This document shows, piece after piece, positions 1 to 64,000 of a stretch of 64,000 nt of DNA (its first letter is position 1; each line of letters begins with the position of its first letter). The stretch is from Acidobacteriota bacterium (GTDB lineage Bacteria; Acidobacteriota; Holophagae; Holophagales; Holophagaceae): contig BJFQ01000004.1 in assembly GCA_014189895.1 (NCBI GenBank), positions 1-64,000 of the forward strand, written 5' to 3'. The notes below the pieces were generated by a model, which searched no databases, was not told where the DNA came from, and worked only from the letters and a program-made list of their open reading frames with translations. A program made the translations under genes and the position numbers.

Positions 1-66
1 CTCCGAGCTGAACTAGGACCAGAACTTTGTCAGATGCTGTACACTGGCCTCGAATTAGCTTAAGGA
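1..66 (+). other. Upstream codons of the RNase R reading frame, broken by TAA at 61-63
   Basis: Read in the same frame as the downstream RNase R segment, bases 1-60 give 20 sense codons, then TAA at 61-63, then GGA TTG AAG and the rest of the protein. The residues on both sides (..LYTGLELA, stop, GLKALRLARGAV..) resemble the continuous helix that precedes the R-x-x-R-GA motif in RNB-domain exonucleases. The simplest reading is that this stretch belongs to the same gene and that a CAA or GAA codon became TAA, by mutation or by sequence error. Confidence 0.6.
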
Positions 67-1158
67 TTGAAGGCCCTTAGACTAGCTCGTGGCGCTGTGA
101 ATCTGGCTAGTGAAGAAACCGAGTTCCATTTTGATGAAAACGGTAAAGTCAATCGAGCCAATCCCTATGATCGACACAACGCTCATAAGATGATCGAAGA
201 ATTTATGTTGCTAGCTAATGAAGCGGTCGCTCGTTACTTTAATGACAAAAAAATACCCACTATTTTTCGCATTCATGATGAGCCCGATCCCATCAAGCTA
301 GAAGTTTTTGCTAGCTTAGCTCGTGCCTTCGGACTCCTAGGCGTCCATGACGCCCCCACCCCCGATAATCTCAATCGATTACTCGATAAAGTTCGCGGAG
401 GCGCCCTCGAAGCCTTGATGAATACCATGTTGCTTCGATCACTTAAGCGAGCTGAGTATAGTGCCGACAACATAGGACACTCAGGACTCGCCTTGAAGGA
501 TTATCTTCACTTCACAAGTCCGATTCGTCGTTATCCCGACCTCATCGTGCACCGAAGTCTCAGAAAATCTTTAAGAAAAGATTCGTTTCCGGAGAATTTT
601 CATGACCAAGTCTCGAGTATTGCTCGAGAATGCAGTGACGCGGAACAGAAAGCTGTCGAAGCCGAACGAGAAAATATTCGTTGGAAAGCCTGCGATCTCA
701 TGCGTCCTTTCCTAGGTAAAACATTCAGTGGATTTGTTCAAGGCTTCTCTCCCAAGGCCATCTATATCCAATTACAGGATCCCTTTGTGGAGATTGGATC
801 TCCCATTGCGTCCTTAGGCTTAGGATTCAAGGTTGATGAGCACCGCACTAAACTGGTGGGCTCCAAAGGATCTGTAGTCATTGCGATCGGAGATTTTGTC
901 ACGATTGAACTAGCAGGGATCGATGAAGACCAACACCGTATTTTCGGATGGATTCTGGATGCCAAGGCGAAGGACGGCAAAGGAAAGACCTTCTCTTTCC
1001 AGCCCAATAAGAGCACACGCACGAATGATTTATTTGATAAAACAAAACGTCCTCTTGCCCGAAGCGGTAAATCAGGACGCCCGTGGTCTTCAAAAAAAGA
1101 AAAGCAGAAAGATCGTTCTTCGAGCCATCACAAAAAAGGCAGAAAAAAGAAACGCTAA
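67..1158 (+). CDS. rnr: RNase R/RNase II family 3'-5' exoribonuclease, C-terminal part (partial or interrupted)
   Basis: RNase R degrades RNA processively from the 3' end, including structured RNA. This segment holds the end of the RNB catalytic domain, with the conserved RGAVNL region at residues 8-13, IEEFMLLANEAVA at 43-55 and HFTSPIRRYPDL at 148-159. An S1-like RNA-binding domain follows at about 214-296, then a Lys/Arg-rich tail (about 297-363) typical of RNase R. The catalytic aspartate cluster and the cold-shock domains would lie before the window. TTG 67 is only the first possible start after the in-frame TAA at 61-63, and its AAGGA lies too close to act as a good Shine-Dalgarno site, so I do not think it is a natural start. 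The gene is either truncated by a nonsense codon or intact with a base error. ruvC follows after 19 nt. Confidence 0.85.
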   Translation: MKALRLARGAVNLASEETEFHFDENGKVNRANPYDRHNAHKMIEEFMLLANEAVARYFNDKKIPTIFRIHDEPDPIKLEVFASLARAFGLLGVHDAPTPDNLNRLLDKVRGGALEALMNTMLLRSLKRAEYSADNIGHSGLALKDYLHFTSPIRRYPDLIVHRSLRKSLRKDSFPENFHDQVSSIARECSDAEQKAVEAERENIRWKACDLMRPFLGKTFSGFVQGFSPKAIYIQLQDPFVEIGSPIASLGLGFKVDEHRTKLVGSKGSVVIAIGDFVTIELAGIDEDQHRIFGWILDAKAKDGKGKTFSFQPNKSTRTNDLFDKTKRPLARSGKSGRPWSSKKEKQKDRSSSHHKKGRKKKR

Positions 1159-1177
1159 GGGTTTATAGTCTAGGGTT

Positions 1178-1669
1178 ATGGCCATCAAACTAGCGAGACG
1201 ATGTTTAGGGGTAGATCCAGGATCTATTGCCTGTGGATGGGCTATTGTTGAGCACAAAGGTAATCAATTAATTCTCGTTGATTCTGGAGTGGTTCGCTCG
1301 AAAAGCAGCGAGACCTTCTCCAAGCGTTGCCTTAAGATTCATCAAGCCCTTGCTAAAGCCATTGAGAGTCATGAACCCACCTATATGGCCGTCGAATACC
1401 CCTTCGTAGAAAAAAATGCAGCCACGGCGATTAAATTGGGACAGATACGCGGAGCGATCCTGTTGACTGGGTCGTTATTTAATCTTGAAGTGGGGGATTA
1501 CAACCCCATGCAGATCAAAAAGGCCGTCAGCGGATATGGATGGGCGGGAAAAGACCAAGTAGGTAAGATGGTCAAATTTATTTTAAGCCTGAAAGAAGAA
1601 TTACCTGTCGATGCGGCTGATGCAGCAGCTGTTGCTATTGGTCATTTGATGGCGTCGCGCAGATCTTAA
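1178..1669 (+). CDS. ruvC: Crossover junction endodeoxyribonuclease RuvC
   Basis: RuvC resolves Holliday junctions by symmetric cleavage, working with the RuvAB branch-migration motor. The 163-residue protein has the usual length and the RNase H-like fold signature: GVDPGS with D13, AVEYPF with E73, and the C-terminal DAADA motif with D145 and D148, which together make the four metal-binding acids. The internal YNPMQIKKAV...GKDQV segment is also typical of the family. ruvA and ruvB are not in the window. It follows the RNase R segment closely, perhaps in one transcript, and faces the DUF255 gene with only 5 nt between stops. Confidence 0.95.
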   Translation: MAIKLARRCLGVDPGSIACGWAIVEHKGNQLILVDSGVVRSKSSETFSKRCLKIHQALAKAIESHEPTYMAVEYPFVEKNAATAIKLGQIRGAILLTGSLFNLEVGDYNPMQIKKAVSGYGWAGKDQVGKMVKFILSLKEELPVDAADAAAVAIGHLMASRRS

Positions 1670-1674
1670 AGCGA

Positions 1675-3669
1675 TCAGTATTTTTCAATTAATTTATTGA
1701 ACTCTTCAAGACGACTCAAGGGAATTGAACAGGTCTGTCCTTCACAGATATAGATGGAAGCCTCATTAGGCAAACCCTGTCGTCCTTGATAATGTGGAAG
1801 AGCTCCCGATGGCCCAACGATCAGGCTGAGTTGAGGTAAGTACTTCTGATTAAGGGATGCTAACGCTCCCACAATCAAAGGATGTTCAGGATCACCCACC
1901 ATAATAATTTCAAGAGAAGGTTTGAGATAGTTATCGAGCACCGAGAGCATCCCCAGCATTGCTCGAGGTCGTTGCTCTAACCATTTTCCGCAGACTTTAA
2001 AAGATTGTTCGATCATCTGAAGATAGGTCGTCTGGTTAAAGTATCTCGAAAGCCTCAGGAGGGCTTTCAGGGCTTGGGAGTTGGGACTTGGAATGGCTTG
2101 GTCATAGACATTCTTGATGGAAAAAAGTGTATCGGACCGTTGGGGATCATTAGAATAGAATCCCCCTAGTTCTTGGTCATAAAATTTACTCACTAAACAT
2201 TCAACGAGTGCCTGGGCTTGATAAAGTCGCTGTTCATCATGATTCGCTTCATAAAGATCAATCAGGCCGTTGGCTACAAAAGCATAATCTTCAGAGAATC
2301 CTAAAGTGTGGCGTTGGCCTTTACGATAAACCCGATAAAGATTAGAGCCATCCCAGAGTTCTCTCATCACAAAATCAGCTATTTTGTGTGCTTGATTGAG
2401 ATAAATCTTTCGATTCGTCACTCGATACCCTTTCGCAAAGGCTGAAAGAGCTAACCCGTTCCAAGATGCCAGTATTTTGTCATCGCGATGGGGTCGAATA
2501 CGTTGATTACGGTAGCGCAGGAGCTTTTCTTTGCAGGATTTCTCTTTTTCTTTGTCGAGTTGAGCCCCTCCCCTTCCGGTGAAGCGATGAAGGATGTTAT
2601 GTTCTTCAAAATTTCCTTGAGGCGTGACGCCATAGACGCGCATAAAAACCTTAGCGTCCGCACCTAAGCACTTTTCAATTTCTTCCTGGGTAAAAACATA
2701 AAACTTTCCTTCCACGCCTTCACTATCGGCATCTTCCGAGGAGTAAATGCCTCCCCCAGGGTCGGCCATATCATTTAAAAGGTAATCGAGCGTCTCCTCG
2801 GCAATGACTCGGTAGCCTGGCTGTCCTGACCTCATGTAACCATCGAAATAAATAGAGGCTAATTGAGCATTGTCGTAGAGCATTTTTTCAAAATGCGGTA
2901 CGAGCCATCGTCGGTCGGTCGAATATCGGGCAAACCCGCCCGCTAGGTGATCAAAGAGGCCCCCTTCCCACATGGCATCCAAGGTTTTAAAGGCCATGGC
3001 CTGATAGGCGGCTCCGTTGTGTTTGAAAATAAGATCAATGGCCATCTGTTGAGGAAACTTGGGAGCCGATCCGAAACCTCCCCACTCCTCATCAAATTCC
3101 TGAGCTAGCTGCTTAATCGCTTGGTCAACCCCCTTTGAGTCGAGAGGGACATTGGCTCCTTCGGGTGTAGACATTTTTTTCATTTCTGAAACGAGTTCGT
3201 CTGCTTGAAGTTTTAAATCTTTAGATTTTTCAGACCAAAGCACCTCAATATTCTCTAGCAACTGAATAAACCCAGGCATACCCTGTCGAGGTTCTCGTGG
3301 GAAATAAGTTCCTCCAAAAAAGGGCTTTAGATCAGGGGTGAGCCATACACTCATTGGCCATCCGCCTCTTCGGGTAATCAGTTGAACGGCATCCATATAG
3401 AGATCATCTAAATCTGGCCGCTCTTCACGATCTACCTTGATGGATACAAACCCACGATTTAAGACCGTGGCCACCTCATCGTTCTCGAAAGACTCATGTT
3501 CCATCACATGGCACCAATGACAGGCGCTATAGCCAATGGACAAGAAGATGGGTTTATTCTCGCTACGAGCTTTGGCCAAGGCCTCTTCGGACCAAGGGTA
3601 CCAATCCACAGGGTTATTAGCGTGCTGAATCAGGTAGGGGCTAAGGCTCTGGCTCAATCGATTGGGCAT
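1675..3669 (-). CDS. Thioredoxin domain-containing protein, DUF255/YyaL (SPATA20-like) family
   Basis: This 664-residue protein belongs to the widespread family with an N-terminal thioredoxin-like domain (DUF255) followed by an (alpha/alpha)6-barrel resembling glycosidases and epimerases. The N-terminus shows NPVDWYPW at about 20-27 and the CHWCHVM redox motif with C50 and C53. [11 protein letters not shown] and GGTYFP follow. The helical-barrel part fills the rest, with GGF/GGG-containing helices. The length is normal and the protein looks intact. There is no signal peptide, so it is probably cytoplasmic. Its biochemical role is not settled in the family; a redox or folding-related function is often suggested. 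It is transcribed away from rpsP, with a shared intergenic region upstream. Confidence 0.9.
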
Positions 3670-3739
3670 AAACGGGGTGGATCCTAGATAGGATTAGAGG
3701 CTCCTTTTATAGTCTCACGCGTGATTCTTAGGATCTTTA

Positions 3740-3763
3740 GGCTCTTTCGACTTGGAAAGAGCC
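3740..3763 (+). promoter_or_regulatory. Stem-loop in the rpsP leader
   Basis: GGCTCTTTC (3740-3748) and GAAAGAGCC (3755-3763) form a perfect 9-bp stem with a 6-nt loop, 36 nt before the rpsP start. No clear U-tract follows, so it is probably not a simple terminator. A leader structure or an operator shared with the divergent DUF255 gene are both possible; the function is inference. Confidence 0.45.
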
Positions 3764-3799
3764 ATTTCCTTGGGTAAACTAAGAAGTTCAGGAGACTCA

Positions 3800-4042
3800 A
3801 TGCTGTCTATACGATTAGCCCGAAATGGCACTAAAAAGAAACCTTTTTATCAAATCGTGGTTTCTGAAAATGCCCAAATTCCAACCAGTCAATCCATTGA
3901 AGTTTTGGGTTATGTAAACCCTAAAAATGATTCCCCCGAAGGGACTAAAATTGATATTGAACGAGCCAAAATTTGGATTGCCAAAGGTGCTAAGCCTTCC
4001 GAGTCTGTGGCTGAACTTTTCAAGAGACATTCTATTATCTAA
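3800..4042 (+). CDS. rpsP: 30S ribosomal protein S16
   Basis: S16 is a small-subunit protein that binds 16S rRNA early in assembly. The start at ATG 3800 is supported by AGGAG at 3790-3794 and gives the normal length of 80 residues beginning MLSIRLARNG. The frame stays open upstream, but that extension has no family counterpart. The N-terminal RLARNGTKKKPFYQIVV and the GYVNP motif are diagnostic. It is followed by a terminator-like hairpin and then rimM, which is the usual partner. Confidence 0.96.
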   Translation: MLSIRLARNGTKKKPFYQIVVSENAQIPTSQSIEVLGYVNPKNDSPEGTKIDIERAKIWIAKGAKPSESVAELFKRHSII

Positions 4043-4061
4043 TCGCTCTGTATTATCTTTC

Positions 4062-4088
4062 AAAGAGGCTGGGGTTCCCGGCCTTTTT
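4062..4088 (+). terminator. Rho-independent terminator or attenuator between rpsP and rimM
   Basis: AGGCTGGG (4066-4073) pairs with CCCGGCCT (4077-4084), with one T-G wobble and a 3-nt loop, and runs into TTTTT (4084-4088). Flanking A and T bases can extend the stem. It lies 23 nt after the rpsP stop and 38 nt before the rimM start, so it should lower rimM transcription relative to rpsP. Confidence 0.65.
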
Positions 4089-4122
4089 ACTTTAGGGTCT
4101 CCATGAACTCAGAAGTTTCCTC

Positions 4123-4668
4123 GTGATTCTCGTTGGTAAGATCACCAAGGTCCAAGGACTTAAAGGTGAACTCATTCTTTATGCCACGACGGACCACCCC
4201 TCGCTGCTGCCTCATCGACATGGTCTCGTCCTAGGCCCACCCAATGTTGATTGGAGCGACGTCAGTCCTGATCATCGTGCGATTCCTTGCCAAGTGGCGA
4301 ATGTCCGGGAGCAAAAAAACAAGCCCTGTATTCGATTAAATGGATTTGATGATCGAACCTCGGTGGAGCCCTTTGTCGGTATGAGTCTTTGGATGCCAGA
4401 AGATCAAGTTTCCCTGTCTCCAGGAGAAAGTTTCCGCCATGAGTGGGTCGGCTTACCTGTGACGCTATCCAATGGATCCATTGTGGGCCACGTTCTTCGA
4501 TTGGAGTCGACGCCTATGGGTTATGACATGGTCGTGGTTCAACCTGAACAGTCGAAATCTACTCTTCTGATTCCTTATATCAAGAAGTGGTGGAAAGTGG
4601 ATTTGTCCCAGCGATTGCTACAAGTCGATCCTCCCGAGGGTTTGGTCGATCAGAGCTTGGACGAGTAG
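4123..4668 (+). CDS. rimM: Ribosome maturation factor RimM
   Basis: RimM binds S19 in the 30S head and helps 16S rRNA processing. The 181-residue protein starts with the RimM beta-barrel signature ILVGKITKVQGLKGEL and ends with the PRC-barrel domain (..GHVLRLE...LLIPYIKKWWKVDL..). The start is GTG 4123. An ATG at 4103 is in another frame and opens a 7-codon reading frame that ends in TGA overlapping this GTG. trmD and rplS, which often follow, are absent; the gene converges on sppA with 2 nt between stops. Confidence 0.92.
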   Translation: MILVGKITKVQGLKGELILYATTDHPSLLPHRHGLVLGPPNVDWSDVSPDHRAIPCQVANVREQKNKPCIRLNGFDDRTSVEPFVGMSLWMPEDQVSLSPGESFRHEWVGLPVTLSNGSIVGHVLRLESTPMGYDMVVVQPEQSKSTLLIPYIKKWWKVDLSQRLLQVDPPEGLVDQSLDE

Positions 4669-4670
4669 GT

Positions 4671-6464
4671 TTATTTTAGGTTGAGATCGAAGGGAACTCG
4701 AGCATAAATATCGTTGGGATCATTTAGGGCATTGAGCCAGTTGATTTGATTCTTAATCTGCCGAGCGATCTCAGAGAAGTTTCCTGTACCCATAGGCTCT
4801 TCTTTTTTACCCAAAGATTCGAAAATTTTGTTGAAACCACCTTTGGGAGGTTGTGGATAATCGATTTGATAATCATCACCTAATTTCGAGATGAGGACCG
4901 CGTGATCAATCGCTTGACCTAATCCTCCAAGTTCATCGACCAAGCCCAATTTGATGGCTTCTTTACCCGACCAAATTCGACCTTGGGCAATTTCATTAAC
5001 AAATTCAGGCTTGAGGCGTCGACCCTCTGAAACCTTACGAATAAATTCGCTATAGATCATATCGACACTAGTTTGAATACGAGCAAGCTCAGCCTCCGTC
5101 TTAGGCCGGGATAAAGTTTGCATCGCTCCTAATTTAGATGTCTGGACGCTGTCCCAAGTGATACCGACCGAATTGGCTAATCTTTTCACATTTGGTAAGA
5201 GACCAAAAACGCCGATGGATCCAGTGATGGTATTGGGCTCAGCAAAAATACGATTGGAATAGGCCGAAATCCAATAACCTCCTGAAGCTGCGACGTAACC
5301 CATGGAGACCACCACAGGCTTCTCTTTTTGGATTAAAATAATTTCCCGTTGGATCAAGTCTGAAGCAACGGCACTTCCCCCGGGGCTGTTAACTCTCAGT
5401 ACAACCGCTTTCACGGCGGGGTCCATACGGAGCCGACGTAATTGTCGGCTGAGAGAATTACCTCCGATTTGGGTGCTCGAACCGTTGCCGTCAACGATTT
5501 CGCCTTCAGCAAAGACAATAGCGATTCTGTTTTTACTCTCACGGGGGGCGGCATCTTCGACGTCTACATCGAGATAACGCTGCAATGAGACTTGATTAAA
5601 AGCCTTGTCCGATTCCTTTTTGCCTGTGAGTTTTTTCAGTTCATTCAGAACCTCATCATAATTTTTAATCTCATCGATAATGCCAACTGACTTAGCCTCG
5701 CTAGCCAACAAGAAACCTTTTTGATCAGCAATGGCTTGGATCTGTTCAGGTTGAAGTTTGCGATCTGAGCCGATGACGAGTTTCCATTCAGACCATATAT
5801 CAGAAAGCATCTTACTAATCTGTTCCCTATTGGCATCACTCATTTTATTGGTAATAAAAGGCTCGACGGCGGCCTTGAATTTTCCTACACGCGTAACTTG
5901 AACTTCGATGCCATATTTCTTGAAAGCATCCCCATAAAACATAGGCTCTGCGACTAAGCCCGTCATATCAACTGCACCCATCGGATCGAGGTAGAGATGA
6001 GAGGCTCCGGCCACTAGCATTAAATCAGACTTTGACCATCCAGTGTTATAGGCGTAGATAGGTTTTTTAGCCTTGAACCGACCTAGGGCTTGTCGAATCT
6101 CCAACAGGGCGGCGGGGCCTGATCCATAATTCTCTGAGACTAGGTTACCTTCTAGATAAAGGGCTAAAATACGGTCGTCTTTCGCTGCTTTATCGAGTCC
6201 TTGAATAATCTGAGTCATGGATAACGAATTAGAACCCCCCTGACCTGTTAATTCTCTCTCGAGGCCGCCGAAAGGATCATCTTCCTGCTGGGCTTCCGTT
6301 ATATTGTTATTCATTTTGAATATGAGAACGGTTTTGTCTTTGATATTTACTTCATTTTCATCGCCAGCCATCACACCTACAGTGATGAATCCACAAACCG
6401 TCATTGAGACGATAACTACAAAAGCTGCTAGTGTAGCCAAAAAGGTTTTTAAGAAGCTTTTCAT
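4671..6464 (-). CDS. sppA: Signal peptide peptidase SppA, 67-kDa type (protease IV)
   Basis: SppA is a membrane-anchored serine protease that degrades signal peptides after their release. The 597-residue protein has an N-terminal membrane segment at about 8-33 and two tandem ClpP-like domains, the long form known from E. coli. The Ser/Lys dyad is visible: K197 in VGKFKAAVEPF of the first domain and S394 in AASGGYW of the second. RVNSPGGSA at about 357-365 supports the assignment. ATG 6464 is preceded by a strong GAGGAG. It is transcribed divergently from the bacilliredoxin gene. Confidence 0.94.
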   Translation of the reverse strand: MKSFLKTFLATLAAFVVIVSMTVCGFITVGVMAGDENEVNIKDKTVLIFKMNNNITEAQQEDDPFGGLERELTGQGGSNSLSMTQIIQGLDKAAKDDRILALYLEGNLVSENYGSGPAALLEIRQALGRFKAKKPIYAYNTGWSKSDLMLVAGASHLYLDPMGAVDMTGLVAEPMFYGDAFKKYGIEVQVTRVGKFKAAVEPFITNKMSDANREQISKMLSDIWSEWKLVIGSDRKLQPEQIQAIADQKGFLLASEAKSVGIIDEIKNYDEVLNELKKLTGKKESDKAFNQVSLQRYLDVDVEDAAPRESKNRIAIVFAEGEIVDGNGSSTQIGGNSLSRQLRRLRMDPAVKAVVLRVNSPGGSAVASDLIQREIILIQKEKPVVVSMGYVAASGGYWISAYSNRIFAEPNTITGSIGVFGLLPNVKRLANSVGITWDSVQTSKLGAMQTLSRPKTEAELARIQTSVDMIYSEFIRKVSEGRRLKPEFVNEIAQGRIWSGKEAIKLGLVDELGGLGQAIDHAVLISKLGDDYQIDYPQPPKGGFNKIFESLGKKEEPMGTGNFSEIARQIKNQINWLNALNDPNDIYARVPFDLNLK

Positions 6465-6574
6465 GCGTTTCTCCTCAAGATTAGGCCTGTAAGATAAATA
6501 GTTTATAACGCATGTAGCCCCAACTAACGAGAGGCAGGGTAGACGGAGGCTTTATTCGCCTAATCGGAGTCTAT

Positions 6575-6593
6575 TTTGGCCTAATTGGCCAAA
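6575..6593. repeat. Inverted repeat in the sppA/bacilliredoxin intergenic region
   Basis: TTTGGCC (6575-6581) and GGCCAAA (6587-6593) are perfect arms around TAATT. The motif GCCTAAT occurs here and again about 20 bases upstream. It lies 40-58 bases before the bacilliredoxin start and could be a regulator site or a small mRNA hairpin; neither can be shown from sequence. Confidence 0.35.
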
Positions 6594-6632
6594 GGCACTA
6601 GGTTAGAATTAGGAGCAGCAAGGAGATGGAAG

Positions 6633-7055
6633 ATGTCGAACTACCCTGAAAATATGGTCACCCCTATGAGGCAAGAACTCGTTCAGGCTGGATTTATGGA
6701 ACTTATGAATTCTCAACAGGTCGAGCAAGCACTTAACCAAAAAGGCTTAACTCTTTTGGTGGTTAATAGTGTCTGTGGATGCGCCGCAGCAGGCGCCCGC
6801 CCTGGCGTGCTTCATGCACTCAAAGAAGGTCTTAAGTTTGATCATTTAGCAACAGTTTTCGCCGGTATGGAGAAAGAAGCTACCTCTAAAGCTCGTGAAT
6901 ATTTTGAAGGAGTCTCTCCGACGTCACCCCAGGCAGCTATTCTTGAGAACGGTCAGTTAAAATTCCTCATGCAGCGTCCCGATTTTCTAGGCAGAAGCCC
7001 TGAAGAAATTGCCTCCACACTCAAAAAAGCCTATCAAGATCTCGCGCGCGGTTAA
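6633..7055 (+). CDS. Bacilliredoxin, BrxA/BrxB (YphP/YqiW, DUF1094) family
   Basis: Bacilliredoxins are small thioredoxin-fold proteins that in Bacillus remove bacillithiol from protein cysteines. The 140-residue product matches the family in length and has the characteristic CGC motif at residues 48-50 within VVNSVCGCAAAGARP, followed by TVFAGMEKEAT and AREYFEG. ATG 6633 has AAGGAG at 6620-6625; the longer open frame adds 16 residues without family support. Whether this organism makes bacillithiol is unknown, so the thiol substrate is open. It is a single gene that faces the E1 gene on the other strand. Confidence 0.9.
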   Translation: MSNYPENMVTPMRQELVQAGFMELMNSQQVEQALNQKGLTLLVVNSVCGCAAAGARPGVLHALKEGLKFDHLATVFAGMEKEATSKAREYFEGVSPTSPQAAILENGQLKFLMQRPDFLGRSPEEIASTLKKAYQDLARG

Positions 7056-7058
7056 AAA

Positions 7059-9125
7059 TTAGAAGACAAGTGTTTGACGAATTGTCTTAAGTACTTTCTC
7101 TGTATTGGGGAGTACTGCTCTTTCGAGTATCCGATTGAACCCGACCGGAGTGAATTCACTTCCAACGCGCTCGATTGGTGCATCGAGCCAAGAGAAAGCT
7201 TTCGACGCAATTAAAGCAGCCAGCTCTCCTCCGAATCCTCCAAAGACTTTGTCTTCGTGAGTGATAACGACCCGATGGGTCTTTTCGATGGATTGAAGAA
7301 TCGTTTCCTCATCTAAAGGTGACAAACTTCGGAGATCAATCACCTCAATCGAGTATCCTTCTGATTCAAGGACCTGGGCGGCTTCTAGCGCAAAATGAAC
7401 AGCCGTGCCATAAGCGAGTACCGTCAAATCTTCTCCGGACTTACGAATTTTGGCTTTTCCAAAGGGGACTGCAAAGTTATAAGGGATGGGGGCATAAGCC
7501 AATTTGGAATTATAAAGAAATTTGGGCTCGAGGTACAGGGTTGGACCTTCGGATCTCATGGCCGTCCTTAAGAGGCCCGCTGCATCATCGGCAAAAGCAG
7601 GAACAACGACTCGTATACCCGGCAAAGTGGTCAACCAACCTTCGATATTTTGTGAATGATAGAGCCCGCCACCGATATATCCTCCGCTTGCTAAACGAAT
7701 GGTGACATTAGGAGAGAATTGTCCATTCGTTCTCCAGTATTCATGACTCATCTCGACAATCTGTTCGGCACCGGGCCAAATATAGTCAGCAAATTCAGCG
7801 CCTTCTACCACAACGCGTATTTTATTGTTGAATCGGCTAAACCCATTGGCAGTTCCTACAATAAAGTCTTCGGCTATCGGTGCATTAAAAACTCTTTTGA
7901 TACCAAATTCTTGTTGCATACCCTTCGATACATTGAAAATACCCCCCTTATCTTGATTGGCCATATCTTGACCCCAGATATAGGTGTCTGGATTAGCCCT
8001 GAACTCTTCTTTGAGCGTCTGATTAAGGGCTTGGATCATACTGATGGGATTCTCGGAGGACGTGTGATCTCCGGTGGGGTACTCAGAGGAGACCCAGCTC
8101 TCGGGGCAAACGAATTTAAAGATGGATTGAGGATCGGGATTGGGAGCCCTCATAGCTCGATCGTGAGCCTCATTGTGCTTATGCGCGTTACTTATTTCGA
8201 TAGATTGAAGTGTTGACTCAGCGATACCTTGGTCTAAGCAAAACTTTCTAAATTTAGGTAGGGGATCGGATTGTTTAGCTTCAGCTAGTTCTTCGACCGA
8301 TCGATAGAGTTCATGGCGATCGGAATTAGAATGCGATCCGATCCGAACGCAATGCGCATACACCATGGCAGGGCCTCGGCCTGATCGGATGTATTCGATG
8401 GCTAAGTCTAGAGCTTCTTTTGAGGCCAAAGGATCAAGCCCGTCACATTTTTTAATGAAAAGATTAAGAAGGCCTAAAAAATTATCTGAGAGATCAATAT
8501 TCGCAGACTGATCTTTCTTGGGAACAGAAATGCCGTAGCCATTGTCTTGCACGATAAAGATTACCGGGAGTTGTTCTCGATCTGCCCCAATGATCGCTTC
8601 ATAACAATAACCTTCTGAGAGGCTTGATTCTCCCTGGCTGCAAAAAACAATGGCATCTGAGTCATAATTTTTAACGGCACGGGCCAATCCTGTTGCATGC
8701 TGAGCATGATTGCCCGTTAGGCTTGAAACATTTTGAATACCGATAGAAGGTTTAGCGAAATGGTTGCTCATGTGGCGTCCGCCACTAGCCGGATCTGTCG
8801 CTTTGGAGATCCCGTTCAGAATAATGTCTTCAGGGGTCAGTCCAGCGGCGAGACAGGTGGTAAGGTCTCGATAATAGGGAAAGAGGAAGTCTTTCCCTGG
8901 ACGAAAAGATAGGCCGAGAGCCAATTGGATACCATCGTGGCCAGCGCTGGGGGCATGATAAGACCAACCGATGGCCTGTTTGAGATAATTAGGAGCCTTA
9001 TCGTCAAGGACACGACCCATATGCATAAGTTCGTACCAACGAATTAATTCGTCCTGGGACAAGACCTTAGAATTTTTCTGAGATTTGCCTTTAGACAATG
9101 CACCCTCACAAAAATAGAACTTCAT
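7059..9125 (-). CDS. 2-oxo acid dehydrogenase E1, fused alpha and beta subunits (copy 1)
   Basis: E1 uses thiamine diphosphate to decarboxylate a 2-oxo acid and acylate the lipoyl group of E2. This 688-residue protein joins the alpha subunit (about 1-340) to the beta subunit (about 365-688). The alpha part has PYYRD, the DPASGGRHMSNH region and a thiamine-diphosphate motif running from GESSLSEG to DNGYGIS. The beta part has GQDM, NAPIAEDFIVG and VVTHEDKVFGGFG-like sequence. ATG 9125 has no clear Shine-Dalgarno site; TTG 9098, with GAGGG just before it, is an alternative start. The substrate could be pyruvate or branched-chain 2-oxo acids. No E2 or E3 gene is nearby. A second fused copy lies at 17092-19218. 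Confidence 0.88.
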   Translation of the reverse strand: MKFYFCEGALSKGKSQKNSKVLSQDELIRWYELMHMGRVLDDKAPNYLKQAIGWSYHAPSAGHDGIQLALGLSFRPGKDFLFPYYRDLTTCLAAGLTPEDIILNGISKATDPASGGRHMSNHFAKPSIGIQNVSSLTGNHAQHATGLARAVKNYDSDAIVFCSQGESSLSEGYCYEAIIGADREQLPVIFIVQDNGYGISVPKKDQSANIDLSDNFLGLLNLFIKKCDGLDPLASKEALDLAIEYIRSGRGPAMVYAHCVRIGSHSNSDRHELYRSVEELAEAKQSDPLPKFRKFCLDQGIAESTLQSIEISNAHKHNEAHDRAMRAPNPDPQSIFKFVCPESWVSSEYPTGDHTSSENPISMIQALNQTLKEEFRANPDTYIWGQDMANQDKGGIFNVSKGMQQEFGIKRVFNAPIAEDFIVGTANGFSRFNNKIRVVVEGAEFADYIWPGAEQIVEMSHEYWRTNGQFSPNVTIRLASGGYIGGGLYHSQNIEGWLTTLPGIRVVVPAFADDAAGLLRTAMRSEGPTLYLEPKFLYNSKLAYAPIPYNFAVPFGKAKIRKSGEDLTVLAYGTAVHFALEAAQVLESEGYSIEVIDLRSLSPLDEETILQSIEKTHRVVITHEDKVFGGFGGELAALIASKAFSWLDAPIERVGSEFTPVGFNRILERAVLPNTEKVLKTIRQTLVF

Positions 9126-9184
9126 CGAGGCGAAATTCTATTATCTCACTAGAGTGGACTCTCTATAAACCCTTGATTTATTAA

Positions 9185-9730
9185 CTAGTAAGAAACTACA
9201 CGAAGAGTTGGGTCAATTTCGGTCTGGAGGAGGCCTTCGATGTAGCGGAGAGTGCCTGACGTCGAAGAAGGACACGAGCCACACGCCCCGTGATAACTAA
9301 TTTGCAGAGTCTGGCCATCAAAAGAGATGACCTCTAGGCCGCCGCCATCTCCCGCTAAACCCGGCCGAATTTTTTCATCCAACAATCGATGAATAAGTTT
9401 AAGTTTTTCATCAGCGGATACATCCGTAACTGTAGCTTTAGAATTACCCTCTTGTTCGGGTTCAAGTTTGAGACCTTCAATAATTTCGCAGATGGAATCA
9501 ATCAGACTGCTCCACTCTGCTTTAGCGTCTTTATTTACCGTAACAAATCGATCCATATAGAAAACACTAGTTACACTTCCTAAAGCAAAGACGGCACTAG
9601 CGAGAGGATCCCCGACTGAAGAAGTAAAATCCTTAAAACTACGGGTTCCCGATTTTAGGATTGCAGGTTGAACAATGAACTTAAGCGCATCGGGATTAGG
9701 CGTAGGCTCAATATTGATAACTTTAAGCAA
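9185..9730 (-). CDS. Nfu-type Fe-S cluster carrier (Nfu N domain plus NifU C-terminal domain), copy 1
   Basis: Nfu proteins carry 4Fe-4S clusters to target enzymes such as lipoyl synthase or aconitase. The 181-residue protein has the N-terminal Nfu domain (EPTPNPDALKF at 8-18) and a C-terminal NifU-like domain with LAGDGGGLEV and the cluster-binding C150-x-x-C153 in GACGSCPSS. The layout matches mitochondrial NFU1. A paralogue closes the suf operon at 52852-53406. This copy lies downstream of the M13 peptidase gene but is separated from it by a terminator, and it sits 59 nt before the fused E1 on the same strand. Since lipoate synthesis needs Nfu, a link to the E1 gene is possible. Confidence 0.88.
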   Translation of the reverse strand: MLKVINIEPTPNPDALKFIVQPAILKSGTRSFKDFTSSVGDPLASAVFALGSVTSVFYMDRFVTVNKDAKAEWSSLIDSICEIIEGLKLEPEQEGNSKATVTDVSADEKLKLIHRLLDEKIRPGLAGDGGGLEVISFDGQTLQISYHGACGSCPSSTSGTLRYIEGLLQTEIDPTLRVVSY

Positions 9731-9798
9731 AGTAATCTCCGACTCTCAGATTAACGCTTTTATTCATTTTTTTAAGAGTAGATAATTTGCGACAAACC

Positions 9799-9831
9799 AA
9801 AAAAAGAGAGCCCATAGGCCCTCTTTTTTTT
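9799..9831 (-). terminator. Rho-independent terminator downstream of the M13 peptidase
   Basis: AAAAAAAGAG-A-GCC and GGC-C-CTCTTTTTTT form a stem with one mismatch around a short CATA loop. Read on the minus strand it ends in seven or more T, just after the peptidase stop at 9849. The symmetry would also allow termination in the other direction. Confidence 0.75.
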
Positions 9832-9848
9832 AGAACCAAGACACCCTT

Positions 9849-11861
9849 CTACCAAATTGATGGACGAACTTTTTCGTCACGAACCATGGTAGCCGGAGGC
9901 TTGCAGGCAAAAGCTTCATAGAACTGGGGCAAATTGCTCATTGGACCAATAACCCGGAATTCACCTGGGCTATGAGGATCCGTCTTAAGTTGCTGAAAGA
10001 GGGCTTGCTCGCGTTGCAGTTGACGCCAGATCACAGCGCCTCCGATGAAGAAGCGTTGCTCGCCCGTAAAGCCATCAATCACGGTTGAAGGTTTTCCGTT
10101 TAAGCTCATTTTCCATGCAGCATAAGCGATCTTCATACCACCCAAATCCGCGATGTTCTCGCCTAGGGTTAATTTACCGTTGACCCGCTCTCCTTTGATG
10201 GGTTCATAGGCATCAAATTGTTTGACCACGAGATCGGTTCGGTAATCATAGGCTTTTCTATCTTCAGGGGTCCACCAGTTGACCAAATTACCCTCCCCAT
10301 CATACTTGGAGCCACTGTCATCGAATCCATGAGTAATCTCATGTCCAATGACCCAACCAATTGCACCATAGTTGACTGCATCGTCAGCCTCAGGATCAAA
10401 GAAGGGTTTTTGCAAGATACCCGCTGGGAAGAGAATGTCGTTCAGCGAGGGGCTGTAGCGAGCATTGACCGTTGGGGGCGTCATACTCCATTCGTCTTTA
10501 TTAGGGCTTTGGCCCAGCTTGGCAATGTTTTCTTTGAGTCGCATTGCACTATGACGTCGAAGATTTCCATAATAGTCATCACGTTTAATATCAAAGTCGT
10601 GAACTTCCCATTTATCCGGGTAGCCAATTTTGACACCAAAAGCATCGAGTTTTGCGATCGCTTTTTGTCGGGTCTCGGGGCCCATCCATTCGAGTTTATT
10701 GATGGAATCTTTTAACGCCAAGCGGAGATTCTTCACCATTTCGATCATCTTCTTTTTGGCAACTGGACTAAACGTACGGGCAACATAGAGTTGACCGAAT
10801 TCATTGGGAAGAATATTGTCGACCACAGAAAGCATGCGTTTGTCACGGCTCTCTTGTACCTCAACTCCACTGAGTACTTTACTGAACGCAAACGCTTGAT
10901 CACCGAGAGCTTTATTCAAGGCACCTGCTGAACCGTTGATGACATGCCATTGGAGGTAAACTTTCCAATCTTCTGTTGAATATTGATCGCTCAAGGTGGC
11001 AAACGATTTAAAAAAACTAGGTTGAACCACATTGAGGTCTTCAATTTTAGAAACTCCGCGGCCTGCGATGTAGGTCGACCAATCGAACCCAGGGTTCTCC
11101 TCTTGAAATTTTTGAGGAGTTTTTACGTTATAGCGCTTATTGGGATCGCGCATTTCTGTTCGATCCATTTGGATTTCAGCCAATTTAGTCTCAATGGCCA
11201 TAACCACTTGAGCATTTTTGTTGGCTTGAGCAGTTTCAAAACCCACCAATTCAAACATTCGGGCGACATGGGGAACATACTTATCTCGGATATTCTTAGA
11301 TCGCAAGTCGTCTTTGAGATAAAAATCTCGATCAGGCAAGGTGGTACCGCCTTGGCTAAAGGTGACCATGTGACGCTTACTGTTTTTCTGATCCACACCT
11401 ACTCCCATGGAGAATCCTCCAGCAAAGCCGCGGCTATGAAGTTCGCCTAAGAGTGTTGGGAGATCGGATTGGGTTCTGAGTGAGCTGGCCAAAGCCAAGA
11501 AAGGCTTCATGGGTTCAATTCCCTTTTTTTCTAAAAGCTCCGTGTTCATGGCACTCGCATAAAAATCATTGACACGTTGCTCGGGACTTCCTGACTTAAG
11601 TGATTTCGAGGCCGCAAGATCTTTCACGATAGACATCAAAACAACGCGGTTCGAATCAGCGAGCTGATTAAAACTTCCCCAACGAGCTTTGTCCGCAGGA
11701 AGAATCTGACTCTTAAGCCAGCCACCATTAGCGTATTGATAAAAGTTTTCACAAGGCTGAACAGAAAGATCCATATCTTTGACGTTAAAACCCAATTTTC
11801 CCTGAGCTGAAAGGAACGTCGAGATTAAAGCTAGAGATAACCATTGAAAGGAACGTCGCAT
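9849..11861 (-). CDS. M13 family zinc metallopeptidase (neprilysin/PepO-like)
   Basis: M13 enzymes cleave short peptides with one zinc ion and a water molecule. The 670-residue length is typical. An N-terminal signal peptide (about 1-20, ending LSAQ) suggests export. The zinc motif HEITH is at 507-511 in WVIGHEITHGFDD; the third ligand E568 lies in ENIADLGG (568-575). The substrate-binding NARYSP motif is at 466-471, and the C-terminus ends in the family-typical aromatic Trp. It probably degrades peptides in the periplasm or outside the cell. Neighbours on the same strand are mfd upstream, with no clear functional link, and nfu beyond a terminator. Confidence 0.95.
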   Translation of the reverse strand: MRRSFQWLSLALISTFLSAQGKLGFNVKDMDLSVQPCENFYQYANGGWLKSQILPADKARWGSFNQLADSNRVVLMSIVKDLAASKSLKSGSPEQRVNDFYASAMNTELLEKKGIEPMKPFLALASSLRTQSDLPTLLGELHSRGFAGGFSMGVGVDQKNSKRHMVTFSQGGTTLPDRDFYLKDDLRSKNIRDKYVPHVARMFELVGFETAQANKNAQVVMAIETKLAEIQMDRTEMRDPNKRYNVKTPQKFQEENPGFDWSTYIAGRGVSKIEDLNVVQPSFFKSFATLSDQYSTEDWKVYLQWHVINGSAGALNKALGDQAFAFSKVLSGVEVQESRDKRMLSVVDNILPNEFGQLYVARTFSPVAKKKMIEMVKNLRLALKDSINKLEWMGPETRQKAIAKLDAFGVKIGYPDKWEVHDFDIKRDDYYGNLRRHSAMRLKENIAKLGQSPNKDEWSMTPPTVNARYSPSLNDILFPAGILQKPFFDPEADDAVNYGAIGWVIGHEITHGFDDSGSKYDGEGNLVNWWTPEDRKAYDYRTDLVVKQFDAYEPIKGERVNGKLTLGENIADLGGMKIAYAAWKMSLNGKPSTVIDGFTGEQRFFIGGAVIWRQLQREQALFQQLKTDPHSPGEFRVIGPMSNLPQFYEAFACKPPATMVRDEKVRPSIW

Positions 11862-11910
11862 GTAAACTCCCTAAGCAGTTGGGTTTATTCTAACTCTGCT
11901 GTTGAATAAC

Positions 11911-14900
11911 CTAGTCGTTCTTTTGGGTCTTGTGCCAAGACTTAAAGAGACTCATCAGCATCATTAAGGTTTCCGTCATGCTACTTTTAGAGGGCACACT
12001 AAGGCTTCCATCTATATGAAACTGTGCCCCTGAGATTCGAGTAGTCATTTCAATAATCTGAGGAATGTTGATGGGCGCTGCGGGTGATATTTTTATAAAA
12101 ATATCATTCCGTTTGGCAACTATTGCATGGATACCTAATTTCTGTGCCCATAGTTTAAGTTTCATCTTTTCAAAAAATTCAAGGGTGTCCGTATCGTGAG
12201 AGGAGATACTCCCAAACCGATCCTCGAGTTCTTGACGATAAGTCTCAAGATCTACTAACTCCTTGAGCCGAGAAATGCGTTTATAAATGACAAGGCGATC
12301 TGCCGATTGATCGATCCACTGAGAAGAAATTTGAGATTTACCCAAGTCGATATGAACTTCATTAATGGCTGGTAGATGACCTTGGGAGTCTTGTATGGCT
12401 TCCTCAAGCATTTTCATATACAGTTCATAACCGATAGCACCAATGTGCCCACTCTGCTCAGCTCCCAAAATATTTCCAGCTCCTCTCAATTCAAGATCAA
12501 GAGCCGCAATCCTAAATCCAGACCCAAGCTCTGAGAAATCTTCGAGAGCCTGGAGTCTTTTTCGAGCTTCATCGGTAATTTCGGTTCGAGAAGGGATCAT
12601 CAAATAAGCAAATGCTGGCACTTCACTGCGGCCCACCCGGCCTCGAAGTTGATAAAGTTGAGAGAGACCAAATAAGTCAGCACGATGGACGATCAAAGTA
12701 TTGGCGTTCGGGATATCGAGTCCATTTTCGATAATCGTTGTGGAAACGAGCACATCCACTCTTCCTTCCATAAAGTTGAGCATGACTTTTTCTAAATCGT
12801 GCTCGCGTAATTGGCCATGCCCGATGCCGATCCGAGCCTCTGGAACTAATTCCTGGATCCGAGCTGCGATCGATTCAATGCTCTCTACTCGGTTGTGTAC
12901 AAAAAATACTTGCCCTTTTCTTTTCAATTCAAAATGAATCGCCGACTGAATTAATTCATCACTCCAGGGGGCAACAATGGTCTCGATCGCCAGTCGATTC
13001 TTTGGAGGAGTCTCAATCAAACTAATTTCTCTGAGACCTGCCAGGCTCATATGGAGGCTCCTAGGAATGGGGGTTGCGCTCATCGCCAATTGATCCACAT
13101 TGACTCTTAGTTGTTTTAATTTTTCCTTGTGGCCTACTCCAAAACGCTGTTCTTCATCAATAATCACAAGGCCTAGATCAGCAAATCGAACTTCTTTACC
13201 CAAAGCTTGGTGGGTGCCGATCAGAATGTCGACGGTACCCTTCTCTAGATCGTCTCGGATTTGATTTATTTTAGATTTTTCGACAAAACGGTTCATCATT
13301 TCAATGTGTACGGGAAACGCTGCAAAACGTTCTTTAAGATTTCGGTAATGTTGAAAGCAAAGTACGGTCGTAGGACAAAGAAAGGCTACTTGTTTGCCGC
13401 CAAAAACTACTTTAGCTGCAGCCCGCATAGCAACTTCAGTCTTTCCGAAGCCCACATCTCCCACCAAGAGTCGGTCCATGGGCTTAGCGCTTTCTAAATC
13501 CGATTTAATAGATTCAGAAGATTCAATCTGGTCTCGTGTTGGCTCAAAGGGAAAGCTCAATTCAAACTCAGCCATCTCCGGTCCATCGATAGGGAAGGCA
13601 TACCCTACTTCTTGCTGCCTCTTGGCGTAAAGTTTTAACAACTCTTCGGAGAGATCTCGAATGGCTTTTTTAGCTCGGCGCTTAACTTTTGCCCACTGAG
13701 TTCCCCCTAGTTTGTCGAATCTAGGTTGCGCGCCTTCTGATGAGCTATAGCGTTGCAGTAAGTCGGCTCGCTCAAGACTGACATCGAGATAGGCCCCGTC
13801 GGCATAACGGAGCCGAACAACGTCATGATCCTCGCCACCGGCTTCGATGGTCACAAATCCAACGAATTCTCCGATTCCGTGGTCTAAATGCACTACAGGA
13901 TCACCTACTTTCAAATCAGAAAGATCACTGAGGAAAGCATGTGTGCGCGATCGCTGGCTTGGAAGATAGACTTTCTTACGCCCAAACGCCTCCCACTCAG
14001 TAATGAAGACACATTGGTAGGCATGAAGGATAAATCCGCTGCTTAAATCGCATTGAAGCGCTTCAGGCGCTATGCTGGAGAAGCCCTCGTGATGTTCCTC
14101 AATGAGATCTTGGAATCGTCGCGCGGTTCCCTCGGTGGCTCCACACCACATCACTCGATACCCTCGATCGAGGAATCCTTCTGAGGTCCGGACAAGAGCT
14201 AGAGTGTCACCTTTGTGATCTAGGATAGATTCATACCCATAATCCACGGAGGCTTCGACCTTCCACTCCGTGAGAATCCACGTCGATTCTGATGGGTCTA
14301 CTGTCTGAAAGCGGTCATCAAAGTTGGGACAAATAACTCCGCCCTCTCTGAGCTGCCTTAAGGCTATCTCGATTTCTTTTTTAAAGGACTCAGCGATGGT
14401 TGAACTCCATCGAGGTTCGAGCTTGAGGCGATCAAAACCTGTGAGCCAGTCATTCAGACTTGCGATGGGATGACCCAGTAAGGGATAAAAGAGTTCTTCG
14501 CCAGAATGATGGCCTTGCAATTTCATTTTATTAATTCGATATGACAAATCGTCATCAGGATCAACCGTCTTCTCAGCACAACGCATCAAAGCGTTTAACA
14601 TGGCCTCGGGTCTAAGATCCCCTTCGCATTTAGAAAAAAGGGTAAGAGTTTCGATGGCAAGCGATGTTCGCCGCTGACTCTGCACATCAAAATAATTCAT
14701 GGACTCAATATCGTCGCCATCTAATTCAATACGAATAGGCTGGTCCTCTTGATGCGGCCAGATATCAAGGACTAACCCGCGAGAACTGAATTCGCCAGGG
14801 TTGGCAACCAAGGAAGCACGACCGTAGCCCAAAGCCACGAGTTTTTCTAAAAGATGGTCCCGATTTATTGAATGCTTTGATGAAATATGGACTTGTTGCA

Positions 14901-15270
14901 TCAAAAACCAATCGCGTTGGGGTATTTTTTCCCTAGGCGCCATGGGTCCCGTGATTAAGATTTTCACTTTGTAGTTCGCTAAAGCAGCTAGACACTTCAG
15001 CCGAGCCTGAAGAATCATCCCTGAAGGAGAAATCTCCCCTGCCACATAGTCGATGAGGCTTGGGAAGAGATAGATACCGATGGGTCCAAGTGTTTGTCGT
15101 AAATCTTGAGCCAATATCCCTGCTTCTTGCTCGGAAGGGGCATCTACCCATAGAGGTTTTTCAAGATCCCATGAGGCAATTAAGGTTGCTAAGGCAGAAG
15201 GGGAGGTCCATCGCAATCGATCTCCCTTTAAGGGTGGTCGAGCAACGGGAATGAGCATTGATTTGGACAA
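11911..15270 (-). CDS. mfd: Transcription-repair coupling factor Mfd
   Basis: Mfd pushes stalled RNA polymerase off DNA lesions and recruits UvrA. The order is a UvrB-homologous N-terminal part, a CarD-like RNA-polymerase-interacting domain (VGDPVVHLDHGIGEF), then a RecG-like SF2 translocase with Walker A GDVGFGKT near residue 600, DEEQ near 703 and SATPIPRSL, and a C-terminal TRCF domain. I place the start at TTG 15270, preceded at 6 nt by GAGG; ATG 15258 is a close alternative. The longest frame, from 15336, would overlap the upstream nitroreductase gene by about 50 nt. With the TTG start it has 1119 residues. It follows the nitroreductase gene after 14 nt, so they probably share a transcript. 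Confidence 0.95.
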   Translation of the reverse strand: MSKSMLIPVARPPLKGDRLRWTSPSALATLIASWDLEKPLWVDAPSEQEAGILAQDLRQTLGPIGIYLFPSLIDYVAGEISPSGMILQARLKCLAALANYKVKILITGPMAPREKIPQRDWFLMQQVHISSKHSINRDHLLEKLVALGYGRASLVANPGEFSSRGLVLDIWPHQEDQPIRIELDGDDIESMNYFDVQSQRRTSLAIETLTLFSKCEGDLRPEAMLNALMRCAEKTVDPDDDLSYRINKMKLQGHHSGEELFYPLLGHPIASLNDWLTGFDRLKLEPRWSSTIAESFKKEIEIALRQLREGGVICPNFDDRFQTVDPSESTWILTEWKVEASVDYGYESILDHKGDTLALVRTSEGFLDRGYRVMWCGATEGTARRFQDLIEEHHEGFSSIAPEALQCDLSSGFILHAYQCVFITEWEAFGRKKVYLPSQRSRTHAFLSDLSDLKVGDPVVHLDHGIGEFVGFVTIEAGGEDHDVVRLRYADGAYLDVSLERADLLQRYSSSEGAQPRFDKLGGTQWAKVKRRAKKAIRDLSEELLKLYAKRQQEVGYAFPIDGPEMAEFELSFPFEPTRDQIESSESIKSDLESAKPMDRLLVGDVGFGKTEVAMRAAAKVVFGGKQVAFLCPTTVLCFQHYRNLKERFAAFPVHIEMMNRFVEKSKINQIRDDLEKGTVDILIGTHQALGKEVRFADLGLVIIDEEQRFGVGHKEKLKQLRVNVDQLAMSATPIPRSLHMSLAGLREISLIETPPKNRLAIETIVAPWSDELIQSAIHFELKRKGQVFFVHNRVESIESIAARIQELVPEARIGIGHGQLREHDLEKVMLNFMEGRVDVLVSTTIIENGLDIPNANTLIVHRADLFGLSQLYQLRGRVGRSEVPAFAYLMIPSRTEITDEARKRLQALEDFSELGSGFRIAALDLELRGAGNILGAEQSGHIGAIGYELYMKMLEEAIQDSQGHLPAINEVHIDLGKSQISSQWIDQSADRLVIYKRISRLKELVDLETYRQELEDRFGSISSHDTDTLEFFEKMKLKLWAQKLGIHAIVAKRNDIFIKISPAAPINIPQIIEMTTRISGAQFHIDGSLSVPSKSSMTETLMMLMSLFKSWHKTQKND

Positions 15271-15284
15271 CCGATACCTCGGCT

Positions 15285-15986
15285 TTATATTTTTCGGAAA
15301 GTCCAGGTTCGGGGCATAAGAATGCGCTCCCACCAAAGGCCTTTCGAAGACCGCTTACCCACGGCAAGGAACATGCAGACTTCAGATTGGTTTCCAAGAT
15401 TGAGGAGTTGTTTGGCTCGCCAAGGATCAAAGCCTTCCATAGGGCAGGAATCGAAACCTTCAGCACGCAGTGCAAGCATCAGAGTGGCCGCAGCAAGCGC
15501 AGTTGACTTATGTGCCATGACACGAACATCATTTTTAGTTTGTAAACTCGGTGTGGGTCTAAGAAGAGAGAGGATGCGACCTACCCATGGTTTCCAACAT
15601 CCTAAAAGATTAAAGGGGCCGTTGGTGTAGACCAATGGAATGATTCGGGAATAATATCGACGAGTTGAGGGCCGCACCGAACCCCTGCTCTCAAAAACCC
15701 TCAGGATCTCATTTCGATTTCTTTTCCAATAAGCCCAATGAGTCACGATAGCCAAGAGCACGGGAGCCGTTTTGGCAGGGGCCTGATCTAAGCAAATATG
15801 ATTGGCTTCTTCTCTTTTCTGAGGGTTTTCAATCCATACAAACTCCCAAGGTTGTAAATTACTTGAACTAGGAGCCTTGCAGGCGGCATCGATACATCGT
15901 TCTAGAACTTCAGTCGGTACAGGATCGGGAAGAAAGTCTCGAACCGTCCGACGAGAGTCCACGGCCTCATAAAAAAGATTTGTCAT
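15285..15986 (-). CDS. Nitroreductase family protein (FMN-dependent oxidoreductase)
   Basis: The 233-residue protein has the nitroreductase signatures SRRTVRDF near the start and PSSSNLQPWEFV at about 38-49, both contacting FMN in the family. Towards the C-terminus it has LALRAEGFDSCPMEGFD, the usual AxxxGL-like cofactor-side motif. Members reduce nitro compounds, quinones or flavins with NAD(P)H, and the natural substrate here cannot be told. It lies directly upstream of mfd and divergent from the small membrane protein gene. Its ATG at 15986 has no good Shine-Dalgarno site, so the exact start is less certain than the family. Confidence 0.85.
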   Translation of the reverse strand: MTNLFYEAVDSRRTVRDFLPDPVPTEVLERCIDAACKAPSSSNLQPWEFVWIENPQKREEANHICLDQAPAKTAPVLLAIVTHWAYWKRNRNEILRVFESRGSVRPSTRRYYSRIIPLVYTNGPFNLLGCWKPWVGRILSLLRPTPSLQTKNDVRVMAHKSTALAAATLMLALRAEGFDSCPMEGFDPWRAKQLLNLGNQSEVCMFLAVGKRSSKGLWWERILMPRTWTFRKI

Positions 15987-16068
15987 GCATTCACTTTACC
16001 AAGTAATGATGGAGAACTCTATAAAAGACCCTGAAATCATACTATTCTTAAAGAGCGGAGTGCGTTCC

Positions 16069-16410
16069 ATGATCTCAAATATTTTTTATTTCATTGTTTC
16101 CTCTATCTTGCTTTTTCAAGGTCTGCAACTCCTGGGTGAAAAAAAATCTCCTCTAGGAACCGTACCCGATGAAGTGGGTCAGTCCCTAGAGCCTTCAGAG
16201 TGGACGGGTGTCTTTCTCATCACTTGGTCGTCATTGTCGATCATCGTAGGTCTCGTGGCTCTTCTTGCTCATAAATTAGTCGGTGCTCTTCCCTTAATTA
16301 AAACTGCTAACGGGTTTATTTTGCTTGCGTATAGTCTTTGGATCGTTTTCAAAGGACGCCAAGTGGATGTTCTCTCTACCCCTGCTCCACAAGAGCATGA
16401 CCATCACTAG
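16069..16410 (+). CDS. Small membrane protein of unknown function with a His-rich C-terminus
   Basis: I do not recognise this 113-residue protein. It has about three hydrophobic segments (near 4-22, 49-67 and 79-95) and ends in EHDHH, which could bind a metal. ATG 16069 has GGAG 8 nt upstream. An open frame from 15985 exists, but its start would overlap the start codon of the divergent nitroreductase. The last 14 nt overlap the start of the HMA-MauE gene, so the two are probably translationally coupled and may work together, for instance in metal or redox handling; that is inference. Confidence 0.6.
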   Translation: MISNIFYFIVSSILLFQGLQLLGEKKSPLGTVPDEVGQSLEPSEWTGVFLITWSSLSIIVGLVALLAHKLVGALPLIKTANGFILLAYSLWIVFKGRQVDVLSTPAPQEHDHH

Positions 16411-17101
16411 AAAAACGTTTCATGTCACAGGTATGCACTGTGACGCCTGTGTTCAGCGCATCCAGCCCTTACTTATGCCGCTCGATCCTTTGGCCAAAGT
16501 TTACTTACAGCCGCCCAGTATCGAAATTAATTCAACTATATCCCTTGTACAGATTCGACAGGTGCTTATAGACCTCCGTTCCTATCATATTCATGAAGAA
16601 CCAGCATCAACTGTCGATCACTCCCTTAAAACATTCTTGCCGCTGATTTTGATTTTCCTAGGACTTCTGATCTTATGCGCTTGGGGTCAAGTCAGCCATG
16701 GCTTTTGGGACACAGGGTTAGCTATGAGGCAATTCATGGCAGGATTCTTTATCATTTTTTCTTTATTCAAGTTGATCAATCTCCGAGGATTCGTTGAGTC
16801 CTATCGATCCTATGATTTTCTTGCTCAACGTTGGGCCTTTTATGCTTGGGCCTATCCATTCATAGAACTAGGTCTAGGTATAACTTACGCTTTGGGCAGT
16901 CAGTCTTTATGGTTGAATATATTTACCTTTTTTCTGATGCTTTTTTCCGCTCTATCTGTCTATCAAACCCTCAAATCTAATCGAAAAATACCATGTGCTT
17001 GCTTGGGTACTGTGATTAAACTTCCGATGACATGGATTACCTTGGGGGAAGACTTGCTTATGGCAGTCATGGCACTCGGAATGATTCTAAGTCACCAATA
17101 A
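16397..17101 (+). CDS. HMA domain fused to MauE/DoxX-like redox membrane protein
   Basis: The N-terminus (about 6-70) is a heavy-metal-associated domain with GMHCDAC, metal-binding cysteines C15 and C18. It is followed by four or so membrane helices (about 80-96, 110-127, 150-190, 215-232) resembling the MauE/DoxX redox-associated family, including [19 protein letters not shown] and [15 protein letters not shown], with C200 and C202 near the end. MauE proteins help disulfide formation in methylamine dehydrogenase maturation, and fused HMA-MauE proteins of unknown role occur in several Gram-negative phyla. I take ATG 16397, inside the end of the preceding gene; an upstream in-frame ATG at 16325 would overlap it more. 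The 3' end overlaps the convergent E1 gene by 10 nt. Confidence 0.75.
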
Positions 17102-19218
17102 GCCTTTAGTTTTCTAAAAGCCTCAATGAAATCGCTCACCTGGGGCAAAATTTCATCCTCTTGCAAGGGCTGATAGGAAACCCAGGTGTCTTCTGCGCCA
17201 ATGCGTCGCACAGGGGCATCGAGTTCCAAGAAAAGCTCATCGGAGATTCGTGCCGCAATCTCGCTTCCATATCCCCACGATAGGGTATCTTCGTGAGCAA
17301 CCAGCACGCGATGTGTTTTACGAACACTCGCTGCGATGGATTCCCAATCGTACGGATTCAATGTTCTAAGATCAAGGATTTCAACCGAGATACCTTCTTT
17401 TTCGGCTTCCCGAGCAGCTTGAACGGCTCGATAGACCGTTGACCCGTAGGTAATGACAGATAGATCATGGCCTTCCTGAACGCGACGCGCCTTACCAAAA
17501 GGGATCATAAAATCAGGATCAACTTCAGGACCTTTATTGTGGGTCTGGCGGTAAAGATGTTTGGGTTCCAAGAACAAAACTGGATCATCACAACGAATGG
17601 CGGTTCTTAGCAGACCCGCAGCATCCAATGCTGAGCTGGGATATACCACCCGAAGACCAGGTATATGGGTGAAAGTACTTTCTCCACATTGTGAATGATA
17701 GATGGATCCCCCCATGAGGTAACCCCCAATAGGTACTCGGACGACCATCGGTGCCTTAAAGGCTCCATTGCTTCTCCACCGAATAATGGGTAGTTCATCG
17801 CGAAGTTGTTGCATCGCTGGCCAAATGTAATCAAAGAATTGAATTTCAACCACGGGTTTGAATCCTCGAGCTGCAAGCCCAATGGCTCGGCCGATAATCG
17901 TAGCCTCAGCTAGGGGTGAATTAAAGACACGATAATCCCCAAAAGTAGTTTGGAGACCATGGGTAGCTTTGAAGACACCGCCCTTCCCTTTTACTTTTCC
18001 AAGCAGAGCGGAGCGACTCGCATCCGCTACATCTTCACCGAAGACAAGAATTCTTGGATTAGTAGCCATTTCCTGTTTCAGAACTTGATTCACGCTATCA
18101 ATCAGTGTCTTGGGGCCGGTAGTATCACTATTGGAAGACTCGCGATCAAACTCAGCGGATGCGGGATCCACTTCTTCGCTGTAGAGGTGTCTCAAAAAAG
18201 TATTGGGAGCAGGTAGCGGAGCCTCACAAGCCTCGTCCCATCCCTTTTGAATTTCTGCATCAATGTCTTTCTGGAGAAGATCCCATTCTTTTTGTTTTAA
18301 ATCTCCCCACTTTAAAATTTGTTTAGGGAAATTAATAAATGGATCTCGACTTATTTCCTCTTTTCGTTGCTGTTCTGTTTTATAAAGTTGCTCATCGTCG
18401 GAAAGGGAATGACTGTAGGGGCGTATAACTTTCGCACGGACAAGAGCGGGTCCTTTGCGAGCTCGAGTGTAGTTGACGGCTTTGGTCAGCGCTTGATAAC
18501 TTGCGATAGGATCACAGCCATCAATTTCATCAATAATCAGGAGTCCGTGTTGGGTGTAACCCTTGAGGAGTTCCGCCACGTTGCCTCCTGGATACTGTAT
18601 TTCGCTGGGTACACTGATCGCATATTCATTATCTTCAACGAGGAAAACAACCGGGGCTTTCAAATTCACGGCGTTCGAAATAGCTTCCCAAAATTCTCCC
18701 TCTGAACAAGTACCATCACCCGTAGTCGCGAAAACTATTTCATCTTTTTTCATACCGAGCGCTTTGGTAAGCTTGAGTTTTTCAGCTCGCAAAATGGCTT
18801 CTGCAGCACCCACTGCCTGAAGAAGATGTGAGCCTGTAGGACTGCTGGTTGTAAAAATATTGAGGTCTTTATGTCCCCAGTGACTAGGCATCTGGCGACC
18901 CCCGCTCGCAGGATCATCGATAGATCCAACACTCCCTAAGAACATTTCTTTAGCTGTGTAGCCTAGACCATAAGCTAAGGCTCTATCTCGATAATAGAGA
19001 AAGAACCAATCGTAATTTGGCTTAGCAACAAGAGCCATAGCCGACAGAACAGCTTCATGCCCCACACCATTGATTTGAAAAAAAGCACGATTTTGGCGCT
19101 TACCCATTATTTCTTTATCATCAATTTTGCGAGAAGCATAAATTGACCTGAGCATAGAAAGACGCTCCTCCCGATTGGGAGAACTAGGAGGTGCTATTTT
19201 CTTAGAATTCTTCTTCAT
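17092..19218 (-). CDS. 2-oxo acid dehydrogenase E1, fused alpha and beta subunits (copy 2)
   Basis: This 708-residue thiamine-diphosphate enzyme has the same fused design as the protein at 7059-9125. The alpha part (about 1-345) shows [26 protein letters not shown] and [13 protein letters not shown]...EDNEYAIS; the beta part (about 370-708) shows [19 protein letters not shown] and [14 protein letters not shown]. The beta half resembles branched-chain 2-oxo acid dehydrogenase E1, so 2-oxoisovalerate is a reasonable substrate guess, but sequence alone does not decide. No E2, E3 or lipoate gene is adjacent. Its last codons overlap the convergent HMA-MauE gene. Confidence 0.88.
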
Positions 19219-19347
19219 TAGATATTTGCAATCGGAAACGAAACGATAGGTTTACCCAAATTAACTCTAATTAAGTATAGGCTATTGGAACAATAAGACT
19301 CACAGATTGCATGAGTCAAAATGCGCTCAGTGTAAGATTAAATCAAG

Positions 19348-21948
19348 ATGGATAAAGCCTATCAATTCCAAACAGCCCAAACTAAATGGTACGAACTATG
19401 GGAGAAAACGGGTGTTTTTAAGGGATGCCCTTCCTCAAAGAAAAAACCTTTTTCTATGTCTCTGCCTCCACCCAACATCACGGGCAATCTCCATATGGGG
19501 CATGCGCTTTGTTACACCCTTCCCGACGTTCTTGCACGCACAAAGCGGGCCCAGGGCTTCGATGTTTGCTGGGTACCCGGCGCAGACCATGCGGGAATCG
19601 CGACACAAATCATCGTGGAGCGACAACTTAAAGAAGAAGGAACCGATCGTCATCAATTAGGGCGAGAAGCCTTCTTGAAGCGCATTTGGGATTGGAAGCA
19701 CAAAAATCAAAATGACATCGAGAACCAAATGAGGCGCCTAGGGGCTAGTGTTGATTGGTCTCGTAAACGCTTCACCATGGATGATTCTTTAAACGCCGCC
19801 GTTCGAAAAGTTTTTGTTGAAGCGTTCCAGCAAGGAAGAATTTACCGAGGTCCCCGAATGATCCAATGGGATCCGGTTAGCCAAACGGCCCTATCAGATC
19901 TTGAAGTTAAACATACTGAGAGACATGGCAAGTTGTGGCATCTGCGCTATCCCCTCGCAGACGGTTCAGAGTCTATCGTGGTGGCAACGACTCGCCCTGA
20001 AACTATGTTGGGAGATACGGCTGTTGCTGTTCACCCTGAGGATGAGCGCTATCAATCCCTAGTAGGTAGGCAGATCCGCCAACCCCTAACTGGCCGACTG
20101 ATCCCTATCGTAGCGGATGCATTTGTCGATCCTGCTTTTGGAACTGGGTGTGTCAAAGTCACGCCGGCTCATGATCCTAATGATCATGCAGCGGGACTCC
20201 GGCTCCATCTAGATTCAATTACTGTTATAGGCTTCGACGCAAAAATGACCGAAGCCGCTGGGTCTTATCAAGGCCTTGACCGATTTGCCTGTAGGAAAAA
20301 GATTATAGAAGATCTTGATGAGGCGGGCTGTCTGGTTAAAATCGAAGATCATATTTCTCAAGTGGCGATTTCAGAACGAAGTGGCGCCGTTCTCGAGCCT
20401 CTCGTTTCAGAGCAATGGTTTATGAAGATGAATGAAGGCGCTCAAAAAGCCCTTGATGTCGTCCGCCAAGGAAAAATTAAATTTACGCCCGACCATCATG
20501 TCGCCGTATGGGAACACTGGCTGACCAATATCCAAGATTGGTGTATTTCGAGGCAACTGGTGTGGGGGCATCGAATCCCCGCTTGGTATTGCCAAGATTG
20601 TGGGCATATCAACGTTGCCCTCGAAGTACCTACCGCCTGTTCTCAGTGTTCTTCTGGGAAACTAATGCAGGATCCAGATACCTTGGATACATGGTTCAGT
20701 TCAGCTCTTTGGCCTTTTAGCATTTTAGGTTGGCCCGAGACGACTTCCGATCTCAAGCATTACTACCCTAACGATGTCATGTGCACAAGTTACGACATTA
20801 TTTTCTTTTGGGTTGCTCGCATGGTTATGAGCGGTCTCACGTGGACAGACAACATTCCATTCAAAGAAGTCTATTTCAATTCTCTCGTCCGTGATCAGTC
20901 TGGACAGAAGATGTCTAAAAGCAAAGGTAACGTCATTGATCCTCTCGAGGTGATGGATGAATATGGAACGGATGCCCTTCGTTTCACGTTAATTTCCATG
21001 TCCGCTCCGGGCACTGACATTGCCCTTTCTAAATCTAAGCTGGAGGCTTCACGTAATTTTTGTACCAAACTTTGGAACGCCGCTCGATTCGTCCACATGA
21101 ATGTAGATCCCAGCATTACCCTCAGTTCTCCATTGGTTCTTGGGGAAGCAGACCATTGGATGGCTTCAAGGCTTCAGGAGGTTTCCATCAAGGTATCAGA
21201 GGCGCTAGCCCATTATCGATTTCACGATGCGGCCGACCAGCTTTACCACCTCATTTACGATGACTTTTGTGGAACCTACATCGAACTGGTGAAAGTCCAA
21301 CTGCTTCAAGGCAGTAGTGGGCAAAAAGCAGTCATTCTTAATTACCTTGATATTATTCTTCGGCTTCTTCATCCGATGGTTCCCTTCCTGACGGAAGAGA
21401 TTCATGCCTGTGTCATCAAAGATCGACTTGCCTCTGAGGAACCTAAGTTACTTGCCCAGCGTTCATGGCCTTCGGAACATCCCCTCCTACAGGGTGTGCA
21501 TCCTACTTCTAGAGTTCCCGATTTCCAAGAAATTCTATCCACCCTTTTGCGCTTGAAGGCCGAGCATGGAATCGATCCCGGTAAGCGCGTCAAAGCTTAT
21601 GCAACAGTGGCTTTAGTCGAAGATTTTGAAGAACCGATCAAGAGCCTAGGAAAACTCGAGAGCATCACCTTTCAGAATCAGATTGAACCCTCAAATGAAT
21701 GTGCAATCGCCGTCGTGGGACACGGTAAAGTAGCTATCGAAATCGGCCAAGCCTCATTCTCGAAGAATCCTAACCTATTAATTAAAGAGCGTGACAAGCT
21801 GGGCAAAGAAATTGAGGCGCTGTCTGGACGTTTAGCGAATGAAAATTTCGTTGCCAAGGCCCCAGCCGAGGCTTTGGCTAAAGCGCAACAAGACCTCAAA
21901 GATAAGGAATCGCGTTTAGAGCAGATTAAGGATCTGATTCGTCCCTAA
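19348..21948 (+). CDS. valS: Valyl-tRNA synthetase
   Basis: ValRS charges tRNA-Val and edits misactivated threonine. The 866-residue protein shows the class I HIGH-type motif in PPPNITGNLHMGHA (HMGH at 49-52), the editing-domain ATTRPETMLGDTAVAVHP region, DTWFSSALWPF, and KMSKSKGN with KMSKS at 521-525. An anticodon-binding helical domain follows, and the C-terminal coiled coil typical of ValRS is present at about 805-865 (ERDKLGKEIEALSG..). Length is normal for the bacterial short type. The upstream region (about 129 nt) is too short for a T-box and shows none. A tRNA-Val gene lies about 6 kb downstream. Confidence 0.97.
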   Translation: MDKAYQFQTAQTKWYELWEKTGVFKGCPSSKKKPFSMSLPPPNITGNLHMGHALCYTLPDVLARTKRAQGFDVCWVPGADHAGIATQIIVERQLKEEGTDRHQLGREAFLKRIWDWKHKNQNDIENQMRRLGASVDWSRKRFTMDDSLNAAVRKVFVEAFQQGRIYRGPRMIQWDPVSQTALSDLEVKHTERHGKLWHLRYPLADGSESIVVATTRPETMLGDTAVAVHPEDERYQSLVGRQIRQPLTGRLIPIVADAFVDPAFGTGCVKVTPAHDPNDHAAGLRLHLDSITVIGFDAKMTEAAGSYQGLDRFACRKKIIEDLDEAGCLVKIEDHISQVAISERSGAVLEPLVSEQWFMKMNEGAQKALDVVRQGKIKFTPDHHVAVWEHWLTNIQDWCISRQLVWGHRIPAWYCQDCGHINVALEVPTACSQCSSGKLMQDPDTLDTWFSSALWPFSILGWPETTSDLKHYYPNDVMCTSYDIIFFWVARMVMSGLTWTDNIPFKEVYFNSLVRDQSGQKMSKSKGNVIDPLEVMDEYGTDALRFTLISMSAPGTDIALSKSKLEASRNFCTKLWNAARFVHMNVDPSITLSSPLVLGEADHWMASRLQEVSIKVSEALAHYRFHDAADQLYHLIYDDFCGTYIELVKVQLLQGSSGQKAVILNYLDIILRLLHPMVPFLTEEIHACVIKDRLASEEPKLLAQRSWPSEHPLLQGVHPTSRVPDFQEILSTLLRLKAEHGIDPGKRVKAYATVALVEDFEEPIKSLGKLESITFQNQIEPSNECAIAVVGHGKVAIEIGQASFSKNPNLLIKERDKLGKEIEALSGRLANENFVAKAPAEALAKAQQDLKDKESRLEQIKDLIRP

Positions 21949-21980
21949 TGATAAATTGAAGAGCTTGGAGCCACACAATT

Positions 21981-22550
21981 ATGGATATTCAGCAGTTTCT
22001 CAACTCCGTCGCATCGTTAGGCTGGCAAGGCACGTCCCTTTGGTTTGTTCTTTTAGGACAAATTATTCTGTGGGTAGGCCTCCTGAGGTTGCACTTTAGA
22101 ATTAACCGAGAGAGCCCGAATTGGGAAGAATGTGTTGGCAAGATCCGTTCCGCTTTCTTAAGGAAAATCAATGGAGAAGAGGAAATTGCAGAACTCAAGA
22201 TTCATCGCTATGCCCCGTCTGTGGATCGGTTAATCGAGTTGAATTTCCGAGAGCAAAGTCTTGAGCTTTCGAGCCGTTATCTCCTATTGAAGTGGAAGAT
22301 CAAAGAGTGCATTCGCCCATACTGGATTACATGGGGCTACTTGGTCATTGGATTTGGCGTCGTCGTTTGGTTTATTTACGGTCTTCAAAAAGATATCCCT
22401 TTTGAAAAAATTGCACGCACACCGGTTGACCCAAGACTCCTGTGGGTCTGGCTTGGAGCTGCCATGGTTGAAGCCTGGCGATTGGTCGGATTAGAAGGCA
22501 ATTTAGAGCGTGTCAACCGAAGCCTGCTCTTCCCTAGGATCCACGAATAA
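21981..22550 (+). CDS. Membrane protein of unknown function
   Basis: I do not recognise this 189-residue protein. It has three hydrophobic segments, near 18-36, 112-132 and 150-165. Between the first and second lies a charged cytoplasmic-looking stretch with many Arg, Lys and Glu. No cysteine or catalytic motif stands out. It begins 32 nt after valS and probably shares its transcript. Coding appearance is good: a long frame with normal amino-acid use. Confidence 0.6.
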   Translation: MDIQQFLNSVASLGWQGTSLWFVLLGQIILWVGLLRLHFRINRESPNWEECVGKIRSAFLRKINGEEEIAELKIHRYAPSVDRLIELNFREQSLELSSRYLLLKWKIKECIRPYWITWGYLVIGFGVVVWFIYGLQKDIPFEKIARTPVDPRLLWVWLGAAMVEAWRLVGLEGNLERVNRSLLFPRIHE

Positions 22551-22644
22551 CCTGCCCTAAGGACTCACTACAGAGTGTGGCATCGACACCACGGGGCTCG
22601 AAAGCGCCGCTTGGGGGACGATTAGATTTTGAGGTCCATAACAT

Positions 22645-24474
22645 ATGTGTGGCATTGTGGGATACATCGGTCATCGCAGGGCTTCCTCGATTCTGCTCGA
22701 GGGGCTCCAAAGTCTGGAATATCGAGGTTACGACTCAGCAGGCATAGCCCTAATTCACAATGGACATTTCGATCTGATTCGTGCGAGTGGCAAATTAGCT
22801 AACCTAGCCACAAAGATCGATCCTGAGCATTCCGCTCAAGTGGGAATTGGCCACACTCGATGGGCCACACACGGTCGACCCTCGGAAGAGAATGCGCATC
22901 CTCACGTGAGTCAGAATGGCAAAATAGTAGCTGTTCATAACGGTATCTTTGAAAACTTTCTTGACCTGAGATCTCAACTTGTCTCCGAGGGTTTCCTTTT
23001 TAAGTCTGAAACTGATACCGAGTGCTTTCCTCATCTCGTAGAAAGATCGATGCGCAAAGGTCTCCCTTTTCGAGAGGCTTTTTCAGAGGCTCTGAAGTCA
23101 GTCGAAGGCATTTACGCTCTCGCGTGTATGCATGCGGATGATCCTGGGCAGATTCTAGTGGCTCGGAGCGGTCCTCCCCTTGTCCTAGGCATGGGACAAG
23201 GTGAAATGTTCATTGCTTCGGATGCCATCCCGCTTCTCAAACATACGCAACGAATCATTTTCCTTGAGGACGGAGATCGGGCTGAAATCTCTACGGACCG
23301 TATTCGTATTTATTCATCTGATCACAAAGAAATTGAACGCCCTGTTCACGATATTACTTACAATCCTCAATCGGTCGAAAAAATTGGATTCGATCACTAC
23401 ATGCAAAAAGAGATTTTTGAGCAACCGCAAGCTATTTCCAACACACTCTACAATCGTCTCCCCCTCGGGGATGAGGCCATGCCCCTCACATTAAATCTCT
23501 CCGATGACACACTGAAAAAGGTTGAACGAATTTTAATTGTGGCCTGCGGGACTAGTTGGCATGCGGGACTCATTGGAAAGTTTTATCTCGAAACTTTTTC
23601 CAGAATCCCCGTTGAAGTCGACTACGCCTCCGAATTTCGCTACCGCGATGCCGTGGTGGGTCCCTATACCCTAGCAATTGGAATCACGCAAAGCGGTGAG
23701 ACAGCGGATACCCTGGCTGCTCTGAAGGAACTCAAACGATTAGGTGCAACCACACTGGCCATCTGCAATATGCAAGGCTCATCGGTCACACGTCTTGCGG
23801 AAGCGACATTGCTTACGCACGCTGGGCCTGAAATCGGTGTGGCTTCGACCAAAGCGTTCACGACACAACTCATTGCACTCATCTTACTGGCTTTGAAATT
23901 AGGTGACCTCAAGCAAACGCTACCGCTTGCAAAGCGTAATGAACTTATTCAAGGTCTACGAGAGCTCCCTGCCCATCTCGCACAGACCCTTCATCTTGAA
24001 CCAGGGGTTAAAAAGTGGGCTTCCGATTGGTACGGGTCTAGGGATTTCCTCTATCTAGGTCGGGGCCCTATGTATCCGATCGCCCTTGAAGGGGCTTTAA
24101 AACTCAAAGAAATTTCTTATATCCATGCAGAAGGTTATCCTGCAGGTGAGATGAAGCACGGCCCTATTGCCCTGATTGATTCTCAACTGCCCATCGTCGC
24201 TTTATTGCCTCAAGATGCACACCATGACAAAACTGCATCTAATCTTCAAGAAGCGGCGGCTCGCGGAGGGCAAATTCTTGGACTGGTGACAAAGGGGGAT
24301 GCAACACTACAATTGATTGCAAAAGATTTACTTGAGTTACCTAAAACGCATCCCTGGCTAGCTCCTTTAGTTTTTATGGTGCCCTTGCAACTATTGGCTT
24401 ACCACATTGCTCTTCATCGTAAGTGCGACGTCGACCAACCTCGAAATCTAGCGAAAAGTGTTACGGTGGAGTAG
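22645..24474 (+). CDS. glmS: Glutamine-fructose-6-phosphate aminotransferase (isomerizing)
   Basis: GlmS makes glucosamine-6-phosphate, the first step toward peptidoglycan and lipopolysaccharide amino sugars. The 609-residue protein begins MCGIVGYIG; the Cys2 that attacks glutamine fixes the start at ATG 22645. The N-terminal Ntn glutaminase domain (to about 230) has HTRWATHG and HNGIFEN, followed by two SIS sugar-isomerase domains with CGTSWHAG and TQSGETADT, and it ends in the conserved KSVTVE. The 94 nt upstream are too short for a glmS ribozyme, so that control is not present. Confidence 0.97.
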   Translation: MCGIVGYIGHRRASSILLEGLQSLEYRGYDSAGIALIHNGHFDLIRASGKLANLATKIDPEHSAQVGIGHTRWATHGRPSEENAHPHVSQNGKIVAVHNGIFENFLDLRSQLVSEGFLFKSETDTECFPHLVERSMRKGLPFREAFSEALKSVEGIYALACMHADDPGQILVARSGPPLVLGMGQGEMFIASDAIPLLKHTQRIIFLEDGDRAEISTDRIRIYSSDHKEIERPVHDITYNPQSVEKIGFDHYMQKEIFEQPQAISNTLYNRLPLGDEAMPLTLNLSDDTLKKVERILIVACGTSWHAGLIGKFYLETFSRIPVEVDYASEFRYRDAVVGPYTLAIGITQSGETADTLAALKELKRLGATTLAICNMQGSSVTRLAEATLLTHAGPEIGVASTKAFTTQLIALILLALKLGDLKQTLPLAKRNELIQGLRELPAHLAQTLHLEPGVKKWASDWYGSRDFLYLGRGPMYPIALEGALKLKEISYIHAEGYPAGEMKHGPIALIDSQLPIVALLPQDAHHDKTASNLQEAAARGGQILGLVTKGDATLQLIAKDLLELPKTHPWLAPLVFMVPLQLLAYHIALHRKCDVDQPRNLAKSVTVE

Positions 24475-24514
24475 CGAAATACTAGGGATACTCATTTTCT
24501 CCAATCTTCCGAGT

Positions 24515-24520
24515 TATAAT
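24515..24520 (+). promoter_or_regulatory. Possible -10 element upstream of the YceI gene
   Basis: A perfect TATAAT lies 72 nt before the YceI start, in a 118-nt gap after glmS. The matching -35 is poor (TCATTT at about 17-nt spacing), so this is only a candidate promoter for the three-gene exported-protein cluster. Confidence 0.25.
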
Positions 24521-24592
24521 CACAAAGAAAACTGTGCCGATTTACACACTCCCTATGACCTTTAGTTCACCAATCATTCGATGGAGAGAATA

Positions 24593-25168
24593 ATGTACCG
24601 AAACCTCACAAAAGCGATATCTAGAGCGACGTTTTTTCTGTTTCCTTTGCTATTGTTGAGCCAAGACGTTTACCAAGTGGATCCTGTTCATAGCGATGCT
24701 AGTTTTAAAATTCGACACTTGCTTAGTAAGACAACAGGCACATTCTCAAAATTTGAAGGGACGATCATTCATTACCCAGACACCATCCAGAAATCATCGG
24801 TCGTATTTACCATCAAATCAGACAGTATTGATACGAACAACGAATCTAGAGATAAACATCTCAGAGGATCAGACTTTTTTGATGTTCAGAAGTATCCCGA
24901 ACTCAAATTTATCTCAACTAAGGTAGTAAAGGGCTCTTCTTCTTCCGAACTCCTTGTAACCGGAAACTTTACTATGCGGGGTATCACTAAAGTAATGACG
25001 GTACCTGTTGTTTTTCTAGGGAGCGCTCCAACCCCTTTCAAGGATATCCGTGGGGGATTCGAAACTGTCTTCAAAATTAATCGAAATGAGTTTGGTATTG
25101 TCTATGGAAAAGGTATTTTAGGAGATGACGTCGAAATTTCTCTGAATATAGAAGCTATCAGAAAATAA
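24593..25168 (+). CDS. YceI family periplasmic lipid-binding-like protein
   Basis: YceI proteins form a lipocalin-like barrel that binds polyisoprenoid or other long lipids in the periplasm. The product of 191 residues has a signal peptide (about 1-24, ending LLLLSQ) and then the family start VYQVDPVHSDASFKIRHL. SDFFDVQKYPELKFIST, GNFTMRGITK and a C-terminal EISLNIEA are also typical. ATG 24593 has GGAG at a good distance; an in-frame ATG at 24581 is less well placed. Many YceI genes respond to stress. It opens a cluster of three exported proteins. Confidence 0.9.
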   Translation: MYRNLTKAISRATFFLFPLLLLSQDVYQVDPVHSDASFKIRHLLSKTTGTFSKFEGTIIHYPDTIQKSSVVFTIKSDSIDTNNESRDKHLRGSDFFDVQKYPELKFISTKVVKGSSSSELLVTGNFTMRGITKVMTVPVVFLGSAPTPFKDIRGGFETVFKINRNEFGIVYGKGILGDDVEISLNIEAIRK

Positions 25169-25224
25169 GGTAGTAAATATTAATTTGAATCTTGCATAAA
25201 TTATTCACTAGAGGAGCATTCCTG

Positions 25225-26247
25225 ATGGATAAGAAAAAAATTACTGAGTATTTAATTTATGGTGTGGTCATTGGTTCCATTCTCTTTTCCCGATCAAGTG
25301 GTCCAACGCTCGAGAGTTATCACACCTCGAATGAACCGACTAAACACGGGGGGGTCAAATATATTGAGATCGCGACCCCTAAAGGTAAATTTAATGTCTA
25401 CACCAAGCGGATTGGGAATAACCCCCGAATTAAAGTTCTCCTTCTTCACGGTGGACCCGGTGGAGATCATCAATTTTTCTTGCCCCTAGAAAACTACCTT
25501 CCTAAAGAGGGAATTGAGTTTATTTATTACGATCAATTGGGTTCCGGTAAGTCCGATCATCCGACCGACCTTTCCCTTTGGGATCTTCCCCGTTTTGTAG
25601 AGGAAGTAGAACAAGTACGACTCGCCTTGGGATTAGATAGTTCAAATTTCTATCTTTTAGGTCATTCCTGGGGCGGCATTTTGGCCTCAGAATACGCCTT
25701 AAAATATCAGAAGAATCTTAAAGGTCTCATTATTTCCAACATGATGATGAGCATTCCGGATTATGTAAAATATGCTAACGAGGTTCTAGCCCCCCAAATG
25801 CCTCCCGAGGTACTGAAGCAGATTAGGGCTTATGAGGCTCGCAAGGATTACGGGAATCCTAAATACATGGAGCTCGTCATGGAGCACTATTACACTGCAC
25901 ATCTTTATCATGCCCCTCTGAATGAGTGGCCCATCATAATTCCTCGTCTTTTTGAAGGAATCAATCAGCAAGTCTATAGACACATGCAAGGGCCATCAGA
26001 ATTCGGTGTTCCTCCTGAAGCTACCCTATACAGTTGGGATCGAAAAGCTGATCTATCCAAAATTACCGTCCCCACTCTTGTTGTTGGAGCGACTCACGAT
26101 ACGATGGACCCCAAGCATATGGAATGGGTATCTAAGCAAGTCAAAAATGGCTCTTACCGTCAGATGAGTGGCGGACACGCGGCTATGTGGGATGACCCAG
26201 ACAACTATGGCCAAGCATTGATTTGGTTCTTAAAGCGTTCTCATTAG
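25225..26247 (+). CDS. Alpha/beta hydrolase, proline iminopeptidase-like (S33)
   Basis: The protein of 340 residues has an N-terminal hydrophobic segment (about 7-24) that acts as a signal or anchor, then an alpha/beta-hydrolase fold. HGGPGG at 75-80 forms the oxyanion region typical of proline iminopeptidases, the nucleophile S148 is in GHSWGG, the acid is probably D292 or D295, and H318 lies in SGGHAAMW. S33 enzymes remove N-terminal proline or act on related small peptides or esters. ATG 25225 is preceded by GAGGAG at 25211-25216. With the YceI protein before it and the M20 peptidase 6 nt after it, it may take part in extracytoplasmic peptide use. Confidence 0.88.
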   Translation: MDKKKITEYLIYGVVIGSILFSRSSGPTLESYHTSNEPTKHGGVKYIEIATPKGKFNVYTKRIGNNPRIKVLLLHGGPGGDHQFFLPLENYLPKEGIEFIYYDQLGSGKSDHPTDLSLWDLPRFVEEVEQVRLALGLDSSNFYLLGHSWGGILASEYALKYQKNLKGLIISNMMMSIPDYVKYANEVLAPQMPPEVLKQIRAYEARKDYGNPKYMELVMEHYYTAHLYHAPLNEWPIIIPRLFEGINQQVYRHMQGPSEFGVPPEATLYSWDRKADLSKITVPTLVVGATHDTMDPKHMEWVSKQVKNGSYRQMSGGHAAMWDDPDNYGQALIWFLKRSH

Positions 26248-26253
26248 AGGTCT

Positions 26254-27867
26254 ATGTTGAAAAATAATCTAAAGCTCGTCTTACCCTTTCTTTTCGCAAG
26301 TCTCAGCCTTTTTGGCCAAACAAAAATTATCTCTCCTGAGCAGACTGCGCTTTTAAAAAAACAGATTCTCCCCCTTGTGGCCTCCCGCGAGAAGGCAATT
26401 CAAGAAATGGTAGATTCCATTTTTAGTTTTGGAGAATTGGGCTTTCAAGAAGTCGAGACGTCTAAATACTTAACGGGGATCTTGGCAAAGAACGGTTTTA
26501 CGATCGAACGCAATGTATCCAATATTCCCACAGCCTGGTTTGCTCGATGGGGCAGTGGAAGCCCGGTGATCGCTTTAGGTTCTGATATTGACTGCATTCC
26601 TAAGGCCTCCCAAAAACCTGGGGTTGCCTATAAAGATCCCATTATTGAAGGAGGTCCTGGGCATGGCGAAGGGCATAATTCAGGCCAAGCCGTTATCATT
26701 TATGCGGCCTTAGCTGTCAAAGAGTTGATGGAGAAAAATCATCTTTCTGGAACGTTGATCATCTGGCCCGGGGTCGCAGAGGAATTGGTAGCCAGTAAAG
26801 CCTGGTATGTCCGAGATGGCTACTTTAAAAATGTCGATCTCTGCATTTTCACACATGTGGATAGCCAATTTGGTTCTAACTACGGGGACAACGGGGCAAA
26901 TGGCTTAGTCTCTGTAAAATTCAATTTTCTGGGAGACGCTGCCCATGCTGCGGGGGCTCCTTGGAGGGGCAAAAGCGCTCTTGATGCCGTTGAACTGATG
27001 GATATAGGTTGGAATTTCAAACGCGAGCATCTGAAACCTACTCAGCGTTCACACTATGTCATTACCGACGGAGGAGACCAACCAAACGTAGTTCCCTCGA
27101 CCGCCAGCGTTTGGTATTACTTCCGAGAGCGTACCTATGAAGATATCAAAAGCCTCTTTGAAACCGGGATTAAGACCGCAAACGGGGCCGCTATGATGAC
27201 TGACAATAAAGTGACCTATCAAATTCTTGGGACTGCCTGGCCTCAACACTTCAACAAAACCTTAGGAGAAACACTTTATAAAAATATTGAAGCTGTTGGG
27301 ATGCCGCAGTGGAGCGCCGAGGATCAACAACTCGCCCGGGCTGTCCAAAAAGTCCTCGACTCGCCCTCAAAAGACTCCGAGGGCAATCCCATTGATGGAC
27401 TAAAGACCTCTATTCCTCCCTTGAAGGGTTCTGTCCCTTATTCTTGGGGTGGAGGTTCGGATGATATTGCTGATGTCGCATGGACTATCCCTACTATTAC
27501 CCTCCGATATCCTGCCAATATTCCTGGCACCAAAGGACATCACTGGGGGGACGCCATCGCCATGGCAACTCCCATCGCCCACAAAGGAAGTCTAGCCGGA
27601 GCGAAAGTCGTTGCACTCTCTTTGATTGATTTAATAACTCAGCCTCAACTCGTACAAGAGGCTAGGGATTACTTCAGGGATGTCCAGACTAAAGAAGTTC
27701 GCTATATACCCTTCATTTCCGACAAGGATCCCTCGCCTACCTATCTCAACAAAGAGGTGATGGATAAATTTAGACCTGCCATGAAGGCCTTTTATTACGA
27801 TGCTTCGAAATATAAAACTTATCTCGATCAACTTGGGATTAAATATCCTACATTAGAAAAGAAATAA
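26254..27867 (+). CDS. M20 family metallohydrolase, AbgB-like, exported
   Basis: The 537-residue protein has a signal peptide (about 1-21, ending LFGQ) and an M20D peptidase/amidohydrolase fold. SDIDCIP, then GHGEGHNSG and GVAEELVASK, give the di-metal region, followed by the dimerisation domain with DAAHAAGAPW and GGDQPNVVPSTASVWYYFRE. It most resembles the p-aminobenzoyl-glutamate hydrolase subunit B group, which hydrolyses amide bonds of acylated amino acids, but AbgB itself is cytoplasmic while this one appears exported, so the substrate is open. It is translationally close to the S33 hydrolase gene. Confidence 0.88.
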   Translation: MLKNNLKLVLPFLFASLSLFGQTKIISPEQTALLKKQILPLVASREKAIQEMVDSIFSFGELGFQEVETSKYLTGILAKNGFTIERNVSNIPTAWFARWGSGSPVIALGSDIDCIPKASQKPGVAYKDPIIEGGPGHGEGHNSGQAVIIYAALAVKELMEKNHLSGTLIIWPGVAEELVASKAWYVRDGYFKNVDLCIFTHVDSQFGSNYGDNGANGLVSVKFNFLGDAAHAAGAPWRGKSALDAVELMDIGWNFKREHLKPTQRSHYVITDGGDQPNVVPSTASVWYYFRERTYEDIKSLFETGIKTANGAAMMTDNKVTYQILGTAWPQHFNKTLGETLYKNIEAVGMPQWSAEDQQLARAVQKVLDSPSKDSEGNPIDGLKTSIPPLKGSVPYSWGGGSDDIADVAWTIPTITLRYPANIPGTKGHHWGDAIAMATPIAHKGSLAGAKVVALSLIDLITQPQLVQEARDYFRDVQTKEVRYIPFISDKDPSPTYLNKEVMDKFRPAMKAFYYDASKYKTYLDQLGIKYPTLEKK

Positions 27868-27880
27868 AGACTTAAGGGAT

Positions 27881-27956
<76 letters not shown>

Positions 27957-27998
27957 AACTCCATCTTATCCTGAATGCGACGTGAGTCCAAAAGGTCT

Positions 27999-30900
27999 TT
28001 AGAATTGGTACCCTGCGGAAACCAGAACGCCCCTTAATTCTGTCTGTATTTCTATGGGGGTTCGATATTGGTTGAACAATTTCTTTAAGTCTTGAGCATA
28101 TTCAATCTTGAGGGGAATCCCTATCTTGAAAATAAGACCCACACCCACGGTAGTTCTCCAGGAAGGAAATGGGGCAGGATCAAGGGATGAACGAGGCCCG
28201 GGATTTAGTTTGGAATACACTTGACCTGAATCTAGGAAAATCTCTGCCCAAATATTTTGCCCCCAAATAGGAAAACGATATTCCATACTCGCAAAACCTA
28301 AGGCTTCTCCACCCGTGGGAACGTATTGATAACCGCCTGCCAAGGGTCGTCCCTGGACATCCCGTAATTGAATATTCACTACGGGACCTAGTAAATCTGA
28401 ACCCACGCCACGAACCGAATTGGCTCCTCCCCCATAAAAACGTTCTGAGAGCGGGAGTTCGATGCCTTTGGCTGTAGGTTTTGCAATACCAAGTCGCCAC
28501 GACACCATAAAGACGCCGTATCGGGCGCCAAATCCTAGGGGAACATTCCATTGACCTCGAAGATCAACTTTTACATAACTGCTGTCTCGACTCGTTCCCG
28601 TCAGTTGAGTCGCTAAATCAAAACGAGACGAAAAAAACAAACCTCGCGTTGGGTCGATAGGCCGATCGCGTTGATCGATCGTGGCAATTAAATAGGGAGC
28701 TGAAATCGTATAGGTTTGCTTATTAGTTCGCGCAACTTCTAAAAGAAAGTCTGATAGATTGATTTGATAACTTTGAGGATTGTAATCGGTACGTTCGAAA
28801 CGCTCACCCAGCCTAAATCGGATATCGGATGTCCGCCATTCGAATTCAGAGGTAAAGATACGACGATGAGCAAAGTAGGCAGCCTGAGATTCCTCAATAT
28901 AGGCCCCTTGACTTCTCCAACTCACCTGATGATCGAACCAATCCCTTATGAAACCCGGGGAGGGGTCCGTGTAGCCCAAGGCATAAGTATCAATCGATCG
29001 GTTGTTTTGCCCCTGCCCTGTTGGAAACCATTTTCGAAGGGTCCCGTTTCCTAGGGTGTTGTCACCGGCACGAATATTGAAATCTAAAGTGCGCCCCTGG
29101 CCATCAATATTATTTCTCTGAATACCACCAATCACATAATAGCCCTGACTGCGGTCATAACCGAAACCTGCCGTATAGTCCCAACGTCCTTTCTCTTCTA
29201 AATTCAATAGGATGTCTCCTCTTTCCCAAGTTCCCTTCTCTGGAGCAGCCTTATCTAAACTGTCAAAATCAATTTGATCAAATGCATTCAGCGAAGAGAG
29301 ATTGATCTGACTTGTCGTAAATCTCTGTGGATCCACAGGGTAGCTAAGTTGAATTTTGAGCTGTTTTAAAACGGTATTGGCCCGAGTAATATCGAGACCG
29401 CGGATAATAATTCGGTTGACAGTATCAAAAGGCTGACTAGGAATAGAAAACCTAACTTGGCGATCTTCTACATCAATATTGACTTGAGGATTTTTAAAGC
29501 CTGCGCGGGCTAGTTTAAAGCGCAGATCGGTCACAACCTCAGACAATAAAGCTTTGGAGACAGGAATAGGTTGATCAAGATAAAGGGTTAGATTGATGTC
29601 CATCTCTCTGCTGGCTGTTGACTGATAGCGCCCTTTACGGTCTTCCATCAAGGGTCGATCTGCAGTAATTGAATCTTCATTAGAGGCTTGATACTTGATC
29701 AGAAGAGAAAGAGAGGACTTCAAATAATCAGGAGTTAGGGGTAAGCCTTTGGCGTAATCCAATTCGAATTGCTTGCTTTCCCGTTTTTTCCCCTCTTCAA
29801 TGATCCATGACACATTTACCTTAGAGGAAGCGATATCAAGGTCTGCTTGAGGGAAAAGTTTTATGTCGAAATAGCCCTGTGCATCATAGAAACTTATTAT
29901 TCGAGACTGGAGAGTTTTAATTACCTCGAGAGGATCCTTCGACTTCTTGGCCGGTATTACTTCAGCGAGGGATGCCTCGATGGCTGACTTCGAGAAAGCA
30001 ATATTTCCCTGATAGGTCTGGCTCCCTATTGTAAAAAGTGAGCCCTTCGTGACCTCAAGGCGCAGTAGTTGGATTTCAGGGTTGCTAGACCCTTCCTTTT
30101 TTTCTAGAGTACACACGGCTTGAACTTGGAGGTAACCTTGATCCTTATAATATTTCTCAAGTCGAAATTTAGCGACGTCGGCTAGGTCATTATTGGGCGA
30201 ATTAAGCGTTGTCAATCCAAGGATCTCTTCAAGAGATTTGGTTCCCACCCATGGGCCTAAAAATTCTCCTTGGTACCGAATCTCAGTTCGAGGCCCTAAT
30301 TCCACTTGAAGGATCAAGAGGCCACTATCCTGATAAGAAAAGCCAAAGGAGGACTGAAAATATCGCTCGCCTAAAAATACCTTTTCGAGTTTTTGACTGA
30401 GTCGGGATCGGAGGGTCTCAGACCAAAGATCTTCAAAATTCCGATCGTTTAATGAGGCCTCAATCTTTTTTTGTATCGGATGTGTTTCCAAGCCCTTGAT
30501 GATTATTTTTTGAATTCGATTTGGCGGACCTAGATTGAGGTTCCAATCAACATCAGAAGATACTTTGGATCGCACAAAAGATAATTGCAAATTGGGATAG
30601 CCATGTTCAGGCCCCAGGCGGATAAGTTCTTGACGCCACTTTTCTAATTCGAAGTCACCCATGGCTCGACCAACAGGAAGACGTCGAAACTCTTTCGCCA
30701 AGGTAGGATGGATATCTTGAGAACTCAAACCTTGGTGCCGGAGAATAGGTGACCATGGCTCTAGGGTGACCAAGAGAGTTACGCCTGACTCTACTGGACT
30801 GGCTTGAATATCGACCTGCTTGAAACGATCCGTCAGTTGGATAGCACTAACATAAGTCCCTTTCTTTTCTGGGTAATAAAGTTCGTTGATCTTGAGCCCA

Positions 30901-31061
30901 GACGCTAGTGTAGCCAAGGTTCGATCGTCGTTTGATCCCCCCGAAAACTGAATGGAGACGATGGTCTGAGATGAGGGTCTTTCTTGTGAAAAGATAACGG
31001 CTTGAGTCCCTAAATCCAGAAGGACGAGCAGAGGCATTAAAGCTTTATAAATGTGTTTCAC
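27999..31061 (-). CDS. BamA/TamA-family outer membrane protein (Omp85, POTRA repeats plus surface-antigen barrel)
   Basis: The 1020-residue protein has a signal peptide (about 1-26), several POTRA-like repeats over roughly 35-580, and a C-terminal D15/surface-antigen beta-barrel with many alternating aromatic strands, ending in the outer-membrane-type SAGYQF with a terminal Phe. The barrel shows the lid-loop-like GLGFGARYG and PLSERFYGGGANSVRG, where the VRG motif is conserved in Omp85 proteins. Such proteins insert or export outer membrane proteins. It is longer than typical BamA, and without its neighbours (skp, lpx genes) I cannot say whether it is BamA itself or a TamA-like paralogue. The upstream region is divergent with ispG. 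Confidence 0.88.
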   Translation of the reverse strand: MKHIYKALMPLLVLLDLGTQAVIFSQERPSSQTIVSIQFSGGSNDDRTLATLASGLKINELYYPEKKGTYVSAIQLTDRFKQVDIQASPVESGVTLLVTLEPWSPILRHQGLSSQDIHPTLAKEFRRLPVGRAMGDFELEKWRQELIRLGPEHGYPNLQLSFVRSKVSSDVDWNLNLGPPNRIQKIIIKGLETHPIQKKIEASLNDRNFEDLWSETLRSRLSQKLEKVFLGERYFQSSFGFSYQDSGLLILQVELGPRTEIRYQGEFLGPWVGTKSLEEILGLTTLNSPNNDLADVAKFRLEKYYKDQGYLQVQAVCTLEKKEGSSNPEIQLLRLEVTKGSLFTIGSQTYQGNIAFSKSAIEASLAEVIPAKKSKDPLEVIKTLQSRIISFYDAQGYFDIKLFPQADLDIASSKVNVSWIIEEGKKRESKQFELDYAKGLPLTPDYLKSSLSLLIKYQASNEDSITADRPLMEDRKGRYQSTASREMDINLTLYLDQPIPVSKALLSEVVTDLRFKLARAGFKNPQVNIDVEDRQVRFSIPSQPFDTVNRIIIRGLDITRANTVLKQLKIQLSYPVDPQRFTTSQINLSSLNAFDQIDFDSLDKAAPEKGTWERGDILLNLEEKGRWDYTAGFGYDRSQGYYVIGGIQRNNIDGQGRTLDFNIRAGDNTLGNGTLRKWFPTGQGQNNRSIDTYALGYTDPSPGFIRDWFDHQVSWRSQGAYIEESQAAYFAHRRIFTSEFEWRTSDIRFRLGERFERTDYNPQSYQINLSDFLLEVARTNKQTYTISAPYLIATIDQRDRPIDPTRGLFFSSRFDLATQLTGTSRDSSYVKVDLRGQWNVPLGFGARYGVFMVSWRLGIAKPTAKGIELPLSERFYGGGANSVRGVGSDLLGPVVNIQLRDVQGRPLAGGYQYVPTGGEALGFASMEYRFPIWGQNIWAEIFLDSGQVYSKLNPGPRSSLDPAPFPSWRTTVGVGLIFKIGIPLKIEYAQDLKKLFNQYRTPIEIQTELRGVLVSAGYQF

Positions 31062-31181
31062 AGTGTGGTCAGTTTACCAATAGGCTCGAGCCTCGTTCAG
31101 ATAAACCTTGAAAGAAAGACGTAACTGAATCAATAACCTTCAGGTCTAGTAAACTATAAGTTCTAACTTACAAAGGCCTCC

Positions 31182-32282
31182 ATGTCTCAACTTCACCCCC
31201 TTTCGCCCCGACGTAAAACCCGCCAAATTATGGTCGGAAAAGTCGCTGTGGGGGGAGATGCGCCCATCACGGTTCAGAGTATGACTAAAACGGATACACG
31301 AGATGTCGAAGCGACTGTGGCTCAAATTTATTCCTACGCAGCTTCTGGTTGCGAAATTGTTCGTGTCAGTGTCCCCACCAAAAAAGCTGCTGATGCCTTT
31401 CCTGAGATTTGTGCTCGCTCGCCTATTCCTGTTGTCGCCGACATACATTTTGATTACCGATTAGCTTTAGCGGCTGCCGATGGTGGAGCTGCGTGCCTCA
31501 GAATCAATCCCGGAAATATTGGTGGTCAAGATCGTGTGCGCGCGGTCGTAGACAAAGCAGGAGAAAAGGGGCTTTCGATACGCATTGGCGTGAACGGAGG
31601 GTCTCTCGAGAAGGATTTACTTGATAAATTTGGAACTGCAACCCCTGAGGCGATGGTTGAAAGCGCCCTGCGTCACTTAGAAATGCTAGAAAAGGAGGGG
31701 TTTTACCAAACTAAAATCTCTCTAAAGGCAAGCGATGTCATCCGTACAGTCCAAGCCTATCGCCTTCTGGGCAAGCAGGTCGATTACCCCTTCCATCTGG
31801 GTATTACAGAGGCCGGTACTCCCTTTGGCGGAACCATTCGTTCCAGTATTGGCCTCGGTATCCTCCTCGGCGAAGGTATTGGAGATACCATCCGGGTTTC
31901 CTTGACGGGCGATGGAGAAGAAGAATCCAAAATTGGGCACGAAATGCTCCGTGCGCTAGGGCTTCGTTCAGGTGGAATTCGTATGGTGAGTTGTCCCAGT
32001 TGTGGCCGTGTCCAAATTGATCTTCAAAGAGTAGCCAACGAAATCGAAAAGGGGCTGAAAGAAATTGATCACCAAGGCATCACCTATTGCGTGATGGGCT
32101 GTGTAGTGAACGGACCTGGTGAATCTAAAGATGCCGATTTAGGGGTGGCCGGTGGTAATGGAGAAGGCCTCATTTATCGTCGAGGCGAACTGATTCGCAA
32201 AGTCAAAGAAGAAGATCTTGTCTCGGCTTTTTTAGAAGAAGCTCGTAAATTTAAAAAAGAAATGGATACGGTGAAGGTTTAA
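31182..32282 (+). CDS. ispG: 4-hydroxy-3-methylbut-2-en-1-yl diphosphate synthase
   Basis: IspG catalyses the sixth step of the MEP isoprenoid pathway with a 4Fe-4S cluster. The 366-residue protein has a TIM barrel beginning RRKTRQIMVG and the cluster ligands C271 and C274 (SCPSCGR), C307 and E314 (C-VVNGPGE), which match the three Cys and one Glu known from the family. ATG 31182 follows AAAGG. This is the short bacterial form without the extra insert seen in plants. It depends on Fe-S assembly, and the suf operon is 15 kb away. yidD follows after 22 nt. Confidence 0.96.
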   Translation: MSQLHPLSPRRKTRQIMVGKVAVGGDAPITVQSMTKTDTRDVEATVAQIYSYAASGCEIVRVSVPTKKAADAFPEICARSPIPVVADIHFDYRLALAAADGGAACLRINPGNIGGQDRVRAVVDKAGEKGLSIRIGVNGGSLEKDLLDKFGTATPEAMVESALRHLEMLEKEGFYQTKISLKASDVIRTVQAYRLLGKQVDYPFHLGITEAGTPFGGTIRSSIGLGILLGEGIGDTIRVSLTGDGEEESKIGHEMLRALGLRSGGIRMVSCPSCGRVQIDLQRVANEIEKGLKEIDHQGITYCVMGCVVNGPGESKDADLGVAGGNGEGLIYRRGELIRKVKEEDLVSAFLEEARKFKKEMDTVKV

Positions 32283-32304
32283 GGGCTTTTTTTGAGGGTC
32301 TAAA

Positions 32305-32634
32305 GTGTTATCCGACATGTTTCTATGGGTCACCGAGCATATCGGAGCCTTTCTAGTTTTTGTCGTCTTTCTGGAATCTTGGTGTGCTCCCCCTAGACAA
32401 CCCAGCGCCTGGCTTCTGAAAAAATTAATCAGACTCTATCAAGTGGCTATCTCACCTCATGTCACCTCGCAATGTCGGTTCCAGCCCACCTGTTCACATT
32501 ATGGATATGGATCCTTAGAGCGTTTCGGTAGTCTGCGCGGGAGTTTGCTCATTCTCTGGCGGTTACTCCGATGCCACCCCTTCTCTAGGGGTGGAGATGA
32601 TCCTGTTCCTTTGGCTAAAGATCGCTCTCGGTGA
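32305..32634 (+). CDS. yidD: Membrane protein insertion efficiency factor YidD
   Basis: YidD is a small membrane-bound helper of YidC-dependent insertion. The core IRLYQVAISPH, then CRFQPTCSHYGYGSLERFG and WRLLRCHPF..GG.DPVP, is the diagnostic pattern. With GTG 32305 it has 109 residues, longer than usual because of an N-terminal hydrophobic segment (about 5-24) before the conserved domain; ATG 32317 is an alternative start. It is normally found next to rnpA and yidC but here follows ispG. The 3' end may overlap a small minus-strand gene by 20 nt. Confidence 0.9.
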   Translation: MLSDMFLWVTEHIGAFLVFVVFLESWCAPPRQPSAWLLKKLIRLYQVAISPHVTSQCRFQPTCSHYGYGSLERFGSLRGSLLILWRLLRCHPFSRGGDDPVPLAKDRSR

Positions 32635-32866
32635 TCGAGAAGCGATTCAGTTGCCCTCGAGCGTCGACACGCAGCGTTGAACGGTTTAATTTGAGGGAAT
32701 GCTGGATTGTTTGCATGCAACTCATGATGGGAAGAGAAATATTTAATCGCTTGAGGTCTTCGGACGTAAACCAAACCAATACACATTCACGCTTACGTTG
32801 CTCAAAGTCATCCAATACTTTTTTGAGAATGTTTTGGGATGACAGGGGTCGATGGATCGAAATCAT
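32615..32866 (-). CDS. Possible small protein of unknown function
   Basis: The region between yidD and plsC (about 310 nt) holds open frames on both strands. The minus-strand frame of 83 residues looks more like protein: a charged helix-like start (ILKKVLDDFEQRKRE) followed by alternating hydrophobic and polar residues. The plus-strand frame (32631-32933) is rich in Cys, Arg and Ser and looks like a shadow. The start ATG 32866 lacks a good Shine-Dalgarno site, so the gene is uncertain. I do not recognise it. Confidence 0.35.
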   Translation of the reverse strand: MISIHRPLSSQNILKKVLDDFEQRKRECVLVWFTSEDLKRLNISLPIMSCMQTIQHSLKLNRSTLRVDARGQLNRFSITESDL

Positions 32867-32946
32867 AGACTTTCAGTTTGCCCAAACTGGGACATTTAGG
32901 GATAACCTTTTGGTGATCTATGATGGTTGCTGATAGGGTGGAAAAT

Positions 32947-33690
32947 ATGAATTGGCGCTCGAATCCCCTGTACAGCTCGCTCCTGGCCCTTTGGGGAATT
33001 CTGGCCCTATTGGGCATCATTATCTGTATTTTTATAGGATGGCCTTTTGTCGGACGAATCCGATCGTTCTGGTTTTGGGCCCCCAAATTATACAAACTCA
33101 TCTTTACCCCAGGGGGGATTGACGTAGAGACCTTTGATAAACATAAAATTCCTAGCAATATTTTGTCTGGGGCTCAACCCGCTATCTTCATGTCGAATCA
33201 TGAGACCCTGCTGGATGCACCTCTTTATATCGGTATCTGTCCCCCCGGCACGACCTTAATTGTTAAGAGAGAACTGGCATGGATTCCCTTCTTGGGTTTT
33301 GCAGCATGGGCGGCTGATGCCATTTTTATTAATCGATCAAATTCAGAGAAAGCACGGGGCAGTATCGAGAAAGCAACTTCCCGTATTCGTAGTGGACAAT
33401 CTGTTTTTATGTACCCCGAGGGTACACGGACGCGAACCGGCGAGCTCATGCCCTTCAAAAAAGGAGGTTTTGTAATGGCCATGCAAGCCCAGGTCCCCAT
33501 TGTTCCCTCCTCGATGACCGGCGGGTTCAGAGTCTTGCCTCCAGGGAGCCTAAAGGTCTGCCCAGGAAAGATCATTGTTCGATTCGCTGATCCGATTTGG
33601 CCTAAAGATTTTCAAACCGCTGATGATTTGATGCAGGCTGTGCGCCATCAAATTAAATCGATGATTGAACAGGATCAATCTAGACTTTAG
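32947..33690 (+). CDS. plsC: 1-acyl-sn-glycerol-3-phosphate acyltransferase
   Basis: PlsC makes phosphatidic acid by acylating lysophosphatidic acid at the inner membrane. The protein of 247 residues has an N-terminal membrane segment (about 10-32), the catalytic NHETLLD (H85 and D90) and YPEGTRTR (about 156-163), with KRELAWIPFLG between them. ATG 32947 is preceded by a purine-rich GGGTGGA; the frame stays open to 32920. It converges on the crotonase-like gene with a 4-nt overlap of the stops. Confidence 0.92.
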   Translation: MNWRSNPLYSSLLALWGILALLGIIICIFIGWPFVGRIRSFWFWAPKLYKLIFTPGGIDVETFDKHKIPSNILSGAQPAIFMSNHETLLDAPLYIGICPPGTTLIVKRELAWIPFLGFAAWAADAIFINRSNSEKARGSIEKATSRIRSGQSVFMYPEGTRTRTGELMPFKKGGFVMAMQAQVPIVPSSMTGGFRVLPPGSLKVCPGKIIVRFADPIWPKDFQTADDLMQAVRHQIKSMIEQDQSRL

Positions 33691-34319
33691 TCTTCCTGAG
33701 TCCGTTGGGATTGCCATGCTCGAAGGGCGGGTTCAAGATCTTCCGCGACTAACACTCTACTGACAAGTCCTGTTTTTTGACACATGGCTCCATTCCACAC
33801 TTCGAGATTTTTAAAAAATTTCAACGTCTCGACATGTCCGAGTAATTGGTTAACCCGATGAGTTCCACCGAAGCCCGTAATCAGTCCGTGGAGCGCTGCC
33901 GGGTGCTGAAGTTTCAGAGGCTTACTCGGACTCTCAATCGCCCATCGTTCTTGGCCGTGGAGAGCTAAGTCACAGCCCCCACCCATTACTACGCCGGATA
34001 GTAAAGTTAGTGTTTTCCATCCTGGCCAAAGAAGTTGTTCGGCGACGCGTTGCCCTAAAGCGGAAAATTCGAGGGCCGTTATAGGCTCTAGACTCTGTAC
34101 TTCACCTAAATCAGCTCCTGCAGAAAAATCATAGGCTGTGGATCCATCAAAACGCCCACTTAAAATCAATCGCTCATACCCCTTCCATTTGAGGGCTTTC
34201 ATTGTTCGATCTAAGTCCTGCAAAGTTAGTCGAGAGAGCCGTGGAAGTCCATCCGCTGATTCCATTTGAATCCAAGCAGACTGATCTAACTTGATTACTT
34301 TTAACGTCGTTTGCATCAC
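33687..34319 (-). CDS. Enoyl-CoA hydratase/isomerase (crotonase)-like protein, short
   Basis: The 210-residue protein is shorter than the usual 250-260 but keeps crotonase signatures: FSAGADLGEVQSL for the first oxyanion contact and a GVVMGGGCDLAL segment for the second, then HPAALHGLITGFGGTHRV. The catalytic glutamates usually found around the second segment are not obvious, so the exact reaction, or even activity, is unclear. It overlaps the miaA stop by 4 nt (ATGA) and is probably translated from the same transcript. No fatty-acid oxidation genes are next to it. Confidence 0.75.
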   Translation of the reverse strand: MMQTTLKVIKLDQSAWIQMESADGLPRLSRLTLQDLDRTMKALKWKGYERLILSGRFDGSTAYDFSAGADLGEVQSLEPITALEFSALGQRVAEQLLWPGWKTLTLLSGVVMGGGCDLALHGQERWAIESPSKPLKLQHPAALHGLITGFGGTHRVNQLLGHVETLKFFKNLEVWNGAMCQKTGLVSRVLVAEDLEPALRAWQSQRTQED

Positions 34320-35197
34320 GAGACACCTAGCACATTTATAAGATGCATAGGGTTACTAGGAATAGTTTCGAGACGTAAGACATTTTTGATTTGGTGGCGA
34401 AACCACGTGCTCTGCCTTTTAGCGTATTGCTGAGTCTCAACGGTAATAAGATTTTGAGCCACTGCTGGGTTGACTTCATCCATGAGGGTTTCGTAGCCCA
34501 AAGGGCGGAGGCGCCGCAAATCGGATTCATGTCCCTGGGCCCTCAAAGAGGCAATCTCCTCGCGCCAGCCCGAGGAGATTTGGCGCTGTATCCGACGCTC
34601 AATGGACTCTCGAATAAGATCACGAGGAGGATCCAAAACAATGACTTTCCAATCCGACGGTACCTCAAGGGAGACTCCGGCCCTTAGTTGAGAAGGCAAG
34701 ACTCCTGAGACTTCATAGAGCGCGAGAGCTCTTTCGATTCGAGCTCGGTCGTTAGGGTGTATTTCACGCGCTCGATCAGGATCAATCGTTGCGAGTTCTT
34801 GATACAGGACAGGTGCGCTCTCACGGTCGGTACGTTCACGGAGACGCTTAATAACGGACACAGGTACTTCGGGAAGAGGGCTGAACTGATTCCAGATTCC
34901 CCTAAGATAAAGTCCTGAGCCGGTAACGCAAATGATCGACGAAAGATCTTTGATCCATGCATTCACAGATAAACCAAAATCCATGGGATTCAGGTGAATC
35001 GATAAAGGGAAACAACCATATCCCTGGTTCAACTGACCGTCTAATTCCTCCAATGTGGGTTGCCCGGTTCCAATCGAACACCCTTGGAGGGCCTGAAAGG
35101 GATCCCCATTAATAATAGTGGCGCCCACTAGTTTTGCGAGAGCAGTAGCGAGTTGGGTTTTCCCTGAAGCCGTGGGGCCCACAACGGCAAGTTTCAT
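34316..35197 (-). CDS. miaA: tRNA dimethylallyltransferase MiaA
   Basis: MiaA transfers a dimethylallyl group to A37 of tRNAs reading UNN codons. The 293-residue protein opens with the P-loop GPTASGKT and has the family's downstream RDRARIERALALYE motif and QYAKRQSTWFR near the C-terminus. The usual D-S-x-Q-V-Y segment after the P-loop reads GDPFQALQG here, so it is a divergent member, but order and length fit. The dimethylallyl substrate comes from the MEP pathway that includes ispG. It lies between purF (13 nt upstream) and the crotonase-like gene. Confidence 0.9.
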   Translation of the reverse strand: MKLAVVGPTASGKTQLATALAKLVGATIINGDPFQALQGCSIGTGQPTLEELDGQLNQGYGCFPLSIHLNPMDFGLSVNAWIKDLSSIICVTGSGLYLRGIWNQFSPLPEVPVSVIKRLRERTDRESAPVLYQELATIDPDRAREIHPNDRARIERALALYEVSGVLPSQLRAGVSLEVPSDWKVIVLDPPRDLIRESIERRIQRQISSGWREEIASLRAQGHESDLRRLRPLGYETLMDEVNPAVAQNLITVETQQYAKRQSTWFRHQIKNVLRLETIPSNPMHLINVLGVS

Positions 35198-35209
35198 AGT
35201 TTCTTCAAT

Positions 35210-36574
35210 CTACACAGGTGGCGGGACGGCATAGTCCCCATTGAAGCAGGCGTAGCAATACCCTTCTCCTTGAGCCGGATCTTGAACAGCCTGTGATAAA
35301 CCTTCAAGCGTCAAAAAAGCTAGCGTATCGGAGCCAATGAACTGATTCATGGCTTCATTATCCATATGGCTGGCGATTAAATTCTCTCGGGAGGGCGTAT
35401 CGATGCCATAAAAGCAACTGTGGGTCGTCGGCGGACTCGAGACTCTAAAGTGAACTTCTCGAGCACCTGCTTGACGAACCATCTCAACAATTTTTTTAGA
35501 AGTGGTTCCCCGAACAATACTGTCATCAATAAGGACCACTCGTTTCCCTTCGATGAGATGACGGACAGGGTTCAACTTGATGCGGACGCCGAAGGACCGA
35601 ATGCTCTGTTTCGGCTCAATAAAAGTACGTCCGACGTAATGATTTCGGATTAAACCGAAATCCATGGGTATTCCACTCGCTTCAGCGAATCCTAGGGCCG
35701 CCGCCACGCCACTGTCCGGGACGGGGATCACCAAATCCGCCGGCGCTGGATGTCGTTGGGCAAGCAAACGGCCCATTTCTCTTCTTGCCTTCATAACACT
35801 ATGACCAAAAACAAAAGAGTCCGGTCTCGAAAAATAGACATGTTCAAACACACAAGGCTTAGGAGCTCTCTTTTCGAGGGGTGACAAACTCTCTAACAAT
35901 CCCTGATGGATTTGAATCAGTTCTCCCGGGGCTACTTCACGATCGTAAGTGGCTCCAATTAAATCGAAAGCGCATGATTCGGAAGAAAAAATAAAACTGG
36001 GTCCTAATGTTCCCATAACAAGAGGTCGGAATCCGTGAGGATCACGAATGGCAAAAAGACGCTCCTGATCCATGACAAGCAGCGAGTATGCCCCTTCGAC
36101 TTGTCTTAAAGCTTCCACGATAGCGTCCGAAAGCGACGCGGCTTGGGATAACTGAATGAGTGCCAGAAGAACTTCTGAGTCCGAGGGGCTCTGAAAAGTC
36201 ACTCCTGCCTTGATGAGGCGGGAACGAAGTTGTTCCGTATTGGTAAGATTGCCATTGTGACAAAGGGACAGCCGACCAAAACGCCCTTCGCGAATGAAGG
36301 GCTGTGCAGACTCTTTGATATTCCCGCCGGTGGTGCTGTAGCGAGTGTGACCAATCGCTTGATTACCGGTCAGTAACTTTAAATTATCTTCATCAAAAAT
36401 GTCTGCGACATAGCCTTGATCCTTATGAAGGTGGAGCGTGGTTCCATCGGCAGCACAAATTCCAGCCGCTTCTTGGCCTCGATGCTGGAGTGCGTAAAGA
36501 CCTAGGTACGTAAGATTGGCAGCTTCAGAATGTTGGGTAATCCCAAATACCCCGCATTCATCCTTAAAACCCAT
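35210..36574 (-). CDS. purF: Amidophosphoribosyltransferase PurF
   Basis: PurF makes 5-phosphoribosylamine from PRPP and glutamine, the first committed step of purine synthesis. The 454-residue protein has a 6-residue propeptide before the catalytic C7 (DECGVFGI), the Ntn glutaminase domain (HTRYSTTG, CHNGNLTN) and a PRTase domain with VVLIDDSIVRGTTS. Late cysteines, including the C-x-x-C of YCYACFNGDY, suggest the Bacillus-type enzyme with a 4Fe-4S cluster. ATG 36574 follows AAGAGGGGG. miaA and the crotonase gene follow on the same strand. Confidence 0.96.
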   Translation of the reverse strand: MGFKDECGVFGITQHSEAANLTYLGLYALQHRGQEAAGICAADGTTLHLHKDQGYVADIFDEDNLKLLTGNQAIGHTRYSTTGGNIKESAQPFIREGRFGRLSLCHNGNLTNTEQLRSRLIKAGVTFQSPSDSEVLLALIQLSQAASLSDAIVEALRQVEGAYSLLVMDQERLFAIRDPHGFRPLVMGTLGPSFIFSSESCAFDLIGATYDREVAPGELIQIHQGLLESLSPLEKRAPKPCVFEHVYFSRPDSFVFGHSVMKARREMGRLLAQRHPAPADLVIPVPDSGVAAALGFAEASGIPMDFGLIRNHYVGRTFIEPKQSIRSFGVRIKLNPVRHLIEGKRVVLIDDSIVRGTTSKKIVEMVRQAGAREVHFRVSSPPTTHSCFYGIDTPSRENLIASHMDNEAMNQFIGSDTLAFLTLEGLSQAVQDPAQGEGYCYACFNGDYAVPPPV

Positions 36575-36729
36575 ACCGCCCCCTCTTCTTAGTGTAAGGG
36601 CTCCGAGTTATTTTTTTAAGACCCGATCAGTGGAAGGAGACTACCGTTTGGGTGCCCTTTACCTCCGATTAAAGTCATTTAATTGGCAATAGACCTAGAT
36701 TGAACATACTTAATCTAAAGGAAAAACGT

Positions 36730-37419
36730 ATGAACTCCCCGAAGTCTTTAGCTGCGCGTTACATCGATCTATTCATGCAACCTAACACAGAGCTCAAAGA
36801 AGCCCGAAGTGACTCGTGGAAGTGGGCGCTGCTGACCCAGATGGCAATTAGTCTCATTCTCGTCATTGTTTGGGGCCAAAAGGTAGATTGGCAGGCTTTA
36901 ATGGAAAATGCCATGCAAAGTAATTCGCGAATTACCCCTGACATGTTGGATACAGTGATTAGTTTTCAAGAAAAATGGGGTGCCACATTTGGCATCGTGG
37001 GAGTTTTGATCGGAACTCCGATCCTGTGTTTCATTTCAGCTGCCCTTTTTTGGGGGATAGGCCGTGCGTCTTTCCTGACTCCCGAAGCGCCCACCTATAC
37101 GCAAGCCTTAGTCGTTACGACCTACAGTGGATTAGCGGTCTCACCAAAAGCACTTTTGGCTATTATGTTTTGCTTCCTTCGACCCGTGGGCGGCCTAGGG
37201 CCAGAAAGTCTGAGTCCAACGACCCTATCCTACTGGGTGAGTCCTGAAAACACTAAGCTTAAAACCTTATTTACGACCCTTGACCCGTTTATGATCTTCA
37301 GTTTATGCATCGTTTATTGGGGAAGCCTTCACGTGATGGGGACAAGCAAAAGGGGGGCTCTGGTAGCGACCTTGATGCCTATCTTGTTCATTGCTATCCG
37401 AGTTATTCGGTCTTCTTAA
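36730..37419 (+). CDS. YIP1 family membrane protein
   Basis: The protein of 229 residues starts at ATG 36730 with AAAGGA 7 nt before it, and has about five hydrophobic segments. The N-terminal region (SLAARYIDLFMQPN..W) and the repeated glycine-rich membrane helices resemble bacterial YIP1-domain proteins, whose role is unknown. In many bacteria YIP1 genes lie beside HlyD and MacB-type genes, as here: the adaptor follows after 24 nt. The family call is moderate because the sequence is short on strict motifs. Confidence 0.65.
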   Translation: MNSPKSLAARYIDLFMQPNTELKEARSDSWKWALLTQMAISLILVIVWGQKVDWQALMENAMQSNSRITPDMLDTVISFQEKWGATFGIVGVLIGTPILCFISAALFWGIGRASFLTPEAPTYTQALVVTTYSGLAVSPKALLAIMFCFLRPVGGLGPESLSPTTLSYWVSPENTKLKTLFTTLDPFMIFSLCIVYWGSLHVMGTSKRGALVATLMPILFIAIRVIRSS

Positions 37420-37443
37420 TCTATTAATTATCAGGAGTTTATC

Positions 37444-38694
37444 TTGGCGATCTTCGATACAAAGCGAAAGAAAAAAATGGGGATGGTAGGCGCTGTCCTT
37501 TTCATTCTCTTAATGCTTGGATATTTTTTCTCGGGGCCTAAGGACGACTCCCAAAATTACGCTTGGGATCTTGTAAGTCAAGGTGAGGTCCGAGAGACGA
37601 TCACGGCTTCAGGACAGGTGCGCGCCCAGCGTCAGAGCAATATTGGAACCAGTACTGCAGGTGAAATTAAAGAGATTCACGTCAAGGATGGTCAATTTGT
37701 CCAAGCCGGGGATCTGTTGGTGACGATCGATAACGTTCGCGTATCAGCCCAACTAGAAGCCATTCGGAAGGACGCACAACGTCTGAAGAATCAATCCGAA
37801 CGAACCGGGGAACTCTTCAAAAAAACTGAAATTCTCTATCGTCAAGGATTAGTATCCGAGGAGGAATACCGAAACCAAAAGAATAATGCCGAAGCCACAT
37901 CTCTTTCCTATCAGGCTGCTCTTAAAAATATTGAATCGGCTCAGGACACCGTAAACAAAGCGATTCTTAGAGCTCCATTTTCAGGTCGTATCACAGGGTT
38001 AAAAGCCGAAAAGGGAGACACCGCTATTCCCGGTATGTCCAACATTGCCGGCGCCTTACTCATGGTGATTTCGGATATGTCGCACATGCAAGCCGAGATT
38101 ATGGTGAATGAAAATGAAGTTGTCCGTATCAACGTTAACCAAACGGCACAAGTTACGATTGAGTCTCTTCCTGGGATAGTCTTTCAAGGAATCGTGGAAG
38201 AAGTCGCTACGGGGAGTGAAGCAAATCTATCCCAAGGTAATTTGTATAAAGTCAAAATTGGCCTTGAAGGAAGTCCAGAGCAGCTGAATCAACTCCGTCC
38301 AGGCATGAGTACCCGAGCTACGATTTTAGCTGCGGCTGCACCCAATGTCATTCGAGTTCCCCTTCAAGCGGTCCAAGAACGATTCGGAAGCCCCGAGGAA
38401 GCCCAAAAAATGGGGCTACTCTCTCCCACACCTAAATCGATAGTCATGGTCTATCGCGATGGTCGGGCTTATGAGACACCAGTGGTCACGGGTATTTTTA
38501 GTACCAAGTTTTATGAGGTCAAATCGGGCCTTGCTTTAGGAGACAAGGTCGTCACGGGTCCATCCAAAAAACTAAAAGAATTGAAAGATCGGTCAAAAGT
38601 TAAGCTGAGACGTAAGTCCGATTTGCAAATAGTTGAGTCCATGAATGCAAAAGATGGCAAAGAAGGCCCGAGTTCCGAGTTCAAACCCAAATAG
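37444..38694 (+). CDS. HlyD/MacA-type periplasmic adaptor (efflux membrane fusion protein)
   Basis: The 416-residue protein has an N-terminal membrane anchor (about 12-30), a lipoyl/barrel-sandwich region with ASGQVRAQRQSNIGTS and IHVKDGQFVQAGDLLVTID, a helical hairpin (about 98-175), the second barrel half (ILRAPFSGRITGLKAEKGDT), then beta-barrel and membrane-proximal domains. Such adaptors link an inner-membrane transporter to an outer-membrane channel. The start is TTG 37444, with AGGAG upstream. The permease follows after 8 nt. No outer-membrane TolC gene is in the window. Confidence 0.9.
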   Translation: MAIFDTKRKKKMGMVGAVLFILLMLGYFFSGPKDDSQNYAWDLVSQGEVRETITASGQVRAQRQSNIGTSTAGEIKEIHVKDGQFVQAGDLLVTIDNVRVSAQLEAIRKDAQRLKNQSERTGELFKKTEILYRQGLVSEEEYRNQKNNAEATSLSYQAALKNIESAQDTVNKAILRAPFSGRITGLKAEKGDTAIPGMSNIAGALLMVISDMSHMQAEIMVNENEVVRINVNQTAQVTIESLPGIVFQGIVEEVATGSEANLSQGNLYKVKIGLEGSPEQLNQLRPGMSTRATILAAAAPNVIRVPLQAVQERFGSPEEAQKMGLLSPTPKSIVMVYRDGRAYETPVVTGIFSTKFYEVKSGLALGDKVVTGPSKKLKELKDRSKVKLRRKSDLQIVESMNAKDGKEGPSSEFKPK

Positions 38695-38702
38695 GTAATT
38701 AA

Positions 38703-39926
38703 ATGAATATTAAAGAACCCCTTGATGCTGCGATTCGATCCCTTAGAGCGAATAAGCTTCGTTCAGCCCTGACGGCCTTGGGCATTATCATTGGCGTGGC
38801 CGCTGTGATCGTCGTCATTAGCCTTATTCAAGGACTTGAAAAAAGCGTACTCAAAGAGGTGGAATCTGCAGGTAGCCAAACCCTCTTCGTTCGAACTCGC
38901 TTTAAAGGAGAAACGCCCGACGAAGAATGGAACCGTATTCGAAACCGAGATCTGACTCTTGAGCATATGAGAGCCCTTAAGGAAGATCTCCCAATTGTGA
39001 CGCAAGTGACGCCTCTTTTCTTCACCGGCGCACAAGTGAAGTGGTCCGGAAAATCCACAACAACACAAATCTTAATGACCGATGAAACTTATCTAGATCT
39101 CAACGGACTCAATTTGAGTTCCGGTAGAAATTTTGTACCAGCGGATGTTCGACTTGGCACCAAAGTTTGCATCTTGGGATCATCGCTCATCACCAAACTC
39201 AACATTAAAGGCAATCCAATTGGTCAAATTATTTCAACGGCTACCCTTAGTTTGGAAGTGATTGGCGTTCGAGAAACTCAGGGAAGTAGCCTCGGCAATG
39301 ATCCGGATGATCAAATTTTGATCCCCCTCAGTACGGGTCTCCCAATTCTCCCAGAGATTTCTCGCCGCCAACTCTTCTTCCAGGCAAAAATTGATCCTTC
39401 TTTCAACGCCGATGATGGAGCGGAGTTAGTTGAAGACAGTTTGCGACGTATTAAAGGAATTAAATCCGGAGAGCCCAACAGCTTTAGAGTGTTTAGCTCG
39501 AAACAGATCACTGCCTTGGTGGGGAATATCACCGCCATTATCACCAGTGTTGCCGGAGGCATGGTTTCCATTGCTCTTTTGGTTGGTGGTATCGGAATTA
39601 TGAATATTATGCTTGTCTCGGTGACCGAGCGAACTCGTGAAATTGGGGTTCGCAAGGCTGTGGGGGCCAAACGAAAAGATATTTTGACCCAATTTCTGAT
39701 TGAGGCTTCCCTCCTTTGTGTTCTTGGCGGGGCCGTCGGTATTCTCTTGGGTTACGCTTTGGGCGCAGGTGTGGGTATCTTACTATTAGGCGAAATGGGG
39801 GGCATCCCTCTCTGGTCAGTTATCAGTGCCTTTGTTGTTCCAGCAGCCATTGGGGTTATTTTTGGAATGTACCCCGCAAACAAAGCCAGTAAGATGGATC
39901 CGATTGAAGCTCTTCGTTACGAATAG
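38703..39926 (+). CDS. MacB/FtsX-type ABC transporter permease
   Basis: The 407-residue protein has the MacB permease layout: a first membrane helix near 20-42 (ALGIIIGVAAVIVVISL), a large periplasmic domain, and three C-terminal helices (about 275-300, 330-355 and 370-395), with the conserved GIGIMNIMLVSVTERTREIG and RKAVGAKRKDIL segments of the coupling region. It ends in PIEALRYE, a typical closing motif. MacB normally carries its ATPase on the same chain, but no ATP-binding domain or gene is present here, so an ATPase encoded elsewhere must be used if the transporter is functional. Confidence 0.9.
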   Translation: MNIKEPLDAAIRSLRANKLRSALTALGIIIGVAAVIVVISLIQGLEKSVLKEVESAGSQTLFVRTRFKGETPDEEWNRIRNRDLTLEHMRALKEDLPIVTQVTPLFFTGAQVKWSGKSTTTQILMTDETYLDLNGLNLSSGRNFVPADVRLGTKVCILGSSLITKLNIKGNPIGQIISTATLSLEVIGVRETQGSSLGNDPDDQILIPLSTGLPILPEISRRQLFFQAKIDPSFNADDGAELVEDSLRRIKGIKSGEPNSFRVFSSKQITALVGNITAIITSVAGGMVSIALLVGGIGIMNIMLVSVTERTREIGVRKAVGAKRKDILTQFLIEASLLCVLGGAVGILLGYALGAGVGILLLGEMGGIPLWSVISAFVVPAAIGVIFGMYPANKASKMDPIEALRYE

Positions 39927-39959
39927 ACCTCTCGTTACACTAGGCTGAGAGGACGTTTC

Positions 39960-41318
39960 ATGACAAAAGTCATTCGAATTGCAAATGGACAAGGCTTCTG
40001 GGGCGATAGTATCGATGCTCCCGTCCACTTGGTCGAATGGGGGAAAATTGATTACCTCACCCTCGACTATTTAGCTGAAGTCACCCTTAGTATTATGCAT
40101 AAGCAAAAGCGCAAAGACCCTAACTTGGGCTATGCCACCGATTTCATCACTTTAATGGCTCGCATTCTTCCCGATCTTAAGAAAAAAGGGATTCGAGTTA
40201 TCGCGAATGCAGGGGGTGTAAATCCCAAGGCTTGTCGGGAAGCACTCCTGAAGGTAGCCAAGGATTTAGGCATTAAGGGTCTCAAGGTGGCAACGGTTAC
40301 AGGGGATGATATTTTGGATCGACTTCCGGAGTTCAATGGTCTAGGCCTTGAACTCAAAAATATGGATACGTCCAAGAGTCTTTTTTCAGAACCTTTAGAG
40401 ATGGTTGCAGCCAATGTCTACTTACCTACGCAGGGTATGGTCGACGCACTGGATCTCGGAGCTGATGTGGTCCTCACGGGACGCTGTACAGACCCAGGCC
40501 TCGCCCTGGCAGCCCTGATTCACGAATTCAAATGGTCAAATCAGGATTGGGATCGCCTAGCAGCCGGAACCGTTGCAGGTCATATTTTAGAATGCGGGGC
40601 TCAAGCCACGGGTGGCAACTTTTCCAAATGGTGGGAAGTTCCTGACTTATGGAAAGTAGGCTATCCGATTGCTGAAGTATCTGAAGATGGGTCGTTTATC
40701 GTGACCAAGCCAGAAGGAAGTGGAGGGCTCGTCACGATCGATACGGTGAGCGAACAGTTAGTCTATGAAATGGGCGATCCGCAACAATATATCACTCCAG
40801 ACTGCGTTGCTGATTTTACTTCGATTGAACTTGCCCAAGCAGGTCCCCACCGTGTCCGGGTCTCGCATGTTAAAGGTCAACCGAAGACCCCTTTCTTAAA
40901 AGTCAGCGGTGCTTATCTCAAAGGCTTTAAAGCCACGGGGCAATTAACCATCTCGGGACCTCGCGCGCTTGACAAAGCAAAACTATGTGCCGAGATCGTC
41001 TGGAAACGCTTAGACCGAGCCGGTATCCAATTCGAAAACCGTGACGTTGAGTATTTAGGTGCTTCAACCGTTCATGCGGGTATTACAGCGATACCTGTGG
41101 AGCCATCAGAAATTGTTTTGCGCCTCAGTGTAAAAGATCGAGATAAGAAAAAGGTAGAGCGCTTTGGACGCGAATGCGCCCCTCTGATCACTGCTGGGCC
41201 CCCGGGTGTTACGGGTTTTGCGGGGGGACGGCCTAAGCCAGAAGAAATTGTCGCCTACTGGCCTGCCCTCATTCCTCGAGAACTCATCCATTGGGATGTC
41301 ACGATGGAATCCGTCTAG
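39960..41318 (+). CDS. AtuA family protein (DUF1446), acyclic terpene utilisation-like
   Basis: The 452-residue protein matches the DUF1446/AtuA family at the N-terminus (RIANGQGFWGDS, DYLTLDYLAEVT, IRVIANAGGVNPKAC) and the centre (DVVLTGRCTDPGLALA, HILECGAQATGGNF). AtuA is required for growth of Pseudomonas on citronellol and geraniol, but its reaction is not established, and family members occur in many organisms without that pathway. No other atu gene is nearby, so a role in terpene breakdown is not supported here. It lies 33 nt after the permease and faces the DUF805 gene. Confidence 0.85.
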   Translation: MTKVIRIANGQGFWGDSIDAPVHLVEWGKIDYLTLDYLAEVTLSIMHKQKRKDPNLGYATDFITLMARILPDLKKKGIRVIANAGGVNPKACREALLKVAKDLGIKGLKVATVTGDDILDRLPEFNGLGLELKNMDTSKSLFSEPLEMVAANVYLPTQGMVDALDLGADVVLTGRCTDPGLALAALIHEFKWSNQDWDRLAAGTVAGHILECGAQATGGNFSKWWEVPDLWKVGYPIAEVSEDGSFIVTKPEGSGGLVTIDTVSEQLVYEMGDPQQYITPDCVADFTSIELAQAGPHRVRVSHVKGQPKTPFLKVSGAYLKGFKATGQLTISGPRALDKAKLCAEIVWKRLDRAGIQFENRDVEYLGASTVHAGITAIPVEPSEIVLRLSVKDRDKKKVERFGRECAPLITAGPPGVTGFAGGRPKPEEIVAYWPALIPRELIHWDVTMESV

Positions 41319-41323
41319 CCTAT

Positions 41324-41638
41324 TTAAGAGAGTGGGGCAGTTCCGAATCGATTTTCTCCCACCGTTCCCTTTTTGCACGCAAGAATAATATTGTAGATAG
41401 GAATTAAGAGAAACCACCCTGACTTATTGACATCATGCATTCGGCGAACTGTACTAGAAATATTGGGCAAAAGTATGGCAATACCCCACACATGTGAAAG
41501 GGGTTCAGAGATCACCTCAAGTGCAGCACCTACTAAAAACCCAAAAAGGATCCACCACCAATAAGCACTACGACTTGCCCGACCATCAAATTCAGCGTAG
41601 TTGTCGAATCCATGACTTACTGCTTCTTCGAATTTCAT
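41324..41638 (-). CDS. DUF805 family small membrane protein
   Basis: The protein of 104 residues begins at ATG 41638 with AGGAG upstream; an in-frame ATG 13 codons earlier lacks such a site. It shows the DUF805 pattern: FDGRASRSAYWWW, hydrophobic helices near 27-46 and 52-65, then RRMHDVNKSGWFLLI with the conserved R-x-HD-x-x-x-SGW motif and a last helix. The biochemical role is unknown. It lies 23 nt downstream of mqnD and could share its transcript. Confidence 0.8.
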   Translation of the reverse strand: MKFEEAVSHGFDNYAEFDGRASRSAYWWWILFGFLVGAALEVISEPLSHVWGIAILLPNISSTVRRMHDVNKSGWFLLIPIYNIILACKKGTVGENRFGTAPLS

Positions 41639-41661
41639 ACAATCTCCTATATAGAATAAAT

Positions 41662-42477
41662 TTATCCCTGTATCCAAATCGCCTCAAGATCAAGAAGGTG
41701 ATTCACCGCCAGGCGGCCTCGAATACCGGGGTCAACGGTGAAATTATTCACCCAAGCCGTCACGTAGCGACTGACCATTTCGCGATCCATCCCGCGACCA
41801 AAACTTTGAGCATAGTCTACGCTTTCCCAATGTCGCTCGCGAGCCATGATGACACTTTTCTTCATACACCGCGCGAACGTAAGTTTAATCTCCTCGGGCA
41901 AGGCACGTCGAATCGCATTGCCTCCCATGGGAAGGGGGAGATTAAATTGTTGTTTCCACCATTGGCCCAAGTCGGCTACCAAGTGGAGTCCCTTTTCTTG
42001 ATACATGAGTTGACTTTCGTGGATTAGTAGGCCCACTTGGACCTCCCCGCGTTCGAGGGAAGGAAGAATCTGATCAAAAGCCATCACTTGTACTTTGAGA
42101 TGAGGGTGATACTTTTGCATGGATAAATAAGCACTGGTATGCATCCCGGGTATGGCGACGGTATGGGTACTTAACTGTTCTGGAAGCAACGGAACCCGGC
42201 TCACGATTAAGGGTCCCGTACCTTCTTGAATACTTGAACCGGCCGTTAAAAGATCGTACTGATGTTGAACGTGGGGATAGACACCAAAACTAATCGCGCT
42301 AATGTCATAGCGCTCTTCAAAACTATGTTGATTTAATTTTTCGATATCGAGGCGAACGAAGTCAAAAGTAAAAGCTTGGCGATCAGAGTCTTGATCCATC
42401 CAACCCAAGGCCAGCGGGGCCATCATATAAGCGTCGTCAGAGTCTGGGGAATGGGCAATCACGAGATGAGTGGGCAC
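41662..42477 (-). CDS. mqnD: 1,4-dihydroxy-6-naphthoate synthase (futalosine menaquinone pathway)
   Basis: MqnD converts cyclic de-hypoxanthinyl-futalosine into 1,4-dihydroxy-6-naphthoate. The protein of 271 residues has the family's N-terminal AHSPDSDDAYMM, ISAISFGVYP, and the C-terminal GLLIHESQLMYQEKGLHLVADLG and LPMGGNAIRRAL. I choose GTG 42477, one base after the flavin reductase stop (TAG at 42481-42479); a longer frame would overlap that gene by 47 nt. Other mqn genes are not in the window. The finding implies menaquinone synthesis by the futalosine route. Confidence 0.88.
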   Translation of the reverse strand: MPTHLVIAHSPDSDDAYMMAPLALGWMDQDSDRQAFTFDFVRLDIEKLNQHSFEERYDISAISFGVYPHVQHQYDLLTAGSSIQEGTGPLIVSRVPLLPEQLSTHTVAIPGMHTSAYLSMQKYHPHLKVQVMAFDQILPSLERGEVQVGLLIHESQLMYQEKGLHLVADLGQWWKQQFNLPLPMGGNAIRRALPEEIKLTFARCMKKSVIMARERHWESVDYAQSFGRGMDREMVSRYVTAWVNNFTVDPGIRGRLAVNHLLDLEAIWIQG

Positions 42478-42478
42478 T

Positions 42479-42970
42479 CTAATAGCCCAACCCGTCTTTA
42501 CGGATATGCGTATAGGGTTTCTCACCTTCTGTGCCCTGCAACTGACCTTCGATCACCTCTCCAATGAAAAGTTGATGATCCCCACCCACGTCGATTTTTT
42601 TTATGAATTTTAATAAAAGCCAAGCATAACCATTGGCGAATAGAGGCGTGGGGTAATCACTAAGTAGCACCGAAGGGTCATCGGCCCAAGGATCTATCCC
42701 AGGCTCAAAGCCCTTGCCGTATTTTTTTAAATTTGAAAAATCTCCTTCTCGAAGCAAATTGAGACCGATCAAGCCACTTTCTTCGATCAATGATTCGATC
42801 GGACGACCCGATTTAACTGAGAGCGCTATTAAGGGAGGATTGAAACTAACTTGCTGGTACCACGAGGCGAGAAAGGCTGTGCGACCATGGGCGCCGGCTG
42901 AGGTTGCAATGGCAAGTCCACTCGGAATTTTGCCAAGGGCGGCAGCGAGGGGTGAAATAGTAGAAGACAT
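42479..42970 (-). CDS. Flavin reductase family protein (FMN-binding split barrel)
   Basis: The 163-residue protein matches flavin reductase-like FMN-binding domains: the N-terminal LGKIPSGLAIATSAG, then FLASWYQQVSFNPPLIALSVK and FVGE/GEVIEGQL-like sequence at the end. Such proteins reduce FMN or FAD with NAD(P)H or bind FMN as an oxidoreductase. It is packed between the TauE/SafE gene (15 nt) and mqnD (1 nt), so it is translated together with mqnD; a direct part in menaquinone synthesis is not known and would be speculation. Confidence 0.85.
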   Translation of the reverse strand: MSSTISPLAAALGKIPSGLAIATSAGAHGRTAFLASWYQQVSFNPPLIALSVKSGRPIESLIEESGLIGLNLLREGDFSNLKKYGKGFEPGIDPWADDPSVLLSDYPTPLFANGYAWLLLKFIKKIDVGGDHQLFIGEVIEGQLQGTEGEKPYTHIRKDGLGY

Positions 42971-42985
42971 CGTAGCACCTCAAAA

Positions 42986-43750
42986 TCAGGGAGTTCCAAA
43001 AGCTAATTTTAATAACTGAACCGCTTGATACAGCACGAAAATCCCTAAGCCGGTTACTAACACGCCGCTAAAACGAAGGAGCCGATGCTTCCAGCGTTGA
43101 GATAGTTGAGTGGAGACGAAGCCCAAGGCAAAAAGGAGGGGTAAATTACCAAGGCCAAAAGCCCCCATCCCTAGGGCACCCATTTGCCAGGATCCCATTT
43201 CGAGGCTCTTCAGTAGCATCATATAAACTAAGCCACAAGGGATAAGTCCCCAAATCATGCCTACCCAATAAGGAAAATGAGCCCATTTAATACTACGGCC
43301 CAAAAATTGTTGAAATCGATCAGGTAATTGAAATTCCATGAGTGTATCCGCACGGCGGCCTAGGGTTAAAAAAATACCTAGGGTCATCATTGCGAAGCCG
43401 ATCCCTAATTTGAGCCATAGTTGCCAAGGCCATGCTTCCATGGACAGCAACGCTTGTCCTTCCGGCTTACAGCAATCCGCCATTTCTTGGACGCTTTGAA
43501 GACGGGCGAAGGAACCGAGGCTACCAATAATGGCACCGAGGATCATATACGTCGTTACTCGGCCTAATTGAAAAAAAAGATGTTGCTTCCATTGAGGGCG
43601 TTTCGTTTCTGCTTGCGCCACACCAAAACTAAGAACGATCGGTCCACACATTCCAGCGCAATGCCCAACGGAGCCAAGGAGACCCGCCATCCACATCGTT
43701 AAAACCAAAGGAATGGCGTGGGGAATATTAAGCCAATTTTCCAACATCAT
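42986..43750 (-). CDS. TauE/SafE-like membrane protein with a DsbD-type core
   Basis: The 254-residue protein has about six membrane helices. The first contains GSVGHCAGMCGPIVLSFG, with paired cysteines C31 and C35, the hallmark of the DsbD_2/urease-accessory-like membrane family annotated as sulfite exporter TauE/SafE. A further CC pair (ADCCKPEG) lies in a loop. A second glycine-rich repeat, IWGLIPCGLVYMML, mirrors the first half. Members move reducing power or metals, notably copper for cytochrome oxidase. It heads the group leading to mqnD and is divergent from pckG. Confidence 0.8.
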   Translation of the reverse strand: MMLENWLNIPHAIPLVLTMWMAGLLGSVGHCAGMCGPIVLSFGVAQAETKRPQWKQHLFFQLGRVTTYMILGAIIGSLGSFARLQSVQEMADCCKPEGQALLSMEAWPWQLWLKLGIGFAMMTLGIFLTLGRRADTLMEFQLPDRFQQFLGRSIKWAHFPYWVGMIWGLIPCGLVYMMLLKSLEMGSWQMGALGMGAFGLGNLPLLFALGFVSTQLSQRWKHRLLRFSGVLVTGLGIFVLYQAVQLLKLAFGTP

Positions 43751-43903
43751 CAGGGGGCCTTCTCTCCTCTAATGATTTCATAGATTAAGGCCTTATATTG
43801 AACAAATACCTTGTCTAATATTCTTAGAATCTTCACGTGATCTCTCGGGCCCAAACTGATAAAATAAGATTTTCCATTCACGCTGCCTGAAGGAATCTAT
43901 CGA

Positions 43904-45727
43904 ATGAATCTACAAATTCCAAATTACGTAAAAAACACCAAATTGATCAAGTGGATCGAAGAGGTCGTTGCGCTTTGTGAGCCTGCGTCCATCTATTGGT
44001 GCGATGGGTCGCAAGAAGAATATGATCGTCTGTGCGAAGAGATGGTTCAAAGTCGAACATTCATACGACTAAATCCAGCGAAACGTCCAAATTCCTTTTT
44101 AGCCCTTTCGGATCCTGGCGATGTTGCTCGCGTAGAAGATCGCACGTTTGTCTGCTCAAAAGATCCGATAGATGCCGGTCCCAATAATAATTGGAAAGAT
44201 CCTAAAGAAATGAAATCCATCCTTACGGGACTTTTCAAAGGTTGTATGCGCGGCCGTAAGATGTACGTGGTTCCCTTCAGCATGGGTCCCCTTGGAAGTC
44301 CTATTGCTCAAATTGGCATTGAACTCACCGACTCTCCTTATGTAGCTGTGAACATGAAAATCATGACCCGCATGGGTAGAGCAGTTTTCGATGTTCTTAA
44401 AGAAGGGGACTTTGTTCCAGCCCTGCACAGTATCGGCGCCCCATTAAACCCCGGCCAAGCAGATGTTCCCTGGCCTTGTAACCCTGATAATAAATATATT
44501 TGTCACTTTCCTGAAACCCGAGAGATTTGGAGTTTTGGTTCGGGCTATGGTGGAAACGCCTTACTCGGAAAAAAATGTTTTGCTCTTCGCATTGCCAGCA
44601 CTATGGCGAAATCGGAAGGTTGGCATGCGGAACACATGTTGATTTTAGGTCTCGAGTCTCCAACTCATAAAAAGACCTATGTCGCCGCCGCTTTCCCAAG
44701 CGCTTGTGGAAAAACAAACTTTGCCATGATGCAAACTCCTGAATTATTTAGAGGATATAAAGTCACGACGGTCGGAGATGATATTGCGTGGCTCAAGATT
44801 GATAACCAAGGACAAATTCGCGCCATCAATCCTGAAGCTGGATTTTTTGGCGTGGCTCCCAACACGGCCATGAAGACAAACCCTCATGCCATGTACACGA
44901 TTACAAAAAACTCGATCTTCACGAACGTGGCACTCACCCACGACGGAGATGTATGGTGGGAAGGTATGACCGATCAGGTCCCCGAAGGTCTCACCGATTG
45001 GACGGGCAAACCCTACGATCCGAAGTCCGGCAAACCTGCGGCACATCCTAACGCACGATTTACCACCCCGGCCAGCCAATGCCCCTGTATCGACGAAGCC
45101 TGGGAAGATCCCGCGGGAGTTCCCATTGATGCTTTCATTTTTGGCGGACGCCGTGCTTCTTCAGTGCCCTTAGTGGTAGAAGCTTCAGATTGGAATAGTG
45201 GCGTCTATCTCGCGGCTACAATTGGATCCGAGACGACCGCAGCAGCGGCCGGTAAGATTGGTGAAGTTCGTCGAGATCCCTTTGCCATGCTTCCCTTCTG
45301 CGGCTATCACATGGGCGATTATTTTCAACATTGGCTAGACTTAGGTAAGAAACTTAAAAAAGCGCCTAAGATTTTCCTCGTCAATTGGTTCCGCAAAAAT
45401 CCCCAAGGTAAATATATATGGCCGGGCTATACAGAGAATATGCGTGTTCTTAAATGGATTACCGAGCGCGTCCATGGGCAGGCTCAGGGCGCCTCGACGC
45501 TCCTTGGGATCGTTCCGCGACCTCAAGATATTAACCTCGAGGGGATCATGGGATTTGATCTCTTGCATTTCGATGAACTTATGGACATCAACAAGGACGA
45601 ATGGAACGCTGAAATAAAAGGGCATGAAGAACTGTTCGCTAAATTGTCTGCGCGGTTACCTAAAGAATTTGTTCCAATGATGAAGTCATTGGCTGCAAAG
45701 ATCGACAGCACACTTAAGAGTGCATAA
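43904..45727 (+). CDS. pckG: Phosphoenolpyruvate carboxykinase (GTP)
   Basis: PckG interconverts oxaloacetate and phosphoenolpyruvate with GTP/GDP in gluconeogenesis. The 607-residue protein has the GTP-type signatures: the substrate loop [18 protein letters not shown], the kinase loop PSACGKTNF at about 265-273, the Mn-binding DDIAWL region, and [14 protein letters not shown]. The length is typical of the GTP family rather than the shorter ATP family. ATG 43904 is preceded by AAGGA at a slightly long distance. The gene stands alone, with its promoter probably in the 153-nt gap shared with the divergent TauE/SafE gene. An inverted repeat spans its stop codon. Confidence 0.96.
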
Positions 45728-45748
45728 CCAACTTTTTGACTCTTAAGT
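45712..45748. repeat. Inverted repeat over the end of pckG
   Basis: ACTTAAGAGT (45712-45721) and ACTCTTAAGT (45739-45748) are perfect 10-bp arms with a 17-nt spacer that includes the pckG stop codon. No T-run follows the second arm, so it is not a standard terminator; it may fold at the 3' end of the mRNA. Confidence 0.5.
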
Positions 45749-45760
45749 CCTCTGATAAAA

Positions 45761-45800
45761 ATCACTAGGCATCCTTTAGTATGAAGAGATGCCTAGTGAT
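45761..45800 (+). promoter_or_regulatory. Perfect 13-bp inverted repeat covering the start codon of the TPR gene
   Basis: ATCACTAGGCATC (45761-45773) and GATGCCTAGTGAT (45788-45800) are exact reverse complements with a 14-nt spacer. The right arm contains the ATG (45789-45791) and the following three codons; the purine-rich ribosome site lies in the loop. In mRNA this would hide the start codon; in DNA it could be an operator. Confidence 0.6.
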
Positions 45801-47642
45801 CTTTCCGGTTCCTTTTGTCAAAGTTGTCTCGCGTGGAATAGCGGGGAACGCACGGCTTGTAGTAAATGTGGTACCAAACTTTTAATCGTCACCGGCGAAG
45901 AGCGCTGGGATGAGTCCATTGATGAGCCTAGCGAAGATCTTGAAGAACATTTTTTAGAACGCATTACGGTGGCGGAGGAAACGCTTAGACGAGCCGAAAG
46001 CTATCTCGAATCCATCTCGGAACAATTGGGTAAGCTTGAACGGGCCGAGATTGTTCTTCGAAATGGTATGTTAGCTCTTGTTCAAGAAATGGAACAACAT
46101 AAACAACTCAACGTTCTTGCCTTCAAAGACCGCTGGGAAGATTTGGTAGACGATAATTTGCATCTCATCAGTGCCAGAGAAATCTTTGGTCGTTACCGAA
46201 CGCGCATCGTTCCCCTGACGCGCCCTAAGAACCTCGCGCTTATCAAACGTGCCTTACTAGAAACCAGTGGGTTCCTCGAGCAGGGGGATTTAACCGGAGC
46301 CTGTAAGCGACTCCAGCAAGCCCTGATGGTCGAACCCAAAAATTACGAACTGCTCTTTTTAACAGCCTCACTCTTAGAGTCTGATTTTCAACTGACAGAA
46401 GCCGAGGGGATGGGTCGTAAACTCGTGTCCCTCAGCCCCCGACACTTTGAAGGGTGGATGTTGCTGGGCAAACTTTACCAAGAGATTGGAGACAAGCCTG
46501 AACAGGCAATGGTGGCTCTGAATATGGCTTCGGACTTGCGGCCCGACGAAGCGGAGCCGCGCCTTCAATTAGCGACCCTACTTGAAGAAACAGATGATCT
46601 AGAAGGAGCGCTTTCGGCAGCTCTTGAGGCGGTAGGTCGACGTCGAGACGGTGAAACACTCTCGCGCTTAGGCGAGATTTATTTGTCACGAGGTGACGGC
46701 GCTCGCGCTCAAGAAATTTTTCAGGAGGCAACGTCTCTTTACCCCAGTGATTCTATGTTGCGTGAACGACTCGCTGAATCTTATTTACTTCAAAATGAGC
46801 GTCCCAAATCGTATGACATCCTTAATGGCCTCTTAGAAACATCTCCCCAAGATCGTTCCTTACTCCTGATGCTTGATGCACAAAATCATCCCCAATTTAG
46901 GTCGGCCCGAGATGGATCCAACCTTACCAAGGCTCTACTCAATGAGGCAGAGGATTTGCTGGAAGAGGGAAGCTACTCCCTAGCCGAACCTCTCCTGAGG
47001 AAAGCAAGGCGCCAACACGTGAGTGATCGTCTCGAGTGGCTAGAAACCCTTCTTCAATTTAAGAAGAACCCTGCCGAAGGTTCAGCGAAGGCTGTGAAGT
47101 TTTCTGCTTCCGATCATCACCCTCGTCTGTGCTTTGCAGCCCTCCATCTATCGATGGAGTACTTAATTAAAGAAAAACGAAATGCTGAGATCGTGGAAGC
47201 GCTTAAAGGTTATCTCCAAAAATACCCTCAAACCTCTGGAGCATGGGAAGCTGTGTTAGCGTTTAAATCGTTTTTGATGATGAATGATGAGATTAATGAA
47301 AACGATCTTGAAGAAGTGCGAAACCTTTACCTGCACCCCCTTCCTGGTCAAGTCGCTCGTGCTCGAACGCTGCTGTGTCAAATGCTGCTATCCCTCAACC
47401 ATCCCGAACAAATACCTGCCATACTCCTTCCCGTCCTTGATCTTGATCCAAGTTTGCTGGACTTTCTCCAACTGGGAACGGCTTATGCTGCTCTCGAGAA
47501 ACGAAAAGAAGCCATCGCGACCCTTCGAGAAGGGCTTTCCTGTTATTCGAATGAATTCTCAGATAAACAAGCCCAAAATCTAAAGAACCAAATGGAAGAG
47601 CTTCTTAAAGAGCTTGCTAAGGGTAAACATTACAAGACTTAG
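45789..47642 (+). CDS. Zinc-ribbon tetratricopeptide repeat protein of unknown function
   Basis: The 617-residue protein begins with a zinc ribbon (C10, C13, C24, C27), followed by an acidic linker and a coiled-coil-like helix (about 50-95). TPR-like repeats follow from about 155 to 340 and again near 375-610 (for example LTASLLESDFQLTEAEGMG, AMVALNMASDLRPDEAEP and ALSAALEAVGRR). There is no signal peptide or membrane helix, so it is a cytoplasmic scaffold by appearance. I know no named family with this order. The first codons are part of a perfect inverted repeat. pckG lies 61 nt before and the suf operon 95 nt after it, without evident functional ties. Confidence 0.8.
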   Translation: MPSDLSGSFCQSCLAWNSGERTACSKCGTKLLIVTGEERWDESIDEPSEDLEEHFLERITVAEETLRRAESYLESISEQLGKLERAEIVLRNGMLALVQEMEQHKQLNVLAFKDRWEDLVDDNLHLISAREIFGRYRTRIVPLTRPKNLALIKRALLETSGFLEQGDLTGACKRLQQALMVEPKNYELLFLTASLLESDFQLTEAEGMGRKLVSLSPRHFEGWMLLGKLYQEIGDKPEQAMVALNMASDLRPDEAEPRLQLATLLEETDDLEGALSAALEAVGRRRDGETLSRLGEIYLSRGDGARAQEIFQEATSLYPSDSMLRERLAESYLLQNERPKSYDILNGLLETSPQDRSLLLMLDAQNHPQFRSARDGSNLTKALLNEAEDLLEEGSYSLAEPLLRKARRQHVSDRLEWLETLLQFKKNPAEGSAKAVKFSASDHHPRLCFAALHLSMEYLIKEKRNAEIVEALKGYLQKYPQTSGAWEAVLAFKSFLMMNDEINENDLEEVRNLYLHPLPGQVARARTLLCQMLLSLNHPEQIPAILLPVLDLDPSLLDFLQLGTAYAALEKRKEAIATLREGLSCYSNEFSDKQAQNLKNQMEELLKELAKGKHYKT

Positions 47643-47645
47643 GCT

Positions 47646-47673
47646 TTGAGTCCTTAAAATAAGGTCATATTCT
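47646..47673 (+). promoter_or_regulatory. Possible sufB promoter
   Basis: TTGAGT (47646-47651) and TATTCT (47668-47673) resemble -35 and -10 boxes with a 16-nt spacer, each matching four of six consensus bases. They lie just before the large inverted repeat in front of sufB. The match is modest and the call is tentative. Confidence 0.3.
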
Positions 47674-47680
47674 AGATTTT

Positions 47681-47709
47681 TAATTGTGGACTTTTTAAGT
47701 CCACAATTA
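47681..47709. promoter_or_regulatory. Perfect inverted repeat upstream of sufB (operator or leader hairpin)
   Basis: TAATTGTGGACTT (47681-47693) and AAGTCCACAATTA (47697-47709) are exact 13-bp arms around TTT, ending 28 nt before sufB. It starts 8 nt after the possible -10 box, where an operator would block transcription. An Rrf2/IscR-like Fe-S regulator is an attractive candidate, but the sequence does not match the E. coli IscR sites closely. There is no T-run, so a terminator for the TPR gene is less likely. Confidence 0.6.
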
Positions 47710-47737
47710 TACTTATGTTTAGAGATACAGGATACTT

Positions 47738-49177
47738 ATGGCCCAAGATTTAAGCGCCCTGACTGGTCAAGCCTACAAATATGGCTTTGTGACCGATATT
47801 GAATCGGAATCAGTAGACCCAGGTCTTTCCGAGGATGTGATCCGCTTGATTTCGGCCAAAAAGAAAGAGCCCGAATGGTTGTTGGCTTGGCGACTTAAGG
47901 CTTACCAACATTGGCTCACCATGACCGAACCTGAGTGGGCCCACGTTCATTACACGAAACCTAACTATAACGAGATTGTTTATTACTCCGCCCCCAAACC
48001 TAAGCAGGCAAAATATACTTCTATGGATGAAGTAGATCCAGAACTACTTCGAACCTTCGAAAAGCTAGGCGTTCCCATCCATGAGCAAGCTGCCCTAGCT
48101 GGAGTGGCAGTAGACGTCGTGTTTGATTCGGTATCCGTTACCACGACCTACAAAGATCGCCTCGCTAAAGAAGGCATTATCTTCTGTTCCTTCAGTGAAG
48201 CGGTCCAAGAACATCCTGAACTCATCAAAAAATATCTTGGTTCCGTCGTCCCCCCTAGTGACAATTTTTTCGCCGCACTCAACAGCGCTGTGTTTACCGA
48301 TGGATCTTTTGTATTCATCCCTAAAGGCGTGAAATGCCCCATGGACTTGTCGACCTACTTCCGTATTAATAACAAGGAGAGTGGTCAATTTGAGCGCACT
48401 CTCATTGTGGCGGAAGAAGGAGCCACCGTGAGCTACCTCGAGGGGTGTACTGCCCCACAATTTGATACCAACCAGCTCCATGCGGCAGTCGTAGAACTCG
48501 TTGCCCTAGATCGTGCTGACATTAAATACAGTACCGTCCAGAATTGGTATGCTGGTGACGAAAAGGGAGTGGGGGGAATTTTTAACTTTGTGACCAAACG
48601 CGGTTTATGCAAAGGGATCAAAAGTAAAATCAGTTGGACACAGGTTGAAACAGGATCCGCCATCACTTGGAAATATCCGAGCTGCATTCTCTTAGGCGAT
48701 GACAGCGTGGGAGAGTTTTATTCCGTAGCGCTTACGAATCATTATCAGCAAGCTGACACGGGCACTAAAATGATTCATCTCGGGCGAAACACAAAAAGCA
48801 CCATCATTTCGAAAGGCATTGCTGCCGGAAAGAGTTCAAACGCCTATCGGGGTCTAGTCCGGGTGTCTCCTAAAGCCCAAGGGGCCCGTAATTTCAGCCA
48901 ATGTGATTCCATGCTGATCGGCTCTCTCTCTAGTGCCAATACCTTTCCCTATCTGGAAGTTAAGAATCCTTCGGCCAAAGTAGAACACGAAGCGACCACC
49001 AGTAAAATTGGAGAAGATCAGATCTTCTATCTTCAGCAGAGAGGAATTAATCCTGAAGAAGCTATTTCCATGATCATTAATGGTTTTTGTAAAGAAGTTT
49101 TCCGAGAACTTCCTATGGAATTCGCTGTGGAAGCTACAAAACTTCTCAGTCTCAAACTTGAAAACAGTGTTGGATAA
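47738..49177 (+). CDS. sufB: Fe-S cluster assembly scaffold subunit SufB
   Basis: SufB forms, with SufC and SufD, the scaffold on which Fe-S clusters are built. The 479-residue protein has the family order: [13 protein letters not shown] near 50, [34 protein letters not shown], and a right-handed beta-helix core, ending with the [14 protein letters not shown] segment shared with SufD. The start ATG 47738 follows ACAGGA at a suitable distance. It is the first gene of sufBCDSU-nfu. Confidence 0.97.
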
Positions 49178-49187
49178 GGATCTCGTC

Positions 49188-49940
49188 ATGCTCTCTATTA
49201 AAAACTTAACCGCTTCCGTACAAGAGATTCCAGTCCTCAAGGGGATCTCTTTAGAAATTAAAGCGGGTGAAATCCATGCCATCATGGGCCCCAATGGTTC
49301 TGGAAAAAGCACGCTAGGCAAAGTCCTGGCGGGTCACCCCGCTTATGAGGTCACCGGAGGCGAAGTGACCTTCCTCGACAAAAATTTATTCGACATGGAG
49401 GCTGATGAACGGGCTCGCCAAGGTCTCTTTTTGGGATTTCAATATCCCATCGAAGTCCCAGGCGTCAGTAATTCTCAGTTCTTACGCATGGCTTACAACA
49501 AAAGAGCCGAAGCCCTCGGCAATGAAGAACTCGATCCCTTAGAATTTGAAGATTTTATTCACGCCAAAACAGAACTCGTCGGCATGAGCGATATATTTCT
49601 TGACCGAAGTGTCAATGAGGGGTTTTCAGGTGGAGAAAAGAAACGAAATGAAATCTTACAGATGGCAGTCTTGAATCCTGCGCTCGCAATTTTGGACGAA
49701 ACCGATTCTGGATTAGATATTGATGCTCTACGCATTGTCGGAAGTGCCATTACTCAACTCCGACGACCAGATAATGCGACCATTCTCATCACTCACTATC
49801 AACGCCTTCTTGATCATGTCGCGCCTGACTTTGTTCATGTCCTTCAAGCCGGTCGAATCATTAAATCAGGAGGGCCGGAATTAGCCCTTCGGCTAGAAAA
49901 AGAAGGATACGACTGGCTCCTTGAAGAAACTCGCCCCTAA
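49188..49940 (+). CDS. sufC: Fe-S assembly ATPase SufC
   Basis: SufC is the ABC-type ATPase of the SufBCD complex. The protein of 250 residues begins MLSIKNLTA at ATG 49188 with AAGGA 7 nt before; the frame is open 36 codons further up, but that would overlap sufB. Walker A is GPNGSGKST near 34-42, the signature is [11 protein letters not shown], and Walker B is [14 protein letters not shown]. It ends in TAATG, sharing a base with the sufD start. Confidence 0.97.
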
Positions 49941-51184
49941 TGGTGATGTCTTTGGCTTCTCTCTTTCCGGCGACCGTCTTAGAGGCGCAGGGTTCCCCTG
50001 CTTGGCAAACACTGCAACGCCAAGACCAAGTAGCCTGGGCTTCGATGCCCCTGCCCACCCTTCAGGATGAAGATTGGAAATATTTTGACTTACGTCCGCT
50101 GAACGATGTGACGTACGTCTCAGTTTCCGACACCCAGGTTCCGATTACTCTTCACGTTGAACCTTCATCTCTTCGTCTTTACTGGAATCAGGGTCGGCTC
50201 CAATTACCCGCTGCGCTTCCCGACGGAATTATCTTACGTCCTCTCGCCCCTCAAGTGCGTTCCACATCTCGTTTAGATCAAGATTATTTCTTCCGCATGA
50301 ACCAATCTTTCTTCCCCGAGGCGTATGAATTAAGAATCCAAAAGAGTTTTCACGCCAAGGATCCTATTTATCTAGAGAGTGCTCTCGAAGGATCTGCTCA
50401 AAACGTGGCTTTAGCTTTTTCGAGACTTCATATCGTGGTGGAATCAGGCGCTGACGTGCAAATTGTTGAGCGTTTTAAAGGTTCCCATGCGTATCATCTC
50501 ATTTCAGTCGTCACGCTAGAGATCGAAAAAGAAGCACAGATGGATTTTGAACGCCTCCACTATGATGCTTCCGTATCTTTTCATTTCTCCTATCTTCAAG
50601 CCCGCGTCGGACGAGGAGCTCACTTAGGGGTTCGCACTGTAGGCCTAGGATCTCGACTTCGTCGCGACATCCCGGATATCTTTCTAGAGGAAGCTGCGAA
50701 CGTGGAACTCGACGGTTTGTGTCTCTTAGGGGACCAACAACTCGGCGATACCCATAGCTTTATTCATCACGCTCATCCTCACGCTCAGTCCCGTCAACTT
50801 CACAAATGTATTGTTCAGGATCGCAGCAAAGGTATTTTTAACGGCCAGATTCTGGTCGCACTCAATGCGCAACAAACTGATGCGCAGCAGGAGAGTCGCA
50901 ATTTAATTTTGGGCGATCACGCGAGTATTGATACCAAGCCTCAGCTCGAAATCTATGCCGATGATGTGAAGTGTGCTCATGGTGCCACCATTGGCCAACT
51001 AGATCCCGATGAATTGTTTTATCTACAAAGCCGTGGGTTTTCAGAGACTGCAGCTCGAGGGCTTCTGACTTTTGCTTTTGCTTCAGATCTTCTAGGGCGT
51101 ATTCAAGTCCCATTACTCCAAAAGGCTCTCAAACAGGAAATAATTCATCGACTGCAGATGGAGATCCTCGGAGAACTCTCATGA
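49940..51184 (+). CDS. sufD: Fe-S cluster assembly protein SufD
   Basis: SufD is a SufB paralogue that completes the SufBC2D complex and helps iron entry. The 414-residue protein has a variable N-terminal helical part, the beta-helix core with DTHSFIHHAHPHAQSRQLHK, and the C-terminal KCAHGATIGQLDPDELFYLQSRG signature. The conserved Cys and His used for cluster formation (VKCAHGAT and the HHAHPHA segment) are present. Its ATG overlaps the sufC stop by one base, and its end overlaps sufS by 4 nt (ATGA), so the genes are strongly coupled. ATG 49946 is an alternative start. Confidence 0.94.
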   Translation: MVMSLASLFPATVLEAQGSPAWQTLQRQDQVAWASMPLPTLQDEDWKYFDLRPLNDVTYVSVSDTQVPITLHVEPSSLRLYWNQGRLQLPAALPDGIILRPLAPQVRSTSRLDQDYFFRMNQSFFPEAYELRIQKSFHAKDPIYLESALEGSAQNVALAFSRLHIVVESGADVQIVERFKGSHAYHLISVVTLEIEKEAQMDFERLHYDASVSFHFSYLQARVGRGAHLGVRTVGLGSRLRRDIPDIFLEEAANVELDGLCLLGDQQLGDTHSFIHHAHPHAQSRQLHKCIVQDRSKGIFNGQILVALNAQQTDAQQESRNLILGDHASIDTKPQLEIYADDVKCAHGATIGQLDPDELFYLQSRGFSETAARGLLTFAFASDLLGRIQVPLLQKALKQEIIHRLQMEILGELS

Positions 51185-52410
51185 CCTACTCCGTTAGTCG
51201 CATCCGAAAAGACTTCCCTCTCCTCGATCGGCCCTTTAACAAGAAGCCTCTTTATTACCTCGACAGTGCTGTGAGTGGACAAATGCCTATCTCCGTGATT
51301 GAGCGGATGCGGAATTACGAAATGTACGAACACACCAACGTTCATCGCGGGGTCTCAACGCTCAGTCAAGAAGCGACGGATCACTTTGAAATGGCACGCA
51401 CCACCGTGGCTCAGTTTCTGAATGCGTCTTCGACTAAAGAAATTATTTGGACACGCGGAACTACCGAAGCAATCAATCTCGTGGCTCAAACGTGGGGCCG
51501 TCAAAACATTAAAGAGGGTGACGCAATCTGTCTGACTGAAATGGAACATCATGCCAATATTGTTCCTTGGCAGATGCTCGCCCAATCCGTTGGGGCCCAT
51601 CTCAACATTATTCCCGTCGACGATCAAGGTGAACTTCGTCTTGATGAACTCTCAAAAGTCCTTTCGCCCCAGACCAAAATATTAGCCCTCACACATGTCA
51701 GCAATGTCCTCGGCACCATTAATCCGATCAAAAAAATCATTACCGCGGCCAAACAGCAAATTCCCACTCTGACGGTACTCGTGGATGGAGCCCAAGCCGT
51801 TCCCCACCTCCCTGTAGATGTCCGAGACCTCGGCGCTGATTTTTACACGTTCAGCGGGCACAAACTTTCCGGACCTACCGGTATCGGAATCCTCTATGGC
51901 CGTAAAGCCCTATTGGATGCCATGCCTCCATGGCACGGAGGAGGCAACATGATCCTCTCCGTGACGTGGGATAAGACCACCTATATCGAGGCCCCTGGAA
52001 AATTTGAAGCGGGAACACCTCCTATTGCCGCCGCCATTGGCTTAGGAGAAGCGATTCGTTACCTCTCCAAACTCGATCCTCAAGACGTGCATGCTCACGA
52101 GCAACACCTACTTCGCCGAGCTTCTGAAGGTTTAAAGAAAATACCGGGTCTTCGCATCCTCGGAGAATCTTCGAATAAAGTCAGTGTGATCTCCTTTGTG
52201 GTAGAAGGAGTACACCCTCATGATCTTGGAACTTTACTCGATCATGAGGGCATCGTGATCCGTGCCGGACATCATTGCGCCCAACCTTTAATGGATCGAT
52301 TTCAGGTGCCCGCAACGACACGAGCCTCAATTGCTTATTACAACAACGAATCCGATGTCGATGCGCTTATCCAAGCGACTCAGAAATCTGTGGAGATGTT
52401 CCATGGCTGA
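51181..52410 (+). CDS. sufS: Cysteine desulfurase SufS
   Basis: SufS is a group II cysteine desulfurase, a PLP enzyme that supplies sulfur as a persulfide. In the 409-residue protein K228 in SGHKLSG binds PLP, and C366 in RAGHHCAQP is the catalytic cysteine. MEHHANIVPW and VLVDGAQAVPH (with the PLP-binding Asp and Gln) are also clear. The partner here is SufU, which transfers the sulfur through a zinc-dependent exchange, as in Bacillus; no sufE is present. Confidence 0.97.
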   Translation: MTYSVSRIRKDFPLLDRPFNKKPLYYLDSAVSGQMPISVIERMRNYEMYEHTNVHRGVSTLSQEATDHFEMARTTVAQFLNASSTKEIIWTRGTTEAINLVAQTWGRQNIKEGDAICLTEMEHHANIVPWQMLAQSVGAHLNIIPVDDQGELRLDELSKVLSPQTKILALTHVSNVLGTINPIKKIITAAKQQIPTLTVLVDGAQAVPHLPVDVRDLGADFYTFSGHKLSGPTGIGILYGRKALLDAMPPWHGGGNMILSVTWDKTTYIEAPGKFEAGTPPIAAAIGLGEAIRYLSKLDPQDVHAHEQHLLRRASEGLKKIPGLRILGESSNKVSVISFVVEGVHPHDLGTLLDHEGIVIRAGHHCAQPLMDRFQVPATTRASIAYYNNESDVDALIQATQKSVEMFHG

Positions 52411-52849
52411 TTCAAGGGAACTTTATCAGCAGGTCATTCTAGAACATAATAAAAAGCCTCGTAATTTTGGCAAAATCAATGGCTGTACCCATCAAGCGGA
52501 AGGTCACAACCCGCTGTGTGGCGATCAACTCCAACTTACCTTGATAGTCCATGAAGACATCATCGAAGATATTCAATTTGAAGGGCGAGGATGCGCTATT
52601 GATGTCTCGAGTGCCTCCCTCATGACCACAGCGGTCAAAGGGAAGACTGTTCAAGATGCTTTAAAGCTCATCCAAGGCTTTCGAGCGTTGCTTCGAGGTG
52701 AATGGAATCCGGCGACACATGGAGATCTCGGGAAACTGGTGGTCTTTCAGGGGGTTAAGAATTTTCCCGTGCGTGTCAAATGCGCTGTCCTCCCTTGGGC
52801 CACCCTTCAAAGTGCGCTTGATGGTTCTCCCATCGCTTCCACGGAGTAA
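52403..52849 (+). CDS. sufU: Sulfur acceptor SufU
   Basis: SufU takes the persulfide from SufS and passes it to SufBCD. The protein of 148 residues begins MADSRELYQQVILEHNKKPR at ATG 52403, overlapping the end of sufS by 8 nt. The zinc ligands match the Bacillus enzyme: C39 and D41 (PLCGDQ), C64 (GRGCAI) and C127 (VKCAVL). The retained Asp and the zinc site separate it from IscU-type scaffolds. Confidence 0.94.
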   Translation: MADSRELYQQVILEHNKKPRNFGKINGCTHQAEGHNPLCGDQLQLTLIVHEDIIEDIQFEGRGCAIDVSSASLMTTAVKGKTVQDALKLIQGFRALLRGEWNPATHGDLGKLVVFQGVKNFPVRVKCAVLPWATLQSALDGSPIASTE

Positions 52850-52851
52850 CT

Positions 52852-53406
52852 GTGCCAAAAATTGCAGAAATCGAATATACCCCCAACCCTAATGCCGTTA
52901 AGTTTCTCTTGAAAGAGAGTATCGCGAAGGGATTTCCTAAAAACTTTCCTTCGGCTGAAGTGTCTGCGTCTGATCCTCTGGCCAAAAGTTTATTTGAGGT
53001 GGGTCATGTTCTGTCAATTTACATGCAGGATAAATGGATCACTGTCACGAAGGACGACCACACCACCTGGACCGACCTCTTACCCAAACTCGCGGCCCCC
53101 ATTCGTTCTTTCCAAGTCAGCGATACGCCAGTCGACGCTCCCCCCTCTCGGGTCGCAAGCGATCTTTATGATCCCAATGATCCGATTCTCCAGAAGGTCC
53201 AAGCGGTCCTAAACGAAACGATTTTGCCCGCCTTAGCCTCCGACGGAGGTGGCCTTGAGGTTGTTGGACGACATGAAAAGCAGATCCTCATACGCTATCA
53301 AGGCGCTTGTGGAACCTGCCCCAGCAGTCTGACGGGCACCCTCGCGGCGATTGAAAATCTCATCCATCAAAAGATTGACCCAGAGTTGACCGTCGTCTCG
53401 GTCTGA
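52852..53406 (+). CDS. Nfu-type Fe-S cluster carrier, copy 2 (end of suf operon)
   Basis: The 184-residue protein repeats the plan of the protein at 9185-9730: N-terminal Nfu domain (EYTPNPNAVKF) and C-terminal NifU-like domain with LASDGGGLEV and C153-x-x-C156 in GACGTCPSS. GTG 52852 has GGAG 5 nt before it and starts 2 nt after the sufU stop, so it is the last gene of the suf operon and probably carries clusters from SufBCD to target enzymes. Together the window holds two such carriers. Confidence 0.9.
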   Translation: MPKIAEIEYTPNPNAVKFLLKESIAKGFPKNFPSAEVSASDPLAKSLFEVGHVLSIYMQDKWITVTKDDHTTWTDLLPKLAAPIRSFQVSDTPVDAPPSRVASDLYDPNDPILQKVQAVLNETILPALASDGGGLEVVGRHEKQILIRYQGACGTCPSSLTGTLAAIENLIHQKIDPELTVVSV

Positions 53407-53485
53407 ACTTCTCTTTTTCCCTTGGTTTTTTGGGCAATCGTGGGCAAACTAATAGTTCTGCCGGAGAGTATGTGCCGGGATTCCA

Positions 53486-53510
53486 GCCCCCCAAATGGAA
53501 ACGGGGAGGC
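53486..53510 (+). promoter_or_regulatory. Hairpin in the rpsA leader
   Basis: GCCCCCC (53486-53492) can pair with GGGAGGC (53504-53510) with one C-A mismatch, leaving an 11-nt loop that contains an in-frame ATG (53495-53497). It ends 23 nt before the preferred rpsA start. Many bacteria regulate rpsA through leader structure bound by S1; this is a candidate only. Confidence 0.35.
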
Positions 53511-53533
53511 AACTAAAAGAAGAGGTGGACTGC

Positions 53534-55294
53534 ATGTCCAAACTACTCAATACCATTAAAGGCAAGGCCCCTAAAAAGATGGGCAACCTTACCGTGCTTG
53601 ACGGTTCTCTACTCGAGGACCACACCCCAGAAACGAATGAGTTTCTTGAGGCACTCTCGGGCGAAGCCCGTGGTCTCCGTGAAGACCAACTCGTCACCGG
53701 TCACGTGGTGGATATCCGTGGCAAAGATGTCATCATTGACGTCGGTTACAAAGGGACCGGCACCGTCAACCTGGATGAATTCAATAATCCTGATGGAACC
53801 AGCACCCTCGCCGTAGGCGATGTGGTGGAAGTCCTCTTGGAGCATCTAGAAGATGCTAACGGCAACGTTCGTATCTCCAAAGAACGTGCTTCCAAGATGA
53901 AAGTCTGGGATGAAGTTGAAAAAGCTTTCAAGGAAAACATGACTGTCACCGGTACCGTGGTCGAAAAAGTCAAAGGGGGCCTCAGTGTCGATATCGGTAT
54001 CCGCGCCTTCTTACCCGGATCTCAAGTCGATACCAAGCCGGTTCGTAATTTAGATCCTTATTTGGGCAAACAATTCGATATGAAGGTCATTAAAGTCAAT
54101 CGACGACGCGGCAATATTGTCTTGTCACGCAAAGTCTTTATGGAAACTATTAATGCCACCCTCAAAGGCGAGACTCTTCTCACCCTCGAAGAAGGCAAAC
54201 TCGTTGAAGGTATTGTTAAAAATATTACCGAATACGGCGCCTTTGTGGATCTTGGTGGAATTGATGGACTCTTGCATGTCACCGACATGTCGTGGGGTCG
54301 TTTAAATAATCCAGGCGAAATGTTCCAAATCGGAGACAAGGTTGAAGTCGCCATCTTGAAATACGATAAGGAAACGGAACGTGTCTCCTTGGGTTACAAA
54401 CAAAAGTTCCCCGATCCCTGGCTCTCTGTGCAAGATCGCTATCAAGTGAATGCCACGGTTAAAGGCAAGATCGTCTCCATTACGGATTACGGTGCCTTTG
54501 TGGAACTCGAACCCGGTATTGAAGGACTTGTCCACGTCTCCGAAATGTCTTGGACCAAGAAGATCAAATCAGCCAAAGGCATGGTCAATCTCGGTGATCA
54601 AGTGGAAGCCGTCATTCTCGGCATTGATTTTGATAATCGTCGCATCAGCCTCGGTATGAAACAAATCACCACCAATCCGTGGCTCGAATTGGCTGAAAAA
54701 TATAAACCGGGCATGTCTGTGACCGGAACCGTCCGTAACATTACTGAATTCGGCGCCTTTGTGGAGCTCGAAGAAGGTATTGATGGCCTCGTTCATGTCT
54801 CTGATTTCTCTTGGACTAAAAAAATCAAGCATCCGGGTGAAGTTGTGAAGAAGGGCGATAGTCTCACGGCTCAAGTTCTTAGTCTCGACCCCGAAGCCCA
54901 ACGCTTAAGCCTTGGGGTGAAACAACTCGAACCCAATGTGTGGGAAATCTTCTTTAATGCACATCATGTGGGTGATGTCCTGACGTCCCCCATTGTCCGC
55001 CTCACGGACTTTGGAGCCTTTATCGATCTCGGTTCAGGCATTGAAGGTCTCGTCCATGTGACAGAACTCTCTGAGAATCCTGTCCAAGATATTAATACCG
55101 AATTCCAGGTTGGCCAAGAACTCACGATGAAGATCGTGAAACTAGACCCCGAGGAACATCGTATTGGTCTCTCAGTCAAACAAATGAAAGAGGGCAGCGC
55201 TCCTTCCCCAACGGAAGAGGAAAATGCCAAATTAAGACTTGAACCCTTCAAGAAACCAACTCTTGGAGATGCGTTCAAGGAACTCGACCTCTAA
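53534..55294 (+). CDS. rpsA: 30S ribosomal protein S1
   Basis: S1 binds mRNA and helps place it on the 30S subunit. The protein of 586 residues has six S1 repeats, seen as GHVVDIRGKDV, GTVVEKVKGGL, GIVKNITEYGAFVDL, GKIVSITDYGAFVEL, GTVRNITEFGAFVEL and SPIVRLTDFGAFIDL, in order. Repeats 3-6 carry the well-kept GLVHVSE-type motif; repeats 1 and 2 are the divergent ribosome-binding ones. ATG 53534 is preceded by AGAGGTGG; an ATG at 53495 in the leader hairpin loop is in frame but has no ribosome site. A strong terminator follows. Confidence 0.95.
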   Translation: MSKLLNTIKGKAPKKMGNLTVLDGSLLEDHTPETNEFLEALSGEARGLREDQLVTGHVVDIRGKDVIIDVGYKGTGTVNLDEFNNPDGTSTLAVGDVVEVLLEHLEDANGNVRISKERASKMKVWDEVEKAFKENMTVTGTVVEKVKGGLSVDIGIRAFLPGSQVDTKPVRNLDPYLGKQFDMKVIKVNRRRGNIVLSRKVFMETINATLKGETLLTLEEGKLVEGIVKNITEYGAFVDLGGIDGLLHVTDMSWGRLNNPGEMFQIGDKVEVAILKYDKETERVSLGYKQKFPDPWLSVQDRYQVNATVKGKIVSITDYGAFVELEPGIEGLVHVSEMSWTKKIKSAKGMVNLGDQVEAVILGIDFDNRRISLGMKQITTNPWLELAEKYKPGMSVTGTVRNITEFGAFVELEEGIDGLVHVSDFSWTKKIKHPGEVVKKGDSLTAQVLSLDPEAQRLSLGVKQLEPNVWEIFFNAHHVGDVLTSPIVRLTDFGAFIDLGSGIEGLVHVTELSENPVQDINTEFQVGQELTMKIVKLDPEEHRIGLSVKQMKEGSAPSPTEEENAKLRLEPFKKPTLGDAFKELDL

Positions 55295-55312
55295 TATCAG
55301 GCGGGTTTTCTC

Positions 55313-55348
55313 CTCAAAAAAAGAGGCCTTTTGGCCTCTTTTTTTGAG
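55313..55348 (+). terminator. Rho-independent terminator after rpsA
   Basis: CTCAAAAAAAGAGGCC (55313-55328) and GGCCTCTTTTTTTGAG (55333-55348) form a perfect 16-bp stem with a TTTT loop. Seven T follow the GC part on one side and seven A precede it, so it can work in both directions. It closes the rpsA transcript. Confidence 0.9.
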
Positions 55349-55386
55349 CCCTATAATAGTAGTGAACGCACCTCGAGCCACGCTCC

Positions 55387-55881
55387 ATGCAATCCCAAAA
55401 AATTTATGTAAAGATTCTCCGTTCGCTTACCACCTACGAACGGGTCCTTCAGACCTCCTCAGAAGAAACTTTCACGTGCCCCTCTGATTCGGGGGGATGG
55501 TCGCGCAGCCAGGTCTTTAGTCACGTCTTCGGAGTCAACGGATGGATCTTAGCCAGGGTCGAGGATTGGCCAAACAACACCTATGAGCAATCCAAGGGCC
55601 AACCCATGCTCGTCCGACTAATTTTTTTTCTAGGCACCCTAGGGCCAAAGAAAATCAAAGCGCCTAAAGTGATTCAAGATCAAGTAAGTTTACTCTCCAA
55701 GAAAGAAGCATCAGACCTCTTAGAAAAGTTCAAAGTACATCTGCACAAAGTAATGCCCACTTTAGACTCTATTCCCTCGAATCGCGGTTGGAATCATCCT
55801 ATGATGGGATTTCTTTCGGCCCATCAATGGTATCAGTTGATTGAAATCCACACCCGACATCACGAGAAACAACTATCGTAA
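55387..55881 (+). CDS. DinB-like/DUF1569 four-helix protein
   Basis: The 164-residue protein has the DinB-like helical bundle pattern. The metal-site histidines are visible: H in WSRSQVFSHV, H in FLSAHQWYQLIEIH and H in HTRHHEKQ. The family is typical of thiol-dependent transferases or of unknown members such as DUF1569, whose substrates are not known. ATG 55387 begins after the rpsA terminator, so it needs its own promoter. The stop is adjacent to that of the convergent 67-residue gene. Confidence 0.75.
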   Translation: MQSQKIYVKILRSLTTYERVLQTSSEETFTCPSDSGGWSRSQVFSHVFGVNGWILARVEDWPNNTYEQSKGQPMLVRLIFFLGTLGPKKIKAPKVIQDQVSLLSKKEASDLLEKFKVHLHKVMPTLDSIPSNRGWNHPMMGFLSAHQWYQLIEIHTRHHEKQLS

Positions 55882-56085
55882 TCAGAATCTAACGGGGTTC
55901 CTGGGGAATAAATACATCAACCAAGCTAATAAAAAACCGATTCCGACAAGTCCTAACCAGTACTTAACAATACTTTTCTTTGTACGATCCCAGCGCTGCG
56001 TTGGGGTTAATAGCCCCATGATCATGGCGATACCTGTCCCCATCACAATGAAATGAAGTAGGTGAGAGGAGAGAAAGTTAGCCAT
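55882..56085 (-). CDS. Small membrane protein of unknown function
   Basis: The 67-residue product has two hydrophobic segments (about 10-28 and 41-59) joined by a positively charged loop, and it ends RNPVRF. ATG 56085 lies 3 nt beyond the clpX stop, so it may be translated from the clpX transcript. I do not recognise the family. Its short length keeps the call moderate. Confidence 0.5.
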   Translation of the reverse strand: MANFLSSHLLHFIVMGTGIAMIMGLLTPTQRWDRTKKSIVKYWLGLVGIGFLLAWLMYLFPRNPVRF

Positions 56086-56088
56086 AAC

Positions 56089-57333
56089 CTAGCCTGCAAC
56101 AGAAATGGAATCCGGAGGAAGCCCAAGAATCTTTTCGACTTGTTCGCGGGTGATACGCAACGGTTCTTTTTTCTCTCGTACTTTAGAAGGTAACTCATAC
56201 ATGGGCTCTAGAAGAATCTGTTCTAAGAGCGAACGAAGACCTCGGGCTCCTAATTTTCGGGCCATCGCCTGATCGGCAATCGCCTCAAGGGCACCTTCTT
56301 CAAAACTCAGTTCAATATCATCCATTTCTAAGAGTTTGATGAATTGTTTGGTCACGGCATTCTTAGGTTGGGTCAGAATACGGACGAGGGCTTCGCGATC
56401 GAGGGCTTCCAACGTGGCAACCACGGGTAAGCGTCCGACCAACTCAGGAATAAGACCAAATTTAATGATGTCTTCAGGCTCGACAAGCGGCAAGAAGTCG
56501 TCCAGCGACTCTTTGGAACTAGGGGTGGATCCAAAGCCTACGGCCTTAGCCCGAACACGCTGTTTAATGGTGTCTTCAATGCCACCAAAAGCCCCGCCAC
56601 AGATGAAGAGAATATTGCTAGTATCCACTTGGATAAATTCTTGATGAGGATGTTTGCGTCCTCCTTGGGGAGGTACATTAGCTACCGTTCCTTCGACGAG
56701 TTTTAGTAAGGCCTGTTGAACCCCTTCTCCGCTCACATCGCGTGTGATTGATGGATTTTCACTTTTGCGTCCTACTTTATCAATTTCATCGATGAAAACA
56801 ATACCTTTTTGAGCCCGGTCGATATCGTAGTTGGCAGCTTGGAGCAATTTGGTAAGAATATTTTCAACGTCCTCTCCAACATAACCCGCTTCTGTGAGCG
56901 TTGTGGCGTCCGCCATCGCAAGGGGCACATCTAAAATCCGAGCAAGGGTTTGCGCTAAAAGTGTTTTGCCGGTTCCGGTAGGCCCAATGAGTAGGATATT
57001 GGATTTTGCTAATTCAACCGCATTTGCCGAAGCCTTGGTGGGGTGAAGGATGCGCTTATAGTGGTTGTAGACCGCCACAGAGAGTCTTTTCTTGGCACTT
57101 TCTTGGCCAATCACGTATTCATCGAGGTAGGTTTTAATTTCTTTAGGTCGTGCGAGCTTGGCCTCGTGCTTCGCCGGTACTTTTTCGGCTCGGGACATCT
57201 TGATCTGCAATTGACCGGCTTCAATGCACTCATCACAGATGAACGCTTCCGGTCCTGCAAGAAGTTGTGCGACCTCGGTATCGAGTTTCCCACAGAAGGA
57301 ACATGTTTGATTTCTTTTAGATGCTTTGGTCAT
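56089..57333 (-). CDS. clpX: ATP-dependent Clp protease ATP-binding subunit ClpX
   Basis: ClpX unfolds tagged proteins and feeds them to ClpP. The 414-residue protein has the N-terminal zinc-binding domain (CSFCGK and CDEC), the AAA+ core with Walker A GPTGTGKT and Walker B FIDEID, the pore-loop GYVGEDVE and the sensor-2 GARGLRS. clpP is not adjacent, which is unusual. It lies 12 nt after greA and is followed by the small membrane gene. ATG 57333 is preceded by GAGG. Confidence 0.97.
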
Positions 57334-57345
57334 CGTGACCTCAAT

Positions 57346-57822
57346 TTATTTTTTGCGATCGTGAACAGTTTTGAGTTTAATAATTTCTAAACTGAGGGTT
57401 CCGCGGGGAATCGTCACACGGACTTCGTTGCCTTCTTCCTGTCCAACGAGCGCCATGCCCACCGGGGAAGAGATGGATAAATAATCTTTATGGTCCTCAG
57501 AGAGTTCTTCAGGCAAGACGAGTTGATAGGTTTTTTTCTCATTGGTGTCTAGATCAATGACGGTGAGCTCTGAGCCGTAGGCGGCTTTATCTTTCGGAAG
57601 ACGACTCGTGTCTAAGGATGAGATCTCCGTAATGCGTTTTTCGAGGGCGACGACCTTCGATTGGTACATATCTCGCTTGGCAAGTGCTTGTTCGTACTCG
57701 GCATTTTCAGAGAGATCCCCCTGGCCCGCAGCTCGAGAAATTTCTTGCGGAATCTCATTCAAAAGAGCCTGTTTGAGCTCTCGCAATTCAGATTCTAACT
57801 TGGCTAAGACGTGCTTGGGCAT
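57346..57822 (-). CDS. greA: Transcription elongation factor GreA
   Basis: GreA reaches into the secondary channel of stalled RNA polymerase and promotes cleavage of backtracked RNA. The 158-residue length is typical. The N-terminal coiled coil (about 1-75) includes GDLSENAEYEQA with the acidic tip residues, and the C-terminal FKBP-like domain has ISSPVGMALVGQEEGNEVRV. ATG 57822 is preceded by AAGGGG. It is followed at 12 nt by clpX, an unusual pairing. Confidence 0.95.
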   Translation of the reverse strand: MPKHVLAKLESELRELKQALLNEIPQEISRAAGQGDLSENAEYEQALAKRDMYQSKVVALEKRITEISSLDTSRLPKDKAAYGSELTVIDLDTNEKKTYQLVLPEELSEDHKDYLSISSPVGMALVGQEEGNEVRVTIPRGTLSLEIIKLKTVHDRKK

Positions 57823-57842
57823 GGTGTCCCCTTGAAAGGATA

Positions 57843-57860
57843 GAGCCCCACAGGGGGCTC
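57843..57860 (-). terminator. Hairpin between the LpxL-like gene and greA
   Basis: GAGCCCC (57843-57849) and GGGGCTC (57854-57860) form a perfect 7-bp stem with a 4-nt loop, just downstream of the acyltransferase stop on the minus strand. The following T-run is weak, so it may be an attenuator or only an mRNA-stabilising hairpin rather than a full terminator before greA. Confidence 0.45.
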
Positions 57861-57864
57861 CGAT

Positions 57865-58827
57865 TTATATGGACTTACTCAATTCTACCCACTCCTTGGG
57901 CGGAAGGGGGGGGAGGGCTGAATCTTGAGGGTTTGGGCGTGTTTTAAAGCGGTTATGTAGCCAAAACCACCATCGGGGATCTCGATGAATTTGTGCTTCA
58001 AGTAAACGCGTCATGACCTGCGTGGCGATCCATGTATCTCGGTCCGCATCTCCAGAAGATGCAATCCGGACCAATGGCTGGAACTGGACATGCACACGAC
58101 CACGATCCATCCAACTAAATACCGGGAGGATGGGGATTTGGTATTTGGCGACCAAAGCTCCCGCGGAAGGATGGGTGGAAGCCCATTGACCCAGGAATTC
58201 TACGAAGATACCCCCGCCTAAGCCATCCTGATCAAGAAGAAAACCGACCCCGCGACCTTCTTTGAGGGCCTTGATGGATTCTCGCAAGGCTCCGTCTTTT
58301 AAAATGACGCGATTACCCATACGAGTACGGAAATCTAAACTGATTTTTTCAAGCAAGGGATTATCAAGCGCTCGACCAATCACATCCAGCGATCGGCCTT
58401 CTGCGCTTTGGGCTAATGCAATGGCTTCCCAATGACCGTAGTGCCCCGTCAGTTGAATAAAGCCTTTGCCCTCTCTCTGGGCTTCATCAAAATACTCCAA
58501 GCCCTCGATATGAACCCACTGTTTCAATTCCTCCCGAGAAGCGTGTCTCAATTTAATCAAACTCAAGAAAAAGGACCCATAGTGGGTAAACGCATGTCGA
58601 GTGAGTCCGTCTATTTGCTCTGAAGTTAACAAAAGATTAGAGGACCGTAAGTTATGTCGGACGACTCGGCGATGACGAGCATCAAGAGCCCAGAAAAGCA
58701 GGCCGACCATCTCCCCGAGAGTCCAAATTAAACTCCAAGGCAATGCCGCTAGAATGCCATCGAACGTCCTAAAAAGGGCATATTCGAGACGATGACGAAA
58801 ACGGATTTTCGCTGTATCAAGAGTCAT
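57865..58827 (-). CDS. LpxL/HtrB-like lysophospholipid or lipid A acyltransferase
   Basis: The 320-residue protein matches the LpxL/MsbB acyltransferase family that adds acyl chains to lipid A precursors. It has an N-terminal membrane segment near 22-42, the catalytic HYGHWE (H-x4-E) at about 128-133, and the RALDNPLLEKI, GVGFLLDQDG and PILPVFSWM segments. Without other lpx genes in the window the exact acceptor is not certain. It is transcribed toward greA, with a hairpin between, and the APC permease precedes it. Confidence 0.85.
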   Translation of the reverse strand: MTLDTAKIRFRHRLEYALFRTFDGILAALPWSLIWTLGEMVGLLFWALDARHRRVVRHNLRSSNLLLTSEQIDGLTRHAFTHYGSFFLSLIKLRHASREELKQWVHIEGLEYFDEAQREGKGFIQLTGHYGHWEAIALAQSAEGRSLDVIGRALDNPLLEKISLDFRTRMGNRVILKDGALRESIKALKEGRGVGFLLDQDGLGGGIFVEFLGQWASTHPSAGALVAKYQIPILPVFSWMDRGRVHVQFQPLVRIASSGDADRDTWIATQVMTRLLEAQIHRDPRWWFWLHNRFKTRPNPQDSALPPLPPKEWVELSKSI

Positions 58828-58849
58828 GTAGAAAGTGGGATCTTACGCC

Positions 58850-60478
58850 CTACCAAAGGATGGGTTTACCAAAAGTTCGATACGCCCAATAAAGCGTGGG
58901 GATCAACGTGACAATGGCAATCAGAACCAAGGTTATGTTGATCGATTTTCGCTCGGCTGACTGTGTAGAAGCCATTTTAGAATGGCGCCATCCGTAGCAG
59001 GCATAGATTAACAAGCCCACCTCCATCCAGATCATCAGTCGAATCCAAGTGTCGTGCGGCAGGTTTGACATGAGCCATAAGCAAAAGCCTGCGCCGGTAA
59101 GACCAATGGCCCAAGGAGCGGGTATTTTGAAAGGACGTTCTACATGAGGGTTCGTGATACGAAGAATCGGAACACCAATACAGACCAAAAGGAAAGCTAG
59201 GAGTGTACCAATGCTAACCAATTCTCCGACAAGTCCGAGAGGCATAACGCCTCCACAAATAGCCACAAAAAGTCCTGTAAGGATCGTTGCTGCATGGGGG
59301 GTTCCGTGAACCGGGTGTGCATGGCTGAACCATGGCAAAAGACCATCTTTGCTCATCGCATAGAAGATGCGGGTTTGCCCCATCATCATCACCAAGATGA
59401 CCGAAGTGAGCCCTGAGATGGCGCCAATTTTGACGGCACTACTTAAAAAAGCTCCAGCAGCTGGAGACCAGTTACGTAGCTCGACGATCTTATCGATACC
59501 AACACCCATGGGAGCCGCTACGTTCAGTTCTTTATAATTCACAACGCCCGTTAAGACGAGCGAGATCAAAATATAAAGAACGGTACAAATTATCAGAGAA
59601 GCTAAGATGCCGATCGGTAGATCGCGTTTTGGGTTTTTGGCTTCTTGCGCTGTAGTACTGACGGCATCAAAACCAATATAAGCAAAAAAGACGACGCCGG
59701 CAGCCGTGAGTACACCACCTTTGCCCCACCCAAAATGACCATTCTCCACAGGTGGGACAAGGGAGCCGAGACCCGTAGCATCGGGGTTGACATTGAGATT
59801 ATTCATATCAATGACCGACAAGCCTAAAACAATAATGGTGACGACGATTGCAATTTTTATGAGAACGATCACATTATTCAGCTTGGCACTTTCTTGGACA
59901 CCACGATAAAGAACAGACGCTAAGGCCAAGGCAACAAAGGATGCGGGGATATTCCAAATACCACGAGCCATACTGCCATCATTGAGCATTACATTGGTCC
60001 ACGGACCCGCAAAAAAACGTAACGCAAAATCACCAAGATGTATGTCGAAATTTTTGAGAATAGATTGAAAATAGCCGGACCAGGCAATACTCACGGTCAC
60101 GGCACCGAAGGCATACTCTAAAATTAAATCCCAACCAATAAGCCAAGCAATAAATTCACCCATGGTGGCGTAAGAATAGGCGTACGCCGATCCCGCAACG
60201 GGTATCATGGCTGCCATTTCGGCATAGCACAGTCCTGCAAAGGCACAAAGAATTCCACCCAATATAAAACTATAAATAATGCCCGGCCCGGCATATGTAG
60301 CCGCGGCGGTTCCGGTGAGAGAAAAAATTCCTGCGCCGATAATCGCTCCGATGCCTAGCATCGTCAGATTGAAAGCGCCCAAGTGGCGCTTGAGGGTTCC
60401 CTGAGAACTTTCTACATTGGGATCGTTGGCTTCCCGAATAATACGATCGAGATCTTTTTTCACCATTAGTTCAGACAT
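58850..60478 (-). CDS. APC superfamily amino-acid permease
   Basis: The 542-residue protein has about 12-14 hydrophobic segments and the APC N-terminal signature NLTMLGIGAIIGAGIFSLTG at about 33-52. FAGLCYAEMAAMIPVAGSAYAYSYA and FFAYIGFDAVSTTAQEAKNPKRDLP are typical of cationic-amino-acid-transporter-like members. It probably imports an amino acid by proton symport or exchange; the substrate is not evident. ATG 60478 is preceded by GAGGAG. It lies 22 nt upstream of the LpxL-like gene on the same strand. Confidence 0.9.
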   Translation of the reverse strand: MSELMVKKDLDRIIREANDPNVESSQGTLKRHLGAFNLTMLGIGAIIGAGIFSLTGTAAATYAGPGIIYSFILGGILCAFAGLCYAEMAAMIPVAGSAYAYSYATMGEFIAWLIGWDLILEYAFGAVTVSIAWSGYFQSILKNFDIHLGDFALRFFAGPWTNVMLNDGSMARGIWNIPASFVALALASVLYRGVQESAKLNNVIVLIKIAIVVTIIVLGLSVIDMNNLNVNPDATGLGSLVPPVENGHFGWGKGGVLTAAGVVFFAYIGFDAVSTTAQEAKNPKRDLPIGILASLIICTVLYILISLVLTGVVNYKELNVAAPMGVGIDKIVELRNWSPAAGAFLSSAVKIGAISGLTSVILVMMMGQTRIFYAMSKDGLLPWFSHAHPVHGTPHAATILTGLFVAICGGVMPLGLVGELVSIGTLLAFLLVCIGVPILRITNPHVERPFKIPAPWAIGLTGAGFCLWLMSNLPHDTWIRLMIWMEVGLLIYACYGWRHSKMASTQSAERKSINITLVLIAIVTLIPTLYWAYRTFGKPILW

Positions 60479-60605
60479 CTTTTAGCTCCTCGAAAGGGTT
60501 AAAAACGAATAGGCTCAATGTAGCAGTTAAGCCCAAGAAACCCAAGACGAAAAAGACTTCTGACGGTTTTCAAGGGTGCTTAGACTTTGAATTTTATGTG
60601 TTTTT

Positions 60606-60635
60606 AAGAGACCCTTAAGACTTGAGGAGTCTCTT
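60606..60635 (+). promoter_or_regulatory. Stem-loop in front of the DUF1624 gene
   Basis: AAGAGAC-CCTTA (60606-60617) pairs with TGAGG-A-GTCTCTT (60623-60635), with a 5-nt loop, one bulged A and one T-G pair. It lies 16 nt before the preferred start and includes GAGGAG, so it could affect translation or be an RNA leader. No T-run follows. Confidence 0.4.
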
Positions 60636-60651
60636 TCCGTTGGAGTTACCT

Positions 60652-62097
60652 GTGGTAGATACATGGTCTGACCGAATTCCATCACGCCGCTCAGAATGGG
60701 TGGATTTGTTGAGAGGCCTAGCCGTGGTCGTGATGATTGAAGTCCACGCCACGAATGTTTGGTATGAAGGGGTGGTTCCCCCTTGGTTAAATTTTATCAA
60801 CGGACTTGTAGCTCCTAGTTTTCTTATGTGTGCTGGCTTCGGCATGACACTTTCCACTTTTCAAATCGACGGATCCTTGCGCTCCTTCAAAGAGGTACTT
60901 CCAAGATACGGTTTTATTCTTTTGTGTGCTTATCTTCTTCATGCGCCTGGACTCGCACTAGCACAGTGGACGGTTCTGAGTACTCCACAGCTTTTTCGAG
61001 AACTATTTAAAATTGATGTTTTGCAATGCGTAGTTTTCTCCTTACTCATTCTCCAGGGTCTAGCTCGTTGTATGCGTCATCGTGGTGCCTTCGGTTTCAC
61101 GGCCCTAGCCCTAGGGGCTGCCATTGCATGGTTTTCTCCTTATTTGTGGATCACGGGGTTTGGCGAATGGCTTAGTTTGCCTCTCCGGGGCCTCTTCAAT
61201 GGAATCCCAGACCGCGGCGTCACGGCTCTCTTTCCCCTGTTCCCTTGGTTTGCTTTTGTTGCTTTTGGAAGTGCCCTCGGCGCACTTTATGCCTCTCGGC
61301 GGACAGATGTTCATGAAGACCAAGCTCGCTGGAGCGAATCGACCTTTATCTACACCCTTATAGGTACAGGTTTAGCCATCTGGCTATGGGGACAATGGCA
61401 AAAAGATACCTGGCTCTGGTCAGGGGCTTGGGTGGCCGATCCGACCGGTATTGAACGTTTGAATGGGTGGACGCGAGATGAACTTTACGCTCTCTACAAT
61501 CAAACGTTGCCCAGTGTGATGGAGCGATTAGGTTGGGTGTTCATGATCGGAGGCACATTAGGATTTCTTAAATCGCGCTGGAGTCACTGGAAGTTCTTCT
61601 CACTCCTTGATATTGTCAGTCGGGAATCTCTCTTGGTTTATATTCTGCACTTACAAATTATTTTCGGTATCTTGCTTTACCCCTTCGTTTCTAATATGAC
61701 GGGCTGGGGTTGGTATTCTCAGGATGTATTAGGGACTTTGATCTTTATCGTGGTCATTATTGCCATCAATCTGGTGGCCGCCGTACAATGGCAAAAGATC
61801 AGGAAGCAGCCTTTGGTAATGCATCGCCTTCAATTGCAAGGATTATCGATCTTATTGGTTTGGTTTTTAGTAGGTCATTGGTGGACCTATATCTACTATC
61901 TTAAGAGCCCCGAACTGGCGACGGAACCCTACCCTTTCCTTAACGCGGCTCGCATCCGGAAGGGACTTCCTCCGACATCGGATGGCATGGCGCTCAATGA
62001 AGAAGAATTTAGAAGAGAAATGAAGCGGCGTGGCAAAACGTATTCCGAAGCGACTTTGAAAAAGAAGCTTGAGATTATTCAACGCCGGCAACCCTAG
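60652..62097 (+). CDS. DUF1624/heparan-alpha-glucosaminide N-acetyltransferase-like membrane protein
   Basis: The protein of 481 residues has about ten membrane helices. The N-terminal SEWVDLLRGLAVVVMIEVHATN, with an Arg-Gly pair and a conserved His, matches the acyltransferase-like DUF1624 family related to human HGSNAT, which moves acetyl groups across membranes. No experimental role is known for most bacterial members. I choose GTG 60652 with GGAG 6 nt before it; TTG 60640 and TTG 60622 are alternatives. The next gene, a glycosidase-like protein, starts 5 nt after this stop. Confidence 0.75.
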   Translation: MVDTWSDRIPSRRSEWVDLLRGLAVVVMIEVHATNVWYEGVVPPWLNFINGLVAPSFLMCAGFGMTLSTFQIDGSLRSFKEVLPRYGFILLCAYLLHAPGLALAQWTVLSTPQLFRELFKIDVLQCVVFSLLILQGLARCMRHRGAFGFTALALGAAIAWFSPYLWITGFGEWLSLPLRGLFNGIPDRGVTALFPLFPWFAFVAFGSALGALYASRRTDVHEDQARWSESTFIYTLIGTGLAIWLWGQWQKDTWLWSGAWVADPTGIERLNGWTRDELYALYNQTLPSVMERLGWVFMIGGTLGFLKSRWSHWKFFSLLDIVSRESLLVYILHLQIIFGILLYPFVSNMTGWGWYSQDVLGTLIFIVVIIAINLVAAVQWQKIRKQPLVMHRLQLQGLSILLVWFLVGHWWTYIYYLKSPELATEPYPFLNAARIRKGLPPTSDGMALNEEEFRREMKRRGKTYSEATLKKKLEIIQRRQP

Positions 62098-62101
62098 CGC
62101 T

Positions 62102-63373
62102 ATGGTGAATTTCATCAAGCGATTTGCTTCGACTTTAACTCTCTTGGGACTTTTGGTTTTAGTAGTGGTGCCGACTCGCTTCATGCTACATAAAGCTGAG
62201 CGTTATCATCCTCAGGCTCGAGGAATGGTACTAGGGTTGTATGCCAACGATCCGAACTTCGACTACGGAGAACCCCTCAAGCGAATGGCTTCCCTAGGCG
62301 TTCGAGCGGCGAGTCTTCAATTCATCTATTACATGGATGAATTTTCGTCTCACGAGATCACCCAGCATCCGATTAACTCGCCGACGAATGAGAATTTACG
62401 TCGAACGATTCGCCAAGCACGATCGCTCGGTATGCGGGTCATGATTTTCCCTACCCTCAACCTTCGAAATGAAGCCCAAGACGACAAACATTGGCGGGGG
62501 AATATTGAACCGAATGATTGGGGCCTCTGGTGGACCAATTATCAAGCCTTTAATGTGCATTTTGCCCGCATCGCCCAGGAGGAAGGGGCGGAATGGTACT
62601 CGGTAGGAACCGAGATGGAGAGTTCTCAACGCTTCAAGGATCAATGGATCCATTTAATCCAGTCCGTGAGAGAAGTTTTCAAGGGGAAAATTATCTACAG
62701 CGTTAATTTTGATGCTCAAGATTCTTTTGATTTTGGGGAAGCTCTCGATGTTATTGGAATGAATACCTACGATCCCATCACGAAAGAAAAAGATTTTCCT
62801 TCTCGAGAAACCATTTATCAACATTGGTGGTGGATTCTCTACAAAGCACGGACCTTAGAAGTTCGTTTTAATAAACCGGTCATGATCACGGAGATCGGTT
62901 ACGCGTCGTCGGAATCCGCTCACCGGGATCCTTGGGACTTTCGGAGTCCCTCCCCTCCTTACCCTGAACGTCAGGCCCTCTTGATGGAAGAGGCTCTTCG
63001 CGTGTTGCAGCACTGGACCGAAGGAGAAGGTATTTTCTACTATTTATATGGAGAGGACCTTAAGGCCGGCATTCGACCCGGCGGACCCCTGGATCGAACC
63101 TTCAGTCCTTGGGGTAAGCCCACCGAGGGCCTCCTCCGACACTACTTTGCCATCCCTAAATGGAATTATGAGTTCTGGAAAGGCAAATACCCCGTCCCTC
63201 CCTCCGATAAAGACTATGCTATGGCGCAAACCCTTTTGAGCCAGCTCCGTAGACTTGAGTCGCGGGAACTTAAGGTTCTCCCACCCTGGGTCCTAACCTG
63301 GGGCCAAAATCATCCTGAATCTTTTAAAGCCTTACAAGAACAGGTCCAGCAAGAGTCTGTCCTAAAAAAATAA
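62102..63373 (+). CDS. Membrane-anchored glycoside hydrolase-like protein (GH113-like)
   Basis: The protein of 423 residues has an N-terminal anchor or signal segment (about 10-28) and a TIM-barrel-like body. Candidate catalytic acids are E171 (or E173) in SVGTEMES and E264 in MITEIGYAS, positions that fit clan GH-A enzymes such as GH113 mannanases. HWRGNIEP and GMNTYDP support the fold. The substrate is uncertain. ATG 62102 follows the DUF1624 stop closely; a TTG at 62069 would overlap it by 29 nt. Confidence 0.75.
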   Translation: MVNFIKRFASTLTLLGLLVLVVVPTRFMLHKAERYHPQARGMVLGLYANDPNFDYGEPLKRMASLGVRAASLQFIYYMDEFSSHEITQHPINSPTNENLRRTIRQARSLGMRVMIFPTLNLRNEAQDDKHWRGNIEPNDWGLWWTNYQAFNVHFARIAQEEGAEWYSVGTEMESSQRFKDQWIHLIQSVREVFKGKIIYSVNFDAQDSFDFGEALDVIGMNTYDPITKEKDFPSRETIYQHWWWILYKARTLEVRFNKPVMITEIGYASSESAHRDPWDFRSPSPPYPERQALLMEEALRVLQHWTEGEGIFYYLYGEDLKAGIRPGGPLDRTFSPWGKPTEGLLRHYFAIPKWNYEFWKGKYPVPPSDKDYAMAQTLLSQLRRLESRELKVLPPWVLTWGQNHPESFKALQEQVQQESVLKK

Positions 63374-63407
63374 GGGAGGACGATCAGAATTATCTGACAC
63401 TAAATAG

Positions 63408-64000
63408 ATGCATACACAGCGATTGATGACCCCAGGACCGGCTATTCTTCTTCCCGAATCGTTAACAGCTGAAGCAGCTGTGTATTTTCATCATCGAGGA
63501 TCGGAATTTAAAGAACTGATGGCGCATTGTCAATCGCGTCTTCGTCCTTTCTTGGGTCTAGGTCCTAAGGATTGGCCCATCATTTTGACCTCGAGCGGTA
63601 CGGGTGCGATGGAGGCTGCGTTTGTCAATGCTGTGAGTCCAGGAAGATCGATTGCTGTCTTCCATGCAGGCCGCTATGGAGAACGATGGATGGATTTTGC
63701 CAGGGCCCATCAAATAAACACCTATGAATTATCCGCGCCTTATGGTCACACCTTTGATCTAGGGGAAGTTGAGGAATTGCTGTCCCGCGCTCATTCACTC
63801 AACGCAGTATTTTTCCAAGATAACGAATCCTCCACGGGAACTCGTCATCGCACACAGGAATTAATTACCTTGATACAACGGCACCACCCCCAAGCGCTGA
63901 TTGTCGTGGACGCCATGACAGGATTAGGGGTTCACCCCCTCTCGATTCAGGACGGAATTGATGTGTTGATCACTGGAAGTCAAAAGTCCATGGGAATTCA
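63408..64000 (+). CDS. Class V aminotransferase, partial (cut by the window end)
   Basis: An open frame from ATG 63408 runs to the window end, about 197 codons. It begins MHTQRLMTPGPAILLPES and continues with YFHHRGSEF, LTSSGTGAMEAAFVNA and the PLP-lysine region GSQKSMG at the very end. These fit class V (serine-pyruvate or alanine-glyoxylate type) PLP aminotransferases; phosphoserine aminotransferase-like members share the pattern, so the substrate is open. ATG 63426, beginning MTPGP, is an alternative start. The distance from the glycosidase-like gene is 34 nt, with GGGAGG at about 63373-63379. Confidence 0.85.
   Translation, partial: MHTQRLMTPGPAILLPESLTAEAAVYFHHRGSEFKELMAHCQSRLRPFLGLGPKDWPIILTSSGTGAMEAAFVNAVSPGRSIAVFHAGRYGERWMDFARAHQINTYELSAPYGHTFDLGEVEELLSRAHSLNAVFFQDNESSTGTRHRTQELITLIQRHHPQALIVVDAMTGLGVHPLSIQDGIDVLITGSQKSMGI

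Follow-up and report, generated by a model that had tools for sequence, protein, structure and literature searches.

A palindrome at the suf promoter of a Holophagaceae bacterium is probably the operator of its single Rrf2 protein, an IscR-like regulator with a C-terminal cysteine tail

Among described operators of Rrf2-family Fe-S regulators, that of Myxococcus xanthus RisR offers a close counterpart to the site considered here: its motif, T(t/g)GAC-N7-GTCC(t/a), derives from DNase footprints on the suf and isc promoters, the protected region at suf overlaps the -35 and -10 elements, and disruption of one half-site increased reporter output 3-fold at isc and 4-fold at suf (PMC9973013). According to the available portions of the same paper, risR immediately precedes the suf operon, RisR uses Cys92/102/108, and RisR sites diverge from IscR sites in the authors' own assessment. 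The Escherichia coli IscR type-1 site (ATASYYGACTRWWWYAGTCRRSTAT, as given in the available part of PMC6599224) has the core GACT-N5-AGTC, and the cluster cysteines of both proteins (C92/98/104 in E. coli IscR, C92/102/108 in RisR) lie between the wing and the dimer helix. The IscR-like repressor of Rhodobacter sphaeroides uses non-canonical cluster ligands, with a single cysteine involved (PMC4618611, available part). The open-licence literature searched showed no study of Fe-S assembly under Rrf2 control in Geothrix and its relatives; the combination of Rrf2, Acidobacteria and suf operon returned the RisR paper only, and none of the matches listed for Geothrix with Fe-S terms mentions Geothrix.

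The locus described here lies in a window (that is, the whole 64-kb stretch of DNA that was analysed) of a Holophagaceae genome (G000). An initial annotation had pointed to a perfect 13-bp inverted repeat at the head of the suf operon, and this repeat is indeed present. It occupies exactly 47681-47709, within the 95 bp that separate a TPR-protein gene (stop codon 47640-47642) from sufB (ATG 47738), and its 3′ end lies 28 bp upstream of the ATG (Table 1). Among the perfect inverted repeats of the window (0-12 bp spacer) it ranks second in length, and 40 dinucleotide shuffles of all 64 kb yielded one repeat of at least 13 bp in total. Elsewhere in the window (55313-55348), 3′ of a gene that reads by eye as ribosomal protein S1, a perfect inverted repeat of 16 bp is accompanied by an A-run and a T-run; it resembles a common intrinsic terminator, perhaps one that works in both directions.

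Table 1 Features of the suf locus and its promoter region, in window coordinates
Feature	Position	Strand	Remarks
Perfect inverted repeat, proposed Rrf2/IscR-type operator	47681..47709	.	13-bp arms, 3-bp centre; TAATTGTGGACTT-TTT-AAGTCCACAATTA
Weak -35 TTGTGG	47684-47689	+	Inferred; inside left arm of the palindrome; 18-bp spacer to TATACT
Core TGGAC-N7-GTCCA (contains GACT-N5-AGTC)	47687..47703	.	16/17 columns identical in three genomes of the genus; agrees with the RisR motif from footprints
Likely -10 hexamer TATACT	47708..47713	+	Read from sequence; overlaps 3′ end of the palindrome; kept in G000, G001 and G002
sufB	47738..49177	+	NCBIfam PRK11814 and TIGR01980 over cut-off
sufC	49188..49940	+	TIGR01978 over cut-off; mechanical ORF from 49080, SufC profile match starts at residue 37-38, site of an ATG
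sufD	49940..51184	+	TIGR01981 over cut-off
sufS, cysteine desulfurase	51181..52410	+	TIGR01979 over cut-off
sufU	52403..52849	+	TIGR01994 over cut-off; mechanical ORF from 52331, likely ATG 52403
Nfu-type carrier	52852..53406	+	Pfam Nfu_N and NifU over cut-off

The palindrome contains the GAC-N7-GTC dyad by which Rrf2 operators of the IscR and RisR kind are recognized and matches every specified position of the RisR motif. It shares with the M. xanthus operator this core, AT-rich flanks and a probable location at the suf promoter, whereas the M. xanthus palindrome is imperfect and the present one is perfect over its 13-bp arms. Against the E. coli IscR type-1 consensus it matches 19 of 25 positions, including GACT-N5-AGTC at the same spacing, and differs in having G rather than a pyrimidine before GACT, the centre TTTTA and a different outer flank; the same degree of fit (76%) has been published for site B of the Pseudomonas aeruginosa iscR promoter (PMC6599224, available part). 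We rejected this score as stand-alone evidence, given that shuffled 64-kb windows usually peak at 19/25 (best score 18 in 10, 19 in 25 and 20 in 5 of the 40 shuffles), and it carries weight only because of the location of the palindrome at suf. Moreover, as RisR and IscR sites diverge, the fit to both cores is a fit to the shared GAC-N7-GTC only. The site had initially been thought not to resemble known IscR sites closely and perhaps to define a new Fe-S regulator site; with the RisR motif fully matched and 19 of 25 type-1 positions in agreement, neither idea can be upheld. This kind of site is already known from IscR and RisR, and the remaining point of interest is the regulator variant.

The palindrome had also been placed just after a possible promoter, an arrangement that finds no support: a sigma-70 consensus scan of the sufB gap returned no plus-strand site (only one, on the minus strand), and the candidate -10 hexamer overlaps the repeat. 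All three species of the genus retain this -10-like TATACT, which runs into the 3′ end of the repeat; it is therefore more probable that the palindrome lies over the suf promoter than downstream of it, although the promoter position itself is one that we infer from the letters. The operon downstream appears to be the main or only Fe-S assembly system of the genome (sufBCDSU-nfu), given that SufU carries the sole NifU_N domain found (a single PF01592 match in a genome that is 97% complete).

Across the three genomes of the genus (G000, G001 and G002), 27 of 29 palindrome columns are identical, as against 25 of 66 in the remainder of the gap, and the conserved block extends past the palindrome into TATACTT. 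The distance from sufB is nearly constant (-51, -51 and -50), and all three sufB promoters score 10/10 for TKGAC-N7-GTCMA within 170 bp. An operator at the suf promoter is well supported as a reading of the sequence, and the initial proposal that a repressor responsive to Fe-S status would bind here looks correct, with a RisR-type core that is kept in the genus.

Exactly one Rrf2 gene was found in G000. It encodes a protein of 171 amino acids and lies outside the window, on the minus strand of another contig (C5:33080-33592; L001:1384-1896). The absence of a nearby regulator gene, noted in the initial annotation, is thereby confirmed for this kind of regulator; with suf on C4 and the candidate on C5, the gene neither heads nor adjoins an isc or suf operon in the manner of iscR and risR, and M. 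xanthus risR in particular differs in this respect. The protein scores 102.3 bits for Pfam PF02082 (Rrf2; gathering score 30) and 101.4 bits for the NCBIfam IscR model TIGR02010 (under the cut-off of 207.55), and its closest solved relative is E. coli IscR (E 9e-22). An AlphaFold model of the G002 orthologue (L091; mean pLDDT 77) aligned by Foldseek to apo-IscR with a TM-score of 0.93 when normalized to the target and 0.66-0.67 when normalized to the query. By these comparisons the regulator is IscR-like, the model adding no more than agreement with the IscR fold.

What sets the protein apart from E. coli IscR, in addition to its score under the IscR cut-off, is the lack of the Cys3-His ligands. 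None of the 59 orthologues compared has a cysteine in residues 85-119 (that is, the region that holds the ligands of IscR and of RisR). Instead, 58 of the 59 possess a C-terminal C131-x7-C139-x2-C142-x-C144, the exception (L147) being a 135-aa frame that ends short of the tail, and C71 is present in all 59. The tail is a quartet, in contrast to the single cysteine of the R. sphaeroides protein. Among 396 genomes drawn from the phylum (E <= 1e-18), the matches that reach at least position 166 of the 169-position regulator model belong to Holophagaceae only, and those from other families all end at or before position 142. We propose, from these residue patterns, that the cysteine tail is a metal or cluster site; a structural zinc site on the same tail is an equal alternative to a cluster. 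In the literature on C-terminal cysteines in Rrf2 proteins, the available part of PMC5015018 applies 'C-terminal' to the usual Rrf2 ligand cysteines and does not refer to a tail motif by this term; a tail motif may have been described elsewhere.

The genome survey comprised 60 genomes including G000, of which 37 belong to Holophagaceae (family f1). A clear orthologue of the regulator (about 148 bits or more) is present in 32 of these 37, the remaining five being G001 and the four representatives of genus g2, of which G013 shows a single weak Rrf2 match. We scored a box at sufB in 32 upstream stretches with the gene start in hand, sought within 170 bp, using the motif TKGAC-N7-GTCMA, which was fixed after the promoters had been inspected; the start of G003 was recovered as L180 for scoring, and L045, which lacks the sufB start, was left out of the promoter alignment. 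None of the four g2 genomes reaches a score of 9, and the coincident lack of orthologue and sufB box in this genus is counted as support for the pairing of Rrf2 protein and operator. In the other genera outside that of G000 (g2 set aside), 17 of 25 sufB promoters reach 9-10, a level equalled in no more than 4% of shuffles, and the remaining 8 score 7-8, no better than shuffles. These counts do not represent independent events, as the genomes are related; furthermore, TTGAC doubles as the -35 hexamer in these genera, so only the right half of the box is independent evidence there, and this half is weak (GTATG-like) in g3 and g8.

Boxes also occur before the regulator's own gene. A scan with two peptide patterns taken from the orthologue alignment, which favour close relatives, found 59 loci, all labelled Holophagaceae, Geothrix, Holophaga or Acidobacteria except two metagenome-assembled genomes labelled Bacillota and Deltaproteobacteria. 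(L146, with its start missing, was left out of the 59 orthologue loci for the upstream-box and residue counts; the orthologue alignments A1 and A2 hold 23 of 30 and 29 of 59 loci, respectively.) In the 120 bp upstream of the orthologues, 25 of 58 loci score 9-10 (1.1% of shuffles) and 55 of 58 score at least 8 (13.5% of shuffles). An exact scan of 13 genomes for TTGAC-N8-TCRRGAWY gave 35 matches, versus 10 for the reversed pattern, and by coordinates 9 of the 35 are sufB promoters and 9 are the regulator's own promoters; because the pattern was drawn from those boxes, the scan speaks to its rarity elsewhere only and does not provide independent finds. In two of these 13 genomes, G005 (L164:1501-1521) and G022 (L166:1501-1521), a box begins 32 bp upstream of the start codon of a gene that by eye resembles ispH, which encodes an Fe-S enzyme, and this gene is a possible third target. 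Within the genus, the regulator's own gene has no upstream box (G000 and G002). The G000 genome measures 1.17 Mb, other genera of Holophagaceae having mostly 2-5 Mb, and a regulator gene without its own box in G000 is in keeping with genome streamlining.

In three Acidobacteriota of another family, a three-cysteine IscR-like gene precedes iscS/iscU-like genes (by eye), with TTGAC-N7-GTC boxes upstream of it that were found without a shuffle control. Three further Acidobacteriota with IscR-like matches (G145, G126 and G087) have no box (best 7/10). Over 14 genomes outside the family, the best match to TTGACT-N5-AGTCAA up to 1.1 kb before sufB was 9/12, compared with 11/12 in the family member G025; L197-L199, of 20 fetched stretches, were left out of this comparison. 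Six of these 14 genomes, members of family f3 and relatives within the class, have a different Rrf2 gene with at least three cysteines directly before sufB (L183-L188), so that the class may have seen an exchange of its suf regulator.

In G000 itself, the core occurs as a single exact copy in 1.17 Mb. Six further sites differ from it at one position, each of them inside an ORF, sites with up to two mismatches number 129 against 113 for the reversed control (that is, barely above it), and GACT-N5-AGTC alone occurs 13 times against 15; with one exact site and counts near the reversed control, we put forward no regulon for this genome. The initial annotation had named a motif confined to this one place among the results that would refute it. 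In G000 the motif is indeed found only here, yet it recurs at the sufB promoters of relatives and, in other genera, at those of the regulator. Given this recurrence, we do not take the single site in G000 as a refutation.

We thus consider it quite probable that the palindrome is the operator of the single Rrf2 protein, which would repress suf when Fe-S clusters suffice. The likely assignment of this protein as the cognate one follows the sequence comparisons above. Points that count against it are the missing box at the regulator's own gene in this genus, the score under the IscR cut-off and the loss of the wing residue Arg59. In the proposed mechanism, an Rrf2 homodimer would bind TGGAC-N7-GTCCA and block RNA polymerase at the sufBCDSU-nfu promoter, the site spanning the weak -35 to the -10 TATACT. 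Taking RisR, and IscR on type-1 sites, as models, we infer that the cluster-loaded form would bind and repress; iron shortage or oxidation would then cause loss of the cluster and release suf. C131-x7-C139-x2-C142-x-C144 may hold the metal or cluster in place of the usual ligands.

It is unlikely, in our estimation, that the palindrome instead serves another protein (that is, a Fur-family or undetected regulator), with the Rrf2 protein acting elsewhere. Two Fur-family proteins are encoded in G000, and G001 keeps the palindrome with no Rrf2 gene found. The G001 assembly, however, has a completeness of 84% and also lacks the gene that neighbours the regulator elsewhere, so the missing regulator is likely an assembly gap that probably includes its locus. 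Furthermore, a RisR-type core with GAC-N7-GTC is characteristic of Rrf2 sites, and in relatives the boxes stand at both sufB and Rrf2 promoters, which argues for the Rrf2 protein.

An RNA hairpin, acting either to terminate the TPR transcript or as an element of the suf 5′ leader, is a distinctly improbable reading. The palindrome does fold at -15.9 kcal/mol (z -5.5), but such a z-score is expected of any perfect inverted repeat, and although it is among the 4 matches of a lax terminator scan (2.1 expected), it is followed by TACTTATGTT, with no long T-run of the kind that marks an intrinsic terminator. In G002, one arm change breaks one pair with no compensating change (z -1.56 over a 60-nt stretch) and leaves the GAC-N7-GTC core intact, and the boxes of other genera are not long perfect palindromes. 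No Rfam family matched at its gathering score; the only hit, L20-leader, was sub-threshold (19.4 bits against 58.7, E 0.75), and an RNA leader of this type was rejected. Finally, that the palindrome arose by chance in this AT-rich gap, a view for which the one repeat in the shuffled windows leaves a little room, is hardly credible for a known operator core that stands at the expected promoter and is kept in three species amid a drifting background.

Returning to the Rrf2 protein and its operator, the regulator's DNA-reading residues also differ within the genus. Residues 44 and 59, which contact hya DNA in E. coli IscR (available parts of PMC9973013 and PMC9338935), are Gln and Arg in all 57 orthologues outside the genus, and Lys with Pro or Ser in the 2 within it; the IscR contact set E43, Q44 and R59 is accordingly represented in the genus by a retained E43 together with K44 and P59 or S59. 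Operator position -7 is G in 3/3 promoters of the genus versus T in 23 of 24 rows elsewhere, in a table that omits G025, G003 and G026 and in which the box was mis-picked in two g8 rows (L028 and L035, both also with TTGAC). This raises the suggestion that TTGAC became TGGAC and residues 44 and 59 changed together in the genus, as one evolutionary event to which no statistic attaches. A pairing of the loss of Arg59 with a change at operator position -10 was considered and rejected: 4 of the 24 rows from other genera likewise show T at -10, and the aligned regulators of three of these four genomes keep Arg59 (the fourth, G004, is outside the alignment). Among these two positions, only -7 (T to G) is particular to the genus.

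Taken together, we tentatively entertain, at somewhat less than an even chance, a broader scenario in which Holophagaceae possess a separate class of Rrf2 Fe-S sensor, with the cluster moved to a C-terminal C-x7-C-x2-C-x-C, that would control suf and its own gene through boxes of the IscR type; in the genus with the reduced genome, residues 44 and 59 and the operator would have changed jointly and self-control would have been lost, leaving a switch with one target.

Iron reducers are found among Geothrix and its relatives, and for these organisms the analysis links an otherwise unexplained palindrome to a candidate regulator, a pair that can be tested. If the cysteine tail does bind a cluster, it would represent a second sensor position in Rrf2 proteins. 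Up to 2022, IscR in its cluster-loaded form had been solved neither by itself nor bound to DNA (PMC9338935, available part). The changed genus, in turn, would offer a natural exchange of both the operator and the DNA-reading residues, through which the DNA choice of Rrf2 proteins may be approached.
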